Below are positions 1 through 64,000 of a stretch of 64,000 nt of DNA, piece by piece. Source of the DNA: Aeromicrobium sp. 9AM (GTDB lineage Bacteria > Actinomycetota > Actinomycetes > Propionibacteriales > Nocardioidaceae); the NCBI RefSeq assembly GCF_902506105.1, contig NZ_LR733303.1, positions 496,001 to 560,000 on the forward strand, read 5' to 3'. Under the pieces are notes generated by a model. The model was not told where the DNA came from. It made no database searches and saw only the letters and a list, made by a program, of their open reading frames with translations. The position numbers and the translations under genes were made by a program. Position 1 is the first letter of the stretch. The number at the start of each line of letters is the position of its first letter.

Positions 1-428
1 GCGTAGAACGTGGAGCGCTCGGCGACCCGGAGGTGCGTCGCCGAAGCCAGCTCAAGGCCGCCGCCGATGACCGCGCCGCGAAGCGCGGCGATCACCGGCA
101 CGGACGAGTTCTCGATCGCCGCGAACGCGCGGTGCCACATCTGCGAATGCGCGACGGACTCGATCGGCGTCTTCTCCGTCAGGTCCGAGAGGTCGAGTCC
201 GGCGGAGAAGTGCTCTCCCGCCGACGTGAGCACGACTGCCGCGGCCGTGGCGGGCAGGTTGGTGAACAGCGACTGGAGTCCGAGGACCGTGTGGTCGTCG
301 AGGGCGTTCCTCTTGTGCGAGCGGGCGATCCGCACGACGGCGATGTCGTTGATCAGCTCCAGCGAGACGCTGTCGGGCAGGTCGACCGACGGGTTCGCTT
401 GAGACGGAGTTTCGAAGTTGGATGACAC
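1..428 (-). CDS. Enoyl-CoA hydratase/isomerase family protein (N-terminal part, cut by window edge)
   Basis: The frame opens with a GTG at 428 and runs off the left edge, giving 142 residues of a family usually near 260. Crotonase-fold landmarks are visible: SHKRNALDDHTV (about residues 37-48), SAGEHFSAGLDL (69-80, the first oxyanion-hole strand in this family) and ALRGAVIGGGLELA (about 115-128, the second). Such enzymes hydrate or isomerise acyl-CoA esters in the cytoplasm; the exact substrate cannot be read from this part. It is divergent from a MarR gene across a 99-bp gap that carries a 21-bp palindrome, so control by that regulator is likely. Confidence 0.85.
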   Translation of the reverse strand, partial: MSSNFETPSQANPSVDLPDSVSLELINDIAVVRIARSHKRNALDDHTVLGLQSLFTNLPATAAAVVLTSAGEHFSAGLDLSDLTEKTPIESVAHSQMWHRAFAAIENSSVPVIAALRGAVIGGGLELASATHLRVAERSTFY

Positions 429-446
429 GGTGACTCGCTCACATTG

Positions 447-467
447 ATTAACAGGATTCCTGATAAT
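447..467. promoter_or_regulatory. Palindromic operator between enoyl-CoA hydratase and marR
   Basis: A 21-bp inverted repeat centred on T457: CAGGA-T-TCCTG is perfect, and four of the next five outer pairs also match (ATTA...TAAT arms). It is AT-rich against a GC-rich background and sits midway between two divergent genes, one encoding a MarR protein. That is the usual place for a MarR operator. Binding is inferred. Confidence 0.6.
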
Positions 468-527
468 TATGAAGGGTGGAGCCCGAAAAGTCGATAGGGT
501 GAGGCTGAGCATCTGAGAGGGCGTGCG

Positions 528-974
528 GTGTCGATCAAAGGCGACGTGATGGATGAGTCGAGCTCGCCGTCCCTGCTTTACGCGGTCAAGCAGGTCGAGC
601 AGGTCGTACGGGCGAGGCTGGATGCCGTCTTGCGCCCTCACGGCGCGACCGCGCTGCAGTACACCGCGCTCACGGTTCTGCAGCACAGGGACGGCATGTC
701 GTCCGCCGAGCTGGCGCGCAATGCGTTCGTCAGACCGCAGTCGATGGCCGATCTCGTGTCGGCGCTGGAGTCGCGGCGGCTGGTGGTGCGCGTCAAGGAC
801 GCCGCAGATCGCAAGCGGATCAACGTCATGCTCACGGACGAGGGTCGCGCCTTTCTGAGCGCCTGCGAGGCGGAGGTCGCTGACCTGGAACGCACGATGC
901 TGCGCGACCTGACTGATCACCAGGTCAAGGTGCTGAGGTCGGCGCTCAACAGCTGCCGACGGTCGCTGGCTTAG
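528..974 (+). CDS. MarR family transcriptional regulator
   Basis: 148 residues, the usual MarR length. The winged helix-turn-helix is recognisable: ALQYTALTVLQHRDGMSSAE, then a recognition helix around RPQSMADLVSALESRRLV and the wing DAADRKRINVMLTDEGRAF. It starts at GTG 528 with GAGAGG upstream; ATG 549 is a second in-frame choice. It is divergent from the enoyl-CoA hydratase gene and ends one base before the stop of the convergent MOSC-reductase gene. It probably represses the hydratase and itself through the palindrome at 447-467, with an acyl-CoA or aromatic ligand as a plausible effector (inference). Confidence 0.85.
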   Translation: MSIKGDVMDESSSPSLLYAVKQVEQVVRARLDAVLRPHGATALQYTALTVLQHRDGMSSAELARNAFVRPQSMADLVSALESRRLVVRVKDAADRKRINVMLTDEGRAFLSACEAEVADLERTMLRDLTDHQVKVLRSALNSCRRSLA

Positions 975-975
975 C

Positions 976-2796
976 TCAGGAGATGACTACGTCTGATGTC
1001 GGGACGGCGCAGCAGATGAGCGTCTGTCCTGCTGGTGCGGGGGTCACCGGCTCGAGCGTGTAGAAGACATCGCCGGTGACCTTGACCGCGCAGGTGCCGC
1101 ACGCCCCCGCCCGGCAGCTTGCCGGCAAGCTCTGGCCCCGCTTGTCTGCAAGATCGAGAAGTGTCCCGCACGACGGGTCCCATTCGTACACCTGCCCGGA
1201 CCTGGCGAACTCGACCCGGAACGGCCCAGCTCGAGGTGCTTCACGCGGTTCCGGAACGTCGTGACGAGGGGAGTAGAACGGGTCGGCGTGGATCGCGTCG
1301 TCGCCGATCCCTCGCTCGGCCGCAAAGTGTCTTACGTCCTGGAGGAAGGTGGCGGGCCCGCAGACGTGAAGCTCGGTCTGGCTCGCATCCGTGATCAAGG
1401 AGCTGAGGAACTCACCGGTCGGTCGACCCTCGTGGTGGACTCCCGGGTGGGCGTCCGACCTGGTGAGGAAGAGATGGTGCCGCACGTTCGGCAGTGCCGT
1501 TGCCGCCCGCTCGATCTCGTCCCAGTGGGGGATGGCTTCGCGCGACCTGTCCACGTGCACGAAGTCGACGGCGCGGTCGCTGTTGGCGTCCTGCAAGGCG
1601 CGGGCGATCGACAACGCCGGGGTGATGCCGATGCCGGCCGTCAGCACGACCAGATGGTCTGGACCCTGCGGGTCGGCGGTGGCTTCACCGTACGGACCCG
1701 AGACCAGCACGTCGGCCGATGCGCGAAGGTCGTGGACGATCGGCGAGGCAAGTCCGTCCTCGAGTCGGCGCACGGTGATGCGTACGCCCCGAGCGTCGAC
1801 GCCGGAGATTGTGTAGTTGCGCCACCATGGCCGCTCGCCGGACGTGCCGTGGAGTCGCAGGTGCTGACCGGGCGCGGCTTGCGACAGTGTTCCGGTCGAG
1901 TCCTCGATCAGGAGGCTGGCGGCGTCTCGCGCGGGCGCTTCCACGCGCGAGATCGAGCCTGGCCGTGGCGCAGAACGCGCCTCGTTCACGGTCGCCCCGG
2001 CGAGACTGACCGCTGGTTGGGGCCGGCGGTCAGAGTCGATCGGATCGCCGTCGTGGATCTCCCCGGTTCTGACGACCCGCGCGTACACGCCGCAGAACAG
2101 GTGCCCGAAATGCGCGTAGAGCGCGCCGGGGAGGTTGATGTCCCTGCCACCCCGCGTCGGGTCCACCGAGATGGCCTGGCATCTCTCGATCGGTCGAAGG
2201 ACCTCCAGCTCGACGCCTCCGATCGTGATGGTTCGCCCGAGGAGGTGCAGCTCGCTCCACGGCTCGTCGCTGTCGACGTAGAGGTTGGCCCGGAATCGCC
2301 GCGGATCGAGGTCGTGGCCGACTGCTCGTCCGACGGCACGCACGCTGGCCTCGTTGATGATTGAGATCGGCGCGTCGGCAAGATCCCACAGGTGGCTTCC
2401 TGATGAGACCAGCCGAGCGGTTGTGGTGCTCGTGCCGAACCATCTGCTCACGGTGCCTGGCGTGAGTGCGGAGTCGTCGGCGATGGCGCCGCTGGAGTCC
2501 AGGGTGACCGCCGCGGTCTCGCCGCGGGGTGTTCGAACCTCGATCTTGGCGCCGTTCTCGGAGTCGATCGCCCGGGCCGAGAAGCCCCCGAGGTCGGGCC
2601 GGGCGTCCAGAGCATGGAAGGCGTCGTACGTCGTCCAGTGTCCGAACGGGCTCAGCGGGACCCGATCGTGGGTGAGGCCCAGGACGCGATCGAGCGCGAT
2701 GCCGTCCCGGCCGAGGTCGGTGGAGGTGAGCTGCTGCCCCCCGAGGCCCTTGACCGGGTACCGCCAGATCTGGGTGATGCGAAGTGGCGCCGCCAC
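976..2796 (-). CDS. MOSC domain fused to FAD/NAD(P)H/2Fe-2S reductase
   Basis: 606 residues from GTG 2796, chosen because AGAGGAG lies six bases upstream. The first ~260 residues carry a beta-barrel MOSC N domain (WRYPVKGLGGQQL) and the MOSC core (RRFRANLYVD, ERCQAISVDPTRGGRD, where the Cys is the family's key residue). The second half is a phthalate-dioxygenase-reductase type module: flavin motif RNYTISG, NAD site TAGIGITPALS, and a plant-type 2Fe-2S centre CRAGACGTC plus a distal LICC. MOSC proteins handle molybdenum cofactor or sulfur; the reductase supplies electrons from NAD(P)H. The fusion suggests a self-contained N-hydroxylate or sulfur-transfer reductase chain (inference). It is divergent from the amine-oxidase-like gene. 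Confidence 0.85.
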   Translation of the reverse strand: MAAPLRITQIWRYPVKGLGGQQLTSTDLGRDGIALDRVLGLTHDRVPLSPFGHWTTYDAFHALDARPDLGGFSARAIDSENGAKIEVRTPRGETAAVTLDSSGAIADDSALTPGTVSRWFGTSTTTARLVSSGSHLWDLADAPISIINEASVRAVGRAVGHDLDPRRFRANLYVDSDEPWSELHLLGRTITIGGVELEVLRPIERCQAISVDPTRGGRDINLPGALYAHFGHLFCGVYARVVRTGEIHDGDPIDSDRRPQPAVSLAGATVNEARSAPRPGSISRVEAPARDAASLLIEDSTGTLSQAAPGQHLRLHGTSGERPWWRNYTISGVDARGVRITVRRLEDGLASPIVHDLRASADVLVSGPYGEATADPQGPDHLVVLTAGIGITPALSIARALQDANSDRAVDFVHVDRSREAIPHWDEIERAATALPNVRHHLFLTRSDAHPGVHHEGRPTGEFLSSLITDASQTELHVCGPATFLQDVRHFAAERGIGDDAIHADPFYSPRHDVPEPREAPRAGPFRVEFARSGQVYEWDPSCGTLLDLADKRGQSLPASCRAGACGTCAVKVTGDVFYTLEPVTPAPAGQTLICCAVPTSDVVIS

Positions 2797-2854
2797 GATT
2801 TCTCCTCTGGGATCCGCGCGGGAAGGTTGCCTGCAGAGACGCAAACTGATTTTA

Positions 2855-2883
2855 TAGTACTCACTACAAATAAGGATGTACTA
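2855..2883. promoter_or_regulatory. Inverted-repeat operator candidate in divergent promoter
   Basis: The 107-bp gap between 2796 and 2904 is locally AT-rich and holds two nested symmetries: TAGT-N4-ACTA at 2855-2866 and TAGTAC (2855-2860) mirrored by GTACTA (2878-2883). It lies between divergent oxidoreductase genes. The binding protein is unknown; no regulator is encoded directly beside it. Confidence 0.4.
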
Positions 2884-2903
2884 GAGGACGAGGACGGCAT
2901 CAT

Positions 2904-4316
2904 ATGAAGCACTCGACGGTGTTCGAGCGCGAGGCTCCGTCCGTGGCCGCGGTCACCGCGAGCCTCGCCGGAAGCCGGCAGTCGGTGTTCTGGCTCGACG
3001 AGCTTGAGCAGCCGGTCCACCCGGTGCTTCAGGGTCAAGCCCGCGCGGACCTGACGGTCGTGGGCGGCGGCTACTGCGGTCTGTGGACGGCAGTGCTGGC
3101 GAAGCGTCGCAACCCCGGCGCTCGGGTCGTCCTGCTCGAGGCGGAGAGGATCGGCTGGGCTGCGTCGGGCCGCAACGGGGGATTCGTCGAAGCGAGCTTG
3201 ACGCACGGCGAGGAGAACGGCCGGAGCAGGTGGCCGGATGACTACCCGGCGCTCGAACGTCTGGGCCGGGAGAATCTAGCCGGCCTGGAGTCAGACGTGG
3301 TCTCGCTGAGCCTCAACTGCGACTTCGAGCGGACCGGCGTCTTGTCCGTTGCGTACGAGCCACACCAGGTCGCATGGCTCGCCGAGATGCCGGAGGGAGT
3401 GGCGCTGGGCGAGGCAGAGGTCCAGGCAGAGGTCGCGAGTCCCATCTTCAAAGCCGGTCGGTGGGTCAAGGACGACACTGCACTCGTGCATCCGGGACGA
3501 CTCGCGGCAGAGCTCGCGCGCGTGGCCGGCGACCTCGGCGTCGAGATCCACGAGCACTCAGGCGTGATCGGCCTCGAATCCTCGCGGACGGGTCCTGTCA
3601 CGGTGCGAACGGCCAAGGGCAGCGTGGCGAGCGAGCGGGTTGCGCTCGCCACGAACGTCTTCCGACCTCTGCTGAAGCGTTCACGGCTCATGACGGTGCC
3701 GGTCTACGACTATGTCCTGATGACCGAGCCCCTGACCGCGTCGCAGAAGGCCGCGATCGGCTGGCACAACAGACAAGGCCTGGCCGACCTGGCCAACCAG
3801 TTCCACTACTTCCGGCTGACCCCGGACGATCGCATTCTGTATGGCGGTTATGACGCGATCTATCACGCGGGACGCAAGGTCAAGGCCGAGTACGAGGATC
3901 GCCGCTCGTCTCACGAGACGCTCGCATCGCACTTCCTGACGACGTTCCCGCAGCTCGAGGACATCCGGTTCAGTCACCGGTGGGCAGGAGCGATCGACAC
4001 GTCGACGCAGTTCTGCGCCTTCCACGGGCTCGCCCGGCGGGGTCGAGTGGCGTACGCCGCTGGTTTCACCGGACTGGGTGTGGCTTCGACCCGATTCGCG
4101 GCCGAGGTCATGCTCGACCGGTTGGCGGGGGAGAGCACCGAACGTACGCAGCTGGAGATGGTGCGCAAGAAGCCGCTGCCGTTCCCGCCGGAGCCGTTCG
4201 CGAAGGCGGGCATCGAGGCGACGAAGTGGTCCCTCGATCGTGCCGATCACCGCGAGGGCCGGAGAAACCTCCTCCTGAGAACGCTCGATCGCCTGGGACT
4301 GGGGTTCGACTCATGA
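2904..4316 (+). CDS. FAD-dependent oxidoreductase, DAO/amine oxidase-like
   Basis: 470 residues with an N-terminal FAD-binding Rossmann motif VVGGGYCGLWTA (about 52-63), an LLEAERIGWAASGRNGG stretch, and a C-terminal GFTGLGVASTRFAAEV segment typical of the D-amino-acid-oxidase fold. Overall layout is closest to gamma-glutamylputrescine oxidase/PuuB-like enzymes, which oxidise amines and release H2O2, but substrate is not determinable. About 45 residues precede the FAD site, longer than usual. ATG 2904 follows an AGAGGACGAGG-type purine run. Its stop overlaps the start of the cupin gene (ATGA), so the two are translated together. Confidence 0.82.
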   Translation: MKHSTVFEREAPSVAAVTASLAGSRQSVFWLDELEQPVHPVLQGQARADLTVVGGGYCGLWTAVLAKRRNPGARVVLLEAERIGWAASGRNGGFVEASLTHGEENGRSRWPDDYPALERLGRENLAGLESDVVSLSLNCDFERTGVLSVAYEPHQVAWLAEMPEGVALGEAEVQAEVASPIFKAGRWVKDDTALVHPGRLAAELARVAGDLGVEIHEHSGVIGLESSRTGPVTVRTAKGSVASERVALATNVFRPLLKRSRLMTVPVYDYVLMTEPLTASQKAAIGWHNRQGLADLANQFHYFRLTPDDRILYGGYDAIYHAGRKVKAEYEDRRSSHETLASHFLTTFPQLEDIRFSHRWAGAIDTSTQFCAFHGLARRGRVAYAAGFTGLGVASTRFAAEVMLDRLAGESTERTQLEMVRKKPLPFPPEPFAKAGIEATKWSLDRADHREGRRNLLLRTLDRLGLGFDS

Positions 4317-4687
4317 CCAAGAAGCTCGCCGAGACGGCGCTCCTGACTGCCGACGCGGCCGGGATCCGTCTGGATCACTCGGCCGTGCCTGGTTCCGATG
4401 TCGCAGGCGGCACGCCCACCACGGGTTTCACCGACCTGGGCGCGGTGGAGGGGGTCACTGTCGGGATCTGGGAGATCACGCCCGGGATCGTCACGGACAC
4501 GGAAGCCGAAGAGGTGTTCGTCGTGCTGTCCGGAAGGGGCCGCTTGACCTTTGAGGACGAGTCGAGCGTCCTTCTGGCCACTGGGACCGTCGTTCATCTC
4601 CGGGCGGGACAGAAGACCAGATGGACCATCTACGAGCCGCTTCGCAAGATCTACGTCATGCCACCGGATTCGTCAGCGGGCAGCTGA
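4313..4687 (+). CDS. Cupin domain protein
   Basis: 124 residues, starting at the ATG that overlaps the upstream stop (ATGA at 4313-4316). One small beta-barrel domain is visible: GIWEITPGIVTDTEAEEVFV, LSGRGRLTFE and TGTVVHLRAGQKTRWTI fit the two cupin strands. The first metal motif is reduced (no HxH pair; Glu residues remain), resembling ethanolamine-utilisation or (S)-ureidoglycine-type cupins that accompany amine catabolism. Coupling to the amine-oxidase-like gene suggests work on the same substrate. It converges with the SCO1664-family gene ten bases away. Confidence 0.8.
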   Translation: MTKKLAETALLTADAAGIRLDHSAVPGSDVAGGTPTTGFTDLGAVEGVTVGIWEITPGIVTDTEAEEVFVVLSGRGRLTFEDESSVLLATGTVVHLRAGQKTRWTIYEPLRKIYVMPPDSSAGS

Positions 4688-4697
4688 AGGGCTTCGC

Positions 4698-5468
4698 TCA
4701 GAACGGGGGCCAGGGAATCGCGGGCATGTCACCGCGTGGAGCCGGGAACCGGGCCTTGCGCAGCAGCCGCTCACAGCGCGTGGCCAGCACGGCGACCTCG
4801 ACCTCGGTGAGCAGCCCGGCGAGGGTGTCGCCCAGGTCGCCGGTCAGCGCTGACCGTACGCGCTCGACGCCGTCGAGCTCCTCGGCTGTGAGGTCCAGGC
4901 CGAGCCAGCCCCACAGGACCGTGCGCAGCTTGTGGTCGGTGTGGAAGGTGAGCCCGTGATCGACGCCGTGGCGGTGCCCGTCGGTCATCTCGAGGACGTG
5001 CCCGCCCTTGCGGTCGGCGTTGTTGACGATGATGTCGAAGACCGCCATCCGACGCAGGGCCGGCGAGTCCTCGTGGATCAGCGACACGGGTCGGTCGCGC
5101 TCGTCGAGCCCGTCGAAGACATGGCACCAACCCTCGTCGGGCATGCCGTCGGCGGCCACCAGGGTCACGGCCTGCTGAGTTGGGTCGGTCTCCTGCCAGA
5201 GCTGCACCATGCCGGGTCCGAGCGGCCCGTCGCGCAGCCACGTCGGTGGGGCGACGTTCCAGCCGAGCACCTCCGAGACCGCGTACGCCGCCACCTCCCG
5301 GTGCGCGAGATTGCCGTCGGGGAAGTCCCACAGCGGGCGCTCACCGGCGATCGGCTTGTAGACGACCTCCACCTCGCCGATGTGCGCCAGGAATGTCGCG
5401 TTGGACGCCGACAGGATCCGGCTCGACAGCTCGAGGTCGCCCTCGACGAGCTCGGCGGCGATCGTCAC
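4698..5468 (-). CDS. SCO1664 family protein, kinase-like fold
   Basis: 256 residues from GTG 5468; the GTGA overlap with the preceding stop fixes this start. The family is widespread in actinobacteria and uncharacterised. Visible features are VVYKPIAGERPLWDF (nucleotide-lysine-like segment), FDIIVNNADRKGGHVL (a catalytic-loop-like Asp/Asn cluster) and HGVDHGLTFH (a DxG-like metal site), an arrangement reminiscent of phosphatidylinositol 3/4-kinase or HipA folds. Last gene of a three-gene operon with DUF3090 and a histidine phosphatase. A kinase activity is inference only. Confidence 0.85.
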   Translation of the reverse strand: MTIAAELVEGDLELSSRILSASNATFLAHIGEVEVVYKPIAGERPLWDFPDGNLAHREVAAYAVSEVLGWNVAPPTWLRDGPLGPGMVQLWQETDPTQQAVTLVAADGMPDEGWCHVFDGLDERDRPVSLIHEDSPALRRMAVFDIIVNNADRKGGHVLEMTDGHRHGVDHGLTFHTDHKLRTVLWGWLGLDLTAEELDGVERVRSALTGDLGDTLAGLLTEVEVAVLATRCERLLRKARFPAPRGDMPAIPWPPF

Positions 5469-6025
5469 CGGAACCCGTCGGGCAGCTCGCAGATGTGATC
5501 GTCGGAGTCCATCGGCAGTCGGCACAACGGGCAGATCGGCCGGCCTGCACCGACTATCTCGCGGGTGCGCTTGGCGAAGGCCCGGGCCGTGCCGACCGGG
5601 ATCCGGACGATGAACGCTTCCTCCGGCTCCACCTCGATGACCTCCACGTCGTCGAGCTCGTCGACGTCGACCTCGATGATCGGGAACGCCTCGATGACGA
5701 CCTGGGCCGTTGTCGGGTCCCAGCCGAGGCTCATGACGCCGGCGCGGAACTGCTCCTCGATCGGCAGCTCGAGCGGGTCATTGTCGACCAGGCCCTCGGG
5801 AGTCAGTGCCGGCACGCTGTAAGGATTGCCGTCCTCGCCCATGAGCTCGTCGAGGACCTCCTCGATGCGCTCGGCGAGCGCCGCCGACTGGTCCTTCTCG
5901 AGCGAGACGCTGACGATGTTCGACCCGGCGCGGGCCTGCATGAAGAACGTACGCGACCCGGGTTGTCCCACCGTGCCGATCACGAAACGGTCGGGCCAGT
6001 CGAAACCGTGGACGATGGGAGGCAT
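5465..6025 (-). CDS. DUF3090 domain-containing protein
   Basis: 186 residues, matching the length of this conserved actinobacterial family of unknown function. The N-terminus MPPIVHGFDWPDRFVIGTVG and the RTFFMQARAG segment are typical. The C-terminus has CPLCRLPMDSDDHIC, a likely zinc ribbon. ATG 6025 has no good Shine-Dalgarno but TAACAT ends six bases before it, so it may also be made from a leaderless transcript in addition to the operon message. The gene lies nine bases after the phosphatase gene and overlaps SCO1664 by four. Confidence 0.88.
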   Translation of the reverse strand: MPPIVHGFDWPDRFVIGTVGQPGSRTFFMQARAGSNIVSVSLEKDQSAALAERIEEVLDELMGEDGNPYSVPALTPEGLVDNDPLELPIEEQFRAGVMSLGWDPTTAQVVIEAFPIIEVDVDELDDVEVIEVEPEEAFIVRIPVGTARAFAKRTREIVGAGRPICPLCRLPMDSDDHICELPDGFR

Positions 6026-6034
6026 GTAGCCATG

Positions 6035-6742
6035 TTAGGAGCGAGCGGAAGCCGGCCCCTCAGGGCCTGCTCCGCCGCCCACCGGCGCATCGTCCGTGCT
6101 GGGCTTCGACTTGAGCCACGAGAGGTCGCCGGAGTCGGTGTTGACGGCCACGACGTCGGGCCGGCCGGGGGAGTAGCGCACGACCGAGGCGGACGCCGGA
6201 TTGACGTTGATGCGCTGGAACAGGTCGAGGTGCATACCCAGCGCATCCGCCAGGATCGACTTGATGATGTCGCCGTGGCTCACGGCCACCCACACGGCGT
6301 GCGGTCCGTGCTCAGCGGTGAACTCGGCATCGTACCGCCGGATCGCGGCGACGGCTCTGGCCTGCATCGTGGCGAGCGACTCCCCGCCGGGGAACACCGC
6401 AGCCGACGGCTGGGTCTGCACGACCGACCACAGGTCCTCCTTGGCGAGATCGCCGAGCGCCCGGCCCTGCCAGTCGCCGTAGTCACACTCGGTGATGCCT
6501 TCGTCGACCTGCTCGGCCGGAGAGCCGGCCTGATGGTCGAGGATCGCCGCAGCCGTCTGCCGGCAGCGTTCCAGCGGACTGGACACGACGCCGGCCAGCG
6601 GGAGCTGCGCGAGCCGTTCGCCCACGCGTACGGACTGGTCCTTGCCCGTCTGGTCGAGCGCGACACCGGCGGCTCGCCCGGCGAGGATGCCGCTCGCGTT
6701 GGCGGTGGTACGCCCGTGCCGCACCAGGATGACTGTGGCCAT
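6035..6742 (-). CDS. Histidine phosphatase family protein, MSMEG_4193 type
   Basis: 235 residues. The phosphoglycerate-mutase-like active site is intact: LVRHGRTTAN at the N-terminus (phospho-accepting His), SSPLERCRQTA (arginine), ECDYGDWQG (acid) and VSHGDIIKS (second His). Such enzymes remove phosphate from small molecules or proteins. It leads the operon with DUF3090 and SCO1664. TAGGCT lies seven bases upstream of the ATG, consistent with a leaderless transcript. The partner substrate is unknown; pairing with a kinase-like protein suggests opposing reactions (inference). Confidence 0.87.
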   Translation of the reverse strand: MATVILVRHGRTTANASGILAGRAAGVALDQTGKDQSVRVGERLAQLPLAGVVSSPLERCRQTAAAILDHQAGSPAEQVDEGITECDYGDWQGRALGDLAKEDLWSVVQTQPSAAVFPGGESLATMQARAVAAIRRYDAEFTAEHGPHAVWVAVSHGDIIKSILADALGMHLDLFQRINVNPASASVVRYSPGRPDVVAVNTDSGDLSWLKSKPSTDDAPVGGGAGPEGPASARS

Positions 6743-6920
6743 GCCTGTGAGCCTATGTGAGTTCCGGGCGTCGTCACGCCTCGCGCACGACCTGCAGCCG
6801 TCGCACGTTTGTCAGGTCATTTGTCCGGATGTCGAGACATACGCTGCCGGGAACGTTCTGCCGGCCCGGAAGCGAGCATGCTCGGGAAGATGCCGGGATC
6901 GGGGGGCACGGGGGAACGGC
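6743..6920. other. Intergenic region before the PucR-like remnant
   Basis: Part of a 332-bp stretch (6743-7074) between the phosphatase and the permease starts. It carries the leaderless -10 of the phosphatase at 6750-6755 (minus strand), the palindrome ATGTCGAGACAT at 6829-6840, and a GGGGGA purine run shortly before the ATG at 6921. No RNA gene was seen. Confidence 0.4.
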
Positions 6921-7190
6921 ATGCGACCTGAGTTCCAGGACGTCGTTGACGAGGTGCCGGGGTTGCTCGGCAGACCCGTGACGCTCGAGGACCGCAACGT
7001 CAACCTCGTCGCCTTCGCCCCACCTCCCTCAACTGCTCGTCACCACGTCATCGACGCACCGTTTGGAGACACGCATGTCAGCCGGACCCGAGCTCAAGAA
7101 GACCCTGACCCAACGCCAGCTCTCGATGATCGCCATGGGCGGTGTCATCGGTGCCGGCCTGTTCGTGGGGTCCGGCGCGGTGATCGCTGA
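6921..7190 (+). pseudogene. Remnant of a PucR/CdaR-type regulator (N-terminus only)
   Basis: From ATG 6921, with a GGGGGA run five bases upstream, the first ~32 residues (FQDVVDEVPGLLGRPVTLED, NVNLVAF) look like the N-terminal sensor start of PucR-family helix-turn-helix regulators, which run to roughly 400 residues. After about residue 35 the likeness stops, and the frame continues out of register through the first ~115 bases of the permease gene to a stop at 7190. It is therefore probably the stub left by a deletion that placed the permease next to it. A short functional peptide cannot be excluded. Confidence 0.5.
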
Positions 7191-8898
7191 CGCCGGTCCC
7201 GGCGCCTTCATCACGTACGCCGCGACCGGAGTCCTCATCATCATGGTGATGCGGATGCTTGCCGAGATGGCGGTGGCGAACCCATCCACCGGCTCGTTCG
7301 CCGACTACGCGCGCAACGCGATGGGCGGCTGGGCCGGCTTCTCGGTGGCGTGGCTCTATTGGTACTTCTGGGTCATCGTCGTGGGGTTCGAGGCGGTCGC
7401 CGGAGCCAAGATCATCCAGTACTGGGTCGACATCCCATTGTGGATCTCCGCCCTGGTCCTGATGGCCTTGATGACGTCGACCAACCTGTTCTCGGTGTCC
7501 TCGTTCGGCGAGTTCGAGTTCTGGTTCGCAGGCATCAAGGTCGCGGCGATCATCTTCTTCATCGTGTGCGGCAGCCTCTTCGTGATCGGTGCCTGGCCCG
7601 ACAAGGGGTTCGACTTCAGCAACCTGTGGGACCACGGCGGCTTCATGCCGAACGGCCCGACCGCCCTGTCCGCAGGTGTTGTCACGGTCATCTTCTCGAT
7701 GGTCGGTGCCGAGGTCGCGACGATCGCGGCCGCCGAGTCCGAGAACCCCGAGCGAGCAGTCGCCAAGGCCGCCAACTCGGTCATCACCCGTATCTGCCTG
7801 TTCTTCGTGGGCTCGGTGTTCCTGCTCGCCGTGATCCTGCCCTGGAACTCCCAGGACCTCTCCGGTTCGCCCTTCGTGGCAGCGTTCACCGAGATGGGCA
7901 TCCCGTATGCCGACGACATCATGAACGCCGTCGTCCTGACCGCGGTGCTCTCGTGCCTCAACTCCGGCCTCTACACGTCCTCACGGATGCTGTTCGTCCT
8001 GGCTGCCCGTCGCGAGGCGCCCGCACAGCTCGTCAAGGTGAATGGCCGTGGTGTGCCGATGGTCGCGATCCTCGCGTCATCGGTCGTCGGATTCCTCTGC
8101 GTCATCGCCGCCGCGATCGACGAGGACGGCGTGTTCTTGTTCCTGCTGAACTCCTCGGGCGCGATCATCCTGTTCGTCTACCTGCTCATCTCGATCTCCC
8201 AGATCAGGCTCCGCCTGCGAGTCGACGACTCGACCCTGAAGGTCAAGATGTGGCTGTTCCCGGCGCTCTCGATCCTGACGGCGGTCGGCATCCTCGGCGT
8301 TCTGATCCAGATGGGATTGACCGACGATGTCCGATCGCAGTTGGTGCTCAGCCTGCTGTCGTGGGCCGTCGTGCTCCTCCTGTACGCCGTCAACAAGTTC
8401 GTCCTCAAGCGCTCCGACGTCGGCGCTCCGGCCTCGACCGAGCAGGCTCGCCGCGTGCTGGTGCTGGCCAACGAGACAGCCACCTCCGGCGAGCTCCTCG
8501 ACGAGCTGCGGCGGATCGATTCTGAGGGCGCTGCGACGTACTTCGTGTGTGTCCCTGCCAGTCCCGTCGAGACGGGCCAGGCAGCGGTCAAAGGTCCCGT
8601 CAACGTCTGGGACGCGACCGCACTCGCCGCACGCGAACGGCTCGAGTACACCCTCGAGACGCTCAGGTCGGAGAACCTCGACGCATCGGGCGAGCTGGGT
8701 GACTACCGACCGCTTCGTGCGCTCAGCCAGGCCGTCGAGGCCTTCCGACCCGACCAGATCGTGATCGCGACCAGGCCGCTCGCGGACTCGGTCTGGCAGC
8801 GCTACGACGTGGTCGACCGGGCCCGGTCGACCTACCCGATTCCGGTCACCCACGTCATCGCACAACCCGTCGCGGCCACCACGGCGGAGGACGCGTGA
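7075..8898 (+). CDS. Amino acid permease (APC family, GABA permease-like) with cytoplasmic C-terminal domain
   Basis: 607 residues from ATG 7075, chosen over TTG 7063 because GGAG is six bases upstream. The N-terminal ~460 residues form the 12-helix APC fold: RQLSMIAMGGVIGAGLFVGS is the conserved first helix, followed by PSTGSFADYA and the GAEVATIAAAESENPERAV signature. The last ~145 residues (RRVLVLANETATSGELLDEL onward) are soluble and resemble a universal-stress-like alpha/beta domain. Substrate is probably GABA or another small amino acid. Its stop overlaps the start of a separate Usp gene (GTGA), so a transporter with coupled stress-domain control is likely. Confidence 0.88.
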   Translation: MSAGPELKKTLTQRQLSMIAMGGVIGAGLFVGSGAVIADAGPGAFITYAATGVLIIMVMRMLAEMAVANPSTGSFADYARNAMGGWAGFSVAWLYWYFWVIVVGFEAVAGAKIIQYWVDIPLWISALVLMALMTSTNLFSVSSFGEFEFWFAGIKVAAIIFFIVCGSLFVIGAWPDKGFDFSNLWDHGGFMPNGPTALSAGVVTVIFSMVGAEVATIAAAESENPERAVAKAANSVITRICLFFVGSVFLLAVILPWNSQDLSGSPFVAAFTEMGIPYADDIMNAVVLTAVLSCLNSGLYTSSRMLFVLAARREAPAQLVKVNGRGVPMVAILASSVVGFLCVIAAAIDEDGVFLFLLNSSGAIILFVYLLISISQIRLRLRVDDSTLKVKMWLFPALSILTAVGILGVLIQMGLTDDVRSQLVLSLLSWAVVLLLYAVNKFVLKRSDVGAPASTEQARRVLVLANETATSGELLDELRRIDSEGAATYFVCVPASPVETGQAAVKGPVNVWDATALAARERLEYTLETLRSENLDASGELGDYRPLRALSQAVEAFRPDQIVIATRPLADSVWQRYDVVDRARSTYPIPVTHVIAQPVAATTAEDA

Positions 8899-9785
8899 CT
8901 GTCGTCGCCGGGTGCACCCTCAAGGAGAGCGGCAACGCGACCCTGGAGCTGGCCGCGATGCTCGCGCGGTCGACAGGCGAGGACGTCGTGGTCGCAGTGG
9001 TCGTCGCGGCAGCGTGGCCGCCCAGCACCGAGCGCGTCGATGCGGAGTACCGGACGTACCTCACGAAGCGCGGCGAGCAGGTGATTGCCCAGGCCGAGAA
9101 GTGGATGCCGGCCGACATCGACGCCACCTTCGTGCTGCACCACGCCGCATCGATCCCGTCGGGGCTGGTGGAGGTGGCACGGCTGCACGACGCGAGTGTG
9201 CTGGTGCTGGGCTCCTCCGAGAGCGGCGGCCTGGGTCATGTCGCACTCGGCAGCGTGGCTGACCGCATCGTGCACAGCTCGCCCATCCCGGTGGCACTCG
9301 CACCTCGCGGCTTCCGGGCCGAGCCGGGTGGCCGGGTTCGCCGGGTCACTGCCGCGTTCAACGGCACTCCCAAGGATCGGGCCCTCGTACGCTCCGCAGC
9401 CGCCTATTCCGCTCGCGCGGGCGGCTCGTTCCGGGTCGCGTCGTTCTCGGTGCGGCCCAAGATGCTGTTCGCCGCGACGCTGGCCGGCTCCGGGGAGGGC
9501 CTGGTGGTTGACGAATGGTCTCTTCAGGCCGGCAAGGTCATCAACGAAGAGCTCGACCACCTGAGCCGTCTCCCCGACATGCCGAGTCGGCTCGAGTCGG
9601 TCATCGGCGAAGGGCACGGCTGGCGTGAGGCGATCGGCCAGGCGCAGTGGTCGATGGGTGATGTCCTGATGGTCGGATCCAGCTCCCACGGCCCCCTCGC
9701 GTCGGTGTTCCTGGGGTCGCGAGCCTCCAAGATCCTGCGCTACGCACCGGTGCCCGTGATCGCACTGCCTCGTCCACGTACGTAG
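8895..9785 (+). CDS. Tandem universal stress protein
   Basis: 296 residues, starting at the GTG that overlaps the permease stop. Two Usp domains: the first ends with VLVLGSSESGGLGHVALGSV and SSPIPVALAP, the second with VLMVGSSSHGPLASVFLGSR and YAPVPVIALP. The G-2x-G-9x-G(S) ATP-binding pattern is partly kept in both. Cytoplasmic, possibly nucleotide-binding. Coupled translation with the permease suggests it modulates transport rather than general stress survival. Confidence 0.87.
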   Translation: MTVVAGCTLKESGNATLELAAMLARSTGEDVVVAVVVAAAWPPSTERVDAEYRTYLTKRGEQVIAQAEKWMPADIDATFVLHHAASIPSGLVEVARLHDASVLVLGSSESGGLGHVALGSVADRIVHSSPIPVALAPRGFRAEPGGRVRRVTAAFNGTPKDRALVRSAAAYSARAGGSFRVASFSVRPKMLFAATLAGSGEGLVVDEWSLQAGKVINEELDHLSRLPDMPSRLESVIGEGHGWREAIGQAQWSMGDVLMVGSSSHGPLASVFLGSRASKILRYAPVPVIALPRPRT

Positions 9786-9793
9786 GTCGGACA

Positions 9794-9809
9794 CCCGGAC
9801 TCGTCCGGG
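9794..9809. terminator. Hairpin after the Usp gene
   Basis: CCCGGAC-TC-GTCCGGG, a perfect 7-bp stem nine bases beyond the Usp stop, between convergent genes. No T-run follows, so termination strength is uncertain. Confidence 0.4.
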
Positions 9810-9891
9810 CGCGTCCATGCTTGGCGTAGCGCCTGGACGAGCCTGGCTTCGTGAGCGGCGATCAGGAGATGCGCCTCCCGTTCGCGCGCCG

Positions 9892-10494
9892 TCAGGCTTG
9901 CCAGTCTTGCGGGCGTGACCGGCCTTCGTGGCGAACCCGGTAGCGAAGATGGGTCGCTTCGCGGCCCTCGATCGTCCGGACGTGCTCGAGCTCGACGCGA
10001 TCACCGTCGAGGGACTCGAAAAGCCTCCGGCCAGCGCCGAGCAGGACGGGCACGAGGTGGATCTCCAGCTCGTCGAGCTCGCCGGCTGCGAGCAGCGACT
10101 GCGCCGCGCCTGCCCCGTGCACCATCACCGCGCGATCGCCAGCGGCCGCCCGAGCTTCGGCAGCGCAGGCGACGACGTCATCGAAGTACGTCACGAGGGC
10201 CGGCGGATCGTCGTCCTCGTCAACGTGATGGGTCAGGACGTGGATCGGTACGCCGTCGTGGTGGTCACCGCCCCACCGGCCGGCGAGCTCGTAGGTCCGA
10301 CGACCGGAGATCAGTGCCGCGGTCGCCAGCGCCTCGGCGTACACCTCGCCATTGGGACCAGGAGCCAACCGGTCGTCGAGCCAGTTGAACAGCCGCCCAC
10401 CGTTGCGGCCGAGCTCCTGCCCGGCCCGGTCGTCGGGTCCGGCGATGAACCCGTCCAGGGACATCGACATGTAAAGCCTGATCGGTGCGTGCAT
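9892..10494 (-). CDS. Dihydrofolate reductase-like (RibD C-terminal domain) protein
   Basis: 200 residues. RLYMSMSLDGFIAG at the N-terminus, ALISGRRTYE in the middle and VHGAGAAQSLLAAGELDELE near the end are the typical strands and NADPH loop of the bacterial RibD_C/DHFR-like family. AGAGGAG precedes ATG 10494. These small reductases are common in actinobacteria and mostly without known substrate. Two further members of the superfamily occur in this window (26845-27537, 61173-61712). Confidence 0.85.
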   Translation of the reverse strand: MHAPIRLYMSMSLDGFIAGPDDRAGQELGRNGGRLFNWLDDRLAPGPNGEVYAEALATAALISGRRTYELAGRWGGDHHDGVPIHVLTHHVDEDDDPPALVTYFDDVVACAAEARAAAGDRAVMVHGAGAAQSLLAAGELDELEIHLVPVLLGAGRRLFESLDGDRVELEHVRTIEGREATHLRYRVRHEGRSRPQDWQA

Positions 10495-10693
10495 CTGTGT
10501 CTCCTCTGATCGTGTCGCCGGCGTCGAGCGCCTTCAAGAGTGCAACGAACACGACGACCCTCATACGACACCGTCGCGACAATTCCGCTCCGCCCATCCC
10601 AGACCCACCGACTGCCCGGAGGACCCGTCATGGCGCCGTGTTGATCCTGTGGCTGATCAGAACCTTCGCTACCGAGAGGCGCTGCGCCGACCG

Positions 10694-11125
10694 CTATCGG
10701 CCAATGACAATCGGCTCCGATTGCGAGTAGTCCGTCTCCAAGGAGGCCTCGCCCGGTCGAACGTCCTCGGGCAGGACAAACGTCCATTCCGCGCGGCCGA
10801 GCTTCTTCGACGAGGCCGCTGCATCGGTCGTGCCCAATGACCACTCTCGGCTTCCCTGACGCAGCCGCAGCTCGATGGCCTCCAGTGGCTCGACGGTTTC
10901 TGGCTCGTCCTCGTGATCGCAACCGAACGCGCCCTCGGTGCCGCCGCCAGTATCGTCACAGCCGTCGACGAACTGATGTCCGCGGACGACGACGTCAGTT
11001 CCTGCTTGGATCCGGGCGGGCACCTCGATGGTGGGTGCGGCACAACTCGCAGTTGCCGCCCCGGAAGGGGCGAACGACAAGCCTGCGAGGAGGGCGAACA
11101 CCCCCATCAGCCGCGATCGAGCCAT
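10694..11125 (-). CDS. Secreted hypothetical protein
   Basis: 143 residues. The N-terminus MARSRLMGVFALLAGLSFAP followed by SGAATA is a Sec signal peptide. The mature part has four cysteines (CAAP, GCDD, GCDHEDE) and a predicted beta-sandwich character (PARIQAGTDVVVRGHQFVDG), as in many small exported actinobacterial proteins. Function unknown. It is divergent from an ECF sigma gene, 106 bp away, and could belong to the same regulon. Confidence 0.7.
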   Translation of the reverse strand: MARSRLMGVFALLAGLSFAPSGAATASCAAPTIEVPARIQAGTDVVVRGHQFVDGCDDTGGGTEGAFGCDHEDEPETVEPLEAIELRLRQGSREWSLGTTDAAASSKKLGRAEWTFVLPEDVRPGEASLETDYSQSEPIVIGR

Positions 11126-11191
11126 CCCGACAACCTACGACAAGCACGATCGACCGTCTTGGCATCGCTCAGTCAGAAAAGTTGTCTCACA

Positions 11192-11204
11192 GGTGTGTCA
11201 CACC
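11192..11204. promoter_or_regulatory. Palindrome upstream of ECF sigma gene
   Basis: GGTGTG-T-CACACC is a perfect 13-base palindrome 28 bases before the sigma start, in the divergent region shared with the secreted protein gene. Candidate operator for an unidentified regulator. Confidence 0.4.
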
Positions 11205-11231
11205 GGCAGGGGTGCTGGACACTTACGGGTT

Positions 11232-11768
11232 GTGAGCAACTTTCTAGACGTACGGCACCGGGAGCTGGCGTTCGAGCGGGTGTGGCGAGACGAGATGCCG
11301 CGCATCTTCAACTACGCCGCCCGCCACGTCGGCGCCTCGGACGCCCATGACGTAACCGCTGAGACGTTCACGGTTGCGTGGCGACGGTGGGACGACATCA
11401 CGGAGCCGCCCTTCGCGTGGCTCCTGGGCGTCGCGCGCAACGTCGTGAGCAACCACGTGCGTACGTTGCAGCGTGGCCGGCGCCTGGACGACCGCGTCCG
11501 ACTGCTGACTGCCGTCACCGCGCACAGTGCGGCGCACGTGGATTTCCATGAACGCCTCGAGGCGGTCCGGCGGCTCGCGGCGCTCGGTGAGAAGGAGCGC
11601 GAAGCCCTGTTGCTGACCGCGTGGGACGGACTGAGCACCGAGGAGGCCGCGACCCTGCTCGGCATCAGTCCGGCCGCCGTACGCAAACGCATCAGCAGAG
11701 CGCGGGCAGCGATCGACGTGGCCGAGGTCGTTCCGACTGCCGACACCGATCCGCAGGAGGACTCGTGA
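11232..11768 (+). CDS. ECF-type RNA polymerase sigma factor
   Basis: 178 residues from GTG 11232. Region 2 is FNYAARHVGASDAHDVTAET with WAWLLGVARN-like promoter-melting residues (FAWLLGVARNVVSNHVR), and region 4 is LGEKEREALLLTAWDGLSTE with the helix-turn-helix TLLGISPAAVRKRISRAR. No Cys-rich anti-sigma is encoded; instead the next gene, overlapping by GTGA, encodes a single-span membrane protein that takes the usual anti-sigma position. The upstream ribosome site is weak. Confidence 0.87.
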   Translation: MSNFLDVRHRELAFERVWRDEMPRIFNYAARHVGASDAHDVTAETFTVAWRRWDDITEPPFAWLLGVARNVVSNHVRTLQRGRRLDDRVRLLTAVTAHSAAHVDFHERLEAVRRLAALGEKEREALLLTAWDGLSTEEAATLLGISPAAVRKRISRARAAIDVAEVVPTADTDPQEDS

Positions 11769-13081
11769 ACAACCACATCATCGACGCGCTGCGCCCCGAG
11801 CCCCCGGCAATCGACCCCGTCTGGGAGGCCGAGACGGTCCGGGCGATCACCGAGGGTCGAGTCGGCTCAGGAAAGCTCACGACGAACCGCAGAGGACGCC
11901 TGATGGGTGCCGGTCTGGTTGCTGCGGCCGTCGTCGCCCTCATCGCGGGAGTCGCGGTCGCCCGGCACTCCCTTCCGCCCGATCACGTGCGTCCCGCCGA
12001 GCCTGTGAAGGACAAGATCCAGAAGATCACCCCGGCGAAGGCGGAGAAGCTGAAGCTGGGCGACACCCTCGATGTCGTTGCCGAGCTCCCCAAGACGTAC
12101 AACGGTGACGGGGTCCTTTTCTCCTCGTTCATCGCGAGCAACGTCCTGGTGGGTTCAGCGACACCGGAGCTGGACGAGGGCGCACCAGGGGTGGAGTCGC
12201 TCGCGCAGTCGCACCCCGTCATGTACGACCTCGACACGAAGAAGTTCACTCTTCTCGACGACCGAGACCGTCCCGATCCCACGCAGGTCGTCGATGTGTC
12301 CGGCGATGGGGACACCGTGGTCTGGGCCGAGCTGGTTGGCACCAGCATCGGCACGAGCGAGTTCACGATCTACTCGTACGACCAACGGACGGGACAGGTC
12401 ACCACCCTGGGCGCCTTCAACGACCCCGATGGACAGATCGTCTACGGCGACGACCTCGCTCTCGCCGGCGACACGGCGTACTTCAGCACGGCCGCCTACC
12501 CGGCGAAGCGGGGACAGCAGGGGGTCTACGCGGTCCCCGTCGACGGGTCCAAGACGCCCCGCATGATCGCGAAAGGCGGCCAGGGCGTACGCATCTCCGG
12601 TGAAACACTGACGTACGCGATGAGCAACCCGAAGAACAAGGAGCAGCCGAGATACTTCACCTACGACCTGCCGACCGGGATGACGATGCCGGTCCCGGTC
12701 AGCGCCCACGCCGATGATCCTGGTTTCTGTGGCGCGGAAGTCACCAAGGCCTGGGAGACGTGGTGCGTCGGTGAGCCGGCGACTCTCACGATCAAGGAGG
12801 CCTCGGGGCGCACCACCGAGTTCGACCCATTCCCCGTCGGGTCGCTCACTGCCCCCGATCCGCACGATGTCATCGCCCTCGGGCGGTGGACCGGTATCGC
12901 AGCGACGACGGACGACGGCCAGGATCGCGAGTTCCTGGTCGATCTCGACACCAAGGAGATGAAGGTCTTCCCGGACAACACGTCGTTCACCTCACTGAGC
13001 CCTGACGGCTCCACGGTGCTGATCAGCTCCTACGCGGGCAAGGGACCGGGCCCGCAGCGCCTCGTGCGGATACCCGACTGA
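11765..13081 (+). CDS. Membrane-anchored beta-propeller protein, putative sigma partner
   Basis: 438 residues from GTG 11765, overlapping the sigma stop. Order: a ~45-residue cytoplasmic segment, one transmembrane helix (LMGAGLVAAAVVALIAGVAV), then an extracytoplasmic domain with repeating blades such as VYAVPVDGSKTPRMIAKGG and FLVDLDTKEMKVF, as in TolB-like propellers. The sigma-proximal location and topology fit a membrane sensor that holds the sigma factor through its cytoplasmic tail, although no zinc anti-sigma motif is present. A similar pair occurs at 60015-61075. Confidence 0.75.
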   Translation: MNNHIIDALRPEPPAIDPVWEAETVRAITEGRVGSGKLTTNRRGRLMGAGLVAAAVVALIAGVAVARHSLPPDHVRPAEPVKDKIQKITPAKAEKLKLGDTLDVVAELPKTYNGDGVLFSSFIASNVLVGSATPELDEGAPGVESLAQSHPVMYDLDTKKFTLLDDRDRPDPTQVVDVSGDGDTVVWAELVGTSIGTSEFTIYSYDQRTGQVTTLGAFNDPDGQIVYGDDLALAGDTAYFSTAAYPAKRGQQGVYAVPVDGSKTPRMIAKGGQGVRISGETLTYAMSNPKNKEQPRYFTYDLPTGMTMPVPVSAHADDPGFCGAEVTKAWETWCVGEPATLTIKEASGRTTEFDPFPVGSLTAPDPHDVIALGRWTGIAATTDDGQDREFLVDLDTKEMKVFPDNTSFTSLSPDGSTVLISSYAGKGPGPQRLVRIPD

Positions 13082-13105
13082 CGGAGCCGAGCCGGCCACC
13101 CGAGC

Positions 13106-14143
13106 TCAGCGGGTGGGATCGATCATGGTCATGCCGGCAACCGTCGCCTGGTCGAACCGCGGCAGCAGCTCCGCGGCTTCGCCGAGCCCGATGGTTCGCT
13201 CGATCAGCCGTTGCGGTTGCAGTGATCCAGCCTCGATCAGCGCAATCATGCCGGGATAGTCGGTCGCGGCCATCCCGTGGCTTCCGAGGACGTCGAGCTC
13301 CCACCCGATCACTCGTGACATCGGCACCCTCGGGTGTCCGCCGATCGGTGGAAGCAGCCCGACCTGCACGAGCCGGCCCCGGCGGCGCAGGCTGAGGATG
13401 GCGTCGGCACAGGTCTGCTCGCTCCCGACGGCATCGATCGCGACGTGGCTGCCACCGCCGGTGAGGTCACCGACCGCCGACGGGATGTCGGTGCCGTCGG
13501 CAAGGAGGGTGTGGTCCGCGCCGAGCTCGGCAGCCACAGCGAGTGCCTCCCGGTTGCGGTCCACGGCGATCACGCGGGCGCCGAGCGCGCGGGCGATCAT
13601 CACCGCGCTCAGCCCGACCCCGCCGGCACCGATCACGGTGAGCCACTCACCCTCGGTGACTCGCGCGCGTCCCACGAGAGCGCGGTACGCCGTCGCGAAC
13701 CGGCAGCCGAGGCTGGCCGCGGTCGCGAAGTCCACCTGCTCGGGAATGGCGACCAGGTTCCTGTCCGCGGCGTGCAGAGCGACGTACTCAGCAAAGGAAC
13801 CCCAGTGTGTGAACCCGGGCTGTTCCTGGTCAGGACAGACCTGCGCGTTCCCGCCCAGGCACCACTCGCAGTGCCCACACCCGCAGACGAACGGAACGGT
13901 GACTCGGTCCCCGACCTTCCACTTCGTCACGCCCTCGCCGACCTCCACGAGCTCACCGGCGAGCTCGTGGCCGGGCACATGCGGGAACGAGACCTCGTCA
14001 TGTCCTGCCCAGGCGTGCCAGTCGCTGCGACACATGCCAGTCGCAACGACACGGACGGCGACGCCACCGCCCGGAGCCGCGGGTCGCGGGACGTCGCGTA
14101 CCTCGGGTTGAGACCCGGCAGCGGCGACCACAAGAGCGCGCAT
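13106..14143 (-). CDS. Zinc-dependent alcohol dehydrogenase
   Basis: 345 residues from ATG 14143, with GGGAGG upstream. Catalytic zinc residues are seen in TGMCRSDWHAWAGHDE and HVPGHE; the structural zinc loop is CGCGHCEWCLGGNAQVC; the cofactor site is TVIGAGGVGLSAVMIARALG followed by VIAVDRN, an Asp after the second strand favouring NAD. A medium-chain dehydrogenase acting on an alcohol or aldehyde of unknown identity. It is 46 bases downstream of the MMPL transporter gene on the same strand. Confidence 0.88.
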   Translation of the reverse strand: MRALVVAAAGSQPEVRDVPRPAAPGGGVAVRVVATGMCRSDWHAWAGHDEVSFPHVPGHELAGELVEVGEGVTKWKVGDRVTVPFVCGCGHCEWCLGGNAQVCPDQEQPGFTHWGSFAEYVALHAADRNLVAIPEQVDFATAASLGCRFATAYRALVGRARVTEGEWLTVIGAGGVGLSAVMIARALGARVIAVDRNREALAVAAELGADHTLLADGTDIPSAVGDLTGGGSHVAIDAVGSEQTCADAILSLRRRGRLVQVGLLPPIGGHPRVPMSRVIGWELDVLGSHGMAATDYPGMIALIEAGSLQPQRLIERTIGLGEAAELLPRFDQATVAGMTMIDPTR

Positions 14144-14189
14144 CGCCACATCCTCCCAGACAGGTGCCTTCCTGTGTGTCGGCTTGACG

Positions 14190-16355
14190 TCAGCTGATGC
14201 CGGCGGGCGCCTTGTAGGGGTCCGGCGTCGCCTCGGGTGGCACGATGCGCACCGGGTGAAGCGGAGATGGCTCGACGAACAGGACGCGCGCAAGCCAACC
14301 GGGCAGCCACCAGTTCCATCGGCCGAACAGGCTGACCAACGCCGGCACCAGCAGAGCCCGCACGATGGTGGCGTCGATGAGGATGCCGACCCCCAAAGCC
14401 GTACCGAGGACCTTGGTGTCGGTGCCGGGTGACGTCGCGATGGCCGAGAAGGAGAAGAACAGGATGAGGGCAGCGGAGGTGACGAGCCGTCCGGTCCGGC
14501 CGATGCCGGTGATGACGGCCATGCCGGTGTCGCCCGTGCGGTCGTACTCCTCACGCATCCGGGTGAGGATGAAGACCTCGTAGTCCATCGACAGTCCGAA
14601 GAGGAACGCGAAGATGACGACAGGGAGCCAGAAGTTGATCGCCCCAGTGGGGGCTACGTCGAAGATCGCGCCGGAGCCGTGGCCCAGCTGCCAGAAGAAG
14701 ACGACCGATCCGAAGACGGCGGCAAGCGAGATCAGGTTCACGAGCACCGCCTTGAGCGGAAGCAGGACCGATCGGAAGGTGCGGACCAGCAGGACGTACG
14801 TGATCAGGGCGATCAACGCCAAGACGTACGGGAACTTGTCGTAGACGGCGCTGAAGTAGTCCTGAATGGTGGGGCCGACGCCGGTGATGCCCACGTGGCC
14901 GCCGGCCACTGGATCGACAGCTGCCCGGATGTCGGAGACGACTGTTGAGGCATCACTGTCGAGCGTTGCCTGCCTCGGGAACACGTCGATGACGGCGCTG
15001 TCACCGCGGATGGTGCCGACGACAGCCATTTGGATGCCGTCGACCCCTTGGGCTGCCTGAGCTGCTGCCTCGGCGTCGCCGGCAGGCACGAGGACTTCGA
15101 TGGGGGTCAGCACTCCGGCGCCGACGCCGCCGTCGGTGAGCGTTTGCAGGGTGTCGAAGCGGGGACCGTCCTGCGCAAGGGACTCGAGGCTGGAGCCGGG
15201 CCCGATCTTGAGGCCGAACACCGGCGCGATGAGCAGAGCCAGGACGATCGTCGCCGTCGCCGTGGCGATGACGCGGTGCCTGACGATGAGACGAGCCCAG
15301 GCGGACCAGCCGCGCGAGGCCGTGCCTTCCTTGCGTATGCGGGGAAAGTCGATGCGCGGGCCGACGCTGGAGAGCAGCGCGGGGAGGAGGGTGAGCACCA
15401 CGCCAACGCTCACCAGGGGGATCAACATCCCTGCGACGCCCATGCTGCGCAGGGCCGGGACAGGCAGGATCAGCAGCGCCAGCAGGCTGATCGCGACGGT
15501 GACGCCCGACGCCATGACGGCATGTCCCGCCGTCTTCATCGCGATCACGACCGCCTCTTCGTTGCTGCGCCCGTGAGCGCGTTCCTCTCGCCATCGCGAC
15601 ACCACGATCAGGGAGTAGTCGATCGCGACTCCGAGCCCGATGAGCGCGACGAGGAACTGGACGGTGATGCTGACGTCGGTGAACGTCGTGAGCAGCAACA
15701 CGAGCATGAACGTCGTCAGGATCGAGACCGCCGCGATGAGCAGCGGCAGCAGCGCCAGGAACGATGCGTACACGAACAGCAGCACCAGCAGTGCCCCTGC
15801 AGCGGCGATCAGGGTCTCGACCAGGACGCTCGAGTCGTCCTGCTCACCGCCTGCGGAGAGCAAACCGTAGGAGGTCAGGCTGCTCTCGAAGCCCGCTGCG
15901 TCGGCCGCCTTGGTCAATGCGGGGTCGAGCTCCGTCTCGATGTACGCACCGAACGACACCGGCACCGGGGCCTGGATCAGGGCGTACGTCGTGCGTCCGT
16001 CGTCGGTCACGAAGCCCGGATCCTTCGTGCCTGCGAAGTCGACGACGCGCAGCTTCACGTCCGGGACAGCGGCCACGCCGGCGCTGATGACACCGGCCAC
16101 GGCATCTTTGTTCTGCTCGACGGTCTCTCCGCTCGGCACGGTCACGACAGCGATGTAGGAGTCGAACGTGCTCACGCCATACGTGTCGACGAGCTGTTGC
16201 TCGGCGTTGTCGCCCGGTTGGCCAGGCAGTGAGAAGTCCAGCGACCACCTGTCAGCCAACGGACTGACCGAGACCATGCCGCCGATGAAGAGTGCCACCC
16301 AGACGGCGCTGACGATCCGGCGGTGATGCATGACCAAGCGGGCGAAGCGCTCCAT
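14190..16355 (-). CDS. MMPL family RND transporter
   Basis: 721 residues from ATG 16355, with AGGAG five bases upstream. Two symmetrical lobes each give one helix, a large extracytoplasmic loop, then five or six helices. The conserved RND segment GVAIDYSLIVVSRWREE and its second-lobe match LSMDYEVFILTRMREEY carry the Asp-Tyr pair that forms the proton relay in MMPL proteins. It exports lipids or hydrophobic compounds through the inner membrane. Divergent from the BldC-like gene. Confidence 0.9.
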   Translation of the reverse strand: MERFARLVMHHRRIVSAVWVALFIGGMVSVSPLADRWSLDFSLPGQPGDNAEQQLVDTYGVSTFDSYIAVVTVPSGETVEQNKDAVAGVISAGVAAVPDVKLRVVDFAGTKDPGFVTDDGRTTYALIQAPVPVSFGAYIETELDPALTKAADAAGFESSLTSYGLLSAGGEQDDSSVLVETLIAAAGALLVLLFVYASFLALLPLLIAAVSILTTFMLVLLLTTFTDVSITVQFLVALIGLGVAIDYSLIVVSRWREERAHGRSNEEAVVIAMKTAGHAVMASGVTVAISLLALLILPVPALRSMGVAGMLIPLVSVGVVLTLLPALLSSVGPRIDFPRIRKEGTASRGWSAWARLIVRHRVIATATATIVLALLIAPVFGLKIGPGSSLESLAQDGPRFDTLQTLTDGGVGAGVLTPIEVLVPAGDAEAAAQAAQGVDGIQMAVVGTIRGDSAVIDVFPRQATLDSDASTVVSDIRAAVDPVAGGHVGITGVGPTIQDYFSAVYDKFPYVLALIALITYVLLVRTFRSVLLPLKAVLVNLISLAAVFGSVVFFWQLGHGSGAIFDVAPTGAINFWLPVVIFAFLFGLSMDYEVFILTRMREEYDRTGDTGMAVITGIGRTGRLVTSAALILFFSFSAIATSPGTDTKVLGTALGVGILIDATIVRALLVPALVSLFGRWNWWLPGWLARVLFVEPSPLHPVRIVPPEATPDPYKAPAGIS

Positions 16356-16480
16356 AAGGACTCCTAGATGAAGACCACACCGGAGCAGCACCGTGGGGCG
16401 GCTGGGACAGCGTGCCTCCATGTGCGACGCTACGCGCCACGCCGGGCCGGCGAAACGCTCGAACAGGACCGCTTTGCGTA

Positions 16481-16498
16481 CGAAAGGGACGACTTTCG
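16481..16498. promoter_or_regulatory. Inverted repeat in the MMPL/BldC-like divergent region
   Basis: CGAAAG-N6-CTTTCG, a perfect 6-bp repeat in the 279-bp gap between 16355 and 16635. Candidate operator for the transporter, for example for the TetR protein at 17388-18032. The rest of the gap shows nothing else recognisable. Confidence 0.3.
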
Positions 16499-16634
16499 AC
16501 CAGGCCGTTTCACACCTGACCGCCCGCGGCCGGGGCTCAATGCCGCGGTATGGGGCTACTCTCGAAGGAACGGCAACGGGGGCGGTCCTGCGCAGGGGAG
16601 CGAGCGCGCATTGTGACCCTTCCAGGAGAGCCCC

Positions 16635-17357
16635 ATGGCCGAACGACAGGCACCACCGGAGCAGCTGCTCACCCCCGCAGAGGTGGCCGCCCTGGTCTAC
16701 GTGGACCCGAAGACCGTCAGCCGTTGGGCCAAGGCGGGCAAGATCCCCGCCACGCGAACTCCTGGTGGGCATCGGCGATTCCGCTGGTCGGACGTTCAAT
16801 CGTTGATGCCGAAGAATCCGAGTCGGGAACCGCTCCCCGACAAACGCTCCGCGATTGATCTCGCGGTCGCCGAGGCGGTTAAGATCGCGCTGGAGGCACA
16901 GGCCGAGTCGGCAGTACGTGCGGCGGCGAGGGCGCGTCGCGCCAGGGCGTTAGCCGCTTCTGAGGCTGCGCGGCTGGTCGCCGGCGAGGCAGCCTGTGCC
17001 GCCGCCGACATGCGGTCGAGGGGCATCGTGCAAGCGAGCCGACTCGCCGAGGCGGCAGCGCAGGCGAAGAGACTCGTCTCCATCTCGGGCACCGAAGCAC
17101 ACTCGGCTCTCGCCGCGGTTCGCATGGCGGAGACCGTGCAAGCTGCCGCTGATGCGGCATCGGCCGACACTGCCGGGGCGGCAGCCCGTGTCGCCCAGGC
17201 AGTCACCGATACCGCCGCGCACGTGGCGGTGATCGTGGCCGAGTGCGAGGAATCCATCGATCGGGAGACCACCGCCACGGCAGAGGCTCTTCACCGTGCG
17301 ACCGAGACTGCTCGTGTGACCGCCAGGAGCCGCTCGGGGGCCGCTCGGGTCACATGA
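16635..17357 (+). CDS. BldC-like MerR-type helix-turn-helix protein with long alanine-rich coiled-coil tail
   Basis: 240 residues, with AGGAG upstream of ATG 16635. Residues ~10-58 match BldC: LLTPAEVAALVYVDPKTVSR, then WAKAGKIPATRTPGGHRRFR. BldC itself is about 68 residues; here about 170 more follow, almost wholly Ala/Arg/Glu/Thr with few helix breakers, so a long alpha-helix or coiled coil is expected. BldC binds DNA cooperatively as head-to-tail filaments; the tail could replace or reinforce that assembly (inference). Low-complexity composition differs from its neighbours. Confidence 0.8.
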   Translation: MAERQAPPEQLLTPAEVAALVYVDPKTVSRWAKAGKIPATRTPGGHRRFRWSDVQSLMPKNPSREPLPDKRSAIDLAVAEAVKIALEAQAESAVRAAARARRARALAASEAARLVAGEAACAAADMRSRGIVQASRLAEAAAQAKRLVSISGTEAHSALAAVRMAETVQAAADAASADTAGAAARVAQAVTDTAAHVAVIVAECEESIDRETTATAEALHRATETARVTARSRSGAARVT

Positions 17358-17367
17358 CGGTGAGCAA

Positions 17368-17381
17368 CTTCCGTGCGGAAG
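17368..17381. terminator. Hairpin between convergent BldC-like and tetR genes
   Basis: CTTCCG-TG-CGGAAG, a perfect 6-bp stem in the 30-bp gap of a convergent pair, flanked by CAA and a looser AGTTG match. Probably a weak bidirectional terminator. Confidence 0.4.
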
Positions 17382-17387
17382 GAGTTG

Positions 17388-18032
17388 TCAGGAGGCGCCT
17401 ACGTCGTCGGAGTCGACGAGGCGGCCGGCTGCCTCGGCCGTGACCTCGGTGATCTCGTCCAGGGTGATCTCGCCCCCGGGTCGGTACCAACGCCACGCAC
17501 CGCCCACGAGCGCCAGGAGCATGCGCGCGGTCAGCAGAGCGTCGGTGACGCGGAAGACGCCATCGTCCATGCCCTTCTGGACGAGGCCGGTCCAGTTGTG
17601 CTCGATCTCATGGACCAGGGCGCAGCACAGTATCCGCTCTTCTTCCTCTTTCTTTGAGTGCCTCGGGGTCGCGAGCAGATCCATGTGGTTGTGCAGGATG
17701 CGTCGCTGCAACGCGTCGCGGGGGGAGGCCTCGTACGCGCTCGCGACCGCGGCGGACAGCGCTCTGGTCGAGTCGGGGGCGGGCTCCGTGGCGGCACTGA
17801 AGCGCTCCACGGAATCGCTGAGCTCGAGCCGCATGATGGTCAGCAGGCAATGCGCTTTGGACTCGAAGTAGTGGTAGAGCGCGGTCTGCCCGATACCGAC
17901 ATCCTCAGCGATCGCGGCCCACTTGGTGTGCTCGAAACCTGCTTCGCCGAACCGATCGATCGCGGTGGCGATGATGACCGCGCGCTTGGATCGCGGGCCC
18001 TCGGTTTGTTGTGTGTTCCCGGCTGTGCTCAT
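17388..18032 (-). CDS. TetR family transcriptional regulator
   Basis: 214 residues from ATG 18032. The N-terminal helix-turn-helix is clear: RAVIIATAIDRFGEAGFEHT, then WAAIAEDVGIGQTALYHYFE. The all-helical C-terminus (DALQRRILHNHMDLLATPRH and onward) is the ligand and dimer domain. TetR proteins usually repress a nearby transporter or catabolic gene; the MMPL gene is a reasonable target. Confidence 0.87.
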   Translation of the reverse strand: MSTAGNTQQTEGPRSKRAVIIATAIDRFGEAGFEHTKWAAIAEDVGIGQTALYHYFESKAHCLLTIMRLELSDSVERFSAATEPAPDSTRALSAAVASAYEASPRDALQRRILHNHMDLLATPRHSKKEEEERILCCALVHEIEHNWTGLVQKGMDDGVFRVTDALLTARMLLALVGGAWRWYRPGGEITLDEITEVTAEAAGRLVDSDDVGAS

Positions 18033-18193
18033 CGCTGCGATATCCCAACTTGAGAGGCCAGCTTCGACCATGACCTGAACTCGGCTCACTCGTACAGTGC
18101 CATGGGCGAAACCGGGTGGCAACGTCACCCTGCGCCCGTGTCCCCGGGGCTGGATAGGCTGTCACTGTCTGGCGGGGTGAAGGGACGGAGCGA

Positions 18194-18970
18194 GTGGCGC
18201 AGTCGGGTCCATCTGGCGCTGACCGGGGCCGCGCGGCGCTCGCCACCGCTGGGCAGGTCGCCCTCGTCGTCGGGCTCTGGTTCTCCTACCTGCTCTGCCG
18301 GCACCTCTTCGAGGGCTCGGAGCACGTGGCCCGAGCGCACGCCGACGACGTCTGGTCGTTCGAACGTACGCTCCGACTGCCGAGCGAGGCGCGCCTGCAG
18401 GACTGGGTGCTCGGCTCGGACACCGCCGTCCGTGCCATCAACGCGATCTACCAGTACGTGCACTTCCCCGCGATGGTGTGCACGTTGGTCCTGCTCTACG
18501 CCCGGCGCCGCGAGGTCTACGTCTGGTTCCGCAACGTGCTGATCCTGACGACAGGGCTCGCTCTGGTCGGTCACATCGCGTACCCGTTGTCGCCACCGCG
18601 CCTCGAGCCGGCACTCGGGATGGTCGACACCGGCACCGAGTTCGGCCAGAGCGCGTACGCCGGCAAGCCGGGCACCGGCTTCACCAATCAGCTGGCCGCC
18701 ATGCCCTCGATGCACGTCGCGTGGGCAGCGCTGATCTCGATCGCGGTGATCCTGTGCCTGCGTACGCGCTGGCGCTGGCTCGCCCCTGCGTACGCCGTCG
18801 CGATCCTCCTGGTCGTGGTCGTGACGGGCAACCACTACTGGCTCGACGGCATCGTGGGCGTGGGGCTCCTGGCCGTCTCGATGACGGTGTTCCGGCCGCC
18901 TCGGGCGTCTGCTGTCCCCGTTCAGCCGGCGGTCGCCACGCGGGACTCGTTGCGCTTGCGGGCGCGGTAG
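18194..18970 (+). CDS. PAP2 superfamily membrane phosphatase (inositol phosphorylceramide synthase-like)
   Basis: 258 residues from GTG 18194, with GGAG three bases upstream. About six membrane helices. The PAP2 catalytic triads are visible as AMPSMHVAWA (His nucleophile region) and GNHYWLDGIVG (His/Asp), the spacing typical of AUR1/IPCS-like bacterial proteins that transfer or remove lipid phosphate. The 3' 49 bases overlap the end of the convergent CGNR gene. Confidence 0.83.
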   Translation: MAQSGPSGADRGRAALATAGQVALVVGLWFSYLLCRHLFEGSEHVARAHADDVWSFERTLRLPSEARLQDWVLGSDTAVRAINAIYQYVHFPAMVCTLVLLYARRREVYVWFRNVLILTTGLALVGHIAYPLSPPRLEPALGMVDTGTEFGQSAYAGKPGTGFTNQLAAMPSMHVAWAALISIAVILCLRTRWRWLAPAYAVAILLVVVVTGNHYWLDGIVGVGLLAVSMTVFRPPRASAVPVQPAVATRDSLRLRAR

Positions 18971-19494
18971 GCGGCGGCCTTCATCTTGTTGCCGCACGTC
19001 TCCATGGCGCACCACTCGCGTCGGCCGCCGCGCGACGTGTCGAGGTAGGCCTGCGTGCACCCGGGGCGTGAGCACTCCTTGAGCAGGGCCGCCTCGGGAC
19101 CGCCGAGGATGTTGATGGCGTCGCGGGCCACGGTCGACAGCGCCTGGGCTGCGGTCGCGTCGGTGCGCCGGCCGTCCCGGGTGAGCTGAGGGACGACCGA
19201 CGGCTTGCGCGCTGCGTCGTTGACCAGGGCCATGGCGGTCCGGTCGTACGCCTTGCCGGCCAAGCGCTCTGTGACGAGCCCGTAGATCGCCTCCCTGAGC
19301 TCGACCGCGGCGCGGACATCGGTCTGGCGCGAGGCCGTGACCTGGTCGACGATCCCGGACTCGTCGAACCACGAGTCGAGTTGCGCGGGTGAGGTCAGCA
19401 TCTCGGTCGGCGACTCGTCGCGACGTGCGCGAAGGGTCCCGATGAAGTCGAGCGAGAGGTTGCCACAGGGAAACGCGTGATCCATGGTCACCAT
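18922..19494 (-). CDS. CGNR zinc-finger transcriptional regulator
   Basis: 190 residues from ATG 19494 (ATG 19485 also possible). The N-terminal ABATE-like domain begins HAFPCGNLSLDFIGTL, and the C-terminal stress-regulator zinc finger is CSRPGCTQAYLDTSRGGRRE then WCAMETCGNKMKAAAYRARK, ending in the defining CGNR-type motif (here CGNK). Such proteins bind DNA through the finger. It is divergent from a VOC gene, and the 131-bp gap holds three direct repeats that are its likely operators. Confidence 0.87.
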   Translation of the reverse strand: MVTMDHAFPCGNLSLDFIGTLRARRDESPTEMLTSPAQLDSWFDESGIVDQVTASRQTDVRAAVELREAIYGLVTERLAGKAYDRTAMALVNDAARKPSVVPQLTRDGRRTDATAAQALSTVARDAINILGGPEAALLKECSRPGCTQAYLDTSRGGRREWCAMETCGNKMKAAAYRARKRNESRVATAG

Positions 19495-19497
19495 TCT

Positions 19498-19579
19498 GAC
19501 AGGTGACGCACGGAACAACAAACCTCCTTGACCGGTGACGTTCATGGTGGGAGAGTCATAACCAGTCAGACCGGTGACG
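19498..19579. promoter_or_regulatory. Three direct repeats between CGNR regulator and VOC gene
   Basis: GACAGGTGACG at 19498-19508, GACCGGTGACG at 19530-19540 and GACCGGTGACG at 19569-19579, all in the same orientation, starts 32 and 39 bases apart (about three and four helical turns). Ideal placement for a regulator of both divergent genes. Confidence 0.6.
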
Positions 19580-19625
19580 GACGGTATCCGTCAGAGGGGC
19601 CCGAGAGGGTCAAGGAGCAGGAATC

Positions 19626-20069
19626 ATGGACATGAAGCTCGAGGTAGTGGTGCTGCCGGTCTCCGATGTGGACCGTGCCAAGGAGTTCTACGGGGCGCTG
19701 GGTTGGCGGGAGGATGCCGACTTCTCCGCCGACGACGGGTTGCGGGTCGTGCAGTTCACGCCGCCTGGCTCTGAGGCGTCGGTGATCTTCGGCGACAAGC
19801 TCACGACCGCGGTCGCCGGATCGGTCCGGGGGATGCATCTTGTGGTGTCCGACATCGATGCGGCGAGGACCGAGCTGGTCGGCCGCGGTGTCGACGTCTC
19901 CGAGGTCTTCCACGACGCCGGCGGCGTCTTCCACCACGCAGGCACCGAAGGGCGGGTTTCGGGGGCTCATCCCGACCGGGCCGACTACGGCTCGTTCGCC
20001 TCCTTCAGCGACCCGGACGGCAACGAGTGGGTCGTCCAGCAGGTCACGACCCGCGCTCCGGGCCGGTGA
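19626..20069 (+). CDS. VOC/glyoxalase superfamily protein
   Basis: 147 residues, AAGGAG upstream of ATG 19626. Two beta-alpha-beta-beta-beta halves: LEVVVLPVSDVDRAKEFYGA and GMHLVVSDIDAARTELVGRG, ending FSDPDGNEWVVQQVT. Family members are metal-dependent lyases, dioxygenases or antibiotic-binding proteins; metal ligands are not certain here. It is divergent from the CGNR regulator, and its stop overlaps the next start (GTGA), so it forms an operon with a small unknown protein. Confidence 0.87.
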   Translation: MDMKLEVVVLPVSDVDRAKEFYGALGWREDADFSADDGLRVVQFTPPGSEASVIFGDKLTTAVAGSVRGMHLVVSDIDAARTELVGRGVDVSEVFHDAGGVFHHAGTEGRVSGAHPDRADYGSFASFSDPDGNEWVVQQVTTRAPGR

Positions 20070-20368
20070 ACGTGATGGTGACGGAGCAGGTCGTGCTCGC
20101 CGCACTCCAGCAAGCGGCTGCTGCGCACGGGGTGCACGAGGCCGAGGAGCTCGGCGGCGTGTACGACCAGGAGTGGCCGCGCTGGTACGCCGCGCACATG
20201 ACCGAGACGTTGGCGAAGGCGGGTCACCCGGCCGATGCGATGGTGCTGCAGGCGGCGCTCGAGAGTGCCGCAGCCGCGCACGCTGCGCACGAGAAGGAGC
20301 TGGGCGAGAAGGACCCGGACTGGCCCGAGTGGTACGCGGCGCACATGACGCCGGTGCTCAACGGGTGA
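20066..20368 (+). CDS. Small helical protein with two WYAAHM repeats, unknown function
   Basis: 100 residues from GTG 20066 (GTGA overlap; ATG 20075 also possible). The chain is an internal duplication: VLAALQQAAAAHGVHEAEEL...EWPRWYAAHMTETL and VLQAALESAAAAHAAHEKEL...DWPEWYAAHMTPVL, each a helix with HxxHE followed by a Trp/Tyr-rich end. Similar WPxWYAxxM tails occur next to, or fused with, VOC proteins as I recall, so it probably works with the preceding gene product. No named function. Confidence 0.7.
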   Translation: MNVMVTEQVVLAALQQAAAAHGVHEAEELGGVYDQEWPRWYAAHMTETLAKAGHPADAMVLQAALESAAAAHAAHEKELGEKDPDWPEWYAAHMTPVLNG

Positions 20369-20371
20369 GTC

Positions 20372-20734
20372 CTACTGACCCAGCAGGATCTCGAGCAGGT
20401 TCTTCGGGGTCGGCGTGGGAGTCGGTGAAGGCGCCGCAGTCGTGGGCGCAGGCTTGGCGGTCGGTGCCGGCTTGTCGGCCTTGGCGACCGGCTTGACGAC
20501 CTTGACGGCGGGAGCCTTGGGCTCGGCGGTGGTGACGCGTGGCGTGGGCTTCGGCTTCTTGATGGCCTCGGGGCGGCGTTCCGCGACGACAGGGGCGTCT
20601 GCGGACGCCTGCGGCAAGGACGCGACGTGGTCGGCCGGCGCGGTGTCGGCGCGGCTGAACGTGAGCACGGTTGCCGTCGCGATCGTCGCCACGACGGCGG
20701 TGACGGCGACCTTGTGGATCTTGCTCATCCGCAT
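20372..20734 (-). CDS. Secreted or anchored Pro/Lys/Ala-rich protein
   Basis: 120 residues. After MRMSK there is one hydrophobic segment (VAVTAVVATIATATVLTF), either a signal peptide or an N-terminal anchor, followed by a disordered Lys/Pro/Ala/Thr stretch (PTTAAPSPTPTPTPKN) and a short C-terminal end LLEILLGQ. GAGGAG lies upstream of ATG 20734. Probably sits in the cell envelope; no enzymatic domain is present. Confidence 0.65.
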   Translation of the reverse strand: MRMSKIHKVAVTAVVATIATATVLTFSRADTAPADHVASLPQASADAPVVAERRPEAIKKPKPTPRVTTAEPKAPAVKVVKPVAKADKPAPTAKPAPTTAAPSPTPTPTPKNLLEILLGQ

Positions 20735-20809
20735 GGGAGGGCTCCTCGCGGGCGTACGGGCTGACAGTGGGAGTGTGGCGTTGACGGCATCGGCGACGCG
20801 CGAGCCAGC

Positions 20810-20932
20810 CTATCGGTCGGTCTCCTCCTCGACCGAATCGTCTGGAGTCTGGGACTCCTGGAACGCCAGGGCGGTGCACACGTCGAGATGTGCCGCGCCA
20901 AAGGCAAGTGCGACGAGCGTGCGCCGGTTCAT
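20810..20932 (-). CDS. Small hypothetical protein (40 residues)
   Basis: A short frame with a strong GGAGG seven bases before ATG 20932 and a TAG at 20812-20810. It reads MNRRTLVALAFGAAHLDVCT and ends SVEEETDR: a hydrophobic N-terminal half, with one Cys, and an acidic tail. It is divergent from the MarR gene and its start lies next to the ATTCC-NN-GGAAT operators, so it may be co-regulated. No homologue is recognised. Confidence 0.5.
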   Translation of the reverse strand: MNRRTLVALAFGAAHLDVCTALAFQESQTPDDSVEEETDR

Positions 20933-20950
20933 GAGTGCCTCCGGAAATAG

Positions 20951-21013
20951 ATTCCATGGAATGTATGTGCTAGCGTAGCAAACATGATTCCGAGGAATAT
21001 ACTTACGTGGAAT
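20951..21013. promoter_or_regulatory. MarR operators ATTCC-NN-GGAAT
   Basis: Two perfect 12-bp palindromes, ATTCCATGGAAT (20951-20962) and ATTCCGAGGAAT (20987-20998), with centres 36 bases apart, plus a half-site GGAAT at 21009-21013. They sit in the divergent promoter of the small minus-strand gene and the MarR gene. Probable autoregulatory operators. Confidence 0.65.
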
Positions 21014-21027
21014 GTTGATGGTGGAGC

Positions 21028-21471
21028 ATGACCGACCTCGACACGGTGTTCGCGGATCTCGTCCGCTACCAGATCGGCCTGTGGAACGCGGTCGACGCGA
21101 GGCTTCGTGCCGACCACGACCTGCAGCTCAGCCACTTCGAGCCCCTGCAGATCATCGCGGCCCGGTCGGGTTGCCGGGTGTTCGACATCGCCGAGGAGAT
21201 GGTCATCTCGGTCGGCGGCACCAGCAAGCTCGTCGATCGTCTCGAAGAGGCCGGTCGCGTACGCCGCACGGCCAACCCGGGCGACCGCAGGTCGTCGATC
21301 ATCGAGCTCACACCGGCCGGCAGGCGACTGCTGGCGAAGGCGACGGCGACGTACGAGGACGAGCTCGACGTCCGGCTGGGATCGCTGATCTCCGCGGATG
21401 AGCTCGACCGGCTCGCGTCGACGCTCGCGACGTTGCGCTCCGCCACGTCCAAGGGCGGCGACGATGACTGA
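21028..21471 (+). CDS. MarR family transcriptional regulator
   Basis: 147 residues. Winged helix-turn-helix: LSHFEPLQIIAARSGCRVFD, IAEEMVISVGGTSKLVDRLE, and wing ANPGDRRSSIIELTPAGRRL. A Cys in the first DNA-proximal helix region (GCRVF) could sense oxidants or quinones, as in some MarR members. ATG 21028 follows GGTGGAG. It overlaps the quinone-reductase-like gene by 8 bp, making a two-gene operon with two palindromic sites upstream. Confidence 0.87.
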   Translation: MTDLDTVFADLVRYQIGLWNAVDARLRADHDLQLSHFEPLQIIAARSGCRVFDIAEEMVISVGGTSKLVDRLEEAGRVRRTANPGDRRSSIIELTPAGRRLLAKATATYEDELDVRLGSLISADELDRLASTLATLRSATSKGGDDD

Positions 21472-22444
21472 GACGATGCGGGCGGTCGTCCTCGACGCGC
21501 CGGGACCGCCCGAGGCGCTGGTGATCCGGGACCTGCCGGTGCCGACACCCCCGCCAGGCTGGGTCCTCATCGAGGTCAAGGCGTTCGGTCTCAATCGCTC
21601 AGAGCTGCACACCCGGCTCGGTCTGGCCGATGGGGTGACGTTCCCAAGGGTCCTCGGCATCGAGGCCACCGGCGTGGTGGCCGCCTGTCCCGGCGGCGAG
21701 CTCGAACCGGGTCAGCAGGTCGTGACGATGATGGGCGGCATGGGTCGCCAGTTCGACGGCGGCTACGCGGAGTACACCTGCGTCCCGGTGGATCAGGTGA
21801 TCGCGTTCGACAGCGGGCTCGACTGGGCCACGCTCGGAGCGGTGCCCGAGATGCTCCAGACCTCGTACGGCTCGCTGACTGTCGGGCTCGACGCGCAGCC
21901 CGGACAGAGCATCCTGATCCGCGGCGGCACCTCGTCGGTCGGGATGGCGACGGCGATCCTGGCCAAGCAGCGCGGCATGACGGTGTTCTCGACGACTCGC
22001 AACCCGGCGCGAGCAGCGTCGTTGACTGCGATCGGCGTCGATCACGTGATCGTCGACGACGGGGATGTCGCCGCGCAGGTGCGGGCGGTCGCGCCGGACG
22101 GAGTCGACACGGCGCTCGAGCTGGTCGGCACGCCGACCCTGCCCGACACGTTGCGCAGCGTCAGGGTGCACGGCGTCGTGTGCTTCACGGGCATGTTGTC
22201 GAACGAGTGGACCGTCCGCGACTTCTACCCGATCGGCTACCTGCCGCGTGGCGTGCGGCTCACGGGCTACTCGGGTGAGGCGGGCGACCTGCCGGCCGCC
22301 GTTCTCCAGGACTACCTCGACGCCGTCGCCACGGGGGAGGCTCAGGTCCCGCTCGACCGGGCATACTCCTTCGACCAGATCGTCGAGGCGCACCGGGCGC
22401 TCGAGGACGGTCACGGCAGCGGCAAGCTCGTCGTGACGGTCTGA
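21464..22444 (+). CDS. Zinc-free quinone oxidoreductase-like (QOR) MDR protein
   Basis: 326 residues, ATG 21464 inside the end of marR. A medium-chain reductase without zinc ligands: substrate domain AFGLNRSELHTRLG, LGIEATGVVAACPGGELEPG, and cofactor site LIRGGTSSVGMATAILAKQR with STTRNP after strand two, favouring NADPH. Such enzymes reduce quinones or enals. Co-transcription with a possible redox-sensing MarR suggests a detoxification switch for electrophiles (inference). Confidence 0.85.
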   Translation: MTETMRAVVLDAPGPPEALVIRDLPVPTPPPGWVLIEVKAFGLNRSELHTRLGLADGVTFPRVLGIEATGVVAACPGGELEPGQQVVTMMGGMGRQFDGGYAEYTCVPVDQVIAFDSGLDWATLGAVPEMLQTSYGSLTVGLDAQPGQSILIRGGTSSVGMATAILAKQRGMTVFSTTRNPARAASLTAIGVDHVIVDDGDVAAQVRAVAPDGVDTALELVGTPTLPDTLRSVRVHGVVCFTGMLSNEWTVRDFYPIGYLPRGVRLTGYSGEAGDLPAAVLQDYLDAVATGEAQVPLDRAYSFDQIVEAHRALEDGHGSGKLVVTV

Positions 22445-22485
22445 CCGGGAGGCGGGAAGTTCGCCCGGTCGGGTAGTTTCGCGCC

Positions 22486-24150
22486 ATGACGGAGTCCCCA
22501 GGCAACCCGGTGATCCTCGTGGTCGCCACCGCTGAGCACCACGCTGCATTGTCTGACGAGTTCGCGAGCCGATACGCCCGCGACTACGACCTGCATGTCG
22601 TGCAGGGCGGCGCCGAGGCGTACGAGCTCAAGCACTACCTGATGACCGAGGGTCGGCAGATCGCGTTGATCGCGGTCGACCACTCGCTCGAGGGCGGTGC
22701 GCTGCCGATGCTCGACAAGCTGCGCGTGGCGTCGCCGGCCAGCCGGCGGGTGGCGTTGGTGCCGGTGGCGGGTTTCGCGGCCGCCCTGGACGAGCTCAGG
22801 CCGGCACTGGGGCAGGGCCGCCTCGACACGTACCTGATCATCCCGCAGGGTGCACGCGACGAGGAGTTCCACACCGCGATCTCGGAGTACCTCTCGGACT
22901 GGAGCTGGTCCTCCACCGCCCCAGTCGTCGCCGGCGTCCGCATCGTCGACGACGGCTCCCAGAGCGCAGTGCCGGCGATCCGCGACTTCCTGGATCGCAT
23001 GGGCATCGCGTACGAGCGCTTCCATCCGGACAGCGAGGTGGGCCGGGAGCTGATCGCGGCGGTCGACGGCGAGGCGACGCTGCCGGTCGTCGAGACGTTC
23101 AACCGGGGCCTCGTGAACGGCGCGACCGAGCGCGCCGTCGCAGCGGCGTTCTACGGCACGCCGGCCGACCTGGGTGAGGACTTCGTCGCCGACCTGCTGA
23201 TCGTCGGCGGAGGACCGGCCGGGCTCGCCGCTGCGGTCTACGGCGCGTCGGAGGGGTTGGAGACGGTCGTCCTCGAGTCCGAGGCGATCGGCGGACAGGC
23301 CGGGACGAGCTCGATGATCCGCAACTACCTCGGCTTCCCTCGGGGCGTCTCGGGCATGCGCCTGGCGCTGCGGGCGCGGGTGCAGGCCACGCGCTTCGGT
23401 GCGCGGCTCTACACCGGTCGCGCCGTCACGGCGCTGCGCGTGGGAGACGTGCACGAGGTTGACTTCGACGGCGGCACGTTGCGGGCGCGCTCGGTGCTCG
23501 TCGCGTGCGGCGTGACATACCGGCGACTCGGCGTGCCGGCCCTCGAGGAGCTCGAGGGCCGCGGCGTGCACTACGGCGCGGCGACCAGCGTCGCGCGCGA
23601 CATGCAGGGCCGTGACGTCTACATCGTCGGTGGCGGCAACTCCGCGGGACAGGCCGCGCTCCACCTGGCCCGGTTCGCCAACAGCGTCACGATCGTCGTA
23701 CGCCGCGCGAGTCTCGAGGAGACCATGTCGGCATACCTCATCAACGAGATCGCGACGCACAAGCGCATCTCGCTGCGGACCGGCGCACGGGTCGTCGACG
23801 GTGGCGGCGAGGGACAGCTGGAGTGGATCTGCCTCGAGACCTCCGACGGGGCGATCGACCGGGTGCCGGCACAGGGTCTGTTCCTGCTGCTGGGCGCCGA
23901 TCCGGGCTGCAGCTGGCTGCCGTCCGAGGTGGTGCAGGACGAGCGCGGTTTCGTCCTCACGGGTCGTGAGATCCCGATGGACCGCTGGGTCGACGGCCGG
24001 CCACCGGCGCCGCTCGAGACCACGACACCGGGCATCTTCGCTGCGGGTGACGTGAGGTCGGGCTCGATGAAGCGCGTCGCGTCGGCCAGCGGCGAGGGCG
24101 CTGCGGCTGTCTCGCAGGTGCACGGGTTCCTCGCGCCGTCGGCGCCGTAG
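22486..24150 (+). CDS. Fused receiver-like / thioredoxin reductase-like FAD oxidoreductase
   Basis: 554 residues. Residues ~1-130 have a response-regulator-like fold (ILVVATAEHHAALSDEFASR, LIAVDHSLEGG), ~145-220 a thioredoxin-like strand set, and from ~230 a TrxR-like core: LLIVGGGPAGLAAAVYGASE, ESEAIGGQAGTSSMIRNYLG, NADPH site VYIVGGGNSAGQAALHLARF, and C-terminal GIFAAGDVRSGSMKRVASAS. The redox CxxC of true TrxR is missing: the equivalent segment reads HYGAATSVARDM. It is therefore not a thioredoxin reductase in the usual sense. TAGTTT lies six bases before the ATG, suggesting a leaderless transcript. Confidence 0.85.
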   Translation: MTESPGNPVILVVATAEHHAALSDEFASRYARDYDLHVVQGGAEAYELKHYLMTEGRQIALIAVDHSLEGGALPMLDKLRVASPASRRVALVPVAGFAAALDELRPALGQGRLDTYLIIPQGARDEEFHTAISEYLSDWSWSSTAPVVAGVRIVDDGSQSAVPAIRDFLDRMGIAYERFHPDSEVGRELIAAVDGEATLPVVETFNRGLVNGATERAVAAAFYGTPADLGEDFVADLLIVGGGPAGLAAAVYGASEGLETVVLESEAIGGQAGTSSMIRNYLGFPRGVSGMRLALRARVQATRFGARLYTGRAVTALRVGDVHEVDFDGGTLRARSVLVACGVTYRRLGVPALEELEGRGVHYGAATSVARDMQGRDVYIVGGGNSAGQAALHLARFANSVTIVVRRASLEETMSAYLINEIATHKRISLRTGARVVDGGGEGQLEWICLETSDGAIDRVPAQGLFLLLGADPGCSWLPSEVVQDERGFVLTGREIPMDRWVDGRPPAPLETTTPGIFAAGDVRSGSMKRVASASGEGAAAVSQVHGFLAPSAP

Positions 24151-24177
24151 GGCTCGTTCTCAAAGGCGTCTCACCAT

Positions 24178-24193
24178 TCGAACAGGTGTTCGA
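24178..24193. promoter_or_regulatory. LexA/SOS box
   Basis: TCGAAC-AGGT-GTTCGA is an exact match to the actinobacterial SOS box TCGAAC-N4-GTTCGA, and the inner AG/GT pair extends the palindrome to 7-2-7. It lies about 170 bp upstream of the 13E12-type gene and downstream of the reductase stop, so it most likely controls the HNH gene. Confidence 0.8.
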
Positions 24194-24361
24194 CAAAGTC
24201 GGGGTTTGGCGGTATGGTGGTGGGATCGAGGGTGAAGTCTTCGCAGCAATCTCTCGACGTGACTGGATTCGACTGAGACCGGCCCGTGGTGCATCGAGCT
24301 TGGGTGTGCCGCATCTGACAGAGGCCAAGCGTGCGACCGCTCTTCGTTCTTGAGGTGTGTC

Positions 24362-25675
24362 GTGTCGGTTGCTCCGGTCGTGTCGCTCCCGCACCCGTTG
24401 GTGGGTGCGGTCGAGCAGATCGAGAGCGCGCTGGACCGTATGCCGTTGGCTGCCTGGGCTGGTCTGGAGCCAGCTGAGGTGCAGGGGCTGGTGGAGCGGT
24501 TGATGCGGGTCGAGGCCCGGGTCAAGGCGCAGCAGGCTGCCGGGACCAGAGCTCTGGACGCGTCGGGTCTTGCCAAGTCTCGGGGTGCGTCGTCGACCGG
24601 CGCGATGCTGGCCGGCGCGTTCGGTGGCGACAGGCGTGCTGGTGACCAGATGGTCAACATGGGCAAGGCGCTGGAGTCCGCGTCTCGGACTGAGGACGCG
24701 TTGGCTCGTGGTGAGATCGGCCCGTTGCAGGCGGCGATCATCGCAGGAGCTGTGGCGGACTTGCCCGACGACACCACCCCGGAGCAGAAGCAGGCGTGCG
24801 AGGACACACTGATCGGCGACGCCGGGCGATACAACCTGAAGGACCTGCGCAACCGATCGAGGCGGATCACGGACCAGTTCAAACCAGCACCGGAGGTCGA
24901 CCAGATCGAGAACCAGGACTTGGAACGCCGCGAGGAGGACGCGTGGCGGCGGGCCGAGTTCTGGATGGTCGACAACCGCGACGGCACCCATCGGGGTGGG
25001 TTCGTTCTTCCTGACGCGCAGGCCGACATGTTGCGCACCGCGATCGAGGCGATCAGCGCACCGCGCCGCGACCATCTGCACGACGATTCGCCGGCCGCGG
25101 AGTCGTACTACGACCGCGACCTGGCCCACCGGCACCGTCTCGGCATGGGATTCGCCGAGCTGTGTGGCCACCTGCCCGCTGACCAGCTCCCCGGCAAGGG
25201 CGGACTCGGCGCCACCCTCATCGTTCGCCTGGACCACGAGACCTTGGTTGACGGCATCAAAGCCGCCACCTTGTCCACCGGCACCCGGTTGTCTGCCGGG
25301 CAGGCCCGGCAGATGGCCTGCCGGCTCGGCATCATCCCTCAGGTCTTTGGTGGCAAGTCCCTCCCGCTCGATCATGGGCACGAGCAGCGCACCTTCACCA
25401 AGACCCAACGCCAGGCGTTGGAGAACCGCGACGGCGGCTGCACCTTCCCCGAATGCGACAGGCCACCCGAATGGTGCGAAGCACACCACTGGAACACCAG
25501 ATGGGCCGACGGCGGCGAAACCAAACTCGAGGACGGCGTCCTGGTCTGCCCGTTCCACCACCGCACCATCCACGACACCGCAACCGCGATCCGGATGTCA
25601 CCCGTCGACGGTCACCCCGAATACCAACCACCCGGATCCAAGGTCTGGAAGAGGAACCACAGATGGCGACCTTAG
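24362..25675 (+). CDS. DUF222 / HNH endonuclease signature protein (13E12 repeat family)
   Basis: 437 residues from GTG 24362, with GAGG six bases upstream. The N-terminal DUF222 region (LVGAVEQIESALDRMPLAAW onward) is all-helical; the C-terminus has the HNH zinc/nuclease motif CTFPECDRPPEWCEAHHWNT, then WADGGETKLEDGVLVCPFHH. The family is multicopy in actinobacterial genomes and several mycobacterial members are SOS-induced; here a LexA box is present upstream. The role is unknown, with DNA cleavage during damage or genome mobility proposed. No flanking repeats were seen. Confidence 0.9.
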   Translation: MSVAPVVSLPHPLVGAVEQIESALDRMPLAAWAGLEPAEVQGLVERLMRVEARVKAQQAAGTRALDASGLAKSRGASSTGAMLAGAFGGDRRAGDQMVNMGKALESASRTEDALARGEIGPLQAAIIAGAVADLPDDTTPEQKQACEDTLIGDAGRYNLKDLRNRSRRITDQFKPAPEVDQIENQDLERREEDAWRRAEFWMVDNRDGTHRGGFVLPDAQADMLRTAIEAISAPRRDHLHDDSPAAESYYDRDLAHRHRLGMGFAELCGHLPADQLPGKGGLGATLIVRLDHETLVDGIKAATLSTGTRLSAGQARQMACRLGIIPQVFGGKSLPLDHGHEQRTFTKTQRQALENRDGGCTFPECDRPPEWCEAHHWNTRWADGGETKLEDGVLVCPFHHRTIHDTATAIRMSPVDGHPEYQPPGSKVWKRNHRWRP

Positions 25676-25822
25676 GCGCGGTCACCGATCCAGTGACGAG
25701 CAGCTACCCGACGGGACTCTTCGTCCCGTGCGACGCGCTGCGCAGAAGGCCGGTCGCCGTGGGCTCCGCCGTCGGCAACGGGATAAACTGCACAGCCTTC
25801 GACAGCGGATTGATGGATCACC

Positions 25823-26248
25823 ATGGAACTGAACAGCGCATCGTCCGCCTCCTCGGCGCCGCCAACCGTGCCTGTTTGGTCCATCGTGGTTTGTGGGCTG
25901 GTGCTGGCGCTGTATGTCACATTTCATTGGCGGTTCAGGACCGGATGGAGCTTGAGTTCCGACACCCTGCTTGGCCGGCCGGTAAAGCGCCATTTGGTCA
26001 TTGGCATGGGCTTCACAGCTTTGCCTGGAATATTCATGATGGCGAGCGGGACAGTTTTGCTTCTGGTCGGTCGAGTGTGGCGAGGCTCTCACAGCTGGGT
26101 CTTCGGATACACAGTCCTCAGTTTGGGCCTGGTGTTGTTGGGATCGTTTGTCTGGTTCGTGAAGGAGTTCTTACGGCCCACGAGGCGACGCACCCCCGAT
26201 TGGCTCAAGCACGACGAGCAGTGGCAGGTCATGTCCGGTCGACGCTAG
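25823..26248 (+). CDS. Hypothetical membrane protein
   Basis: 141 residues with three hydrophobic segments (VPVWSIVVCGLVLALYVTFH; GMGFTALPGIFMMASGTVLL; YTVLSLGLVLLGSFVWFVKE) and a basic C-terminal tail. Codon use is less GC-biased than its neighbours (many AT-ending codons such as TTT, GGA, TTG), and it sits downstream of a 13E12 gene, so it may be recently acquired. The start at ATG 25823 has only a weak GGA upstream. Confidence 0.6.
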   Translation: MELNSASSASSAPPTVPVWSIVVCGLVLALYVTFHWRFRTGWSLSSDTLLGRPVKRHLVIGMGFTALPGIFMMASGTVLLLVGRVWRGSHSWVFGYTVLSLGLVLLGSFVWFVKEFLRPTRRRTPDWLKHDEQWQVMSGRR

Positions 26249-26310
26249 GCATGCGGACCGGGCCGTGGCTGGTCTTCATGAATTTCTGGTGTGTCCGCTC
26301 GCCACGTGGT

Positions 26311-26814
26311 TCAGTCGGCTCGGGACGGCCGCCAGCTCGTGACGAGCATGCCCGCCGCGCCGACGACTCCAGCGGCGGCGGCGCCCAGGCCGATCGCGAT
26401 GCCGTCGAGGTCCAGGTCGAGGGCGTGGTCGAGCGATGCCTGCCCGCCGCCGAGCACGGCGAGGGCGGTCAGCGCGAAGGCGAACGTCATGACGTACTCG
26501 TAGCCCTCACCCTCGCGGAAGATGAAGAAGCCGTTCTTGCGGTGCACCGTCACGAACGCGACCGTCATGATGCCGATGCCCGCCGCTGCGGCGAACGGCA
26601 CCAGGAAGCCCACGAGCAGTGCGGCGCCCGCCGCCAGCTCGAGGTAGGAGCTGACCGCTGCGTGCACCTTCGCAGGACGCAGGCCGATGCTCGCGAACCA
26701 GCCGGTCGTGCCCTTGAGCCCGCCCGGCCCGAATCCGTGGTTCCAGCCGTGGGCGATCAGCACGACTCCCAGCGGGAGTCGGAGGATCACAGCGGCGACG
26801 TCGAGCTCGTTCAT
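26311..26814 (-). CDS. DoxX family membrane protein
   Basis: 167 residues, AAGGAG before ATG 26814. Four helices; LPLGVVLIAHGWNHGFGPGG and SYLELAAGAALLVGFLVPFA match the DoxX fold with its conserved first-helix Gly/His and second-helix Glu. DoxX proteins associate with redox or quinone stress complexes in the membrane, but individual functions are rarely known. Followed on the same strand by convergence with the membrane protein gene at 26248. Confidence 0.83.
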   Translation of the reverse strand: MNELDVAAVILRLPLGVVLIAHGWNHGFGPGGLKGTTGWFASIGLRPAKVHAAVSSYLELAAGAALLVGFLVPFAAAAGIGIMTVAFVTVHRKNGFFIFREGEGYEYVMTFAFALTALAVLGGGQASLDHALDLDLDGIAIGLGAAAAGVVGAAGMLVTSWRPSRAD

Positions 26815-26844
26815 GGGTCTCCTTGGGTGCGTGCGTCCGACAGC

Positions 26845-27537
26845 CTAGGGGCGGGCGCGGACCCACCTGGTCAGCAGGCCGCCGTCGCCCTCGATCGCGT
26901 GCCCGAAGGTCATGGCGTGGTGCGCGGCGTCGTGGCCGTGGGCGATCCGCGGCGCGTGCCCACCGGCGAGGACCGGGGCGATCGTGAGGCACAGCTCGTC
27001 GACGAGGTCCAGCCTGACCAGCTCGCCGTGCAGGCTCGGCCCGCCCTCGCACAGCACCCGGCGCCATCCACGCTCCGCGAACTCGGCGAGCACCGCGGTC
27101 CAGTCGATGTCGCCCTGACCGGCCGCGATGACCTCGATCGTCTCGCGGAGCGTCGCGACCGCATCGGGCTCGGCGTCGGCCGTCGTCACCACGACGATGC
27201 CGGGGCGCAGGAGCGCCGGCGGGATGCCGAGGCTGCGGCTCACCAGCACCATGGTCGGCACGGGGGACAGGCCGAGCCGCATCCGCAGCTCGGTGTCGAC
27301 GCCGAAGTCCTCGTAGCCCTCGTCGCGGGCGGTGCCGGCGCCGACCACGATGACGTCGGCGAGCGAGCGCAGCAGCGCGAACACCTGCGTGTCGGTGTCA
27401 CCACCAAGAGTCCCCGACTTGCCGTCCTGGCCCGTCGCAGCGCCATCGAGTGTCGACACGAAGTTCGTACGCACCCACGGCCGGTCGCTGTCGGGGTACG
27501 CGTAGAGGCGTTCGAGCTCACCGGCGTCGAGGGTCAT
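26845..27537 (-). CDS. Pyrimidine reductase-like protein (RibD C-terminal domain)
   Basis: 230 residues. RTNFVSTLDGAATG, LADVIVVGAGTARDEGYEDF and RVLCEGGPSLHGELVRLDLV are the substrate and NADPH loops of the RibD C-terminal reductase family, which reduces the ribose chain of a pyrimidine riboflavin precursor. No deaminase domain is attached and no riboflavin genes are nearby. TAGGCT lies six bases before ATG 27537, a leaderless start. Upstream of, and probably co-transcribed with, doxX. Confidence 0.85.
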   Translation of the reverse strand: MTLDAGELERLYAYPDSDRPWVRTNFVSTLDGAATGQDGKSGTLGGDTDTQVFALLRSLADVIVVGAGTARDEGYEDFGVDTELRMRLGLSPVPTMVLVSRSLGIPPALLRPGIVVVTTADAEPDAVATLRETIEVIAAGQGDIDWTAVLAEFAERGWRRVLCEGGPSLHGELVRLDLVDELCLTIAPVLAGGHAPRIAHGHDAAHHAMTFGHAIEGDGGLLTRWVRARP

Positions 27538-27643
27538 GGCAGCAGCCTACGAAACCCGGCGCCACGATGCCCGGCTGTGCTGCCATGGCGCTTCCCGTTG
27601 TGGGTCGAGTTCCATCTCGACTGAGAGTTTGTAGGCTGGCCGC

Positions 27644-27982
27644 ATGGAAGACGTCAACGTCTCGCAGGCGCCGTCGGGTGACGGCTGCGCCGAGTGCCTG
27701 GCCGATGGCGGCTGGTGGGTGCACCTTCGCCGGTGCGCCGCGTGCGGGCACGTCGGCTGCTGCGACACCTCGCCGATGCAGCACGGCACCAAGCACTTTC
27801 AACAGACCGGCCATCCGATCATGCAGTCGTACGAACCGGGCGAGGACTGGTTCTGGGACTTCCGGACCAACGAGGCGCTCGACGGCCCGCAGCTCGCCCC
27901 GCCACACCATCACCCGGAGGGCCAACCAGTCCCGGGACCGGCCGGCGCCGTCCCGGTCGACTGGCGCGCGCAGCTCAACTAG
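27644..27982 (+). CDS. UBP-type zinc finger protein
   Basis: 112 residues. CAECLADGGWWVHLRRCAAC, then GHVGCCDTSPMQHGTKHFQQ and TGHPIMQSYEPGEDWFW form the Cys/His pattern of the ZnF-UBP domain, complete and without any protease domain. In eukaryotes the domain binds ubiquitin tails; bacterial stand-alone versions are unexplained. TAGGCT is six bases before the ATG, a leaderless start. Its TAG overlaps the complementary stop of the next, convergent gene. Confidence 0.87.
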   Translation: MEDVNVSQAPSGDGCAECLADGGWWVHLRRCAACGHVGCCDTSPMQHGTKHFQQTGHPIMQSYEPGEDWFWDFRTNEALDGPQLAPPHHHPEGQPVPGPAGAVPVDWRAQLN

Positions 27983-28155
27983 TCGGTCGGCTTGGTCTCC
28001 GGCTCGGGCTCGGGCGCACCGCCAGGTCCGGGATCGCCACCAGGCAGCACCTCGGGGAATGCCGGGTCCGGCAGCTCGGGGGCCTTGGGCTCGCTCTCTT
28101 CGTCCTCCCCGGGTCCGGTCGGCTCCTGGTCGGGTTCTGGCGGGGCAACGGTCAT
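27979..28155 (-). CDS. Small acidic proline-rich protein
   Basis: 58 residues with a perfect AGGAGG four bases before ATG 28155. Composition is almost entirely Pro, Glu, Asp, Gly and Ala (EPTGPGEDEESEPKAPELPD), so it is expected to be disordered and cytoplasmic. The stop shares the CTAG with the convergent zinc-finger gene. No family recognised; confidence rests on the ribosome site and clean frame. Confidence 0.55.
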   Translation of the reverse strand: MTVAPPEPDQEPTGPGEDEESEPKAPELPDPAFPEVLPGGDPGPGGAPEPEPETKPTD

Positions 28156-28251
28156 GCTTCCTCCTGGTCGGCGGTGTGCCGAAGGCGTACCCGCGACAGG
28201 TGGCCCCAATCGCTGGCACGATGAACGTGCTGACGTACGAAGGGAGCTCCC

Positions 28252-28578
28252 ATGACCACCGACGGACTGCCACAAGCGGTTGCCGACTTCTTCGAGGCGA
28301 CCAACGCCGACGACCGCGACCGGTTCCTGGCGGCATTCGCCGACGACGCGGTGCTCGACGACTGGGGTCACCTCTACGCCGGCAAGGACGCGATCGCGGG
28401 CTGGAACGAGACCGACAACATGGGCGTCTCGAGCCACATCGACGTGACGGGCTTCGAGCAGCGCGACGGGTCGTACGTCGTGTCGATCCAGGTGACCGGC
28501 AACGGCTACAACGGCGGCGGCTCGATGACGTTCACGCTCGATGGTGACCGCATCGCCCGCGTCGTCATCGCCGGCTGA
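28252..28578 (+). CDS. SnoaL/NTF2-like protein
   Basis: 108 residues, GGGAG upstream of ATG 28252. The cone-shaped NTF2 fold is suggested by VADFFEATNADDRDRFLAAF, a typical first helix, then DDWGHLYAGKDAIAGWNETD and the strands GSYVVSIQVTGNGYNGGGSM. Family members are small cyclases, isomerases or binding proteins; nothing in the sequence fixes the ligand. The single stop-to-stop base separates it from the convergent antiporter gene. Confidence 0.82.
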   Translation: MTTDGLPQAVADFFEATNADDRDRFLAAFADDAVLDDWGHLYAGKDAIAGWNETDNMGVSSHIDVTGFEQRDGSYVVSIQVTGNGYNGGGSMTFTLDGDRIARVVIAG

Positions 28579-28579
28579 G

Positions 28580-30187
28580 TCACTCCGGGCCGCGCAGGCC
28601 GCCATCGCGTGCGTCACGGGCGAGCCGCAGGCTCCGCTCCTCGCTGTCGAGCACGGACTCGAGGCGCAGGTAGATCGCGCCGTCGATCTGCTGCTCGTCA
28701 CGCAGCGTCGTGAGGGCGTCGCGCTGCGCGGCGAGCAGGTCGAGCCGCAGATCGGTCTCGAAGTCGAGGAAGTCGCGCACCGTCGCGGCGCGACCTTCGT
28801 CGTCGGGAGCCGGGACCGTCGCCCGCTGCTTCTCGAGGGAGTGGCGGATGCTGTCGATCACCTTCTGCTGGTGCGGCGTCTCCGCCGAGGCCTCGCCGAG
28901 CCGGTCCAACGAGACGGCGATCAGCGCGTGGCGGGCGAGGTCGTGCTCTCGCGCGGCCGCGTCGTCGGGGTCGTAGCGGGCCCAGCGGATGACGCGTGGC
29001 AACGTCATGCCCTGGACGACGAGGGTCAGCAGCACGGTCCCGCCGGTCACGAAGATGATGAAGTCGCGCTCGAGGAACGGTTGACCCGCGTCGGTCCTCA
29101 ACGGCACGGCGAGGGCTGCCGCAAGTGAGATGCCGCCGCGTACGCCGGCCCACATCGTCGGCACGCGACGCCGGTTGTCGACCCGGCGAGCCCGCTGCGA
29201 CGGGCGTCTGTCGATCGTGCGGATCAGGATCGTGGAGGTGAAGGACCAGACGATCCGGCTCAGGACGACGGCGAGCGTCGCGACTGCGACCGCCAGGACG
29301 CCGTCGCGCAACGTGTGGGACTCCAGGGCTTCGGTGGCCCTGGGCAGCTCGATGCCGACGAGCACGAACAGTGCGGCGTTGAGCAGGTAGGACGTGAGAC
29401 CCCAGAACGAGTACGTGCGCAACCTGCTCTCGGCCGAGATGAGTCGCGGGGCATAACGCGCCACCGTGAGGCCGCAGACCACCACCGCCAGAACGCCCGA
29501 CACGTGGAGCTCCTCCGCCGGCAGGAACGCCATGAACGGCGTCGCGACGCTCAGCACCGTGCCCAGCATCGGGTCGTGGAGGTAACGGCGCACGAGGATC
29601 ACGATCCCAGCCACGGCGACCCCGATCGCGATGCCGCCGGCGTACGAGAGCACGAGGTCGAGCCAGATGCTGCCCCAGTGCACCCGCTCGCCGCCGACCG
29701 CGACGTCGACAGCCGCGGCGACCAGCACGAGCGCGGTCCCGTCGTTGATCAGGCTCTCCGCCCGGAGCATCGTCATGAAGCGCCGAGGCAGCATGTACGC
29801 GATCGCCGCCACCGCAGCGGCGTCGGTCGGCGCCAGCACCGCGCCGATGATGAACGCCGTCGGCCAGTCCGTGTCGTTGAACTCGTGCAGCGCCCAGGCG
29901 ACGACCGGCGTCGTGAACAGCACGAGCCCCACGGCGAGCAGCACGATGACCCGCAGGTTGGCCCGCACCTCGCGCAACGACGTGGTGAGCGCCTCCCAGT
30001 AGAGCAGGGCGGGCAGGACGATCGTGAGGATCAGCTCGGGCGCGAGCTCGACGTCCTTGATGTGCGGGACGAGGCCGATCGCGAGCCCGCCGAGCAACAG
30101 GATCGGTGGCTCGACCAGGCCGAAGCGCCGGCAGAGCGCGCCGAGGACGAGGATCGCGACCAGGACCACGACGAGGGGCTCGAGCAC
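28580..30187 (-). CDS. Na+/H+ antiporter (CPA1 family)
   Basis: 535 residues: about twelve membrane helices and a ~130-residue soluble C-terminus. AFIIGAVLAPTDAAAVAAIA and AESLINDGTALVLVAAAVDV are the conserved CPA1 ion-binding helices (TDAAA and the ND pair), and MWAGVRGGISLAAALAVPL the conserved late helix. It exchanges Na+ or K+ for protons. The soluble tail (HQQKVIDSIRHSLEKQ and following) is probably regulatory. Confidence 0.92.
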   Translation of the reverse strand: MLEPLVVVLVAILVLGALCRRFGLVEPPILLLGGLAIGLVPHIKDVELAPELILTIVLPALLYWEALTTSLREVRANLRVIVLLAVGLVLFTTPVVAWALHEFNDTDWPTAFIIGAVLAPTDAAAVAAIAYMLPRRFMTMLRAESLINDGTALVLVAAAVDVAVGGERVHWGSIWLDLVLSYAGGIAIGVAVAGIVILVRRYLHDPMLGTVLSVATPFMAFLPAEELHVSGVLAVVVCGLTVARYAPRLISAESRLRTYSFWGLTSYLLNAALFVLVGIELPRATEALESHTLRDGVLAVAVATLAVVLSRIVWSFTSTILIRTIDRRPSQRARRVDNRRRVPTMWAGVRGGISLAAALAVPLRTDAGQPFLERDFIIFVTGGTVLLTLVVQGMTLPRVIRWARYDPDDAAAREHDLARHALIAVSLDRLGEASAETPHQQKVIDSIRHSLEKQRATVPAPDDEGRAATVRDFLDFETDLRLDLLAAQRDALTTLRDEQQIDGAIYLRLESVLDSEERSLRLARDARDGGLRGPE

Positions 30188-30208
30188 GGCACCATCGTTC
30201 CAGATCGG

Positions 30209-30628
30209 TCAGGCCACGGTGCCGGAAAGCAAGGCGTCGCGGCGGGTCCACGACCAGTGCAACGCGATGACCGAGAACGCGAGGGTGATGAGGTTGATCG
30301 CGGCCTCGATGACGCCGCCGGCGCCGGTCGCGTAGATGCCGTTCTCCAGGTCGTACAGGACGTCCATGCCGAACAGGTACATCCCGGCGGAGCCCGCGGA
30401 GATCAGCCAGAGCAACGCCGTGGGGGAGCGCCGGTTGAGCGCCACGAGGGCCAGCACGCACGTGAGCCCGAGCCAGGCATCCGCGAGCGGGAAGGCATTC
30501 TCGAACTCGACGTATGCCCGGGAGGTGTCGCTCTCGATCCACGAGCGCTGGGTGAACCAGATGCTCCAGTACGCCACGTCGATCGCGACCGCGATGACGA
30601 GCATGATCCGGACGCCGCGAACAGTCAT
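30209..30628 (-). CDS. Hypothetical four-helix membrane protein
   Basis: 139 residues with about four membrane helices: IMLVIAVAIDVAYWSIWFTQ, WLGLTCVLALVALNRRSPTA, LWLISAGSAGMYLFGMDVLY and a last one around EAAINLITLAFSVIALHWSW. TACGCT is seven bases before ATG 30628, a leaderless start. It lies 21 bases before the antiporter gene on the same strand, so may share its transcript. Similar small proteins are annotated without function. Confidence 0.7.
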   Translation of the reverse strand: MTVRGVRIMLVIAVAIDVAYWSIWFTQRSWIESDTSRAYVEFENAFPLADAWLGLTCVLALVALNRRSPTALLWLISAGSAGMYLFGMDVLYDLENGIYATGAGGVIEAAINLITLAFSVIALHWSWTRRDALLSGTVA

Positions 30629-30658
30629 GGCGGTCAGCGTAGACCGGCGATTGGTTGA

Positions 30659-31606
30659 ATGGACGGCATGTTTCCCGAAGGACTCACGACCCGTCCCCTG
30701 ACGATGGGCGACGCGGCAGCCGTCGCCGACGTGATCCGGACGTGCGAACGGCACTTCGTCGGTGAGGCGTTCCTCGACGAGGGCGACATCGTGGGCATGT
30801 GGTCGACGCCGGGCATCGACCTCGCCGTCGACTCACTGGGCGTCTTCGAGGGCGACGTCCTGATCGCCGGCGCGATGGTCGACGACCGCCATCACCTGGT
30901 GGTCGAGGTCCTGCCGTCCCATCTGAGCCTTGGCCTCGGCACGGCGCTGGCGGACTGGGTCGAGCACCGGGCGCGGACGCGCGGTCTTGCGTACGGCGAG
31001 CAGGAGACCGCCGTCTCCGACGCGGACGCCTCAGCTCTGCTGACCCGCCGAGGCTACGTCTCGACGCATCGGGACTGGGTCCTGCGGATGGCAGCCGACG
31101 CGGAGCTGATGCACCACGAGCTGCCGGGCGACGTCACGATCGGCCCGCTCGAAGAGGCGGACGCGCCCAGCGTGCACACCGTCATCGAGGACGCGTTCGA
31201 GGAGTGGGAGGGCCGCATCCGGCGCTCGTACGAGGACTGGCGCACCGTGATGCTCGAGCGCGACGGCACTGATCCGGAGCACTTCCGGGTCGCGAAGGCC
31301 GGCGGCGAGGTCGTGGGTGCTGCCATCGTGCACGACAGCGACGGCACGACCTGGATCCCGCAGCTCGCGGTGCGAGCCGATCGTCGCGGTGAGGGGATCG
31401 CGCAGGAGCTGCTGGCGCAGGCGTTCGAAGCGGGTCGGAGTCGCGGTTGCGCGACGGGCGAGCTGGCGACATCTGAGCGCACCGGGGCGCTCGGGTTGTA
31501 CGAGCGGCTGGGCATGCGCGTGGTCGCGGAGTTCCAGACCTGGCGGCTGGACCTGCAGGACAACGCAGGACCGGCGCCCTCCGAGGAGGACGCCGGTCGG
31601 CGCTGA
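30659..31606 (+). CDS. Tandem GNAT acetyltransferase
   Basis: 315 residues holding two acetyltransferase domains. The C-terminal one is complete, with WIPQLAVRADRRGEGIAQEL as the acetyl-CoA motif (R-x-x-G-x-G/A) and ALGLYERLGMRVVAEFQTW as motif B. The N-terminal one (VVEVLPSHLSLGLGTALADW) has a weaker CoA loop and is probably structural. Similar two-domain proteins include mycothiol synthase MshD, but its key residues could not be confirmed here. ATG 30659 or 30668. Confidence 0.8.
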   Translation: MDGMFPEGLTTRPLTMGDAAAVADVIRTCERHFVGEAFLDEGDIVGMWSTPGIDLAVDSLGVFEGDVLIAGAMVDDRHHLVVEVLPSHLSLGLGTALADWVEHRARTRGLAYGEQETAVSDADASALLTRRGYVSTHRDWVLRMAADAELMHHELPGDVTIGPLEEADAPSVHTVIEDAFEEWEGRIRRSYEDWRTVMLERDGTDPEHFRVAKAGGEVVGAAIVHDSDGTTWIPQLAVRADRRGEGIAQELLAQAFEAGRSRGCATGELATSERTGALGLYERLGMRVVAEFQTWRLDLQDNAGPAPSEEDAGRR

Positions 31607-31729
31607 TCAGCCCTGGCGGGCCTTGAGGCGCGGGTTGTTCTTGTTGATCACGAACGTGGTGCCGTGGCGGCGTACGACCTGCGAGCCGGGCTGGTTCTTG
31701 AGCGACCTGAGCGAGTTGCGGACCTTCAT
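31607..31729 (-). CDS. rpmJ: 50S ribosomal protein L36, zinc-free paralogue
   Basis: 40 residues: [20 protein letters not shown] then [20 protein letters not shown]. It matches the alternative bacterial L36 that lacks the four zinc-binding Cys/His of the standard form. In actinobacteria this C-minus paralogue replaces the zinc form during zinc starvation. A Zur-like palindrome lies 36 bases upstream, and a hairpin lies in its leader. It abuts the GNAT stop. Start at ATG 31729 with AAGGA upstream. Confidence 0.92.
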
Positions 31730-31742
31730 GTCTGATCCTTTC

Positions 31743-31761
31743 GTGTGGGCCAATCCCACAC
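31743..31761 (-). promoter_or_regulatory. Hairpin in the L36 leader
   Basis: GTGTGGG-CCAAT-CCCACAC is a perfect 7-bp stem with a 5-base loop, between the Zur-like box and the L36 start. It could modulate translation of the L36 mRNA or be a remnant terminator. Confidence 0.35.
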
Positions 31762-31764
31762 ACA

Positions 31765-31779
31765 TGACAACGATTGTCA
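31765..31779. promoter_or_regulatory. Zur-like box
   Basis: TGACAA-CGA-TTGTCA is a perfect 15-base palindrome matching the general Zur operator shape (TGANAA-N3-TTNTCA). It stands just upstream of the zinc-free L36 gene, a standard Zur target. Confidence 0.75.
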
Positions 31780-31787
31780 GGTAGGGA

Positions 31788-32198
31788 CTATTCCCACGAC
31801 CCTGAACGGCCCTGCTTGATCGAGCTGCGGCGCTTCTTGGCGTCGAGCCGGCGCTGCTTCGAGGCCCGGCTGGGCCGGGTGGCGCGGCGCGGCTTGGGCG
31901 GCACGATCGCCTGGGACACGAGGTCCTCGAGGCGTACGCGCGCGGCTTCGCGGTTGCGGTGCTGCGAACGGTACTGCGACGACACCACCGTGATCGTCCC
32001 GCCGACCAGCCGGTTGCTCAGCCGCTGGGCGGCGAGCTCCTTCTGGGCGGGGGAGAGCGCGGTGGTGTCGGTCAGCGACCAGATCAGCTCGACGCGGGTG
32101 TCGGTCGTGTTGACGTGCTGGCCGCCGGCGCCCGAGGAGCGGGAGAACCGCCAGGTCAGCTCGCTCTCGGGCAGGGAGAGGCGTCCGTTATGACTCAT
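31788..32198 (-). CDS. arfB: Peptidyl-tRNA hydrolase ArfB (ribosome rescue)
   Basis: 136 residues from ATG 32198. The catalytic GGQ loop is present in [19 protein letters not shown], and the C-terminal basic tail ([20 protein letters not shown]) is the part that enters the mRNA channel of stalled ribosomes. It releases peptides from non-stop complexes without a codon. Overlaps the end of the PadR gene by 11 bp, so both are likely one transcript. Confidence 0.93.
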
Positions 32199-32802
32199 CG
32201 TCCGCAAGTATGCGGTACATCGCCTTCCGGGCGTCCTCGACCACCGCGGTGGCCTTCTCGCGCTGCTCCGGGGTGCCAGCCTGCGCGACCTGCTTCCAGG
32301 CATTGATGAATCCCTTGAGGCTGTGGGCGAAGTCGCGCATGTCGTTGGCAGGATCGCCCTTGGCGTCCTCCCACGGCGTGCCGAGCTGCTCACGGTTCTC
32401 CTCGACGTACGTCGTGCCCTCGTCGGTCAGCGTCGCGGTCTTGCGACCCTCGACGCGCTCGAACGTGATGAGCCCTTCGTCCTCGAGCTGCTGGAGGACC
32501 GGGTAGATCGAGCCGGGGCTGGGGTTCCAGCTGCCGTTCGACCGTTCGCCGATCTCCTGGATCAGCTGGTAGCCGTGCTGCGGCTGCTCGCTGAGGAGCA
32601 GGAGTGCCGCGGCGCGGACGTCGCCGCCCCGTCCGCCACGACGGCGACCACGGGGGCGGCCGGGACCGCCGAAGCCGGGGCCGAAGCCCATCTCGCGGCC
32701 GAAGCCGGGACCAAACTCACGACCGAAGTCGCGCTCGGGGTGGTGCCTGCCGCGTCGGCGATCGGCCGGGCGGCGCTGTTCTGAGAAGTCATTGCTTCGC
32801 AT
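32188..32802 (-). CDS. PadR family transcriptional regulator with Gly/Arg-rich N-terminus
   Basis: 204 residues. Residues ~61-125 are the PadR winged helix: ALLLLSEQPQHGYQLIQEIG, NPSPGSIYPVLQQLEDEGLI, and RKTATLTDEGTTYVEENREQ. The C-terminal helix (KGFINAWKQVAQAG) is the dimer arm. The first ~60 residues are unusual, rich in Arg, Gly, Phe and Pro (FGREFGPGFGREMGFGPGFG), as in Streptomyces-type PadR proteins with HRPGR tails. Upstream AT-rich palindromes are likely autoregulatory sites. Confidence 0.88.
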   Translation of the reverse strand: MRSNDFSEQRRPADRRRGRHHPERDFGREFGPGFGREMGFGPGFGGPGRPRGRRRGGRGGDVRAAALLLLSEQPQHGYQLIQEIGERSNGSWNPSPGSIYPVLQQLEDEGLITFERVEGRKTATLTDEGTTYVEENREQLGTPWEDAKGDPANDMRDFAHSLKGFINAWKQVAQAGTPEQREKATAVVEDARKAMYRILADDES

Positions 32803-32859
32803 GGGGATGACCCACTTTCTGTCTTTCGATCGACTACCGATCGGTTGTCGATAGCTAAA

Positions 32860-32869
32860 CGATATATCG
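32860..32869. promoter_or_regulatory. CGATATATCG palindrome upstream of padR
   Basis: A perfect 10-bp palindrome in a strikingly AT-rich patch (32820-32880) that also holds CCGATCGG. PadR sites of the same general shape (ATAT...ATAT) are known. Probable PadR operator. Confidence 0.5.
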
Positions 32870-32908
32870 CTAATGGATCGAATGCAAGCGCGGGCTCGTG
32901 AGAACGTG

Positions 32909-32940
32909 AAAATGCCCGGTCTCCGAGGGGAGACCGGGCA
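32909..32940 (-). terminator. Rho-independent terminator of the CBS gene
   Basis: TGCCCGGTCTCC-GAGG-GGAGACCGGGCA: a perfect 12-bp stem. On the minus strand it is followed by TTTTC, and it lies 17 bases beyond the stop of the CBS-domain gene. Confidence 0.85.
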
Positions 32941-32956
32941 CTGACTGCGGGCGGAC

Positions 32957-33388
32957 TCAGCCGCCGGCGACGTAGTTGTTGAGCTGGTCGCGCTCGAACT
33001 CGAGCTGCTCCATGCGGTACTTGACCGCGTCGCCGATGCTCACGACGCCGACGATGGCGCCGTCGTCGATCACGGGGATGTGGCGGACGCGGTGCTCGGT
33101 CATGATCGTCATGAGCCCGCCGAACGAGTCCTCCGGCGCGCACAGCTGCACGTCGGTGGTCATGATCTCCGCGACCGTCATGTCTCGTGCGTTCTCGACC
33201 GTGCGGAGCTTGCGGACGATGTCGCGCTCGGACACGATGCCCAGCATCGCCTTGCCGTCGTCGCTCACGATCAGGGCGCCGACGTTGAGCTCAGCCAGCA
33301 CGTCGAGCAGCTCGCGCACCGTGGAGTCGGGGGTGATGGTGTAGACAGCGTCGCTTCCCTTGGAAGCCAGGACATCGCTCACGCGCAT
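32957..33388 (-). CDS. CBS domain-containing protein
   Basis: 143 residues, two CBS repeats forming one Bateman module: SDVLASKGSDAVYTITPDST...NVGALIVSDDGKAMLGIVSE and VAEIMTTDVQLCAPEDSFGG...RHIPVIDDGAIVGVVSIGDA. Such modules bind adenine nucleotides and report energy state. No effector domain is attached; homologues in actinobacteria include hypoxia response proteins. AGGAG lies ten bases before ATG 33388. A good terminator follows. Confidence 0.9.
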   Translation of the reverse strand: MRVSDVLASKGSDAVYTITPDSTVRELLDVLAELNVGALIVSDDGKAMLGIVSERDIVRKLRTVENARDMTVAEIMTTDVQLCAPEDSFGGLMTIMTEHRVRHIPVIDDGAIVGVVSIGDAVKYRMEQLEFERDQLNNYVAGG

Positions 33389-33464
33389 ACGGGACACACT
33401 CCTAGTCTCTTTCTCGCAGCGTAGTCCCGGTTCGCCCCCAACGGGGAGATTCCCCTGCGGGCGA

Positions 33465-34382
33465 TCAGGGAGAGTCCTCGACCTGCTCCCGCGTGAAGTC
33501 GAAGCTGCGCACGTTGTCTCGTTCCGGTTCCGGTTCCGGTTCCGGCTCGTCCGTCCACGACTCGTCGGGCGGTCCCTGGTCGGGGAAGTGGCCGAGATAG
33601 GCCATCGCGGCGTCGTGCAGCCGGCCGTTGGTCGCCAGGGCGTTGTCACCCCACGGTCCGGGCTGGCCCGCGAGGCTCGTGAACGTGCCGCCGGCCTCCC
33701 GCACCACGATGTCGAGTGCCGCCATGTCCCAGATCTTGAGCTCGGGCTCGGCGGCGATGTCGATCGCGCCCTCCGCGAGCAGCATGTAGGACCAGAAGTC
33801 GCCGTACGCGCGGGTGCGCCAGCACCGGCGGAGGAACGCCGTGAACGCATCCGCCTTGCCGATCGCGTCCCAACCACCCAGCGAGGCGTACGAGAGCGAG
33901 GCGCTGTCGAGGTCGGAGACCTGGGAGACCCGGATCTCGCGCGATGCCATGAGTGACTTGCCGGTGTAGGCGCCGGTGCCCTTGCTGGCCCACCAGCGAC
34001 GGCCGAGCGCGGGTGCCGAGACGCAGCCGGCGACGATCTCGCCGTCCTCCTCGAGCGCGATGAGGGTCGCCCACACGGGGACGCCGCGGACGAAGTTGGA
34101 GGTGCCGTCGATCGGGTCGATGATCCAACGCCGACCGCCGGGCCCTGACGTGCCCTCGACCTCGCCGTTCTCCTCGCCGAGCACGATGTCACGGGTGCGC
34201 GCCGACTTGAGGGTGCGCCGGATCGCGGCCTCGACAGCCTCGTCGGACTCGGTCACGTACGTCATGTCCGGCTTGGTGTCGACCTGCAGATCGATCGCGC
34301 CGAAGCGGTCCATCGAGAGGTTGTCGGCGTTGTCGGCGAGCACGTGAGCGAGGCGCAGATCGTCGTTGTACGAGTGAGCCAT
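33465..34382 (-). CDS. hisN: Histidinol-phosphatase (inositol monophosphatase-type)
   Basis: 305 residues. The metal-dependent phosphatase site is complete: GEENG, WIIDPIDGTSNFVRGVPVWA and KIWDMAALDIVVREAGG. In actinobacteria this sequence class next to rsgA and aroA is HisN, which dephosphorylates histidinol phosphate in histidine synthesis. The C-terminus carries an extra acidic Glu-Pro repeat (TDEPEPEPEPERD), from a tandem ggttcc-type DNA repeat near 33530. TACTCT is seven bases before ATG 34382, a leaderless start. Confidence 0.85.
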   Translation of the reverse strand: MAHSYNDDLRLAHVLADNADNLSMDRFGAIDLQVDTKPDMTYVTESDEAVEAAIRRTLKSARTRDIVLGEENGEVEGTSGPGGRRWIIDPIDGTSNFVRGVPVWATLIALEEDGEIVAGCVSAPALGRRWWASKGTGAYTGKSLMASREIRVSQVSDLDSASLSYASLGGWDAIGKADAFTAFLRRCWRTRAYGDFWSYMLLAEGAIDIAAEPELKIWDMAALDIVVREAGGTFTSLAGQPGPWGDNALATNGRLHDAAMAYLGHFPDQGPPDESWTDEPEPEPEPERDNVRSFDFTREQVEDSP

Positions 34383-34431
34383 GGCCCTCAGAGTACGGCT
34401 TTGAGGCGCCGAAACGCCCTGCGGCTGGCCG

Positions 34432-35418
34432 TCAGTAGTCGTCCTTCTGGTTCATGCTCGCGAGGATGCGACGGAACGACTCCACCCGTTCAAGTGAGAG
34501 CGTTCCGTCGGCGACAGCGATGTCGAGGGCGCACTCGGGCTCGGTCGCCGAGTGCAGGCAGCCTCGCGGGCAGTCGCGGGTGACGTCCTGGAGGTCGGGG
34601 AACGCCTTGATGAGGTCGTCGATCTCGACGTGTGCGAGGCCGAACGACCGGATGCCGGGGGTGTCGATGATCCAGCCGCCGAACGGCAGCTCGAGGCTGA
34701 TGGCCGACGTCGACGTGTGCCGCCCTCGCCCGGTCACCGCATTGACGTAGCTGACCGAGCGGTTGGCGTCCGGCACGAGCGCGTTGACCAGCGTCGACTT
34801 GCCGACCCCGCTGTGGCCGACCAGGACGCTGACCCGGTCGCGCAACGCCTCGCGGATGTCATCGAGGTCGCCGTCACGGCGCGTCACCACGACGCGTACG
34901 CCCAGGGGCTCGAACATCGCGACGATCTCGTCGGGGGAGCCCAGGTCGGACTTGGTCAGGCAGACCAGCGGTTCCATGCCCGCGTCGAACGCGGCCACGA
35001 GGCAGCGGTCGATCAGGCCGGCGCGGGGCGGGGGATCGGCGAGTGCCGCGACGATCACGAGCTGGTCGGCGTTGGCCACGATGATGCGCTCGATCGGGTC
35101 GTCGTCGTCCGCGGTGCGGCGCAGGACCGTGCGGCGCGGGGTGACCTCGACGATCCTGGCGAGCGAGCCCTCGTCGCCGGTGACATCGCCGACGACCCGG
35201 ACCTCGTCGCCCACGACGACACCCTTGCGGCCGAGGTTGCGCGACTTCATCGCGGTCACGGTCCTGCCGTCATCGTCGAGAGTGACGGTGTAGCGGCCGC
35301 GGTCGATCGTCACGACCCGGGCGGTGTCGGCGTCGTCGTAGTTGGGGCGGATCTTGGTGCGCGGCTTGGTGTGCCGGCGCGGCCGCTCGAACTGCGCGTG
35401 CTCGTCCTGCTCCCTCAT
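34432..35418 (-). CDS. rsgA: Ribosome small subunit-dependent GTPase A
   Basis: 328 residues. Order: OB fold (RGRYTVTLDDDGRTVTAMKS), circularly permuted GTPase with LTKSDL (G4), VGHSGVGKSTLVNALVP (G1) and IIDTPGIRSFGLA (G3), then the C-terminal zinc knuckle CPRGCLHSATEPEC. It assists late maturation of the 30S subunit. It is between aroA and hisN, all on the same strand with short gaps, the usual actinobacterial order. Confidence 0.95.
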   Translation of the reverse strand: MREQDEHAQFERPRRHTKPRTKIRPNYDDADTARVVTIDRGRYTVTLDDDGRTVTAMKSRNLGRKGVVVGDEVRVVGDVTGDEGSLARIVEVTPRRTVLRRTADDDDPIERIIVANADQLVIVAALADPPPRAGLIDRCLVAAFDAGMEPLVCLTKSDLGSPDEIVAMFEPLGVRVVVTRRDGDLDDIREALRDRVSVLVGHSGVGKSTLVNALVPDANRSVSYVNAVTGRGRHTSTSAISLELPFGGWIIDTPGIRSFGLAHVEIDDLIKAFPDLQDVTRDCPRGCLHSATEPECALDIAVADGTLSLERVESFRRILASMNQKDDY

Positions 35419-35445
35419 GTGGCCACGTCCATCATCTCAGCGCGC

Positions 35446-36723
35446 TCATGACATCAGGCGTTCCCAGACCGGGGCGAAGTTGGGGTACGTCTTGACCGTC
35501 GTCACGACGTTCTCGACGAAGAGCTCAGGTGTGCGCAGGCCCAGGATCACGCCGGCGTGGGCCATGCGGTGGTCGTTGTACGTCTGGAATGTCTCGCCGT
35601 GCAGCGGGCGAGGACGGATCAGCAGGCCGTCGTCGAGCTCCTCGGCGTCGCCACCGAGCCGGTTGATCTCGGTGACGAGTGCCTTGAGGCGATCGGTCTC
35701 GTGACCCCGCAGGTGCGCGACGCCGACCAGGGTCGACGGCCGCTCGGCGAGGGCCGCGATGGCTGCCACGACCGGGGTCAGCTCGCCGACGTCGTGCAGG
35801 TCGAGCTCGACGCCGTTGAGCACCGGGCCGGCGGCGAAGACGAGGTCGGCACCGTCCTGCTCGACCGTGCCGCCGAACGCCGGGACGATCGTCCGCCAGG
35901 CGTCTCCGGCCTGGTCGGTGTCGACGGGCCAGTTGCGGATGCGGACCCGGCCGCCGGTGACGAGGGCGGCGCCGATGAACACTCCGGCGTTGGACAGGTC
36001 GGGCTCGATCTCGACGTCGAGGGCGCTGATCGGGCCCGGGTGCACGTGCCACCGGTTGGGCTCGTCGGTGTCGACGCGTACGCCGCGGCGGCGCAGCTCG
36101 GCGACTGTCATGTCGATGTGCGGCATCGACGGCAGGGTGGCGCCGGTGTGCCGCAGCTCGAGACCCTTGTCGAAGCGCGCGCCGGCCAGCAGGAGGGCCG
36201 AGACGAACTGGCTGGACGCCGACGCGTCGACCTCGAGGGCGCCTCCGGTGACGTGACCGGCTCCGTGGACCGTGAACGGCAGTGCACCGCGGCCGTCGTC
36301 GTCGACCTGGATGCCGAGGTCGCGGAGCGTGGCGATCGTCGTGCCCATCGGGCGGACGCGGGCGTGCTCGTCACCGTCGAACGTCACCGGTGCCGTGCCG
36401 AGGGCCGCGAGCGGAGGGACGAAGCGCATGACGGTGCCGGCGAGGCCGCAGTCGATGTCGGCGGGCTCGGTGCGATCCCACGCCGACGGCGTGATGGTCC
36501 ACGTGACGCCGTCGCGCTCGATCGTTGCGCCGAGCGTCGTGAGCGCGCCGAGCATCAGCGTCGTGTCGCGCGACCCGAGCGGCCGGGTCAGCACCGACGG
36601 CCCGTCGGCGAGGGCGGCAAGGATCAGGATCCGGTTGGTCAGCGACTTGGAGCCGGGGACCAGCACCTCGCCGTCGAAGGGCGTGTCACGGTAGGGCGCG
36701 AGCCAGGGCAGCGGGGCAGTCAT
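35446..36723 (-). CDS. aroA: 3-phosphoshikimate 1-carboxyvinyltransferase (EPSP synthase)
   Basis: 425 residues from ATG 36723. Signatures: VPGSKSLTNRILILAALADG (PEP-binding), RPLGSRDTTLMLGALTTLG, and DCGLAGTVMRFVPPLAALG. It joins PEP to shikimate 3-phosphate in aromatic amino-acid synthesis. First gene of the aroA-rsgA-hisN run. TAGGCT stands seven bases before the start, pointing to a leaderless transcript. Confidence 0.95.
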   Translation of the reverse strand: MTAPLPWLAPYRDTPFDGEVLVPGSKSLTNRILILAALADGPSVLTRPLGSRDTTLMLGALTTLGATIERDGVTWTITPSAWDRTEPADIDCGLAGTVMRFVPPLAALGTAPVTFDGDEHARVRPMGTTIATLRDLGIQVDDDGRGALPFTVHGAGHVTGGALEVDASASSQFVSALLLAGARFDKGLELRHTGATLPSMPHIDMTVAELRRRGVRVDTDEPNRWHVHPGPISALDVEIEPDLSNAGVFIGAALVTGGRVRIRNWPVDTDQAGDAWRTIVPAFGGTVEQDGADLVFAAGPVLNGVELDLHDVGELTPVVAAIAALAERPSTLVGVAHLRGHETDRLKALVTEINRLGGDAEELDDGLLIRPRPLHGETFQTYNDHRMAHAGVILGLRTPELFVENVVTTVKTYPNFAPVWERLMS

Positions 36724-36752
36724 CACCCCCAGCCTATCGGCGCGACGCCGGC

Positions 36753-36812
36753 GGTTTACCAGGAGAACCTGGTAAACCACCACTTCTCCGGGCAGATGTG
36801 CCCGGAGAAGTG
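36753..36812. repeat. Two adjacent perfect palindromes
   Basis: GGTTTACCAGG-AGAA-CCTGGTAAACC (36753-36778) and CACTTCTCCGGGCA-GATG-TGCCCGGAGAAGTG (36781-36812), stems of 11 and 14 bp separated by two bases, both with 4-base loops. They fill the gap between a DoxX gene and aroA. They may act as a tandem terminator for doxX or be a palindromic repeat element; no T-run is present. Confidence 0.7.
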
Positions 36813-36837
36813 ATGGGTTGCCTGGTGAAGTGCGGCG

Positions 36838-37323
36838 TCAGCTGCGCAGGTGGTCGATCTGGTCGTGCACCGACGCGGCGGCGTCGACGACCTTGTCCTT
36901 GGCGCGACGGCCGATGAACTTCTTGTGCGGGTCGGGGTCGAGCGTCGCCATGAGCAGCCCGCCGGTCATCGACACGTTCTTGAGGAAGTGGATGCGCTGG
37001 TTGGCGCGGGCGCCCGGGTCGGTCTCGTTCCAGTAGGGGTGGCCGGCGAGGGTCGTGGCCGGCAGCGTCGCGGCAAGGCCCAGGGCGGCGAGCCGCGGGA
37101 ACCGGCCGGTCGCGAGGGCAAGGCCGGCGGCGAGCTGGGCTGCGCCGTTGAACCGGGTCAGGTTGGATCCGTTGACCGGGAGCTCCGGCGCGAACTTCTT
37201 GATGCGGTCCGCTGTCGCCTGGGCCTTCGCGGCACGCGGACCGGGATCCTTGAGCGCGGTCGCACCGCCGTAGATGAACATCGAGGCGAGCATGGGACGG
37301 GCCACCGTACGCAGGAGGGTCAT
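36838..37323 (-). CDS. DoxX family membrane protein
   Basis: 161 residues. The DoxX core starts LLRTVARPMLASMFIYGGAT and continues RFNGAAQLAAGLALATGRFP with helices around LAALGLAATLPATTLAGHPY and HFLKNVSMTGGLLMATLDPD, followed by a cytoplasmic basic tail. It belongs to the actinobacterial subtype with the RIKKFAPELP insertion after helix 1. Role unknown, linked to redox balance in related proteins. Confidence 0.85.
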   Translation of the reverse strand: MTLLRTVARPMLASMFIYGGATALKDPGPRAAKAQATADRIKKFAPELPVNGSNLTRFNGAAQLAAGLALATGRFPRLAALGLAATLPATTLAGHPYWNETDPGARANQRIHFLKNVSMTGGLLMATLDPDPHKKFIGRRAKDKVVDAAASVHDQIDHLRS

Positions 37324-37365
37324 GCCTCATTCATACCCGACTGCGCAGCAGAGGCAAGCGCAGCG

Positions 37366-38937
37366 TCAGCCCAGTGGCCAGAGCCCGGCCGCGAACGAGG
37401 CGGAGTCGTTGCCGGGCGCAGGGTCGCCGGGCGCGGAGACGGAGATCGTGCCCCCGGACTGGATCAGGTCGCGCGAGCTGGCGACGAATGTCGTGCCGCG
37501 GCCCGCCGCGAGCCGGGTCGAGCAGGTCAGCGTCCGGAGCGACTGGTTCGGCGCGGCGTTCCCGCAGCTCCACCCGGGGCTGATGACACCGCCGACGTGC
37601 ACGGCGTGCTGGAACTCCAAGGTCACGGTCACGGTCTCGGGACCCGGACGCCCGGTGTTGGTCGCGCCGATGTCGACCGAGATGTGTCGCTCGAGGAGGG
37701 GCAGCAGCTGGCTCGTGACCCGGACCGAGGCGATGCCGTAGTCGGTCGGCGCGATCGGTTCGACGGCTGGCGCAGTCGGTTTCGGCGGAGGCTCGTTGGA
37801 TGGTTTCGGGTCTGCCGGCTTGTCGGTCCTCACCGCGGCGGGCGCAGCAGATGTCGGCCGCGGGGTGGGGGCAGGGGCCGGGGTCGTGACCACCGGCTCC
37901 GGCTCTGGCGAGGACTTCCGCGGGGCCGTCGTCTCGGACGGCTTCGGGGTGCTCGTGCGAGGCGCGGCCGCCGGCGCGCGGTCGTCGGCGGTGGTGCCGA
38001 GCTCATTGGCCACCACGACGGCACCGACCGTGGCGACTGCGACCACGGCCGCCGCCACGACGCCCTGCGTGCCGGCCCCGGTGACGGCACTGCCGGCGGC
38101 CTTCGCCGGAGCCATGGCGGCTTCGACGACCGCGCTGATACCGGTCGCGGCCGCACCAGCGCTCACATAGCCGGCGGCCGCCGAGCCCAGCAGTGCCGGG
38201 CCGAGGATCCCGGAGAGATTGGAGTTGATCTCGGCCAGCTCGAGGTAGAGCCCGGTGCACCGGCTGCACTCGTCCAGGTGCGACTCGACACGAGCGGAGT
38301 CGCGGGCGGAGAGACCCTTGCGGACGTACGAGCCGAGCAGGCTCGTGGTGGTGCGGCAGCTCGCGTGCAGGGTCGGCGCCAGGTGGTTCTGCAGGTACGC
38401 CTGACGCAGTCCTTCACGTGCGCGATAGGCCAGGGCGGAGACGCTGTTGGCACTCATCCCGAGCAGCGGCGCGATCTCGGCGGGCTTCTGGCCCTCGACG
38501 TCGAGGTGCCACAGCACGAGCTGCCACCGTTGGGGCAGCGACCCGAACGCCGCTGCTGCTGCCGCCTGCTCGAAGCGCATCTCGGCGGGGTCGACGAAGG
38601 CGACCGTGCGGTCGAGCTCGGACTCGTCGGCCGTCGGCCTGACCCGCTTCCTGCGGCGAGTGCCGTCGATGTGGATCCGGCGGATCGACGTCAGCAGGTA
38701 CGCACGGAAGAACTCGTCGGGTCCCTTGCCGGCCTGCAGGAGGGTGAGCACCCTGGTGAACGACTCGGCGACGAGATCGTCGGCGTCGGGCCCGGGGACG
38801 AGGTGCGCGGACAACCGCCTCGCAGCCTCGCGATGCCGGTCGAAGAGCTCACCGTACGCGTCGGTGTCGCCGCTGCGTACGGCCGCGATGAGCTGGGCGT
38901 CGCTGGCCTCGAAGCGTGTGGTGCTGATGTCTGACAC
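37366..38937 (-). CDS. Sigma-70 (ECF) factor fused to zinc-finger anti-sigma and exported domain
   Basis: 523 residues from GTG 38937, with GGAAGG six bases upstream. Order: sigma region 2 (AYGELFDRHREAARRLSAHL), region 4 with helix-turn-helix (QKPAEIAPLLGMSANSVSAL), a zf-HC2 anti-sigma motif HLDECSRCTG (about residue 225), hydrophobic segments (GVVAAAVVAVATVGAVVVAN near 305), a Pro/Lys/Thr linker, and a C-terminal beta-rich exported domain (VTVTLEFQHAVHVGG) with two Cys. Normally sigma and anti-sigma are separate. Here one chain carries both and crosses the membrane. It is divergent from the gene at 39064. Confidence 0.88.
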   Translation of the reverse strand: MSDISTTRFEASDAQLIAAVRSGDTDAYGELFDRHREAARRLSAHLVPGPDADDLVAESFTRVLTLLQAGKGPDEFFRAYLLTSIRRIHIDGTRRRKRVRPTADESELDRTVAFVDPAEMRFEQAAAAAAFGSLPQRWQLVLWHLDVEGQKPAEIAPLLGMSANSVSALAYRAREGLRQAYLQNHLAPTLHASCRTTTSLLGSYVRKGLSARDSARVESHLDECSRCTGLYLELAEINSNLSGILGPALLGSAAAGYVSAGAAATGISAVVEAAMAPAKAAGSAVTGAGTQGVVAAAVVAVATVGAVVVANELGTTADDRAPAAAPRTSTPKPSETTAPRKSSPEPEPVVTTPAPAPTPRPTSAAPAAVRTDKPADPKPSNEPPPKPTAPAVEPIAPTDYGIASVRVTSQLLPLLERHISVDIGATNTGRPGPETVTVTLEFQHAVHVGGVISPGWSCGNAAPNQSLRTLTCSTRLAAGRGTTFVASSRDLIQSGGTISVSAPGDPAPGNDSASFAAGLWPLG

Positions 38938-39063
38938 GGTGTCCCTTCCGACCAGCACAACGACCCACCCGCGAGGCGGTCACGAATCTCTCGCGTAACC
39001 GCGTCATGTGCGCACGTCCGGTGCGTCTCACATGTGTCCGAACGAGGAAGGGAGGGGTTCTTC

Positions 39064-39717
39064 ATGCTCAGCTCGGGACTGGATGACGTGCTCCTCGCCG
39101 AAGCCGTACGAGAAGGCCGTCCGGACATCGCCGATGTTGCACTCGAGGTGGGAGCGAGTGCAGCGCGGCTCGGCATCCCGCTCCATGAGGTCGTTGACCA
39201 CGTGGAGCGGGCCTTTGCCGGCCGTGAGCCGTCGTACGCCGTCACGCGGGCGGCGGTGCTGGCGTGGGCCGACGAGGCGCTGGTCCTGCACGCGGACACC
39301 TCGTGCGAGGACCCGCTGACCACCCTGGCCACCACGCCGTACGTCAGGTCGCGGCTCGGGGAGGTCTATCGCGGAGCCGAGCGCGACGGGCACCTCGTCG
39401 CCGACCGGGCCGCCCTCGTCGTGGTCGAGCTGCCTCGCGAACGCTCAGGCAACGAGCTCGAGCAGTCGCTCCGTGCCCTCGACGTCGCCGAAGCCATGCG
39501 GACGGTGTTCGCGGGTGACGAGACCGTGGCACAGACCTCGCCGCGCCGGTTCGTCGCACTGGTCGGCCGCGAACGTGCCGATGTGTTGACGATGAACCTG
39601 CTGCGCATCCTCCTCGAGCGGGTCTTCCGGGGCCCGATCCAGTCCAGGCTGTGGGTCGAGGAGCTGCCCCCGTCGGTCGACGGGATCGCCCGCGTGCTGG
39701 CCGGTCTCGCCGAGTAG
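39064..39717 (+). CDS. Hypothetical protein, possible degenerate GGDEF-like domain
   Basis: 217 residues from ATG 39064, with GGGAGGGG upstream. Two parts: an N-terminal helical region (DDVLLAEAVREGRPDIADVA, GIPLHEVVDHVERAFAG) and a C-terminal alpha/beta domain beginning around LVADRAALVVVELPRERSGN, whose strand order loosely recalls GGDEF proteins, though the active loop is absent. It is divergent from the sigma-anti-sigma fusion across 126 bp, so a role in the same signalling system is plausible. No firm family. Confidence 0.65.
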   Translation: MLSSGLDDVLLAEAVREGRPDIADVALEVGASAARLGIPLHEVVDHVERAFAGREPSYAVTRAAVLAWADEALVLHADTSCEDPLTTLATTPYVRSRLGEVYRGAERDGHLVADRAALVVVELPRERSGNELEQSLRALDVAEAMRTVFAGDETVAQTSPRRFVALVGRERADVLTMNLLRILLERVFRGPIQSRLWVEELPPSVDGIARVLAGLAE

Positions 39718-39752
39718 GCGACGGTGTCGGTGCCACCGCATACGCTGGTCGC

Positions 39753-40484
39753 ATGTGTGGGCGATACGCAACGACTCAGACCTCGTCCTCGCTCAACCAG
39801 GCGTTCGAGGTCGACCTGGCCAACTCCTTCGTCGAGCTCGAGGCCGACTACAACATGGCGCCGACCAAGCTCGCGCCGCTGATCATCGGGCGACGTCCCG
39901 AGGAGCTGGCCGCCGATGCGCCGCCGCAGCGCGAGCTCATGACCGCGCGGTGGGGCCTCATCCCCAGCTGGGCCAAGGACCCGTCGATCGGCAACCGCAT
40001 GATCAACGCCCGGTCCGAGACCGCGGCCGAGAAGCCCGCGTTCAAGAAGGCATTCGGCAAGCGGCGCGGACTCGTGCCGGCCGACGGCTACTACGAGTGG
40101 TACGCCGGTGAGCCTCGCGAGGGTGAGCGCAAGCCCAAGAAGCAACCGTTCTACATCACCCCCAAGGACCACTCGGTGCTCGCGATGGCCGGGCTCTACG
40201 AGTTCTGGAAGGACCCCGCGACCGACGAGTGGGTCACGAGCTACACGATCCTCACGACGAGCGCCGAGGACGACATGGGGCACATCCACGACCGGATGCC
40301 GCTGTTCCTCGAGCCCGACGCCTTCGACGCGTGGCTCGATCCCGCGCCCAAGCCGCCCGAGCAGCTGCTCGAGCTGCTGATACCGGCAGCACCGGGTCGT
40401 CTCGACGCCTTCCCGGTCTCGACCGAGGTCAACAACGTCGCCAACAACGGGCCGGACCTGATCAAGCCGCTGCCCCCGGAATAG
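39753..40484 (+). CDS. SOS response-associated peptidase (SRAP, YedK/HMCES)
   Basis: 243 residues. Starts MCGRYATT: Cys2 is exposed after Met removal and forms the thiazolidine crosslink to abasic sites in single-stranded DNA. The other active-site elements, [20 protein letters not shown], and [18 protein letters not shown], are all present. It shields abasic sites at replication forks. TACGCT lies six bases before the ATG, a leaderless start. Its stop codon overlaps the -35 element of the sigR promoter. Confidence 0.94.
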
Positions 40485-40503
40485 CGGGTGCCTCCAGACG
40501 GTT
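40478..40503 (+). promoter_or_regulatory. SigR-type promoter
   Basis: GGAAT (40478-40482), an 18-base spacer, and GTT (40501-40503) exactly fit the SigR/SigH consensus. The -35 overlaps the stop codon of the SRAP gene. It points into sigR, giving the known positive autoregulation. Confidence 0.8.
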
Positions 40504-40522
40504 GAACACCGCAGGAGGTTCG

Positions 40523-41236
40523 ATGCTGACATACGCAGATCACGGGCTTGAGAGGTCGATCACGCCCCTCGGCAAGCCAGTTGTGCCCGGAGTAGGCTGG
40601 GAGGCGATGACCGTCACCGGCGAGACCCCTGAGAGCGCCGACCCGCGCGAGACCGAGACCTCGGAGCAGCAGCAGGCGCGCTTCGAGGTCGACGCGCTGC
40701 CGTTCCTCGACCAGCTCTACTCCGCTGCGCTGCGAATGACCCGCAGCCCGCACGATGCCGAGGACCTGGTCCAGGAGACGTACGCCAAGGCGTTCAGCGC
40801 TTTTCACCAGTTCAAGCCCGGCACCAACCTCAAGGCTTGGCTCTACCGCATCCTGACCAACACCTACATCAACTCCTACCGCAAGAAGCAGCGCCAGCCG
40901 CAGCAGGTCACGGACGAGATCGAGGACTGGCAGATCGCCCGGGCGGAGTCGCACGGGTCCAGCGGCCTCAAGTCGGCCGAGATGGAGGCGCTCGAGCACC
41001 TGCCCGACAGCGACGTCAAGGACGCGCTGCAGGCACTGCCCGACGACTTCCGCTACGCGGTCTACCTCGCCGACGTCGAAGGTTTCCCCTACAAGGAGAT
41101 CGCCGAGATCATGGACACGCCGATCGGCACCGTGATGTCGCGGCTGCACCGAGGCCGTCGCATGCTGCGCGAGATGCTGGCCGACTACGCCCGCGATCGC
41201 GGCATGGCCGTCACGGGAGCAGGTGACAAGTCATGA
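40523..41236 (+). CDS. sigR: Thiol-stress ECF sigma factor SigR
   Basis: 237 residues from ATG 40523, where AGGAGG is four bases upstream; the conserved body begins at ATG 40607 (209 residues). Region 2: [40 protein letters not shown]; region 4: [40 protein letters not shown]. SigR directs the response to disulfide stress (thioredoxin, mycothiol genes). Two usable starts downstream of the autoregulated promoter parallel the long, short-lived SigR' form of Streptomyces. It overlaps rsrA by ATGA. Confidence 0.93.
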
Positions 41237-41505
41237 CCGAGCCGTGTGAAGGTCCCGACTGCGAGAAGGCACTCGAGAACCTCTATCTCTTCATCGACCA
41301 AGAGATCGACACCGCGAGCTGCGCCGAGATCCAGTCGCACATCGATGGCTGCTCGGACTGCCTGAGCGAGTACGACCTCGAGCGGGTCGTCAAGTCGCTG
41401 GTGTCGCGGTCCTGCTCCGAGGTGGCCCCCGAGCCGCTGCGCGAGAAGGTGCTGTTCTCGATCCGCAAGGTGCACCTCGAGATCACCGAGCGCAAGACGA
41501 TCTAG
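41233..41505 (+). CDS. rsrA: Zinc anti-sigma factor RsrA
   Basis: 90 residues overlapping sigR by four bases. ZAS motif HIDGCSDC (H-x3-C-x2-C) plus Cys in CEGPDCEKA and RSCSEV. In the reduced state it binds zinc and SigR; oxidation forms a disulfide and releases SigR. The pair is the standard actinobacterial redox switch. A strong terminator follows at 41520-41552. Confidence 0.95.
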
Positions 41506-41519
41506 ACACGTCGGCAACG

Positions 41520-41552
41520 AAGAAATCCCCGTCCGATGGACGGGGATTTCTT
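41520..41552. terminator. Bidirectional terminator between rsrA and bL37
   Basis: A 15-bp perfect stem, AAGAAATCCCCGTCC-GAT-GGACGGGGATTTCTT, in a convergent gap with A/T-rich ends on both strands. Serves both genes. Confidence 0.9.
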
Positions 41553-41569
41553 GTTGTTGGTCCTACAGC

Positions 41570-41644
41570 TCACGCGTTGGGGCGCTTGCCGTGGTTGGCG
41601 CCCTTCTTGCGACGCGCACGACGCTTGCGGCCGGTCTTGCCCAT
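41570..41644 (-). CDS. 50S ribosomal protein bL37
   Basis: 24 residues: MGKTGRKRRARRKKGANHGK then RPNA. It is very basic and ends in the ANHGKRPNA signature of bL37, a tiny actinobacterial large-subunit protein first seen in mycobacterial ribosome structures. AGGAGG lies six bases before ATG 41644. Annotation often misses it because of size. It converges on rsrA over a shared terminator. Confidence 0.88.
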   Translation of the reverse strand: MGKTGRKRRARRKKGANHGKRPNA

Positions 41645-41670
41645 GATGATCCTCCTCGGAAGTCGACGTC

Positions 41671-42042
41671 TCAGTCTCCCACAGGCGCAATTCGCGCCAG
41701 GAATCGCTCCCGGTCGACGATGACCCGGCGGATCTCACCGGTCGCCAGCAGCGTGCCGCCGGCGTCGTGAGCCGCGACCTGGAAGCGTACGAGCCGGCCG
41801 TCGGTGTGGATCACGGTCGCTGTCGCGGTGACCTCGGCGCCGACGGGGCTCGCGGCGAGGTGTTCGAGGTCGACGCGCGTGCCGACGCTGCTCTGCGCCG
41901 GCCCGAGCTCGAGCGCCGCGCAGGTCGCCTCCTCGCACCACGCCAGCACCTGAGGCGTGCCGAGGACGGCGAGGTCCCCACTGCCAAGCACCTGGGCGGT
42001 GTCGGCAGCCGTGACGAGGTGCGTGACGCTGGCGGTGTCCAT
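41671..42042 (-). CDS. Hotdog-fold thioesterase
   Basis: 123 residues. Similar to fluoroacetyl-CoA thioesterase FlK-like proteins: VLGTPQVLAWCEEATCAALE is the catalytic-Glu helix, VGTRVDLEHLAASPVGAEVT the following strands, and FQVAAHDAGGTLLATGEIRR the last ones. It hydrolyses an acyl-CoA of unknown kind. TAGTCT seven bases before the ATG (sharing the upstream ABC stop codon) suggests its own leaderless promoter. Confidence 0.83.
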   Translation of the reverse strand: MDTASVTHLVTAADTAQVLGSGDLAVLGTPQVLAWCEEATCAALELGPAQSSVGTRVDLEHLAASPVGAEVTATATVIHTDGRLVRFQVAAHDAGGTLLATGEIRRVIVDRERFLARIAPVGD

Positions 42043-42052
42043 GCGCAGAAGA

Positions 42053-43795
42053 CTACGACGACCAGGCGGTCCAGAGGTCCGCGTAGCGGCCCCCGACGGC
42101 GATCAGCTCGTCGTGGCTGCCCTCCTCGACGATGCGACCCTCGTGCATCACCACGACCCGGTCGGCCGACTGGGCCTGGGTCAGGCGATGCGCGACGATC
42201 ACGGACGTACGTCCTCGGGTCGCGGCGATCGCGGCGTCCTCGAGCTCGCGCGCACCTGACGAGCCGGCTTCGGCGGTGGCCTCGTCGAACACCGCGACCC
42301 GCGGGTCGTGCAGCAGGACGCGGGCCAGGGCCAGCTGCTGAGCCTGGGCCGGGGTCAGGGGATGACCGTGATCGCCGACCACGGTGTCGAGCCCGTCCGG
42401 CAGCGCCTCGAGCCAGGAGAGGGCGCGTACGTCGGCCAGCGCGTCGCGGATCTGCTCGTCGTCGGCACCAGGCAGGGCCAGGTCGACGTTGTCACGCACG
42501 GTGCCGGAGAACACGTGGACGTCCTGCGTGACGAGGGCGATGGACGATCGCACGTGGGACGGGTCGAGGGCGTCGAGGGCGAAGCCGCCGATCCTGACCG
42601 TGCCCGACGTCGGCTCCAACAGTCCGGCGGCAATCGCGCCGAGGGTGCTCTTGCCGGCACCGGTCGCGCCGACCAGGGCAACCCGTTCGCCGTCGGCGAC
42701 CCGCAGTGTCACGTCCGTGAGCACGGGGTGGCCATCGACGTACGCGTGGCCGATGCCGATCAGCTCGAAGGACCCGGTACGCACCGGAGACGGGCCGCTC
42801 GGTGCCGACGGCGGCTCGAGCATCGCGACACCGGCGAGCCGGGCGAGCGAGGCGCCGGCCGACTGGATGTCGTCGAAGATCATCAGCAGCGCGCCGATGG
42901 GGTTGAACAACCGGTGGAAGTAGAGCGCCGCCGCCGTCACGGCGCCCACCGTCGTCAGGTCGTCCCGCACCAACAGGAAGCCGGTGCCGAGCACCAGGCT
43001 CAGGCCGATCAGCTCGGACCGGTTGGTCCGCGCGCCGAAGCGGGTCAGCAGCGAGAACACGTCGAGGCTGATCGTCATGGCGTGCTTGGAGTGGTGCGTG
43101 ATGCGGTCGATCTGCGCCTGCTCCCGCGACAGCGCCCGCAGGGTCGACGCGCCTTGGACGCCGCTGACCAGCACCTCGGCGCGCTCGCCCTGCGCGATGC
43201 GTTCCCGCCGGTAGTACGGGCCCGAGCGTGGGAGATACCACCGCAGGCCCAGGACGTAGAACGGGGCGGAGGCCAGCCCGGCGAGGCCGAGCCGCCAGTC
43301 GAGCGCGAACAGGCCGCCGGCCGTGAACGCGACGGCGATGAGCGACTGGATCAGCAGGGGGACGATCTGGGTCAGCGACTGGGCCACCGTCCGCACGTCG
43401 TCTCCCATCCGCGACAGCAGGTCGCCGGCTCCGGCCTCCTCGAGTCGGATGCTGTCGAGGTGCAGGGCGCGGTCGAGCGCCTGCTCGCGAAGGTCCGCGA
43501 GTGCCGGTTCGCCGGATTTCGCCAGGTAGGTCACCGACAGCGACGTCCCCAGGCCCGCCACGACGCTCGCTGCGGCGATCAGCAGGGCTCCGTTCAGGAC
43601 GCGCGACGAGTCGCCATCGGTCGTCACGGTGTCGACGATGTCGCCGAGGATCCATGGAGCGACGAGTCCGACGAGTCCGACGACCACGAATGCCGTGGCG
43701 GACACCAGCAGCGGGCCGCGGTGCGCGCGCAGCATACGGGCGGCGAGGCGCGTCGTCTCGGCCCGAGAGGCGATCGGCAGCAGGTGTCGACTCAT
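42053..43795 (-). CDS. ABC transporter permease/ATPase, subunit with intact Walker A and degenerate signature
   Basis: 580 residues: six membrane helices (the first near LLVSATAFVVVGLVGLVAPW), then the ATPase. Walker A GATGAGKST, Q-loop VTQDVHVFSG, Walker B VAVFDEAT and switch IVAHRLTQ are intact, but the signature motif is HPLTPAQAQQL instead of LSGGQ. It overlaps its partner gene by 4 bp. Together they form a heterodimeric exporter of the type IV fold; substrate may be a siderophore or peptide (see DtxR-like box at 45504). Confidence 0.9.
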   Translation of the reverse strand: MSRHLLPIASRAETTRLAARMLRAHRGPLLVSATAFVVVGLVGLVAPWILGDIVDTVTTDGDSSRVLNGALLIAAASVVAGLGTSLSVTYLAKSGEPALADLREQALDRALHLDSIRLEEAGAGDLLSRMGDDVRTVAQSLTQIVPLLIQSLIAVAFTAGGLFALDWRLGLAGLASAPFYVLGLRWYLPRSGPYYRRERIAQGERAEVLVSGVQGASTLRALSREQAQIDRITHHSKHAMTISLDVFSLLTRFGARTNRSELIGLSLVLGTGFLLVRDDLTTVGAVTAAALYFHRLFNPIGALLMIFDDIQSAGASLARLAGVAMLEPPSAPSGPSPVRTGSFELIGIGHAYVDGHPVLTDVTLRVADGERVALVGATGAGKSTLGAIAAGLLEPTSGTVRIGGFALDALDPSHVRSSIALVTQDVHVFSGTVRDNVDLALPGADDEQIRDALADVRALSWLEALPDGLDTVVGDHGHPLTPAQAQQLALARVLLHDPRVAVFDEATAEAGSSGARELEDAAIAATRGRTSVIVAHRLTQAQSADRVVVMHEGRIVEEGSHDELIAVGGRYADLWTAWSS

Positions 43796-45504
43796 CGCAG
43801 CACCGCCTCCCGGTAGGCGTCCTGGTGGGCCAGCTCATGGTGTGTTCCGGTCGCGATGATGCGGCCCTTGCTGATCAGCAGCACCCGCTCCGCGCTCGCG
43901 AGGATGGCCGGGCTCGAGGTGATGACGATCGTGGTGAGATCGGAGCCCGCAGAGTGCCGGAGCGCCTGTATGCCGTCGGCGATCCGCTGCTCGGTCATGG
44001 CGTCGACGGCGCTCGTGGGCTCGGCGAGGACCAGGATCGGAGCGCGCGTCGCCAGGGCGCGGGCCAGCGCGATGCGCTGGCGCTGGCCCCCGGAGAATGT
44101 GGCCGCTCCGGCCGTGACGGGTTGATCCAGCCCGTCAGCGTGCAGGTCGACGACGTCTCGCGCCGCCGAGGCGACCAGGATCTCGTCGAGTGCAGCGTCG
44201 TCGAAGGCGCCGTCGGGATCGATCGTCGACCGGAGCGTGCCCTCGAACAGGTCGACGTGGTGCTGGCTCACGACGACCCGCGAGCGCAGCGCGTCGATCG
44301 TGAGCTCGTCGACCGGGTGCCCGCCGAGGGTCAACGAGCCCGTACGGTCCTCGGGCAGCACCTCGCTGCGCAGGAGCCGCACGAGCTGGTCGCTGCTCGT
44401 CGTCTCGTCGACGACGATGCCGAGGAGCTCGCCACCCCGCGGCGAGACGTCGAGCTCCTGGAGCGGGTCCGACGTCAGCCGGGTCATCGCGAGCTCGGGC
44501 CGTGGGTCGTCGAGGGTCGTGCTGCCGTACGCCACGAGGGCCGGCGTGTGGAGGAAGTCGACGACCCGCCGCGCCGAGGCGAACGACGAGGCCGCCTGCG
44601 CGCTGGTCTCGCCGAGCCCGGTGATCGGCTCGGCGAGGAACTGGGTGAGCCCGACGATGGCGATGAGCTCGCCGATGCTGATCGTGCCGTCGAGGGCGCG
44701 GGTGCCGGCGAGATAGGCGACCAGGGCGAGGAAGAGGCCGCTCAGCGTCGCCGTGAGGCCGAACATGTAGCCCATCGACCGGGCCGTGCGAATGCTGGCG
44801 TCGCGTGCTGACGCACTGTGCGTGCGATAGCGTGATGTCGCGACGTCCTCGGCGCCGACGCCCTTGAGCGGCCGCAGTCCCTTGACCAGGTCAGTCGCGA
44901 TGCCGGTCGCCTTGGCGATGCCGGCCTGCTGGTCGCTGGTGTGCCGCGCGATGAGCGGGGTCACCACCTGGATCACGGCGAGCACGAGAGGCACGCCGAG
45001 CAGGACGACGATGCCGATCGTGAGATCGATCCTGATCAGGACGATCGCGCTCACCAGCACGCCGACGAGGCCGGCCAGGGTGTAGCCGACGTGCCACAGG
45101 AACCGGCCGATCGTCTCGGCGTCCGAGGTGGCCAGGGAGAGCGTCTCGCCGGGCAGCAAGCCCGTACGCGCACCGTCTGCGCCAAGGACGTGCTCGCTGA
45201 CCTCCACGCGCAGCAGATGGGTCTCCAGCTCGAGCGCTCCGACTCCGAGGCGCGCGCCGAAACGGTACGAGTAGCTCAGCACCACGAACAGCGCGACGAG
45301 GACTCCGCCCCACGTGGCTAGCTCGCCCAGGTCGCCGGTCGCGACGGCGCGGTCGATGACGACGCCGATGACGACGGGCACCATGGCCTCGCACAGGAGC
45401 CACGAGCAGATCAGGGCGTAGCAGCCGAAGAGTCGGGCACGGTGGCGGCGCAGACCGCGGGCCAGGAGTGCCGCCGCTGTCCGTGGAGGAGAGGGGACAG
45501 GCAC
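43792..45504 (-). CDS. ABC transporter permease/ATPase, subunit with degenerate Walker A and intact signature
   Basis: 570 residues from GTG 45504. Six helices (the first around CYALICSWLLCEAMVPVVIG). Its ATPase lacks Walker A (VVDETTSSDQL where GxxGxGKS is expected), the Walker B Asp is replaced (ILVLAEPTSA) and the switch His is absent (VITSSPA), yet the signature FSGGQRQRIALARAL is perfect. This complements the partner subunit: only one hydrolytic site can form. Promoter: TAGCCT six bases upstream, overlaid by a DtxR-type box, so iron-repressed expression is likely. Confidence 0.9.
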   Translation of the reverse strand: MPVPSPPRTAAALLARGLRRHRARLFGCYALICSWLLCEAMVPVVIGVVIDRAVATGDLGELATWGGVLVALFVVLSYSYRFGARLGVGALELETHLLRVEVSEHVLGADGARTGLLPGETLSLATSDAETIGRFLWHVGYTLAGLVGVLVSAIVLIRIDLTIGIVVLLGVPLVLAVIQVVTPLIARHTSDQQAGIAKATGIATDLVKGLRPLKGVGAEDVATSRYRTHSASARDASIRTARSMGYMFGLTATLSGLFLALVAYLAGTRALDGTISIGELIAIVGLTQFLAEPITGLGETSAQAASSFASARRVVDFLHTPALVAYGSTTLDDPRPELAMTRLTSDPLQELDVSPRGGELLGIVVDETTSSDQLVRLLRSEVLPEDRTGSLTLGGHPVDELTIDALRSRVVVSQHHVDLFEGTLRSTIDPDGAFDDAALDEILVASAARDVVDLHADGLDQPVTAGAATFSGGQRQRIALARALATRAPILVLAEPTSAVDAMTEQRIADGIQALRHSAGSDLTTIVITSSPAILASAERVLLISKGRIIATGTHHELAHQDAYREAVLR

Positions 45505-45522
45505 TGAGTAAGGCTAACCTCA
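45504..45522. promoter_or_regulatory. DtxR/IdeR-like iron box over a leaderless promoter
   Basis: On the minus strand TGAGGTTAGCCTTACTCAG matches 14 of 19 bases of the DtxR consensus TTAGGTTAGCCTAACCTAA. The central TAGCCT is itself a -10 exactly six bases from the GTG start of the ABC gene, so a bound regulator would block the promoter. Confidence 0.6.
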
Positions 45523-45551
45523 CCGACGGGGGCGAGGTCACCGAGGTCGCG

Positions 45552-46055
45552 TCACATCGACAGCGAGAACGCCCAGAGGTGGACGTCGGGCTCGGGTGAC
45601 CAGTCGAGCTCGGGGCGGCGGACGAACCCCAGCCGGGCATACAAGCGGTGGGCGGGCACCATCTCCAGCAGCGAGAACAGCAGCACCTCGGTCAGTCCGG
45701 CCTCGCGCGCGAGCTCGAGACAGCGTTCGACCAGGGCCCGGCCGATGCCGCGCCCGCGCGCCTCAGGCGCGATGGAGAGCGTGCGGAACTCGCCCTGGTG
45801 CGGCTCCTTGGCCAGTTGTGCGTCACCCGAGCCGTACGGACACCAGGTGACCGTGCCGACCAGCTCGTCGTCGTCGATCGCCACCAGCAGCGTGCTCTTG
45901 CCGGCGCGCGCGGCGGCGTCGGCGAGCCAGCCGGCGTAGGCGTCGTCGAACGTCCCGTCGGGATAGGTGAGGTAGCCGTCGGCGTCATATCCCGCGACGC
46001 TCAGCGCGCCGACGGCCTCGTACTCCGCCTCCAGAGCCGGACGGATGACGACCAC
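45552..46055 (-). CDS. GNAT family acetyltransferase
   Basis: 167 residues from GTG 46055. Complete GNAT domain: IRPALEAEYEAVGALSVAGY, FRTLSIAPEARGRGIGRALV (acetyl-CoA pyrophosphate loop RGRGIG), HRLYARLGFVRRPELDW. Substrate unknown. It follows the ThDP enzyme gene with a one-base gap, so likely co-translated with it. No siderophore-specific feature links it to the ABC genes downstream. Confidence 0.85.
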   Translation of the reverse strand: MVVIRPALEAEYEAVGALSVAGYDADGYLTYPDGTFDDAYAGWLADAAARAGKSTLLVAIDDDELVGTVTWCPYGSGDAQLAKEPHQGEFRTLSIAPEARGRGIGRALVERCLELAREAGLTEVLLFSLLEMVPAHRLYARLGFVRRPELDWSPEPDVHLWAFSLSM

Positions 46056-46056
46056 G

Positions 46057-47727
46057 TCAGATGCCGGTCGTGTTGCGCGGGTATGCCGCGTTGACGTCCG
46101 TCATGACGTTGACGAGATAGGGGATGCCGGACGCGAATGCGCGGTCGAGCGCCGGCCCGATCTCCTTGGGGTCGGTCACCATCTCGCCGCCACCGCCCAG
46201 TGCCGTCACGACCTGGTCGTAGCGGGTCTGCGGCGCGAGGTCGGCCGCGACGTCGTAGCCGTAGAGCCACTGCATCGGCCCCTTCTCGAGGCCCCACGCG
46301 GAGTTGTTGCCCACGACCATCACGACGGGGAGGTTGTGGCGTACGAGGCTGTCGACGTCCATCAGCGACATGCCGGCCGCGCCGTCGCCGTACAGCAGCA
46401 CGACCTGGCTGGACGGCCGCGCGATGCGGGCAGCCATCGCAGCGCCCATGCCGGCGCCGAGGCAGCCGTACGGTCCGGGGTCGAGCCAGCCGCCGGGGCG
46501 CTTCGGCTCGACGAACTTGCCGGCGAACGACACGAAGTCGCCACCGTCGCCGATCACCACGGCGTCGTCGGCCAACCGGGGGAGCAGCTCGCCATAGATG
46601 CGGGCGGGATGGATCGGGTCGGCCTCGGCGGTGAGCAGCTCGCTGTCGCGCTGGGTCGCGGCGGCGACCTCGGCCTGCAGCGCGCCGATCCACGATGACC
46701 AGTCGGGGCGCCGGCCGTGCTGCGACGGGGACGTCAACGTGTCGAGCAGGCCGGTGAAGAACAGTGTCAGGTCGCCGCTGGCCGACGCAGCCAGCTCGGC
46801 GTGCGTCGACACCTGTCCGGGGGAGTCGGCGACGTGGACCGTGCGGGCCGGGGTCGCGCCGTCCTTACCGCCGAAGATGCCGTAGCCGAGGCGGAAGTCG
46901 AGCGGCGTGCCGACGACGATCACGAGGTCGGCCTGGTTGAACGACGTCGAGCGTGCCTTGGTGACGAGCTGTGGGTGGCCGCCGGGCACGATGCCGCGGC
47001 CCATGCCGTTGGAGATCACCGGGATGCCGGTCTCCTCGACGAAGTGCAGTGCGGCGTCCTCGGCGTGGTCGGCCCAGACATCGGTGCCGAGGACCAGCAC
47101 CGGACGCGAGGCGGCGCGGATCAGCTCGGCGATCTTCGCCAGCGAGTCCGGATCGGGCTCGATCGGAGCCGTCGTGTTGCCCTGAGGCGGCGTGGTCACG
47201 GTCGTGCTGTTGAAGAACTCGTCCATCGGCACGTCGACGAACGTCGGGCCGCGGTGGGACGATCCGGCGAGCGTGAACGCCTCGTCCATCGCCGGGGCGA
47301 TGTCGTCGACCTTGTGCGCCGTCGTGGCGGACTTCGAGATCGTGTCGACGATGGGCGGCTGGTCCAGCTCCTGCAGGCTGCCCGATCCCCAGCGGTTGTT
47401 GGGCGCCCGGCCGCCGACGACGACGAGCGGCGAGCCGGCGAAGCTGGCCTGCGCGATGGGGCTCACGCCGTTGGTCACGCCAGGACCCGCAGTCAGCACG
47501 GCGAGGCCGGGCGTACGTGTCAGCTTGCCGATCGCCTCGGCGGCGAACACGGCCGTGGGCTCGTGGCGTACGTCGATGATCGGCATCGCCGGCTCGGCCT
47601 TGACCGCCGCGTCGTACATCGGGAACACGTGGGCGCCGGAGAGCGTGAACATCGTCTCGACACCGTGTGCGCGGGCCACGTCGACGGCGTGGACTCCGCC
47701 GTGACCTTCTCGGGGCTCAGAACTCAT
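46057..47727 (-). CDS. Thiamine diphosphate enzyme, acetolactate synthase-like
   Basis: 556 residues in the standard three-domain order: pyrimidine domain (MFTLSGAHVFPMYDAAV, with VRHEPTAVFAAEA carrying the catalytic Glu), central domain (VLVLGTDVWADHAEDAALHF), and ThDP domain (LLYGDGAAGMSLMDVDSLVRHNLPVVMVVGNN, shown in two parts: GDG...NN). Related to acetolactate synthase but no regulatory subunit or ilv genes are adjacent, so it may be a decarboxylase or oxalyl-CoA-type enzyme instead. TAACCT seven bases before ATG 47727 indicates a leaderless message. Confidence 0.83.
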   Translation of the reverse strand: MSSEPREGHGGVHAVDVARAHGVETMFTLSGAHVFPMYDAAVKAEPAMPIIDVRHEPTAVFAAEAIGKLTRTPGLAVLTAGPGVTNGVSPIAQASFAGSPLVVVGGRAPNNRWGSGSLQELDQPPIVDTISKSATTAHKVDDIAPAMDEAFTLAGSSHRGPTFVDVPMDEFFNSTTVTTPPQGNTTAPIEPDPDSLAKIAELIRAASRPVLVLGTDVWADHAEDAALHFVEETGIPVISNGMGRGIVPGGHPQLVTKARSTSFNQADLVIVVGTPLDFRLGYGIFGGKDGATPARTVHVADSPGQVSTHAELAASASGDLTLFFTGLLDTLTSPSQHGRRPDWSSWIGALQAEVAAATQRDSELLTAEADPIHPARIYGELLPRLADDAVVIGDGGDFVSFAGKFVEPKRPGGWLDPGPYGCLGAGMGAAMAARIARPSSQVVLLYGDGAAGMSLMDVDSLVRHNLPVVMVVGNNSAWGLEKGPMQWLYGYDVAADLAPQTRYDQVVTALGGGGEMVTDPKEIGPALDRAFASGIPYLVNVMTDVNAAYPRNTTGI

Positions 47728-47748
47728 GTGACGCAGGTTACTGGAGCC

Positions 47749-48666
47749 TCAGGCGAGCGGCTTGGCCCTGGTGGTCGGCCGGTAGAGCCACGGGCTCTCG
47801 GCCCGGATCTGGTCGAGCACCGCCAGCAGCAGGTCGGCCCGGTGCGCGGGCTGCTCGGCGAACAACTCGGCGTCGGCGCGCAGGTCGTCGCGGCCCTGCA
47901 CGCCGAGCGCGAGCTGCAGGTGGAGGGCGCGCAGGAACGACGACGTGTTGCGGACGCTGGGCGAGGGCCACTCGGCTTCAAGGTGGCCGCGGGTGCGGGG
48001 TGGCTTGATGCCGGCGCCGAGCCGGGCGAGCCAGGGCTCGACGATGCTCGGGTCGAGCTCGTTGCGGTGCAGGAGCGTCATGACGGCGTACGCCAGACGG
48101 TCGTCCTCGCCGTGGCGCCAGATGTATGCCGTGGGCGTCAGCACGCGGTCGGCGATGACGTCGAGCAGGACCGTCAGCTCGAGCCGGCCGAAGTGCCGCG
48201 ACCGCGCCAGGGCGGCGAGGAGGTCGGCGCCGTGGGCGATCGAGTTGGCCCAGCCCTGCTCGGGAATCCAGCCGCGGTGATCCTGCTCGCGGACGTACCA
48301 GGCGGTCGCCCGGTCGCCCCAGTCGAGGACGGACGAGGCCGACATGAGGTGCTCGTTGTTGTCGCGGCCGATGATCTCGGCGAGCATCAGCGCGCTGTAG
48401 GACCGGCGCATGACCGAGACGTCACCGTCGTGGCCGAGGCCGTAGCGCAGCCCGGGGGCGATGCCGTCGCCCAGGCCGGACAGCAGCTCGTCATAGACGC
48501 CGCGGGTGATCCACGTGGTCAGCAACGGGTAGGCGAGGTCCTCGCGCCAGCGCGGGTTGGAATGTCCCAGCATCTCGACCAGCTCGACGGTGCTCTCGTC
48601 GAGGCTGCGGTCGGCGGGCACGTTCATCCCGTCCTGCATCACGGTTTGCCAGTACGCCTCAGACAC
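47749..48666 (-). CDS. DUF2785 family protein
   Basis: 305 residues from GTG 48666, all-alpha with repeat-like helices. The region SASSVLDWGDRATAWYVREQ then WIPEQGWANSIAHGADLLAA is the family core: a conserved Trp-Asp pair and IAHGADLL motif. Function unknown across bacteria. It is divergent from pdtaS (39 bp gap) and lies upstream of the ThDP enzyme on the same strand. Confidence 0.8.
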   Translation of the reverse strand: MSEAYWQTVMQDGMNVPADRSLDESTVELVEMLGHSNPRWREDLAYPLLTTWITRGVYDELLSGLGDGIAPGLRYGLGHDGDVSVMRRSYSALMLAEIIGRDNNEHLMSASSVLDWGDRATAWYVREQDHRGWIPEQGWANSIAHGADLLAALARSRHFGRLELTVLLDVIADRVLTPTAYIWRHGEDDRLAYAVMTLLHRNELDPSIVEPWLARLGAGIKPPRTRGHLEAEWPSPSVRNTSSFLRALHLQLALGVQGRDDLRADAELFAEQPAHRADLLLAVLDQIRAESPWLYRPTTRAKPLA

Positions 48667-48693
48667 TCACTCATCGTGTCACGTTTCTCCCAC

Positions 48694-48706
48694 TACCCTG
48701 ACGGGG
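48694..48706 (+). promoter_or_regulatory. Leaderless -10 of pdtaS
   Basis: TACCCT at 48694-48699 ends six bases before the GTG start, and no Shine-Dalgarno is present. The same TANNNT-N6/7-start arrangement is found at many other genes in the window. Confidence 0.55.
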
Positions 48707-50160
48707 TGCCCTCGCTGGATGACATCGCGCGCTTCCAGACGTCGCTCAGCCCTGACGACGTCGCGTGGCTCCATGCCCTGGTGACGGACTGGCAGATCAT
48801 CGCCGACCTGTCGTTCTCGGACCTCGTCCTGTGGGTGCCCGACGCCGAGGCCAAGGGCATGTGGGCAGGAGCGCAGATCCGGCCGACCACGGGACCTACG
48901 ACCCTCTTCGAGGACGTGGCCGGCACCTTCATGCCGTCAGGACGCATCGACGAGCTCGAGGCCGCACTCAGCACGGGTGAGGTCGTGGCCGAGCGGGTCG
49001 AGGAGCTGTCCGACGGTCGTCGCATTCGCGTGGAGGTCATCCCGGTCACGCATGGGGGCCGCACGCTCGCCGTGATCTCCCGCCGCAGCGCCGAGTCCGC
49101 GTTGCGTACGGCCAGCACGCTCGAGGCCTCCTACTTCGAGGCCGCCGGGGAGCTCACCGAGATGATCCGTCGGGGCGAGTTCCCGTTGCCGGGCAGCCGC
49201 TCCGAGGTCGCCGACTCGCTGCGGGTCGGTGACGGCTTCGTGCGTACGAATGCCGCCGGCACCGTCCGCTACGCCAGTCCCAACGCGATGTCGGCCTACC
49301 GGCGCCTGGGCCTCGTCGGCGACCTCGTCGGCACGCAGCTCGGGCACGTCACGACCGGGCTCGTCGACCGCCGGCCGACCGATCGTGGCCCTCGCGGCAT
49401 CCTGACCGGTGATGCCAGCACCGAGGCGGAGGTCGAGAACGCCGCCGCCTCGCTGCTGCTGCGCGTCATCCCGCTGCGCGCAGGCGGCCACCGCAGCGGT
49501 GCGCTGATCCTGCTGCGCGACGTCACCGAGCTGCGGCTCCGCGAGCGTGAGCTGGTGTCCAAAGAGGCGACGATCCGCGAGATCCACCACCGGGTCAAGA
49601 ACAACCTGCAGACCGTCGCCGCCCTGCTGCGACTGCAGGGCCGGCGGATGGAGCTGCCCGAGGCGCGAGCGGCCCTCGACGACGCCGTGCGCCGGGTCGG
49701 CTCGATCGCCCTCGTCCACGAGACGCTGAGCCAGTCGTTCGACGACAACGTCGCCTTCGACGAGATCGCGGACCGGCTGCTGCGCACGGTGCTCGACGTG
49801 GCCGAAGAGGCCTCCGGAGCCGGCCGGGTGAGCGCCGACCGGATCGGCTCGTTCGGGCTGCTGCCCGGCGCCGTCGCCACGCCGCTCGCGATGGTGCTGA
49901 CCGAGCTGATCCAGAACGCCTCGGCGCACGCGTTCGGCGAGCAGGGTGGCACGCTGACGCTGGCGGTCAACCGCATCCGCGACCGCGTACGCCTGCGGGT
50001 CAGCGACGACGGCTCCGGCCTCCCGGCGGACTTCGACCCCGCGGGCAGCCTCGGGCTGTCGATCGTGACGACCTTGGTCGAGGGCGAGCTGCACGGGTCG
50101 CTGGCGTTCGAGCCGCGCTTCGGTGGCGGCACGACGGTCGCCATCTCGCTCAACGTCTAG
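48706..50160 (+). CDS. pdtaS: Sensor histidine kinase PdtaS
   Basis: 484 residues from GTG 48706. Order: GAF-like domain (ADLSFSDLVLWVPDAEAKGM), PAS domain (VRTNAAGTVRYASPNAMSAY), then the HisKA_2 region with phospho-accepting His in REIHHRVKNNLQTVAALLRL and an ATPase domain (VLTELIQNASAHAFGEQGGT, DDGSGLPADF). No membrane helices: soluble kinase. The neighbouring convergent whiB1 gene mirrors Rv3220c/Rv3219 of Mycobacterium tuberculosis. Its response regulator PdtaR controls RNA-binding ANTAR output and is not in this window. Confidence 0.92.
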   Translation: MPSLDDIARFQTSLSPDDVAWLHALVTDWQIIADLSFSDLVLWVPDAEAKGMWAGAQIRPTTGPTTLFEDVAGTFMPSGRIDELEAALSTGEVVAERVEELSDGRRIRVEVIPVTHGGRTLAVISRRSAESALRTASTLEASYFEAAGELTEMIRRGEFPLPGSRSEVADSLRVGDGFVRTNAAGTVRYASPNAMSAYRRLGLVGDLVGTQLGHVTTGLVDRRPTDRGPRGILTGDASTEAEVENAAASLLLRVIPLRAGGHRSGALILLRDVTELRLRERELVSKEATIREIHHRVKNNLQTVAALLRLQGRRMELPEARAALDDAVRRVGSIALVHETLSQSFDDNVAFDEIADRLLRTVLDVAEEASGAGRVSADRIGSFGLLPGAVATPLAMVLTELIQNASAHAFGEQGGTLTLAVNRIRDRVRLRVSDDGSGLPADFDPAGSLGLSIVTTLVEGELHGSLAFEPRFGGGTTVAISLNV

Positions 50161-50167
50161 ATACAAA

Positions 50168-50195
50168 GAACCCCGCGGCCGAGGCCACGGGGTTC
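50168..50195. terminator. Bidirectional terminator between pdtaS and whiB1
   Basis: GAACCCCGCGGCC-GA-GGCCACGGGGTTC, a 13-bp stem with one mismatch, in the convergent gap. Confidence 0.8.
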
Positions 50196-50212
50196 ACCGA
50201 TACGTGCGTACG

Positions 50213-50464
50213 TCAGGCAGTACGAATACGTGCCCGAGCATTGCGGCGCTTCAGCGTACGACGTTCGTCTTCGCTCAAGCCTCCCCACACACCGTGGTCC
50301 TGTCCGGACTCGAGTGCCCACTGGAGGCACTGCTCGCGGACATCACAGCGGCGGCATACGACCTTGGCCTCTTCGATCTGCAAGATGGCGGGACCCGTGT
50401 TGCCGATGGGGAAGAAGAGCTCAGGGTCCTCATCGAGGCATGCAGACTTGTGACGCCAATCCAT
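50213..50464 (-). CDS. whiB1: WhiB family transcriptional regulator, WhiB1-type
   Basis: 83 residues from ATG 50464, with AAGGAG seven bases upstream. Four cluster cysteines: Cys9 (KSACLDE), then CRRC and C of VREQC, and the GVWGGLSEDERR beta-turn, with an Arg/Lys C-terminal DNA-binding tail. WhiB1 carries a nitric-oxide-sensitive 4Fe-4S cluster and contacts SigA. Position next to pdtaS supports the assignment. Confidence 0.93.
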   Translation of the reverse strand: MDWRHKSACLDEDPELFFPIGNTGPAILQIEEAKVVCRRCDVREQCLQWALESGQDHGVWGGLSEDERRTLKRRNARARIRTA

Positions 50465-50621
50465 GTGGACACTCCTTCCCGTTCGGTGTTGCGCCCTGGG
50501 CAGGCCTGTTTGACCCGGTACCAAGGCTTTGACCTCCATGTTTTCAACATTTCAACTGCATTACAAGGGCCACGACGTGCGCGAATTGTCGGATCCGTCA
50601 CACGCTCCCTACGCTGATGCC

Positions 50622-51017
50622 GTGAGCGCTAACGCCAAGCCGTCCGGCACGGCCCGAATCCTGCTACTCGTGGCGGCCGTGATCGTGGTCGCGGAGGCCA
50701 TCACCTGCCTCGTCCTGGCCGTCATCGGCATCGCGGACCTCGACGGCGACAGCGTCGGCACGGGCATCGGGGTGTCGGTGATCCTGGCGATCTACGGCGG
50801 GTTCCAGGCCTGGGCCGCGTGGCGGGTCAACCTCGGCGACCACTGGGCGCGCAGCCCGCTCGTGGTGACCCAGGTCATCCAGCTCATCATCGCCTTCAAC
50901 CTCGCCGACATACCGGTGTGGATCCCCGTCCTGGTGGGCGCCTCGGCAGCGGTCGCGTTGGCCTGTCTGCTGGCACCCCCGGTCAACCGCGCGCTCGGTG
51001 CTGACCAGCACGTATGA
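50622..51017 (+). CDS. Hypothetical four-helix membrane protein
   Basis: 131 residues from GTG 50622, preceded by TACGCT six bases upstream (leaderless). Four helices: ILLLVAAVIVVAEAITCLVL, VSVILAIYGGFQAWAAWRVN, SPLVVTQVIQLIIAFNLADI, and VLVGASAAVALACLLAPPVN. Common in actinobacteria beside whiB1 or the malic enzyme; no function known. It is divergent from whiB1 across a 157-bp region that holds both promoters. Confidence 0.78.
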   Translation: MSANAKPSGTARILLLVAAVIVVAEAITCLVLAVIGIADLDGDSVGTGIGVSVILAIYGGFQAWAAWRVNLGDHWARSPLVVTQVIQLIIAFNLADIPVWIPVLVGASAAVALACLLAPPVNRALGADQHV

Positions 51018-51047
51018 GAGACTGACAGCCGGGCACAACCCGTGTGA

Positions 51048-51063
51048 CCCTGCTTCGGCGGGG
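51048..51063 (+). terminator. UUCG-loop hairpin before malic enzyme
   Basis: CCCTGC-TTCG-GCGGGG, a 6-bp stem (one G-T pair) with a stable UUCG tetraloop, 30 bases after the membrane-protein stop. Either a terminator or a leader structure of the malic enzyme mRNA. Confidence 0.4.
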
Positions 51064-51146
51064 AGCAACGAGCGGCATACTTGCCGCGCCGGCGACCTGA
51101 TCGGTCCCGATGAGAACGTACGGAACGGCCCCGAGGGATAGCCACC

Positions 51147-52346
<1,200 letters not shown>

Positions 52347-52363
52347 TCAACCACAGGAGCCGC

Positions 52364-53332
52364 ATGTTCGCCGTCTACGCAGGCACGATCGATCCCAAGG
52401 ACCCGCTGAGCGGGCTCGTCGTGGGCGAGCGCCCCGACCCGGAGGTGCCGGACGGCTGGACGACCGTGACGGTCAAGGCAGCATCGATCAACCACCACGA
52501 CGTGTGGAGCCTGCGTGGTGTGGGCCTGCGCGAGGAGTCGCTGCCGATGATCCTCGGCTGCGACGCCGCGGGGCTCGACGAGGACGGCAACGAGGTGCTC
52601 GTGCACGCCGTCATCAGCGACCCGTCGTGGCGCGGTGACGAGACGCTCGACCCCAAGCGGTCGTTGCTCTCCGAGCGCCACCAGGGCACGTTCGCCGAGA
52701 AGGTCGCGGTGCCGACCCGCAACGTCGTCCCGAAGCCGGCCGGCCTGTCGTTCGCCGAGGCTGCCTGCCTGCCGACCGCGTGGCTGACGGCGTACCGCAT
52801 GCTCTTCACCCAGTCGGGCCTGCAGCAGGGCGACACCGTGCTGGTGCAGGGTGCCGGTGGTGGTGTCGCCACGGCCGCGATCACGCTGGCGCGGGCCGCG
52901 GGCTTCCGTGTCTACGCGACGAGCCGCGACGAGGACAAGCGCGACAAGGCACTCGAGATCGGCGCCCACGAGGCGTTCGAGTCCGGTGCGCGGCTGCCGA
53001 GCAAGGTCGACGCAGTCATCGAGACCGTGGGAGCGGCGACCTGGTCGCACTCGGTCAAGTCGATGCGCCCGGGCGGCACGATCGTCATCGCGGGCGCTAC
53101 GTCGGGCGACGCCCCGTCACACGCCGAGCTGACCCGGATCTTCTTCCAGCAGATGCGCGTGCACGGCTCGACGATGGGCACGCGCGACGAGCTGCACCGG
53201 CTCGCGCAGTTCATGGACGTCACCGGCACCCGCCCGCTGATCGACCGGGAGATCCCGATGGCCGATGCCGCCGACGGCCTCGCCTCGGTCATCGACGGCG
53301 ACGTCTTCGGCAAGATCGTCCTGACGCTCTAG
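52364..53332 (+). CDS. Zinc-binding-type dehydrogenase / quinone reductase-like
   Basis: 322 residues, MDR fold. SINHHDVWSLRGVGLREESL and LGCDAAGLDEDGNEVLVHAV form the catalytic domain; VLVQGAGGGVATAAITLARA then VYATSRDEDKRDKALEIGAH the NADPH site. No zinc ligands are evident despite the usual family name. Close downstream of the malic enzyme, so likely the same transcript. Substrate unknown. Confidence 0.85.
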   Translation: MFAVYAGTIDPKDPLSGLVVGERPDPEVPDGWTTVTVKAASINHHDVWSLRGVGLREESLPMILGCDAAGLDEDGNEVLVHAVISDPSWRGDETLDPKRSLLSERHQGTFAEKVAVPTRNVVPKPAGLSFAEAACLPTAWLTAYRMLFTQSGLQQGDTVLVQGAGGGVATAAITLARAAGFRVYATSRDEDKRDKALEIGAHEAFESGARLPSKVDAVIETVGAATWSHSVKSMRPGGTIVIAGATSGDAPSHAELTRIFFQQMRVHGSTMGTRDELHRLAQFMDVTGTRPLIDREIPMADAADGLASVIDGDVFGKIVLTL

Positions 53333-53344
53333 TCACCGAGATTC

Positions 53345-53401
53345 GGCGGCGCATCAACCGTTCTGCAGCCGCAAGGCCATTGGAATGGTTGATGTGCCGC
53401 C
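53345..53401. repeat. Long intergenic inverted repeat
   Basis: Arms of 19 bases (53345-53363 and 53383-53401) with two mismatches, both G-U-compatible on the plus strand, around a 19-base loop. It lies between a dehydrogenase and the convergent DUF6104 gene. It may be a terminator or a structured repeat element. Confidence 0.6.
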
Positions 53402-53419
53402 ACATCTTGGTCGCAGACC

Positions 53420-53596
53420 TTATTCGTCCTCGTCGTCGAGCCGCGCCAACCAGGTGGCCAGGCGCTCGACCGGGATCTCGAACTCGGGGTTGAGGTCGAC
53501 GAACTCGACGAGGCGCTCGGAGAGCCAGGCGAAGGTGACCTCTTCGTCACCTCGCCGGCTCTGGAGCTCCTCGATCCCGCGGTCCGTGAAGTACAT
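53420..53596 (-). CDS. DUF6104 family small protein
   Basis: 58 residues: MYFTDRGIEELQSRRGDEEV then TFAWLSERLVEFVDLNPEFE and IPVERLATWLARLDDEDE. Conserved in actinobacteria immediately after kgd, here 3 bases beyond its stop. The conservation of position suggests a partner or regulator of the 2-oxoglutarate complex, but no function is established. Missed by length cut-offs. Confidence 0.85.
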   Translation of the reverse strand: MYFTDRGIEELQSRRGDEEVTFAWLSERLVEFVDLNPEFEIPVERLATWLARLDDEDE

Positions 53597-53599
53597 CGA

Positions 53600-56500
53600 T
53601 CAGCTGAAGGCCTGCTGCATCAGCGTGGCCTGCTCCTCGACGTGCCGGTTGTGCGAACCGACCGACGGCGCCGACGACTCCGGGCGCGAGACCCGGAGCA
53701 GCGGGAGACCGTCGAACTCGCCGCTGAAGTGCAGCGCGACGTGCGGCCACGGACCCTGGTTGGCCGGCTCGTCCTGCACCCAGCGCACCTCGCGGGCGTT
53801 GACGAACTGGCCGACCGCCGCGTTGAGCTCCGACGTGGGACGCGGGTAGAGCTGCTCGAGGCGCACGATCGCGGTGCGGGACTGGCCCGACTCGCGCTTC
53901 TCGCGCTCGGCGAACAGGTCCCAGGCGATCTTGCCCGAGCAGACCAGCACGCGCTCGACCTTGGACGCGTCGACCGAGTCGTCGCCGATGACCGGGCGGA
54001 ACTTGCCCGACGTGAAGTCGTCGGGCTGCGAGGCCGCGGCCTTGCTCCGCAGCATCGACTTCGGCGTGAAGACGATCAGCGGGCGGTGCTGCGTCTGCAG
54101 GTTCTGCCGGCGCAGCAGGTGGAAGTACGACGCGGGGGTCGAGGGCTGCGCGAGCGTCATGGCGTCGTTGGCGCACAGCTCGAGGAACCGCTCGATGCGA
54201 GCCGACGTGTGGTCGGGCCCCTGGCCCTCGTGGCCGTGCGGCAGGAGCAGCACGACGCCGGACTTCTGGCCCCACTTGCTCTCACCGGCCGAGATGTACT
54301 CGTCGATGACCGACTGGGCGCCGTTGACGAAGTCGCCGAACTGCGCCTCCCAGATCGTGAGCGCCTCGGGACGGGCGACGGAGTAGCCGTACTCGAAGCC
54401 CAGCGCGGCGTACTCGCTCAGCAGGGAGTCGTAGATGTAGAACGTGGCCTGGTCGTCGCCGACGTTGGACAGCGGCGTCCACTCGTTGGCGTTGGTGCGG
54501 TCGATGATCGTCGCGAACCGCGAGGAGAACGTGCCGCGTCGCGAGTCCTGACCGGCGAGGCGTACGGGCCGGCCGTCGAGCAGCAACGAGCCGAGCGCCA
54601 GGATCTCTCCGGTGCCCCAGTCGATCGGGCCTGCGCTGATCGACTGCGCCCGGCGCTGCAGCTGCGGCAGCACCTTGGGGTGGACCGTGAAGCCCTCGGG
54701 CACATTGGTGTAGGAGTCCGCGATCGCCTTCATGGTCTCGGGCGTGATCGCCGTCAACAGCTCGCCGGCGTGCTCGGGCTTGTCGGGGTAGTCAGGCGTA
54801 CGCATGTAGCCGGGGTCGGTCGTGCTCTCCTTGACCTCGGCGAAGTTGCGCTCGAGCTGCGCCTGGTAGTCGCTGAGTGCGGCCTCGGCCTCCTCCAGCG
54901 TGATGTCGCCACGACCGACCAGCGCCTCGGTGTAGAGCTTGCGCACCGACTTCTTGGCGTTGATCGTGTCGTACATCAGTGGCTGGGTGAAGCTGGGGTC
55001 GTCGCCCTCGTTGTGACCGCGGCGGCGGTAGCAGACCAGGTCGATGACGATGTCCTTGTGGAACGTCCGGCGGTACTCGTAGGCCAGGTGCGCCACGCGG
55101 ATGCAGGCCTCGGGATCGTCGCCGTTGACGTGGAAGACCGGCGCCTGGATCATCCGGGCGACGTCGGTGCAGTACGTCGAGGAGCGCGACGACGACGGTG
55201 CCGTCGTGAAGCCCACCTGGTTGTTGACGATCAGGTGGATCGTGCCGCCCGTGCGGTAGCCGCGCAGCTGCGAGAGGTTGAGCGTCTCGGCGACCACGCC
55301 CTGCCCGGCGAAAGCGGCGTCGCCGTGCACGAGCACGGGGAGGACGGGGTACTCGGCACCACGGTTGAGCCGGTCCTGCTTGGCGCGGGCGATGCCCTCG
55401 AGCACGGGGTCGACGACCTCGAGGTGCGACGGGTTGGCCGCGACCGAGACCTTGATCTTGTCGCCGTTGCCGGAGGTGAACTCACCCTCGACGCCGAGGT
55501 GGTACTTGACGTCACCGGAGCCCTGGACCGTACGCGGGTCGATGTTGCCCTCGAACTCGCGGAACACCGAGCCGGCGTGCTTGCCTGCGATGTTGACGAG
55601 CACGTTGAGCCGGCCGCGGTGCGCCATGCCGATGCAGACCTCGTCGAGCTGGTCGGCGGCGGCCGCCTCGCAGATCTCGTCGAGCACGGGGACCGTGGTC
55701 TCGCCGCCCTCGAGGCTGAAGCGCTTCTGGCCGACGAACTTGGTCTGCAGGAACGTCTCGAAGGCCTCGGCCTGGTTGAGCTTCTGCAGGATCCGCAGCT
55801 GCTCCTCGCGGGGCGGCTTGGTGTGCGGGCGCTCGATGCGCTCCTGGAACCAGGCGCGCTCGTCGGGATCCTGGATGTGCATGTACTCCAGGCCGATCGT
55901 GCGGGCGTAGGAGTCGCGCAGGATGCCGAGGATCTCGCGCAGCTTCATGAAGCGCTTGTCGGTCTTGAACGACCCGGTGGCGAACTCGCGGTCGAGGTCC
56001 CACAGCGTCAGGCCGTGCGACGCCGTGTCGAGGTCGGCGTGGCTGCGCGGCCGGTTGTCGAGCGGGTTGGTGTCGGCCATCAGGTGACCGCGTACGCGGA
56101 ACGCGTGGATCAGCTCGAGGACGCGGGCCTGCTTGTGCACCTCGTCGTCGTGGCTGACCGCGATGTCCTGGGCCCAGCGGATCGGCTCGTAGGGGATCTT
56201 GAGGGCGCGGAAGATCTCGTCGTAGAAGTTCTCCTCGCCGAGCAGCAGGGCGTGGATCTTCTTGAGGAACTCGCCGGACTGCGCACCCTGGATGACGCGG
56301 TGGTCATAGGTCGAGGTCAGCGTCATCATCTTGGAGATGGCCATCTGCGCGAGCGTGTGCTCGCTGGCGCCCTGGAACTCCGGCGGGTACTCCATCGAGC
56401 CGACGCCGATGATGACGCCCTGGCCCTGCATGAGGCGGGGGATCGAGTGGTTCGTGCCGATGCCGCCGGGGTTGGTGAGGCTGACCGTGGTGCCCTGGAA

Positions 56501-57469
56501 GTCCAGCACCTCGAGCTTGCCGTCGCGCGCCTTGCGGACCATCGACTCGTACGCTGCCCAGAACTCGGCGAAGCCCATCGTCTCGGCGGCCTTGATCGAG
56601 GGCACCAGCAGGGTGCGCGAGCCGTCGGGCTTCTTGAGGTCGATCGCGAGGCCGAAGTTGATGTGCTCGGGCTTGAGCTGGTTGGGCTTGCCGTTGACGA
56701 CCTCGAAGCCGGTGTTCATCTCCGGCATGGACTTGAGCGCCTTGACGATGGCCCAGCCGATGAGGTGCGTGAACGACACCTTGCCGCCTCGCGCACGAGC
56801 GAGGTGGTTGTTGATCACGATGCGGTTGTCGAACAGCAGCTTGACGGGAACCGAGCGCACACTCGTCGCGGTCGGGACGGCGAGGCTGGCGTCCATGTTG
56901 GCGACGGTGCGGGCGGCGGCGCCGCGCAGCACGACGTTCTCGACCTCGCCGGGTCCGGTCCTGGGCGCGTCGGCAGTCTTGGCGTTGGGCGTCGCCGGGG
57001 GCGTGGCCGGTGCCTTGGGGGCATCGGTCACGGGCGGCACGGGCGCCGGGGGATCGACGTGTGACGGCGCGGCGATCTGGCTCTGCGCGGGAGTCACGGT
57101 CGCGGGCTCGGTCTTGGGTGCCGGGGGAGCCGACGACGTCGGAGCCGTCGGTGCCGGACTGGGGGCCGCGGTCGGAGCTGGTTCGGTCTTGGCGGCCGGC
57201 TCAGCGGCGGCGGGCTTCTCGGCCGGTTCGGCCGGTTCGGCCTTGGCGGCAGGTGCCTGCGTGGCGGTCGTGCTGGCCGCGCCGTTGGCTGAGGTGCCGT
57301 TGGTGGAGGCCCCGTTGGCCAGCGCCGCACCATCGCCGGTCTGGAAGAACGTCACCCACGTGGCGTCGACCGATGCGGGATCCTGCCGGAACCGCTCGTA
57401 CATCTCTTCGACGAGCCACTGGTTGGTGCCGAAATCAGGGGTTGAATGGTCTTGTGAGGACTCGGCCAC
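53600..57469 (-). CDS. kgd: Multifunctional 2-oxoglutarate decarboxylase/dehydrogenase E1-E2 (Kgd)
   Basis: 1289 residues from GTG 57469, where the usual N-terminus (DFGTNQWLVEEMYERFRQDP) begins shortly after; TTG 57526 is a longer option. Order: N-terminal subunit-like region, Ala/Pro/Thr linker, E2-type acyltransferase (DHRVIQGAQSGEFLKKI, catalytic His), then the ThDP-binding E1o half (GDAAFAGQGVVAETLNLSQL, NNQVGFTT) and C-terminal transketolase-like domain. No lipoyl domain, as expected of the actinobacterial fused enzyme. It feeds the TCA cycle from 2-oxoglutarate and is restrained by GarA/OdhI-type proteins in relatives. Confidence 0.95.
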   Translation of the reverse strand: MAESSQDHSTPDFGTNQWLVEEMYERFRQDPASVDATWVTFFQTGDGAALANGASTNGTSANGAASTTATQAPAAKAEPAEPAEKPAAAEPAAKTEPAPTAAPSPAPTAPTSSAPPAPKTEPATVTPAQSQIAAPSHVDPPAPVPPVTDAPKAPATPPATPNAKTADAPRTGPGEVENVVLRGAAARTVANMDASLAVPTATSVRSVPVKLLFDNRIVINNHLARARGGKVSFTHLIGWAIVKALKSMPEMNTGFEVVNGKPNQLKPEHINFGLAIDLKKPDGSRTLLVPSIKAAETMGFAEFWAAYESMVRKARDGKLEVLDFQGTTVSLTNPGGIGTNHSIPRLMQGQGVIIGVGSMEYPPEFQGASEHTLAQMAISKMMTLTSTYDHRVIQGAQSGEFLKKIHALLLGEENFYDEIFRALKIPYEPIRWAQDIAVSHDDEVHKQARVLELIHAFRVRGHLMADTNPLDNRPRSHADLDTASHGLTLWDLDREFATGSFKTDKRFMKLREILGILRDSYARTIGLEYMHIQDPDERAWFQERIERPHTKPPREEQLRILQKLNQAEAFETFLQTKFVGQKRFSLEGGETTVPVLDEICEAAAADQLDEVCIGMAHRGRLNVLVNIAGKHAGSVFREFEGNIDPRTVQGSGDVKYHLGVEGEFTSGNGDKIKVSVAANPSHLEVVDPVLEGIARAKQDRLNRGAEYPVLPVLVHGDAAFAGQGVVAETLNLSQLRGYRTGGTIHLIVNNQVGFTTAPSSSRSSTYCTDVARMIQAPVFHVNGDDPEACIRVAHLAYEYRRTFHKDIVIDLVCYRRRGHNEGDDPSFTQPLMYDTINAKKSVRKLYTEALVGRGDITLEEAEAALSDYQAQLERNFAEVKESTTDPGYMRTPDYPDKPEHAGELLTAITPETMKAIADSYTNVPEGFTVHPKVLPQLQRRAQSISAGPIDWGTGEILALGSLLLDGRPVRLAGQDSRRGTFSSRFATIIDRTNANEWTPLSNVGDDQATFYIYDSLLSEYAALGFEYGYSVARPEALTIWEAQFGDFVNGAQSVIDEYISAGESKWGQKSGVVLLLPHGHEGQGPDHTSARIERFLELCANDAMTLAQPSTPASYFHLLRRQNLQTQHRPLIVFTPKSMLRSKAAASQPDDFTSGKFRPVIGDDSVDASKVERVLVCSGKIAWDLFAEREKRESGQSRTAIVRLEQLYPRPTSELNAAVGQFVNAREVRWVQDEPANQGPWPHVALHFSGEFDGLPLLRVSRPESSAPSVGSHNRHVEEQATLMQQAFS

Positions 57470-57644
57470 AGCCTCGATCGCCTCTTCCGAATTGTGTGCT
57501 GGCGCGCGTGCGAAAACTACCTTCAACAGGGTAACGCGGCGCCCCATCCGGCTGCAGGCAGGTTCGCACTGCAATTCCCGGTGATCTTCACCGCGGCACA
57601 CGCCGACGTGGTGGATCTCACCTTTTGCGCGAGCAGACCGCCGG

Positions 57645-58691
57645 TCAGTCGGCCAGCACGAGCACCGGTTCGCGGTCGACGAAGGCACCGAATGCCGCCA
57701 CTTCGGCATCGAGCGCACGGCGGACCGGGCCGCTGAGTCGCGGCGGATGGTCGACGACGACCGTGACGGCCTTGGCGGTGACGGTGCGCGACCACCGGGC
57801 GCACAGCCGGCCCTCGATCATGAGCAACCCGCTGCCGCGCATGACGTCGTCGACCGTGCCGTCGAATCCGGCATAGTCCTCGGGGTCGCGCGCGTAGGAG
57901 ATGTACTCGTCGAAGTTGGACAGCAGCATGACCCGCGGCACCTCGGCGTCGACCGGCCCGTCGAGCGTCCAGTACGCCTGGCCGTCGACGTCGAGCGGCC
58001 GAAGCTCTCCGAGCTCGATGGCCCGCCGGCTGTCGGTCAGCGTCAGGCTGGTCCACCACGCAAGGTCCTTGTCACGGAACGGGCCGTGACCCTGCGCGTA
58101 GCGGCGGGCGGCGGCTGCGAGCAGCTCGTCGTACGTCTGCTCGACCGTGGTCGGTGCCAGTGCGACGTAGGTGTGCTGCTTGCCCCGCATGGGCCCGTTG
58201 GCCGCGAGCAGGCTGATCTCGGCGTTCATGAGCTGGTGCACGAGGAAGCGGCCGTCGCCCAGGAGGCCGGCCTCGACGAGGGCGGCGCCGAGCTCCGCCC
58301 TCGTGTGCGGTGCCCCGTCGGCGAGCGTGGCATGGATGACCTCCAGGCCTTGGTCGATGAGGTGCTGGCCGAGACCCATCGCCGCCCAGCTCGAGTTCAT
58401 GAGTCTGCGGATGCGGGGCGCGGTGAGGGTCATCAGCCAGTGCAGGTCGGCGGGGTCGACGTAGTGCCACGTCGGCCGCAGGATGTGCGTGCGCAGGAAG
58501 TCGCCGCGCTCGAACACGGCCTGCGCGTCCGCGAGCGTCAGTCCGGTGGTGCGGCGGGCCACGGCCCACAGCGCCATGTCGTGCAGCTGCGACTGGACAC
58601 ACCCGAGGTGACGTACGACGTCGGCGGCCGAATCGAATCGCGGCGAGACCAGGCCTTGGGCGTGCAGGCGTCCCGGGATGGTTGGCTTCAC
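57645..58691 (-). CDS. Winged-helix DNA glycosylase-like protein (AlkZ/YcaQ family)
   Basis: 348 residues from GTG 58691. The HTH_42 fold: VVRHLGCVQSQLHDMALWAV (with the QSQ motif typical of AlkZ-like enzymes), FERGDFLRTHILRPTWHYVD and LLSNFDEYISYARDPEDYAG near the end. AlkZ-type proteins unhook interstrand crosslinks; the wider family is also found without activity known. Encoded upstream of kgd on the same strand with a 175-bp gap that likely holds the kgd promoter. Confidence 0.8.
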   Translation of the reverse strand: MKPTIPGRLHAQGLVSPRFDSAADVVRHLGCVQSQLHDMALWAVARRTTGLTLADAQAVFERGDFLRTHILRPTWHYVDPADLHWLMTLTAPRIRRLMNSSWAAMGLGQHLIDQGLEVIHATLADGAPHTRAELGAALVEAGLLGDGRFLVHQLMNAEISLLAANGPMRGKQHTYVALAPTTVEQTYDELLAAAARRYAQGHGPFRDKDLAWWTSLTLTDSRRAIELGELRPLDVDGQAYWTLDGPVDAEVPRVMLLSNFDEYISYARDPEDYAGFDGTVDDVMRGSGLLMIEGRLCARWSRTVTAKAVTVVVDHPPRLSGPVRRALDAEVAAFGAFVDREPVLVLAD

Positions 58692-58787
58692 GGGCCCAGC
58701 ATCTCGTACGAACCCGACGTTTTGCGTACGCGTGCGGGCGGTGCAATAGGCTCGCGTGGCGAGAACCCAAGACGAAGGTGGAGATCG

Positions 58788-59384
58788 ATGAGTACTGGGA
58801 CGACCTCAGGACGCAACCGGCTCGTGGTGCCGGCCGCAGCAGGAGCCATCCTGCTGGTCATCATCATCGGGATCTTCCTGGTCAGCAACGGCGACGACGA
58901 CACCCCGGCGGCGCCCAAGGCGACCAAGACCACGGCAGCTCCGAAGAAGGCGCCGCAGGACAAGCTCAAGGGCTCCGGCGACGCGCCGAAGGCGATCACG
59001 ATCAAGACCGCCACGGTCGCGCGCGGGTCCACGGTGTTCGCCGTCGGTGCCGAGCTCCCGGACATCGACCTCAAGAAGATCGACACCGTCAACCTGATGC
59101 TGGGCCAGGACAACGGGGAGGAGCTGTGGCGTGTGACGACGTTCCAGGACTCCCGCGGCGGCTTCGTGTTCCCGCAGTTCTACCGCGTCAAGGACGGCAA
59201 GGACGAGCAGTTCGCGTGCACCGCCGGTATGCGGATCAAGGGTGTGCAGCTCACCATGAACGTGCCGCTGAGGTGCCTGGACGATCCCGAGAAGCCGCTG
59301 CGTGCGCGCCTCGAGATCACTGACCGCGATGGCGGCGAGGAGAAGACCTCGACCTCCAAGGCGCTCAGCGCTCCCAAGGCCTAG
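58788..59384 (+). CDS. Membrane-anchored hypothetical protein
   Basis: 198 residues from ATG 58788, with GGTGGAG upstream. One N-terminal transmembrane helix (LVVPAAAGAILLVIIIGIFL), an Ala/Lys/Pro linker (TPAAPKATKTTAAPKKAPQD), then an extracytoplasmic beta domain with a Cys pair (FACTAG and RCLDD). No family recognised. Its stop codon is part of a short 7-bp tandem repeat. Confidence 0.7.
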   Translation: MSTGTTSGRNRLVVPAAAGAILLVIIIGIFLVSNGDDDTPAAPKATKTTAAPKKAPQDKLKGSGDAPKAITIKTATVARGSTVFAVGAELPDIDLKKIDTVNLMLGQDNGEELWRVTTFQDSRGGFVFPQFYRVKDGKDEQFACTAGMRIKGVQLTMNVPLRCLDDPEKPLRARLEITDRDGGEEKTSTSKALSAPKA

Positions 59385-59408
59385 GGCCTAGGGCCTAGGG
59401 ACTAGGGC
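59378..59408. repeat. Seven-base tandem repeat across a stop codon
   Basis: Four near-identical units GGCCTAG/GGACTAG from 59378. The first TAG is the stop of the membrane protein; later units lie between the convergent genes. A simple repeat prone to slippage. Confidence 0.75.
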
Positions 59409-59845
59409 GTCTCGAGGGCCGCGTCGAGGGTGATGTCGACTCCGGCCAGCGCCTTGCTGATCGGACAGCCGACCTTGGCAGCGTGCGCCGCCTCGAGGAA
59501 GCCTGCCTCGTCGATGCCGTCGACCTCGCCACGTACCTTCAAGACGATGCCCGTGAGCTTGAAGCCACCCTCGGGATCAGGGCCGAGGGTCACCTCCGCC
59601 GTGATCTCCATCGACTGCGGAGTGGCGTCTCGTGCGTTCAGCTGACCGGCGAGCGACATGGCGTAGCAGGCCGAGTGAGCCGCGCCGACGAGCTCTTCGG
59701 GGTTCGTGACCCCGCCGCCGTCGTCCGACGCGCGCTTGGGGAACGAGACCTCGAACGTGCCGAGGCCCGAGCTGGTGAGCTCGACCTGTCCGGAGCCGTC
59801 CTGCAGGCCGCCGTCCCAGGCGGTGCGAGCTGTGCGTGTGGGCAT
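59402..59845 (-). CDS. OsmC/Ohr family peroxiredoxin
   Basis: 147 residues from ATG 59845. Two active cysteines: AAHSACYAMSLAGQL and AKVGCPISKALAG, with PEELVGAAHSAC and the LGPDPEGGFKL strand typical of OsmC. It reduces organic hydroperoxides using thiols. The N-terminal 18 residues of the longer frame are ignored because no ribosome site precedes them. Divergent from the ECF sigma gene, 169 bp away. Confidence 0.92.
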   Translation of the reverse strand: MPTRTARTAWDGGLQDGSGQVELTSSGLGTFEVSFPKRASDDGGGVTNPEELVGAAHSACYAMSLAGQLNARDATPQSMEITAEVTLGPDPEGGFKLTGIVLKVRGEVDGIDEAGFLEAAHAAKVGCPISKALAGVDITLDAALETP

Positions 59846-60014
59846 CGTGAAACCTTCTTCCGTCGGGTGTCCCACCGACGCTACTGCGAGGGGTTGCACG
59901 CGAACAGGTCAGAAAGTGTCGAGGCAGTGAAACATTCGGGCCGTGCTGCGGCATGTACGTGATGTCATGTCCACATCGACCGGAGGTTGTCACACCCATG
60001 ATCGAAGTCCCCAC

Positions 60015-60569
60015 GTGAAGTCCGACGCCGAGCTCCTCGCGTCGTCGGGGCACGACCCGCAGGCGTTCCGCCAGCTCTACGACCGCTACGCCGAGGCCAT
60101 CCACGCGTTCCTGCTCCGCCGTACGTCCGACCGCGAGGCCGCTCTCGACCTCACCGCCGAGACGTTCGCCCAGGTGTGGACGTCGCGGCACCGGTTCGTC
60201 GACCAGAAGGGCGGCTCGGCCGGACCGTGGCTGTTCGGCGTGGCTCGCAACGTCCTGCTGAGGTCGGCTCGCGAGCGCCGGCTGATCAGCGAGGCCAGCG
60301 CAGCCCTGCGGATCACCCACGGTCGCTCGTCCGTCACGCCGGACACCTCATGGGTCGACGGCATGGACGCCGACCTCGAGACCGCCCTGGCGAGCTTGCC
60401 CGATGCCCAGCGCATCGCGGTCGAGCTGCGCGTCCTCGACGATCGCCCGTACGACGAGGTCGCCGAGGCGCTCGACTGCACGCCGACCGCGGCCCGCATC
60501 CGCGTGTCTCGTGGCCTGGCCCGCATGCGGACCTCACTCCAGCCCGTCTCGAACCCCAAGGAATCCTGA
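60015..60569 (+). CDS. ECF-type RNA polymerase sigma factor
   Basis: 184 residues from GTG 60015. Region 2: FRQLYDRYAEAIHAFLLRRT, DLTAETFAQVW, GPWLFGVARNVLLRSARERR; region 4: LPDAQRIAVELRVLDDRPYD with helix-turn-helix EALDCTPTAARIRVSRGLAR. A six-codon frame (ATG 59998, GGAGG upstream) ends in the TGA that overlaps this GTG, which could couple translation; ATG 59967 is an alternative longer start. The next gene overlaps and encodes a single-span membrane protein. Confidence 0.86.
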   Translation: MKSDAELLASSGHDPQAFRQLYDRYAEAIHAFLLRRTSDREAALDLTAETFAQVWTSRHRFVDQKGGSAGPWLFGVARNVLLRSARERRLISEASAALRITHGRSSVTPDTSWVDGMDADLETALASLPDAQRIAVELRVLDDRPYDEVAEALDCTPTAARIRVSRGLARMRTSLQPVSNPKES

Positions 60570-61075
60570 TGAACACGACCGACAACACCGAGCTCACCCG
60601 CATCGGCGACGACCTCGAACGAGCCGTCGCCGCCCAGATCGCCGGATCCATCGTGGTGCGTCGCCGCCGCAAGCACCGCTCCCGCACGACGATCGCCGCG
60701 TTCGTCACGACGGGTGTCGTCGTGATCGGCGGCGGGGCAGCGGCGGCGGTCAGCCTGCTGTCGTCCGACACCGTCGAGCAGGGCATGCCGGGCAGCAGCG
60801 TCATCTTCATCGACACCGACCCGACGTGCACCAAGAAGAGCGACGTCGAGTTCGACTGCACGCTCGCCAAGGCGCCCAGCAAGGAGATCCTCCCGGACTA
60901 CAAGGGGGCCAAGGAGACGTTCAACGACGCCGACGACAACATCGCCGGCGGCTGCATCGGCCAGGACTCGGCCGGGCTGCACTGGACCTGCTACGCCGGC
61001 AAGAAGGCCGTCGAGATGGACATCATCGGTCCGGACCTCCTGGGCCAGCACACCAACGGTCCGGCGGCCGGCTGA
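60569..61075 (+). CDS. Single-span membrane protein, putative sigma partner
   Basis: 168 residues from ATG 60569, with its A shared with the sigma stop (TGATG). A ~38-residue cytoplasmic segment with basic RRRRKHRSR, one helix (IAAFVTTGVVVIGGGAAAAV), then a small exported domain with four Cys (PTCTKK, EFDCTLAK, GGCIGQD, WTCYAGK) that could make two disulfides. No zf-HC2 motif. Probably holds and releases the sigma factor, as the pair at 11232-13081. Confidence 0.75.
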   Translation: MNTTDNTELTRIGDDLERAVAAQIAGSIVVRRRRKHRSRTTIAAFVTTGVVVIGGGAAAAVSLLSSDTVEQGMPGSSVIFIDTDPTCTKKSDVEFDCTLAKAPSKEILPDYKGAKETFNDADDNIAGGCIGQDSAGLHWTCYAGKKAVEMDIIGPDLLGQHTNGPAAG

Positions 61076-61080
61076 AAAAA

Positions 61081-61172
61081 GATCGTCCCGGGTTGTCGAA
61101 TCGCCCCGCGTCCGTTCGACGCATGGGTGAAGGCGCCGACAGTCGGCGTCCACGACAACCCGGGAGACGATC
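61081..61172 (+). promoter_or_regulatory. Long inverted repeat masking the ribosome site of the DHFR-like gene
   Basis: GATCGTCCCGGGTTGTCG at 61081-61098 is complementary, with a 2-base bulge, to CGACAACCCGGGAGACGATC at 61153-61172, which contains GGGAG and ends at the ATG. The intervening 54 bases hold a further CGCCGAC-A-GTCGGCG hairpin. In RNA the start region would be closed. Confidence 0.6.
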
Positions 61173-61712
61173 ATGGGATCCATCACCGCAAGCCTCTTCA
61201 TCTCGCTCGACGGCGTCATCGAGGCGCCCGAGACCTGGCACTTCGACTACTTCGACGACGAGATGGGCGCGGCGGTCGGCGCGCTCATGGGCAACGCCGA
61301 CGCGACCTTGTTCGGCCGGCAGACGTACGAGGAGATGGCGGCGTACTGGCCGGCCGCCGACCCGCAGGACCCGTTCACGGCGCAGATGAACGGCGCCCGC
61401 AAGTACGTCGTGTCGGACACGCTGACCGAGGCGACGTGGGAGAACTCGTCGATCATCAGCGGTGACGTCGTGGCCGAGCTGACCGCGCTCAAGCAGGAGA
61501 CCCGGCTCGGGACGACCGGCAGCGCCACCTTGGTGCGCTGGATGCTGGAGCAGGGCCTGGTCGACGAGCTGCACCTGCTGGTGCATCCCGTCGTCGTCGG
61601 TGGCGGCAAGAAGCTGTTCGCCGACGGCGCCAAGGTGCCGCTGGAGCTCCAGTCCGCCACGACGTTCGCGACGGGTGTCCTGCACCTCGTCTACGGTCCA
61701 GCTGCCAGCTGA
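61173..61712 (+). CDS. Dihydrofolate reductase-like (RibD C-terminal domain) protein
   Basis: 179 residues. GSITASLFISLDGVIEAPET, ADATLFGRQTYEEMAAYWPA, and LLVHPVVVGGGKKLFADGAK, the standard strands and loop of this NADPH-dependent family; the T-S-F/Y substrate pattern of true DHFR is not met. Third member of the superfamily in the window. Its ribosome site is buried in a long inverted repeat, suggesting post-transcriptional control. Confidence 0.87.
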   Translation: MGSITASLFISLDGVIEAPETWHFDYFDDEMGAAVGALMGNADATLFGRQTYEEMAAYWPAADPQDPFTAQMNGARKYVVSDTLTEATWENSSIISGDVVAELTALKQETRLGTTGSATLVRWMLEQGLVDELHLLVHPVVVGGGKKLFADGAKVPLELQSATTFATGVLHLVYGPAAS

Positions 61713-61723
61713 GTCGTACCGGC

Positions 61724-62638
61724 TCAGATGCCGAGCAGCTCGAGGGACACGTCCCAGAGCCGCTCGGCATTGGCCGGGTCCAGGGCATACGGCGCGACCC
61801 CGGTCATGTCGTTGGTCGGACGGTCGACGACGACCGCCTCCTGGTTGTTGACGAAGTAGCGGCCGCCGACGCCCTCGAGCAGCGGGCTCGTCGCCAGCAG
61901 GACCGAGGTCGAAGCCCCCTGCTCGGTCGTCTTGCGCTTGTCCGGCGGGGTCTGTGCGCCTCCGGTGTGGCGCTGGAGGTTGGTCGCGATGGCGCCCGGC
62001 ATCAAGGAGTTGGCGGTGATGCCGTCGGCGGCCCAGCGCCTCGTGGCCTCGACCGCGAACAGGACGTTGGCGGTCTTGGACTGGCCGTACGCGGCCCACG
62101 GGTCGTACGGCATGAACCGGAAGAACAGGTCGTCGAAGATCACCGGTGAGCGGAAGTGCGCGCTGGAGCTGACCGAGACGATGCGCGCGTGGTGGGCGGC
62201 GGCGAGCGCACCGCGGAGCCCGTGCGCGAGCTTGAAGTGGCCCAGGTGGTTGGTCGCGAACTGCAGCTCCCAACCTTGTGCGGTGTACGTCTCGGGGGTG
62301 GCCATGACGCCGGCGTTGTTGACGAGGATGTCGAGTGGACCCGTCCAGTCGGCCACGAAGGAGTCGACGCCGGCGAGGTCGGTGAGCTCGAGGCGGCGTA
62401 CGTCGACCGTGCCGCCCTGCGTCGTCTCCTGGATGTCCCGCGCCACCCGGTCGCCGGCGTCCAGGTCGCGCACGGCCAGGGTCACCTCCGCCCCGGCGCC
62501 GGCCAGCGCTCGCGCGGTCTCGACGCCGATGCCGGAGGCGCCACCGGTCACGATCGCGCGCTTGCCGTGCAGATCGATGCCGGCGACGACGTCAGCGGCT
62601 GTGGAGGCGATGTCGAAGGGCGTGGTGATGCGGTCCAT
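61724..62638 (-). CDS. Short-chain dehydrogenase/reductase (SDR)
   Basis: 304 residues from ATG 62638 (ATG 62650 is also in frame; GGAGGG lies between them). Classical SDR: AIVTGGASGIGVETARALAG (cofactor), ILVNNAGVM, SVSSSAHF (catalytic Ser), YGQSKTANVLFA (Y-x-x-x-K). Belongs to the retinol-dehydrogenase/WW-oxidoreductase-like subtype that needs NADP. Substrate unknown. Confidence 0.9.
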   Translation of the reverse strand: MDRITTPFDIASTAADVVAGIDLHGKRAIVTGGASGIGVETARALAGAGAEVTLAVRDLDAGDRVARDIQETTQGGTVDVRRLELTDLAGVDSFVADWTGPLDILVNNAGVMATPETYTAQGWELQFATNHLGHFKLAHGLRGALAAAHHARIVSVSSSAHFRSPVIFDDLFFRFMPYDPWAAYGQSKTANVLFAVEATRRWAADGITANSLMPGAIATNLQRHTGGAQTPPDKRKTTEQGASTSVLLATSPLLEGVGGRYFVNNQEAVVVDRPTNDMTGVAPYALDPANAERLWDVSLELLGI

Positions 62639-62656
62639 GCCCTCCAGCATGCGGGA

Positions 62657-63793
62657 TCAGGTGAGGTGTGGGTATTCGGGGGAGCGGTTCTGGAACGCCA
62701 GGATGTCGGGGTTCTGGATGACACCGTCGCGGATCTCGATGGCCCGGCGCAACGTCTCGTCGGCGTCCCAGGCCTCGGGACCGGCCAGCACCTCAGGCAC
62801 ATACGGGAGCAGGGCCTCGCTGATCTCCCAGGTCGCGGAGTCCCAGAGGTAGGACGGACTGTGATCGACCGCGTAGTAGATCACGCCGTTGCCCACCGTG
62901 AAGGCGGGATCCTCGAAGCTGGTCGGCTTCGCCCACTCGAAGCCCATGCCCTCGTCGCACGAGACGTCGACGACGATCGTGCCTGGGGCCAGCTTCGGCA
63001 GGTCGTCGTTCGTCAGGAACGTCATGGGGGAGTTGGGGTCCTGGAGAACGCAGTTGACGATGACGTCGTGCTCGGCGAGCAGGGCCGGCATCGGCACCCA
63101 GTCGCCATCGATGCTGGCTCGACTCTCCGCCGGGGACGCCGCCGGGTCGAAGTGCACGATGCGGGCCGAGTGGATCGGTGCGCTGACCTGGGGAACTCCC
63201 CGCTGCGTGAAGACGTCGACGTCATGGATGCCATGAGAGCTGAGCGCCGTCACGGCGCCGCGAGCGGTGGCCCCGAAACCGATCACGGCGGCGCTGAGCT
63301 GTCGGCCGTACGTGCCGGTCAGCCCGCCGATCTCCATGGCCTGCAGCACGGAGCAGTAGCCGGCGAGCTCGTTGTTCTTGTGGAAGACGTGCAGCTGGAA
63401 GGTGCCGTCCTTGCTCCAGTGGTTCATGACCTCCCACGCGATGAGGGTCAGCTTGCGGTCGATCGCCGCCTGCGTGAGCGCGCGGTCCTGCACGCAGTGC
63501 GGCCAGCCCCACAGGGTCTGTCCTTCACGCATCTCGAGCAGGTCCGACGGCTGCGGCTTGGTCAGCAGGATGACGTCGCACTGCTGGATCAGCTCGGTGC
63601 GGCTGAGGATGCCGCCGACGTACGGTCGGAGCTCGTCGTCGGACCAGCTGAAGTTCTCGCCGTAGCCCTCCTCGAGGAACACGTGCGGACGCTGTGCCTC
63701 GGTGAGCCGCTCGAGGTGGCGGGGGTGGATCGGCAGGCGCCGCTCGTTCTCCTTGGCGGTGTGGGCGATGACGCCCAGGTCAAGCTGTTTCAT
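62657..63793 (-). CDS. N5-(carboxyethyl)ornithine synthase-like / alanine dehydrogenase-type protein
   Basis: 378 residues from ATG 63793, with GGAG five bases upstream. Two halves: N-terminal alanine dehydrogenase/PNT-type substrate domain (LGVIAHTAKENERRLPIHPR, LTKPQPSDLLEMREGQTLWG) and the NAD(P) domain (AAVIGFGATARGAVTALSSH). Layout and the KENERRLPIHP motif fit N5-(carboxyethyl)ornithine synthase, which reductively joins pyruvate to ornithine; ornithine use is not proven here. A second related enzyme is not seen nearby. Confidence 0.78.
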   Translation of the reverse strand: MKQLDLGVIAHTAKENERRLPIHPRHLERLTEAQRPHVFLEEGYGENFSWSDDELRPYVGGILSRTELIQQCDVILLTKPQPSDLLEMREGQTLWGWPHCVQDRALTQAAIDRKLTLIAWEVMNHWSKDGTFQLHVFHKNNELAGYCSVLQAMEIGGLTGTYGRQLSAAVIGFGATARGAVTALSSHGIHDVDVFTQRGVPQVSAPIHSARIVHFDPAASPAESRASIDGDWVPMPALLAEHDVIVNCVLQDPNSPMTFLTNDDLPKLAPGTIVVDVSCDEGMGFEWAKPTSFEDPAFTVGNGVIYYAVDHSPSYLWDSATWEISEALLPYVPEVLAGPEAWDADETLRRAIEIRDGVIQNPDILAFQNRSPEYPHLT

Positions 63794-63863
63794 GCCGGCT
63801 CCGTCGGTGCGTGTTCCACAGGTTTCTCCGCTGCTCGGTGAGGAACGGTCGCGCTCGGCGAGG

Positions 63864-64000
63864 CTACACCCGGCCGGCGCCCAGCCCGTCTTCCAGCAGG
63901 TCGAGCGTGCGGCGGCCGAGGGCCAGGACATCCTTGGCGATGCGCTTGCCGTTGTGCCCGGCCAGCGCCTGCCGGTGCACGGACTCCTTCATGGCCCGGT
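63864..64000 (-). CDS. C-terminal 44 residues of an unidentified protein (cut by window edge)
   Basis: The frame enters from the right edge and ends with a TAG at 63866-63864. Residues read RAMKESVHRQALAGHNGKRI, then AKDVLALGRRTLDLLEDGLG and AGRV. It is helical and basic, like the end of an ATP-grasp or carboxylate-amine ligase-like protein, but too short to assign. It stands upstream of the carboxyethylornithine synthase-like gene on the same strand, 70 bases away. Confidence 0.55.
   Translation of the reverse strand, partial: RAMKESVHRQALAGHNGKRIAKDVLALGRRTLDLLEDGLGAGRV

Follow-up and report, generated by a model that had tools for sequence, protein, structure and literature searches.

In the 64,000-nucleotide stretch of Aeromicrobium sp. 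9AM DNA analyzed here (the window), an ECF sigma factor, a zinc-finger anti-sigma (ZAS) domain, a membrane segment and a predicted outer beta-sandwich domain are encoded in one reading frame. From the analysis as a whole, the product is probably a self-inhibited, membrane-tethered sigma factor of ECF52-like working that would be released by proteolysis, regulate its own gene and drive the neighboring one. The preliminary description had likewise read the gene as a sigma factor fused to its anti-sigma and perhaps tethered to the membrane. Its reading of the domains stands and fits the anatomy of the protein; its implied novelty does not, as the architecture is already given in the accessible parts of two publications (PMC5826349, PMC8999054).

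Domain organization and reality of the fusion

The fused gene and its parts are located in the window as follows.

37366..38937, reverse strand: the whole fused gene (ECF sigma, zinc-finger anti-sigma, membrane and ectodomain parts), 523 aa from a GTG
38644..38847, reverse strand: sigma region 2, aa 31-98 (Pfam PF04542)
38413..38553, reverse strand: sigma region 4, aa 129-175 (Pfam PF08281)
38257..38358, reverse strand: zf-HC2 anti-sigma motif, aa 194-227, with ligands C194, H220, C224 and C227
38008..38064, reverse strand: predicted membrane segment, aa 292-310 (Kyte-Doolittle scan)
37759..37992, reverse strand: proline-rich linker, aa 316-393 (from the sequence, limits set by eye)
37366..37758, reverse strand: predicted C-terminal Ig/CARDB-like beta-sandwich, aa 394-523, with conserved Cys458 and Cys472

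The 523 codons run from the GTG without interruption. Pfam matches Sigma70_r2 over residues 31-98 (E=1.6e-6), Sigma70_ECF over 14-175 (E=4.7e-8), zf-HC2 over 194-227 (E=3e-8) and Sigma70_r4_2 over 129-175 (E=1.3e-5), the last slightly below its cut-off at 25.2 against 25.7 bits. NCBIfam adds a sigma70-ECF match (E=9e-16), with TIGR02937 over its cut-off, and an 'anti-sigma factor' match over 200-328 (E=3.4e-7) that lies far under its cut-off. The protein thus carries regions 2 and 4 of an ECF sigma factor and, as judged from its residues, the C...HxxxCxxC zinc-finger motif of class I (ZAS) anti-sigma factors, which bears out the earlier claim of ECF regions 2 and 4 and zf-HC2 in a single frame. 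The element then singled out as the anti-sigma motif, HLDECSRC, does belong to the zinc site but covers only the last three (H220, C224, C227) of its four ligands.

The locus set used for comparison is the best 80 of at least 512 confirmed candidates, drawn from Aeromicrobium, Nocardioides, Kribbella, Mumia and relatives, and counts over such related species are not independent events. Rows for two alignments were selected manually with regard to completeness of the frame, moderate length and spread: the first has 59 rows (55 of the 80, joined by the window protein and by three Streptomyces-type relatives) and the second 36 (35 of the 80 and the window protein). Among the best 80 of at least 512, all 80 encode the zinc finger in frame with the sigma domain, with no stop or frameshift parting them on a sequence check; C-x24-28-HxxxCxxC is present in 79, the remaining locus (L053) matching zf-HC2; and a hydrophobic segment lies beyond the zinc finger in 78, the other two ending at contig ends. 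Sigma70_r2, zf-HC2 and Sigma70_r4_2 (r4_2 at E<=0.01) were matched in 59/59 scanned members.

Fused homologues are abundant on sequence search, the closest among the matches listed being those of A. ginsengisoli (71%) and Aeromicrobium sp. Root344 (69%). Matches were obtained in 16 of 20 genomes of relatives and, with ten candidates scored per genome, in at least 7 of 149 genomes spread over the phylum, the own genome being included in both counts. This genome encodes two further fused paralogues, L002 (57%) and L003 (41%), one relative with sigma and zinc finger but no membrane part, and one sigma-only relative. The third of these is immediately beside L002, whose fused sigma (57% identical) lies directly 3' of it (L002:1492-3938). 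A record titled Streptomyces sp. SID13031 holds a Kribbella-type fused sigma (L068:3956-6247) with the same length and C-terminal end as L017, which comes from a genome of the same order as that of the window; the title may be wrong.

Compared with the A. ginsengisoli gene (L026), differences at codon positions 1/2/3 number 22/11/68 in the sigma part, 3/1/19 in the ZAS, 15/10/34 in the membrane part, 27/16/40 in the linker and 27/26/53 in the ectodomain; the ectodomain of the more distant L028 differs at 50/38/54 positions, a weak third-position bias. Such a pattern indicates that the frame of the fused gene is kept over its full length. A sequencing or assembly error that joined two genes might be suspected from the fact that other anti-sigma genes are separate, for example SigR and RsrA at 40601-41505. 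Given the frame shared by every one of the best 80 of at least 512, the fused genes of the same genome and the third-position-biased changes in all segments against L026, this artefact was ruled out and its probability is vanishingly small.

Zinc finger, membrane segment and ectodomain

The sigma part and the ZAS are joined by a few residues. In the 59-row alignment H220, C224 and C227 are invariant and C194 is at or above 90%, and the ligand spacing C-26-H-4-C-3-C is identical in the fused protein and in RsrA (41233-41505). A full-length model has a pTM of 0.35 and so does not fix the placement of the ZAS against the sigma domain. In the stretch between zinc finger and membrane, P247, L250, G251 and Y257 are invariant or at least 90% conserved in the 59 sequences and invariant in 36/36, and conservation of this kind at residues 247-257 is unusual for a simple membrane or linker region.

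As the preliminary description had it, a membrane part and a proline linker follow the zinc finger, which the Kyte-Doolittle scan and the sequence confirm. The predicted membrane segment comprises 19 residues (292-310) with a mean Kyte-Doolittle value of 2.57; a second and weaker segment at 258-276 has a value of 1.41, and a weaker hydrophobic stretch at about 241-259 was scored in many relatives. Turning to the C-terminal part, the exported beta domain claimed earlier is supported by prediction: when modeled alone, the ectodomain forms a seven-stranded beta-sandwich (pLDDT 88.8, pTM 0.83), a predicted fold that agrees with the Ig-like beta-sandwich of CARDB/DUF11-like domains. The closest folds, approximately tied, are Ig-like domains of integrins, complement, CARDB and a fibrillar adhesin, and the fold points to no ligand. 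By profile, the CARDB/DUF11-like Pfam domains are unmatched in the ectodomain of the window protein, nothing in Pfam matches beyond residue 237 at E<=1 (NPCBM included), and a profile of the ectodomain searched against PDB sequences reached a best E of 0.69. Both Cys458 and Cys472 are invariant in 36/36 rows of the smaller alignment, while in the 59-row alignment Cys458 is at or above 90% and Cys472 below.

The stretch at about 241-259 could be a second membrane helix, in which case the C-terminus would be inside the cell. A protein with two helices (about 241-259 and 292-310) and an intracellular C-terminal domain would account for the weaker hydrophobic segment in many relatives. It is nevertheless highly improbable, as the two ectodomain cysteines are invariant in the 36 rows, domains of extracellular type occupy the same place in relatives, and the full-length model makes residues 225-250 and 252-263 helices that continue from the zinc finger. 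A single crossing with the ectodomain outside is the topology adopted below.

Among the 59 scanned members, the outer domains recognized at E<=0.01 are Big_9 and cadherin-like (4), NPCBM (3, namely L106-L108), DUF11 (2) and, in the outer part of one member each, DUF7507, ricin lectin, CshA repeat and fn3; the majority, the window protein among them, have an outer part without a named domain. On these matches, the outer domain is the part that varies widely across the family, NPCBM, cadherin-like, Big_9, DUF11/DUF7507 and ricin lectin being domains of extracellular type. This variety points to an outside signal and argues against a redox or zinc switch, in which the sigma domain would come free in cis through oxidation or zinc loss at C194/H220/C224/C227, in the manner of RsrA, and the ectodomain would only be an anchor. 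The RsrA-like ligand spacing speaks for such a switch, but redox activity is not general among zinc anti-sigma proteins, and we consider it unlikely.

Putative promoter pair and divergent gene

Three features lie upstream of the fused gene.

38958..38984, reverse strand: putative ECF-type promoter of the fused gene, CGTGAC (38979-38984), 16 bp, CGTTG (38958-38962)
39002..39030, forward strand: putative ECF-type promoter of the divergent gene, CGTCAT (39002-39007), 16 bp, CGTCTCA (39024-39030)
39064..39717, forward strand: conserved divergent gene, read as degenerate GGDEF-like, with a longer frame from GTG 39034

The start of the divergent gene given in the preliminary description, at 39064, is favored by the position of the promoter motif: ATG 39064 is more likely than GTG 39034 because the site would put the transcription start downstream of the GTG. 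Pfam has no match for the divergent protein of the window. A GGDEF match occurs in one of 19 of its relatives (6e-5), and their alignment has a conserved P-L-T start and lacks the GGDEF signature; from these sequences the protein is read as degenerate GGDEF-like.

On one side the fused gene is flanked by DoxX, aroA and rsgA, and on the other by the divergent gene followed by SRAP, SigR and RsrA, where SRAP is our presumed name for the gene between the divergent gene and SigR. The SigR/RsrA pair (40601-41505, forward strand), an unfused sigma and zinc anti-sigma, lies beyond the divergent and SRAP-type genes. Neither adjoining gene (DoxX or the divergent gene) has an anti-sigma family match. 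Among the best 80 of at least 512 loci, the divergent gene was located in 75; in 74 of them, L095 being the exception, it lies on the opposite strand. Other neighbors were found as follows: AroA 58, SRAP 69, SigR 62, RsrA 58, RsgA 51 and DoxX 47. These neighbor counts are lower bounds, since many loci stop at contig ends, and they record presence and not gene order.

All 13 regions 5' of the fused gene in an alignment of Aeromicrobium-type loci (L036 and L038 left out) have CGTGAC-N16/17-CGTT in common, and CGTSAY-N15-18-CGTT is present in 11 of 12 loci titled Aeromicrobium. A wider set of 80 fused-gene upstream regions holds 79 of the best 80 of at least 512 loci (L069 was dropped as too short) and the window's own. 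Exact CGTGAC-N15-18-CGTT occurs in 17 of these 80 against a dinucleotide-shuffle mean of 0.3. The form CGTSAY-N16/17-CGTY, broadened after inspection of the sequences, occurs in 40 of the 80 (shuffle mean 0.7) and is absent from the other 40, and it occurs in 61 of 76 divergent-gene upstream regions (shuffle mean 1.0). In the same loci, none of 348 regions upstream of RsgA, AroA, DoxX, SRAP, SigR and RsrA contains it. For all genes other than the fused one, distances are rough owing to starts taken from tblastn. The exact arrangement at the divergent promoter, CGTCAT-N16/17-CGTCTCA, is found once in the entire genome.

The motif is unevenly spread within the family. It precedes five of nine same-genus fused genes in L008-L016 (absent in L012, L014, L015 and L016), is missing upstream of the own paralogues L002 and L003, and in its CGTT form is found 5' of the fused gene in no Kribbella locus. 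Neither a CGTSAY nor a GTAAC-type site lies upstream of the Streptomyces-type L106-L108.

SigR was considered as the factor that might recognize both promoters and rejected, its site (GGAAT-N18-GTT) being unlike the motif. Since autoregulation is common among ECF genes, the simplest reading of the two sequences is that the fused sigma would recognize both divergent sites.

A possible wider regulon

When 15 genomes of the genus, the own one among them, were searched in full for CGTGAC-N-TCGTTG, 63 sites were returned, of which 7 precede sigma genes of the fused family (L120, L133, L138, L151, L152, L155, L164). After 23 of the 63 sites comes a correctly oriented frame of at least 250 codons, compared with 12 for the wrong orientation, and the sigma genes are 7 of those 23. 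Without them the figures are 16 against 12, and at 200 codons or more they are 24 against 21, so most of the non-sigma sites are probably chance matches. A broad regulon was accordingly rejected, the 63 sites mostly resembling chance. The reversed pattern gave 4 sites in total as a control, which does not keep dinucleotide content and hence is no proof of enrichment.

Frames that start like signal peptides follow 7 sites against one in the wrong orientation, after two of nine (L165 and L171) had been excluded by eye, on inspection, as antisense. Three of the seven, in three species, resemble secreted S15-type hydrolases: the own L184 (by Pfam), L172 (64% identical) and L181 (by eye). The secreted S15-type alpha/beta hydrolase gene at L124:1562-3028 (G000:C7:2580822) has CGTGAC-N17-CGTTG 33 bp before its start, and a like site lies 36 and 50 bp before the starts of L172 and L181, from two other species. 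An S15 protein was found in 3 of 20 relatives (own included); G011 has the motif too, and the third, G018, is a partial match. Small acyl-carrier-like proteins, recognized by eye, are encoded just 3' of the motif in two species (L136:1533-1820 and L161:822-1109).

Taken together, these observations allow a more speculative proposal, which we advance tentatively. In the Nocardioidaceae, a surface-sensing tethered sigma and its divergent GGDEF-like partner may form a conserved module joined by back-to-back ECF promoters, in which release of the sigma would turn on its own gene, that of the partner and a few exported hydrolases. Lineages would differ in the sensing ectodomain they carry and have in common the sigma-ZAS core and the paired promoters.

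Proposed mechanism

At rest, the ZAS, fused to the end of region 4, would act in cis, clamping the sigma domain on the cytoplasmic side of the membrane, while one membrane helix and the proline-rich spacer would hold the Ig/CARDB-like ectodomain outside, where it may sense a surface ligand or the state of the envelope. A signal would expose the stalk to a site-1 protease, after which a site-2 (M50) protease and cytoplasmic proteases would free the sigma domain. The free sigma could then bring RNA polymerase to CGTSAY-N16-CGTY promoters: its own, which would make a positive feedback, the one before the divergent degenerate-GGDEF gene and perhaps those of a few exported-hydrolase genes. We infer the cis-inhibition, the single membrane crossing, the ligand, the site-1/site-2 release and promoter recognition by the fused sigma from the features above. 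The genome does encode an M50 protease, which is uninformative alone since 14/14 control genomes have one.

Alternatively, the sigma domain might never be cut: a signal would open the ZAS clamp and RNA polymerase would be recruited at the membrane, in parallel with ToxR/CadC-type regulators, which bind DNA from the membrane. The separation of sigma and ZAS by only a few residues would suit such a tethered activator, and P247, L250, G251 and Y257 could serve as a conformational relay. Against it, the fused protein IutY undergoes processing by proteases (PMC5411451), and a truncated SCO4117 that lacks the CBM, the membrane part and the zinc finger turned on its own gene (PMC5826349), so that activation without cleavage seems rather unlikely. 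A tethered sigma in need of either proteolysis or opening, as first suggested, fits both the anatomy of the window protein and what is described of SCO4117/ECF52 and IutY, and release by proteolysis remains the preferred reading.

Receptors that fuse sigma and anti-sigma belong to those ECF sigma factors that are less well understood. The present family could serve as a test case, with a promoter probably read by its own sigma, a conserved candidate partner gene and a natural variety of sensing domains, and in it signal, cleavage and output could be assayed separately. The exchange of outer domains also suggests a route to one-protein sensors.

Comparison with known systems

Among separate sigma factors, BldN offers a likeness in its promoter; it differs in not being fused to its anti-sigma, and a BldN-RsbN complex is present among PDB entries. 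The BldN site, CGTAACN16CGTTGA (PMC2375139), is close to the CGTGAC-N16-CGTTG of the fused gene, a similarity that is no proof of common recognition.

The nearest described relative in architecture is SCO4117 (ECF52) of Streptomyces coelicolor, in which an ECF sigma is followed by a zinc finger, a membrane region, a proline-rich stretch and an extracytoplasmic domain, and for which protease-dependent release has been proposed (PMC5826349). The window protein is alike in the order of zinc finger, membrane region and proline-rich extension. It differs at its end, which is an Ig/CARDB-like domain by prediction and not NPCBM (smart00776), and in its setting between DoxX/aroA/rsgA and the divergent gene followed by SRAP/SigR/RsrA, and the published promoter motif of SCO4117 differs from that of the fused gene. 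The Streptomyces-type L106-L108, which end in NPCBM, share 40-43% identity with the window protein across sigma-ZAS, and in L117, the one Streptomyces-type neighborhood of three that was inspected, a TetR gene adjoins, as atrA adjoins SCO4117. A tree of a 25-row set without SigR places the window protein with ECF52 (82/84, not starred), but with bootstrap unsettled and long branches it is too weak to assign an ECF group. Because it has no NPCBM match, we do not file the window protein as ECF52, though we consider it of ECF52-like working.

ECF48, ECF52 and ECF53 are described as fusions to a zinc finger and membrane helices for which proteolytic activation is expected (PMC8999054), and carbohydrate-binding or glycosidase domains are predicted in part of the ECF52/53 proteins (PMC10766802). 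With a C-terminal zinc finger and one or two membrane helices, ECF48 and ECF53 resemble the window protein (PMC8999054), which may already be a member of either. IutY (ECF243) of Pseudomonas putida, processed by Prc and RseP (PMC5411451), is the only fused case with experimentally characterized proteolytic activation (PMC8999054). It shares with the proposed mechanism a sigma and membrane anti-sigma in one polypeptide and activation by proteolysis, and differs in its periplasmic anti-sigma domain, siderophore system and Gram-negative host; the accessible text of PMC5411451 does not mention a zinc finger.

Literature searches for Aeromicrobium with ECF sigma factor and, under other wording, for a one-polypeptide sigma/anti-sigma found no paper. 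As far as the accessible parts of the cited sources go, the architecture is already described in actinobacteria, and what the present analysis adds is the wide variation of the outer domains, the syntenic divergent gene and the promoter-like motif shared by the two divergent genes.
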